Assembly: GCA_001797815.1 (NCBI GenBank)
Contig: MGQK01000001.1
Coordinates: 7,130-12,402 of the forward strand
Reading direction: 5' to 3'
DNA length: 5,273 bases
Source of the DNA: Deltaproteobacteria bacterium RBG_13_61_14
GTDB lineage: Bacteria > RBG-13-61-14
Made by a program: the position numbers and the translations under genes. Positions within the stretch are counted from its first letter, which is position 1. Each line of letters begins with the position of its first letter. This document shows, piece by piece, positions 1 to 5,273 of this stretch. The notes beneath the pieces are model-generated. The model was given only the letters and a program-made list of their open reading frames with translations, was not told the DNA's origin and ran no database searches.

Positions 1-367
1 GCACGTCCGGGTCCAGCCCGGCCTGCTCGTGCCCCGCGGCCAGCGCGGTGTTGATGTTGTTTTCCACCACCGTCTCCAGGTGATACTTATTCAGGCTGCC
101 CACGCCGGCCTGCTCAAAGGCCGCGTCAATCAGCTTGCCGATCTCCCGATTGGTTAGGCCCTCCTCGAGGCCCACGGCAATGGCCTCCTGCGCAGCCTCG
201 ATTAAATACTGCTGCTCCACCCCGGCAATGGTGAAAGCGGCTTTACCATAGAGGTCCTCGAGCGCGCGCCAGGCCTCCTCGGTCAGCGGCGTCAGCCCGC
301 GCAGATACGCAATGGCCTCCTCGGGAGGCAGCGGCGCCACGCCGGTATGGTAGTCCAGCTCGATCAT
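1..367 (-). CDS. Mu gp30/F-like phage head morphogenesis protein, N-terminal part (cut by window edge)
   Basis: This is a partial gene: 122 residues from the ATG at 367, still open at position 1. The protein begins MIELDYHTGVAPLPPEEAI. It shows the N-terminal layout of the Mu protein F / SPP1 gp7-type minor head proteins: PPEEAIAYLRG (14-24), TPLTEEAW (26-33), AAFTIAGVEQQ (43-53), a helix ending in GLEEGLTNREIGKLI (66-80), and HLETVVENNINTALAAG (96-112), which matches the family's 'ETV.r.N...A...G' segment. Family members are minor capsid or portal-proximal proteins needed for head assembly and sometimes carried in the virion. The start overlaps the stop of the 74-residue gene as ATGA (364-367). 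No good Shine-Dalgarno sits at the right distance (a GGAGG lies about 16 bases upstream), so coupled translation is likely. Its place downstream of the portal is the Mu gene order. Full-length members are several hundred residues, so most of the gene lies outside the window. Confidence 0.92.
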   Translation of the reverse strand, partial: MIELDYHTGVAPLPPEEAIAYLRGLTPLTEEAWRALEDLYGKAAFTIAGVEQQYLIEAAQEAIAVGLEEGLTNREIGKLIDAAFEQAGVGSLNKYHLETVVENNINTALAAGHEQAGLDPDV

Positions 368-588
368 TCAGTTCTCGGGGACGCCTCCGGTGGAGTCTCC
401 GGCTCGCCAAGCTGCTCCGCCAGGTCCTTGGCCTGCACCTTGAGAATCTTCCCCGCCACCTGGAGCGCTTTGCCCGTGGCGATGAGCCAATCGCCGGTCT
501 CCTTGACCCACGCAATCAGGACTTTCGCGTCCTTCTTCATGCCTTTAAGGGCCGCGGCCAATCCCTTTAATCCAGTCCATGTCGCCAT
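364..588 (-). CDS. 74-residue helical basic protein with acidic Pro-rich tail, function unknown
   Basis: I do not recognise this gene. Residues 1-60 are Lys-, Ala- and Leu-rich (about ten Lys) and should form amphipathic helices, for example GLKGLAAALKGMKKDAKVL and the segment LIAWVKETGDWLIATGKAL. Residues 61-74 switch to a short acidic, proline-containing tail (GEPETPPEASPRTE). No segment is long or hydrophobic enough for a clear membrane span, and there is no cysteine. The start is well supported: GGAGG at 596-600 lies 7 bases (all A) from the ATG at 588. The gene follows the 224-residue gene after 15 bases and overlaps the F-like gene by ATGA, so it belongs to the late operon. It could be a small virion or scaffold-associated protein, or a chaperone for the neighbouring F-like protein. 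These are guesses from position only. That it is a translated gene is fairly sure; its role is unknown. Confidence 0.8.
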   Translation of the reverse strand: MATWTGLKGLAAALKGMKKDAKVLIAWVKETGDWLIATGKALQVAGKILKVQAKDLAEQLGEPETPPEASPRTE

Positions 589-603
589 TTTTTTTCCTCC
601 TAA

Positions 604-1278
604 TTATTGCAAGGCGTAAAATGCCTTGACGTCCAGAAACGCGGTGCAGCCGGTCAAGAGACCGCCAAAACCGGCCGTATTCCCATACAGCACCAGGTCT
701 CCAACCTCCGGCAGCACCGCGCCGGCCGGACTGTCCAGCGTGTCCGCATTAGAGATCGAGGCCACCTCGGTGAAGCTACGATTTGAATAGGCATAATCCA
801 GCTCAATTGTTGCGCCGGACTTGGGAGTCAGCAGCAGTCCGTTCTCGAACGGTTGCGCGCCGACATTGTACTCCGTGCTATTAGGAATCAATGTTTCAAG
901 TCCGACAATGTTGGCATAGGTATCCCCAAAACTTGTGATTACTCCGATGTCCAGATAGCAAGAACCAGAGAGCGCCATCCACCAAACATAAATGCTCTTG
1001 AGCAAAATCTCCGCAGTTTCGCCATGCGCCAGGTCCGCGGCCGCGGACTGGTCCACTAAAATCACCGCGAACGGCGTTTCGAGGGGGGTGGTCATGGCAT
1101 AATAGCGGCTCAGATACGGCGCGCCCGCGAGCGCCACCACCGGCGCCAACGAGCCGTCCCGCGCGTCTCTCCTCCGGGCCTGGGACCCGGCCGGGCCGAT
1201 CAGCTCGTCGCCGGCAAAAAGATACGCGCCAAACGCAGCCAAGATCATCATGGTCCAGATTACGATCCACCGCTTCAT
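604..1278 (-). CDS. 224-residue protein with N-terminal signal/anchor segment, function unknown
   Basis: I do not recognise this gene. It opens MKRWIVIWTMMILAAFGAYL, giving a short basic start (K2, R3), then an uninterrupted hydrophobic stretch at about 4-22, and a possible signal-peptidase I site near LFAG-DE (21-25). The product is therefore probably exported or membrane-anchored. A low-complexity basic patch (ARRRDARDG, 34-42) follows. The remainder is rich in Gly, Thr, Ser and aromatics, looks beta-stranded, and has two cysteines (C107 in SGSCYLDIG, C211 in LTGCTAFLD) that could form a disulfide. No lipobox cysteine follows the hydrophobic segment. GGAGG at 1286-1290 is 7 bases from the ATG at 1278, and the start overlaps the portal stop as ATGA (1275-1278), so this start is secure. 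Mu has no gene between the portal and F, so this is an insertion in the canonical order. It could be a minor virion protein, a membrane-targeted ejection factor, or a cargo (moron) gene. Confidence 0.85.
   Translation of the reverse strand: MKRWIVIWTMMILAAFGAYLFAGDELIGPAGSQARRRDARDGSLAPVVALAGAPYLSRYYAMTTPLETPFAVILVDQSAAADLAHGETAEILLKSIYVWWMALSGSCYLDIGVITSFGDTYANIVGLETLIPNSTEYNVGAQPFENGLLLTPKSGATIELDYAYSNRSFTEVASISNADTLDSPAGAVLPEVGDLVLYGNTAGFGGLLTGCTAFLDVKAFYALQ
1029..1051. repeat. GC-only-core palindrome with flanking arms inside the 224-residue gene
   Basis: Positions 1033-1048 are a perfect 16-base palindrome with a GCGGCCGC core. The flanking bases CCA (1029-1031) and TGG (1049-1051) also pair if the G at 1032 is bulged. 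It contains two adjacent CCGCGG sites. It encodes QSAAAD in the 224-residue protein, so it may be only a by-product of Ala codons. With no loop, it would form a cruciform or self-dimer rather than a classical hairpin, and no T-run follows, so it is not a terminator. Confidence 0.6.
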
Positions 1279-2810
1279 TTCTGTTCCTCCAATTTCTGTC
1301 GTTCAGCCACGCGGCCGGTCAGGTCCGCGGCCAGCATCCGGTTTTTAAGGGTCTGGGCCAGCTTGGCCCTGGCCCGCGCCAACCGCTCCTGATCCTCGCT
1401 GAGCACGGCCGCGCGCATCTCCGCATAGGCCTGGTCCACGTCCGCGGGCCTCCAGGGGCCCGCGCTCGCGGCCACTGACATGGGCAGACCCGGCAACGCC
1501 GCGGGCCGCTCCAGCACCGGCTCGCCCGGCTCCGGCTCCGGGAGATTGAACCGCTCATACACGTAACTCTGCGGAATCTTAGTCCCGGCCCCCACCAAAA
1601 TTTGCAGCATGTTGGCCATCTGCATCAGGTCTTCCGCCGGCTCAAAATGCAGCTTGAAGCGCGGATAGGCCTTTTGCGGGCCGAAATTAAAGATAATAAT
1701 CGGCCGCACCAGATCATAACTCAGGGTCTCCTGGAGGTTCATACAATCGGCCTCTAGATAATCCTGCCTGACGCTCGCGTGAACCTGGCCCTGGGCGCGG
1801 GTGCCTCCGCCCTCCGCGGGAGTTGAAGTGGTCAAGGTCTGGCCGGTGATGATGATGGTTATTTCCTCGTTGCATAAATTAATTAACCGGTCATAGACCT
1901 GCACTGACCCATATCTCTGGGCCTCCTGAAAGCTGATGTCCATGCCCTGCGGAATCACGCAGCCCATGTCCGTGGCCAGGGAAATGATGGCCTTGGTCAA
2001 GACCGCGATCTGCTCCGGGGTGGCCTCGTTGGGATATTTCCCGATGCGCAGCGGGAAGCCGTAGGCCTCCGCAAAGCTCACCCAGTCCTTCAAAGTCCAG
2101 GACTTGAAAAGATATAGCCACAACAGCTTGATGCCCAGGCCGGCGCGCAGCAGACTGCCCTGCCGGGTGACCGTGTGCAGGATGAATTTATGCTCCGGGA
2201 TCGGATCGCCCTCCAGGTCTTTGGCGTTGAAGATTTTGAGGTCCTCGTTTTTGTCCAGAATGAACTTGCGCGGGGGCCTGATCTCGATGCGCTCCACCAC
2301 GGCCTGACCGTCCCGAATGGCCCACAGCAGCTCGCCGATGGCCAGGCCCCGATACACCGCGTCATTCAGCTCGTTGAGCGTTTGATGAAAATGCGGAATC
2401 GAGGAGATCGCGTTCGCCGCGAACTTAACCTGCGCTTGTATCCCCGGGTCCTCCTCGTCCGCGCCCAGCGGCGGGAGCACGTCCCAAGCCAGGCCGGCCA
2501 CCGCGAGACAGCGCTGGAGCAGGCCCGCGCCGATGCGGCTGTCCAGGTCGTAGATATCGTCCAAGATGTCAAAGTATTCGGTGACCTGCCCGCGTTTTAA
2601 ATTGCGGATCACGCCCGCGACCTTGGCCGGCGTGAGCGCCGCGGCGGAATAGGAGCTCCAGCGATCCTGGAGCTTAATCGTGATCACCTCATAGGTCAGC
2701 GGCCGCGGCTTGCTCTCCCCCGCGGGCGCGGCGGACGCCGCGACGGCAGAAGCCGCGACGGCTGGGGCCGCCGCGGGCCGGCTGAAGATATTTTTGATCC
2801 GTTCCAGCAT
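1275..2810 (-). CDS. Phage portal protein, DUF935 family (Mu gp29-like)
   Basis: This is the portal, the dodecameric ring at one head vertex through which DNA is packaged and ejected. Its 511 residues match the usual length of Mu gp29-type portals (about 500). Recognisable family blocks are RGQVTEYFDILDDIYDLDSRIG (starts at 73), LNDAVYRGLAIGELLW (148-163), KDWVSFAEAYGFPLRIGKYP (241-260), CVIPQGMDISFQEA (284-297), ITGQTLTTSTPAEGGG (321-336) with the following RQDYLEAD (348-355), and RFKLHFEPAEDL (384-395). Residues 13-29 are an Ala/Pro/Ser linker with a duplicated AVAAS pentapeptide; the C-terminal tail from about 457 is charged and helical. The ATG at 2810 follows the upstream stop after only 2 bases. 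No Shine-Dalgarno is visible there, so reinitiation from the upstream gene is likely. The stop overlaps the next gene by ATGA. The reading frame is intact and no key block is missing. Confidence 0.97.
   Translation of the reverse strand: MLERIKNIFSRPAAAPAVAASAVAASAAPAGESKPRPLTYEVITIKLQDRWSSYSAAALTPAKVAGVIRNLKRGQVTEYFDILDDIYDLDSRIGAGLLQRCLAVAGLAWDVLPPLGADEEDPGIQAQVKFAANAISSIPHFHQTLNELNDAVYRGLAIGELLWAIRDGQAVVERIEIRPPRKFILDKNEDLKIFNAKDLEGDPIPEHKFILHTVTRQGSLLRAGLGIKLLWLYLFKSWTLKDWVSFAEAYGFPLRIGKYPNEATPEQIAVLTKAIISLATDMGCVIPQGMDISFQEAQRYGSVQVYDRLINLCNEEITIIITGQTLTTSTPAEGGGTRAQGQVHASVRQDYLEADCMNLQETLSYDLVRPIIIFNFGPQKAYPRFKLHFEPAEDLMQMANMLQILVGAGTKIPQSYVYERFNLPEPEPGEPVLERPAALPGLPMSVAASAGPWRPADVDQAYAEMRAAVLSEDQERLARARAKLAQTLKNRMLAADLTGRVAERQKLEEQK
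2737..2762 (-). repeat. Short direct repeat coding for AVAAS-AVAAS in the portal N-terminus
   Basis: The 11-mer GCCGCGACGGC occurs at 2737-2747 and again at 2752-2762, a 15-base period. It encodes two tandem AVAAS pentapeptides within the Ala-rich linker at about residues 17-26 of the portal protein. The frame-preserving period suggests a small slippage duplication in a flexible, non-essential linker. Confidence 0.7.
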
Positions 2811-2812
2811 TT

Positions 2813-3262
2813 TTATTTAACCGGGGTGATGGCCAGTTTTCCGGTAGAGCCGCTGACGGCCTGAACCACCGCGATAAAGTTATAGTCCGGGTTGATCTTC
2901 AGCCGGAGCCGCGGCGCAAACCAGGCCGCTGGCGGATTCAAGGCCTGCTGCCCGTCCATTACAAAATAATTAAAGCTCGACGCGCCGGGGGTCAGGTTAC
3001 TGGTCGAGCCGAATAAAATATAACAGCCGACGCTGGGGCTTAGATCGTAAATCCCGCCGGCCTCCAGCTCCGCCGCGTCCACGGCCGCGGCAATGTCCAG
3101 CAGCGTCGGCGCGCCCGCGGGGCCCAGCTCCGGGATGGGCCGGCCCAGCCGGTCCTCGGTCAGCTCGCCGTGACTGTAGTAGCTCTGAGTCAGGGCCGCC
3201 GCGGCAAATAACAAGATCACCACTCCGGCCAGGAATCCCGCGCGCACATTGTCATATTTCAT
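2813..3262 (-). CDS. 149-residue protein with N-terminal membrane segment and beta-rich C-terminal domain, function unknown
   Basis: I do not recognise this gene with certainty. It starts MKYDNVRAGFLAGVVILLFA, with a hydrophobic span at about 8-25 preceded by K2 and R7, fitting a signal peptide or N-in signal anchor. No lipobox is present. Residues 30-68 are a Pro/Ala/Leu linker. Residues 69-149 look like a small beta-sandwich: GGIYDLSPSVGCYILFGSTS (69-88), FNYFVMDG (97-104), PRLRLKI (117-123), YNFIAVVQAVSGSTGKLAITPV (from 127). The pattern 'G.Y......CYI..G ... F.V ... RL.....IAVV...G.L.IT' resembles small Gly-rich virion or decoration-type domains in tailed phages; that is an impression, not an assignment. 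The start is well supported by GAGGAG at 3269-3274, 6 bases from the ATG. The gene lies 14 bases after the large terminase and 2 bases before the portal, a place where Mu has no gene. A membrane-targeted protein is unexpected in this position. Confidence 0.85.
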   Translation of the reverse strand: MKYDNVRAGFLAGVVILLFAAAALTQSYYSHGELTEDRLGRPIPELGPAGAPTLLDIAAAVDAAELEAGGIYDLSPSVGCYILFGSTSNLTPGASSFNYFVMDGQQALNPPAAWFAPRLRLKINPDYNFIAVVQAVSGSTGKLAITPVK

Positions 3263-3276
3263 TCTATTCTCCTCGC

Positions 3277-4617
3277 TTACATATATTCGCGGAGCTCCGC
3301 GGACTTGCGCGGCTCTCCCACTCGCTGATAGGCCAGTTGGACCGGAGGCCGGTCTCCCGCGTGGAGCGCCAGCGCCAAGGCCCAGAACCGGTCGGCGTGA
3401 CCGTCCTCGTTGCGCTCCGAATCGAAACGGGTATTGCCCGCGGAGGTCACAAACTTTTTGACGCTGTGCAGGTCTTCCCTGATCTTGTTGTCAATTGGAA
3501 TCCGCACCTGCTTGTCCTCAAACCTCCGGCGGATGGTGGTGGCCAGATCTTCCTTGACCTTCGCGCTGAAGGTCACGGCCTCGGCCCGGGAGCCGAACTT
3601 TTTCACCGTCTCCTCCGCCAACTGCATCCCCAGGCCGGTGGCGTCCAGGCAGACCCGCACGGGGTTGAGCTTGACGATCTCCCCAAAAATCAGGTCCCGC
3701 TGCATCGAAAAGGGCGTGCGCTCCAGCTCCATCAGTCGGCGCGTCCAGAACACGTCTCCCAATTGCTCCACGGCCCAGAAGACCGTGAGGTCGCGCTTTC
3801 TGCCGATGTCTACGCCGGCATAGACCCGGCCGCCCTGAAGCGGTTTACCGTCCTCGGCCTCGTCCGACTCGGCCTCCCCAATCAGCTCGTAGGTCAGGAA
3901 CGCAGTGGCCTCGTCCAGGAACTTGCACAGATACTCCTGCTGCCAGGCCTCCTCGTCCGCCAGGCCCTCCCGCAGGTCCTCGAGGGTCTGCGGATTCCCG
4001 TCCTCGTCTTTCAACTCCAGGCCCTGGGCCACCGCGCCGATGATGTCTATAAAATGACGGCTGTACTTTTTATTGGCCGTGAACAGCTCGTAAAACTTAT
4101 TCTGCCTCCCCTTGGGCGTGGAGGTGATCCGAATCTTATAGCCCCGGGTCAGGCTGGGATAGATGGCGGTCCAGATTTGCCGGCTGTCCTTATGAATCGA
4201 GAACTCGTCCAAATAGACGTTAGCGGGATAGCCGCGCGCGGTGTCGGGATTGGCCGGGAGCCCGATGATCCGGGAGCCGTTGGGGAGCCGCAGCTCGAGC
4301 TGCAAATACTCTTTGTCGCCCTCGTCGGTCTCCACCTTAAAGCGGTCCTCAATCCAGTCCAGCAGCAGGTCTTGAGCCTGTAGATGCGTCTTGGCCTGGG
4401 CCATCAACTGCTTGCACTGACGCTCCCCGCGGGTCAGGTTGATCCAGGTCGAGCGCGGGCGCTCCCGGCAGTCAATGGTCTGCTCTAGGGTCGCGGCAAA
4501 GGTCTTCCCGCATTGCCGGGACCAGCAGCCGATCTTGAACCGGGAGGCGTCTTTAATCCAGGCCCGCTGATAATCATACAACGGGACTATCGGAGTAATG
4601 GTCCGCTCAGATTCCAT
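3277..4617 (-). CDS. terL: Phage terminase large subunit, Mu gp28-like (ATPase plus nuclease)
   Basis: This is the DNA-packaging motor: an ATPase that pumps DNA through the portal, and an RNase H-fold nuclease that cuts it. All expected motifs are visible in the 446 residues. In the ATPase half, CWSRQCGKTFAA (31-42) is the terminase-style Walker A with K38/T39, NVYLDEFS (133-140) is Walker B with D137 and catalytic E138, and ITSTPKGR (164-171) is the coupling motif. In the nuclease half, YAGVDIGRKRDLTV (266-279) carries D270, VCLDATGLG (322-330) carries D325, and GHADRFWALALA (406-417) carries D409. The protein is somewhat shorter than Mu gp28 (roughly 550 residues, from memory), but both domains are complete. 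The ATG at 4617 lies inside the end of the DUF3486 gene (11-base overlap), with a weak AGAGGA about 12 bases upstream, suggesting coupled synthesis of the two terminase subunits. No frameshift or missing catalytic residue was seen. Confidence 0.97.
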   Translation of the reverse strand: MESERTITPIVPLYDYQRAWIKDASRFKIGCWSRQCGKTFAATLEQTIDCRERPRSTWINLTRGERQCKQLMAQAKTHLQAQDLLLDWIEDRFKVETDEGDKEYLQLELRLPNGSRIIGLPANPDTARGYPANVYLDEFSIHKDSRQIWTAIYPSLTRGYKIRITSTPKGRQNKFYELFTANKKYSRHFIDIIGAVAQGLELKDEDGNPQTLEDLREGLADEEAWQQEYLCKFLDEATAFLTYELIGEAESDEAEDGKPLQGGRVYAGVDIGRKRDLTVFWAVEQLGDVFWTRRLMELERTPFSMQRDLIFGEIVKLNPVRVCLDATGLGMQLAEETVKKFGSRAEAVTFSAKVKEDLATTIRRRFEDKQVRIPIDNKIREDLHSVKKFVTSAGNTRFDSERNEDGHADRFWALALALHAGDRPPVQLAYQRVGEPRKSAELREYM

Positions 4618-5098
4618 ATTGCTCGCGAATCCTCTGCGCTACCTCTGCTTGGGTCATGGCCGGCTTCTGGTTGTCGCTCTCCGGCCGCGGCTCTGTGGCC
4701 GCGGCCCCGCGCTGCAGCTCTAGGAGCTTGGCCAGGTCCACCGGCCGAATTTTAACCGTGCCGTCCACAAGACCCAAGAGCGCGGTCTGCGTAACTACGT
4801 TAACCAGAGCCTGCAGGCCCTGGCCGTCCGGGGCCGCGGCGAACTCCGCGATCAGCCGCGTCGCGGTGTTGTTCAGCTCAAAGACCCTCCGCTCCCGTCT
4901 CACGGCCTGATAGTAATCCGAGATGGCCTCGTGGGAGAGGTACTGGCCCTGGAGCTTGGTCAGGCCCGCGGCCTGCTCCAGAGTCAACTCGCCGGAATCC
5001 AGGCCGTCAATAATTCTGTCCTGGAGCTCCAGGGGGAGCTGCAGGAAGAAAAATCTGGGCTTCCGGTCCCGGCTGAGAATTAACTCGCGGTGGTTCAT
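4607..5098 (-). CDS. DUF3486 / Mu gp27-like protein, probable terminase small subunit
   Basis: Proteins of this family sit directly upstream of the Mu-type large terminase and are taken to be its small, DNA-recognising partner. The 163 residues contain the family layout: LPLELQDRIIDGLDSGELTL (21-40), then a helix-turn-helix-like region with AAGLTKLQGQYLSHEAISDY (43-62), whose 'G..lS..ai..Y' core is characteristic. A helical segment with RRERRVFELN (67-76) and ALVNVVTQTALLGLVDG (97-113) comes next. A Pro/Glu-rich linker (about 131-148) precedes the C-terminal helix MTQAEVAQRIREQYGI (148-163), the kind of tail by which small subunits often contact the large one. The ATG at 5098 follows the stop of the 40-residue gene after 3 bases; AGGA lies about 10 bases upstream. 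The 3' end overlaps the large terminase start by 11 bases. The family match was made by eye from the motif pattern. The small-terminase role is the usual inference for the family. Confidence 0.87.
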   Translation of the reverse strand: MNHRELILSRDRKPRFFFLQLPLELQDRIIDGLDSGELTLEQAAGLTKLQGQYLSHEAISDYYQAVRRERRVFELNNTATRLIAEFAAAPDGQGLQALVNVVTQTALLGLVDGTVKIRPVDLAKLLELQRGAAATEPRPESDNQKPAMTQAEVAQRIREQYGI

Positions 5099-5273
5099 AA
5101 ATCAATTTTCCTGGAAGCCCTGCGCAATCGCGGACCGCAGCAGGTCCCGGGTCAGGCCCCGCCGGAGCAGGTGGAGGTTTTGATTCAATTTTCGATTGAC
5201 CCACCATCTTTTGATCGCGGACATCTGCGTCCTCCTTGAGGTTGAGGAGTTTGCCCAAGAGGCGCTGCTGCAG
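5007..5273 (-). CDS. Possible 3' part of an upstream gene (open at right edge), doubtful
   Basis: One minus-strand frame enters the window open at 5273 and reads LQQRLLGKLLNLKEDADVRD before running on, without a stop, to 5007. The first 16 or so codons (before about 5225) have mostly G/C third positions and look coding, so a late gene probably does reach the right edge. Beyond 5225 the same frame turns into Pro/Ala-rich sequence with poor codon positions. It also lies across the 40-residue gene and the first 30 codons of the DUF3486 gene, which is how a shadow frame looks. Either an upstream gene really ends in a long overlapping tail, or its true end is hidden by a sequence error or lies outside. 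The product is not recognised. Confidence 0.22.
   Translation of the reverse strand: MQQRLLGKLLNLKEDADVRDQKMVGQSKIESKPPPAPAGPDPGPAAVRDCAGLPGKLIYEPPRVNSQPGPEAQIFLPAAPPGAPGQNY
5102..5224 (-). CDS. 40-residue basic microprotein, function unknown
   Basis: This short gene starts MSAIKRWWVNRKLNQNLHLL and ends in a helical stretch with RRGLTRDLLRSAIAQGF. It has about eight Lys/Arg against two acidic residues, no cysteine and no membrane span. Three things support translation. A perfect AAGGAGGA Shine-Dalgarno (5230-5237) lies 5 bases from the ATG. The stop is 3 bases before the DUF3486 start, as elsewhere in this tight operon. Codon third positions in this frame are mostly G or C, like the neighbouring real genes, while the overlapping frames are not. 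The basic Trp-containing N-terminus and amphipathic helix could bind nucleic acid or a partner protein. It could also serve mainly as a leader peptide coupling translation into the terminase genes. I do not recognise a family. It is moderately certain to be a gene; function is unknown. Confidence 0.6.
   Translation of the reverse strand: MSAIKRWWVNRKLNQNLHLLRRGLTRDLLRSAIAQGFQEN
5230..5237 (-). promoter_or_regulatory. Strong Shine-Dalgarno of the 40-residue gene
   Basis: AAGGAGGA on the minus strand, fully complementary to the anti-Shine-Dalgarno core, lies 5 bases upstream of the ATG at 5224. It is the strongest ribosome site in the window and is the main reason for accepting the very short gene that follows. 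Confidence 0.7.

Follow-up and report, generated by a model that had tools for sequence, protein, structure and literature searches.

The reading frame at positions 604 to 1278 on the minus strand of the window is a genuine gene in the head operon of a Mu-like prophage, and its 224-residue product is most likely a late accessory protein sent to the inner membrane, with export predicted from its N-terminal leader. The window, that is, the whole stretch of 5,273 nucleotides analyzed here, covers bases 7130-12402 of a 12,402-base contig of Deltaproteobacteria bacterium RBG_13_61_14 (genome 4.7 Mb), whose phylum is represented by just three genomes in the genome set used. Tentatively, and with a cargo role weighed almost equally, we favor an accessory function, in the virion or in assembly, for a protein that would meet new heads at the membrane.

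Head module of the prophage

The features of the window are as follows.

2..367, minus strand: F-like minor head protein, cut at the window edge by an assembly gap (phrog_220, E=3.3e-12)
364..588, minus strand: small 74-aa protein (P0003) encoded between F and the 224-aa gene; its holin-like match is weak (phrog_526, E=0.036)
604..1278, minus strand: 224-aa leader-bearing orphan protein (P0001)
1213..1278, minus strand: codons 1-22 of the 224-aa gene, encoding a basic and then hydrophobic leader that is predicted to be a Sec signal or anchor
1275..2810, minus strand: Mu-type portal protein, with an ATGA overlap with the 224-aa gene (PF06074, E=3.6e-89; phrog_113)
1286..1290, minus strand: Shine-Dalgarno GGAGG of the 224-aa gene, 7 nt before its ATG, inside the portal gene
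2813..3262, minus strand: 149-aa leader-bearing orphan protein (P0002) between the large terminase and the portal (model pLDDT 42.7)
3277..4617, minus strand: large terminase subunit (PF03237, PF17289)
4607..5098, minus strand: small terminase subunit, Mu gp27-like (phrog_426, E=5e-5)

Read along the minus strand, the contig encodes the small terminase, the large terminase, the 149-aa protein, the portal, the 224-aa protein, the 74-aa protein, which is amphipathic, the F-like protein, protease I, a head protein of the phrog_1731 family and the gpT major capsid protein, followed by gp36, a gpG-like completion protein, gp37 and the tail tube. The portal (PF06074), the protease (PF10123) and gpT (PF10124) thus lie in one operon, which defines a Mu-like head module. 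No tail sheath gene was recognized ahead of the tube protein, in keeping with a siphovirus-type relative of Casadabanvirus. A search for a Mu transposase in the same genome gave no match, and the control of that search was likewise silent. The contig (locus L003) contains runs of N around 7098-7130, 5680-5740 and 5170-5205; an apparent fusion of F with the protease spans such a gap and is not to be taken as real.

The 224-aa gene and its leader

The ATGA overlap with the portal gene (positions 1278-1275) and the GGAGG at 7 nt before the start bear out the original prediction on both counts. The frame is closed by a stop 9 codons ahead of the start, and the later in-frame starts lack an equal Shine-Dalgarno sequence, with the sole exception of codon 196. 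The codon usage of the gene is module-like in frame (0.58, versus 0.36 and 0.34 out of frame), slightly below that of the portal and large terminase genes (0.71).

The N-terminus is basic and then hydrophobic, as had been noticed from the sequence: K2 and R3 are followed by an uncharged hydrophobic stretch at residues 5-22. It thus has all features by which we recognized Sec leaders, namely a basic N-region, an uncharged hydrophobic core of at least 13 residues and a start codon with a Shine-Dalgarno sequence. By a rule-based guess, peptidase could possibly cut between A22 and G23. A lenient leader threshold is reached by 12% of shuffles of the protein, so that a leader on a single protein counts for little by itself. 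At the rate seen in the other modules, the probability that a module of about ten genes has three of them would be about 0.002, a rough and post hoc figure. The two cysteines of the original prediction are C107 and C211, with no others in the protein; it is not a lipoprotein, as there is no lipobox and the first cysteine does not directly follow the hydrophobic core. In the AlphaFold2 model of the protein alone (pLDDT 34), the helix at residues 2-25 is the sole confident part, and the beta structure suggested in the original prediction is not confirmed by it; the 149-aa protein, modeled alone in the same way, reached the score listed above.

No match to the 224-aa protein was found in Pfam, PHROGs, NCBIfam, PADLOC or PDB, in 50,697 phage records (INPHARED, tblastn), in 192 whole genomes, or by blast in about 215 related loci gathered by portal, terminase and phrog_1731 searches. 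Single-sequence searches of IMG/VR and GTDB contigs, which depend on exact short peptides and therefore miss distant relatives, also gave no match. The 149-aa protein is likewise an orphan in the same kinds of searches, and the two are not recognizable paralogs, their similarity being no greater than chance. The profile comparison of the 224-aa protein with the core and the C-terminal beta domain of phrog_1731 stayed at the level of shuffled controls, and neither sequence nor profile matches place it in that family.

Genes beside the portal in related phages

Our survey of the slots flanking the portal took in non-redundant Mu-like modules, this one among them: 136 had a terminase and a portal, and 115 a portal and an F gene. 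They are usually empty or hold cargo, for instance DNA methyltransferases. Phages of the Mushu type carry such a gene between the large terminase and the portal (L024:5303-5968; also L029, L031, L035, L038 and L045), a different DNA methyltransferase occupies the portal-F slot in L212 and L213, and a cold-shock-like protein was also found in the portal-F slot among relatives. The portal-F interval of a metagenomic viral contig (L097:8548-9358) contains three very short membrane-type reading frames. A leader-bearing gene of at least 60 codons was found in either slot in our module only, among the 136 and 115 surveyed.

Two statements of the original prediction are upheld: the portal-F gap is geneless in the canonical Mu-like phages examined, and in this prophage the portal is indeed flanked on both sides by a leader-bearing gene. 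That the two genes are specific to this phage group is not supported, as no homolog of either protein was found. The suggestion that they are not random cargo is weakened, because in relatives the same slots are occupied by DNA methyltransferases and other small genes; insertion near the portal is evidently tolerated, and position alone speaks poorly for function.

Leaders on head proteins

In the same prophage, the head protein of the phrog_1731 family (L003:5069-5986, minus strand) bears a signal-type leader ahead of the canonical start, its N-terminus being MKKNKFLAAIMILAAASILLMAAATADRN. The family profile matches this protein from residue 26 only (E=9e-24), and the copies in other phages start with M(T/A)AL(T/S)xD(R/K), aligned to its M21; thus 20 residues have been added before the old start. 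The latter persists as an internal methionine with no Shine-Dalgarno sequence, and the extended start has one of its own.

Hydrophobic leaders are present in nine of 99 distinct phrog_1731 rows (our own and, on other Mu-like viral contigs, L046, L057, L063, L067, L088, L205, L206 and L218), the scored starts having a Shine-Dalgarno match of at least 5 bases upstream. An apparent leader on a further homolog (G074) resulted from a wrong start, the canonical start being the correct one. On the tree of the phrog_1731 core, the trait requires about eight changes, at least four of them forced by well-supported branches, given a short alignment and rough support; this scatter suggests that leaders came and went several times. 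The leaders of L057, L067 and L218 are homologous, and their codons differ least at second positions (12-13 of 41-44 codons, versus 21-27 at third positions), as expected if hydrophobicity is kept. In several of the related leaders, basic residues follow the hydrophobic stretch or the leader resembles a hairpin.

Hydrophobic extensions also occur on four of 119 gpT major capsid proteins (L095:9259-10296, L100:10881-11906, L110:10724-11728 and L221, about 2607-3614). The extension in L100 is MKKILILFTLVMIAALFGSIAFADPALAEP, and the part conserved with named phages begins at residue 45. An IMG/VR scan with the major capsid protein gave no match. No leaders were found on 163 portal, 132 F and 111 protease I proteins, and an apparent leader on the terminase of L087 was not confirmed by a profile-based check. 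In the cases seen, each phage has one leader-bearing shell protein. In the incomplete set of open-access literature that we searched, we found no description of tailed phages with signal-type leaders on their head proteins, which is not proof of novelty.

Proposed role and alternatives

We propose that the 224-aa product belongs to the late proteins of the head operon in a siphovirus-type Mu-like prophage, and that it would be made in step with the portal through coupled translation. The leader would take it to or through the inner membrane, probably via the Sec route, and the protein would either stay anchored or be cleaved near A22. It may then meet new heads, presumably at the membrane, and could become part of the virion. 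This accessory virion or assembly role is suggested by the leaders elsewhere: an undoubted head protein of the same prophage, of the phrog_1731 type, has gained a similar one, and in related phages, too, leaders of this sort are found repeatedly on shell proteins of the head. Against it stand the lack of a homolog, of a usable fold model and of a profile link to phrog_1731, the cargo in the portal-flanking slots of relatives, and a codon usage slightly below that of the portal and large terminase. Furthermore, an exported protein cannot easily be fitted into a cytoplasmic capsid.

Almost as probable is cargo (a moron), that is, a late exported envelope protein acting on the host surface or in the periplasm, for instance by blocking re-adsorption or superinfection, for which the head operon is mere location. 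Relatives do carry unrelated genes on both sides of the portal, the methyltransferases and the cold-shock-like protein among them, and the 224-aa protein is an orphan with slightly deviating codon usage. However, that usage still fits the module, and two leader-bearing orphans together with a leader on a true head protein are, by a rough estimate, unlikely to have met in one module as unrelated events. It is this leader pattern that tips the balance toward the accessory virion or assembly role.

It is unlikely that the leader is instead a cytoplasmic hydrophobic peptide for head targeting or scaffold binding, removed by the phage protease I. The Mu-like protease gene downstream would agree with this, as would the basic residues and hairpin look of several phrog_1731 leaders, which would hold the domain in the cytoplasm; yet the order in the 224-aa leader is plainly basic, hydrophobic, polar, and this phage has no known protease site. 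Least probable is the originally predicted functional pair, in which the 149-aa and 224-aa proteins would be membrane-anchored partners framing the portal. The leaders of both proteins and their positions on either side of the portal speak for it, and both genes are missing from the other modules; but neither has a homolog, their sequences are no more similar than chance, and the third leader-bearing protein in the module, the phrog_1731 one, takes the leader theme beyond two genes and makes any pair arbitrary.

A leader-bearing orphan coupled to the portal, together with a leader gained by an ordinary head protein, may be a sign that head components of some phages are taken to the cell membrane. 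We consider it rather unlikely, at present, that a scattered subset of Mu-like phages ties head assembly or decoration to the inner membrane via a leader on one shell protein (phrog_1731 or the major capsid protein), with our 224- and 149-residue proteins as further leader-bearing parts. The capsids of tailed phages are generally taken to form from proteins of the cytoplasm. If the leaders on shell proteins truly work, they would reveal, in phages that infect poorly known bacteria, a capsid assembly linked to the membrane; should they be idle, they would still be a reason to treat automatic signal-peptide calls on phage genes with caution.

Comparison with known phages

The order of terminase, Mu-type portal, F, protease I, phrog_1731 and gpT is common to this prophage and to Casadabanvirus MP29, Alteromonadaceae phage B23 and Klebsiella phage ST405-OXA48phi1.1. 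Unlike this prophage, these three have no gene in the terminase-portal or portal-F gaps, and their phrog_1731 proteins lack a leader. The phrog_1731 protein is a virion structural protein, named "capsid stabilizing protein" in the Klebsiella record; its member in our prophage bears a leader, and the 224-aa protein has no profile similarity to it. The related phage JBD30 has a minor capsid protein of its own, gp39 (PMC11445458). We do not equate gp39 with the phrog_1731 protein, because a PDB sequence search with the MP29 phrog_1731 protein gave no solved relative.

The head module of Faecalibacterium phage Mushu likewise has an extra gene between the large terminase and the portal, but there it encodes a DNA methyltransferase without a leader, whereas the 149-aa protein of this prophage is a leader-bearing orphan. 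In T4, membrane-attached prohead initiation is performed by the portal protein with the chaperone gp40, and no T4 shell protein is known to have a signal peptide. Head assembly that starts on the inner membrane is not without precedent, T4 being a known case (PMC9958956).
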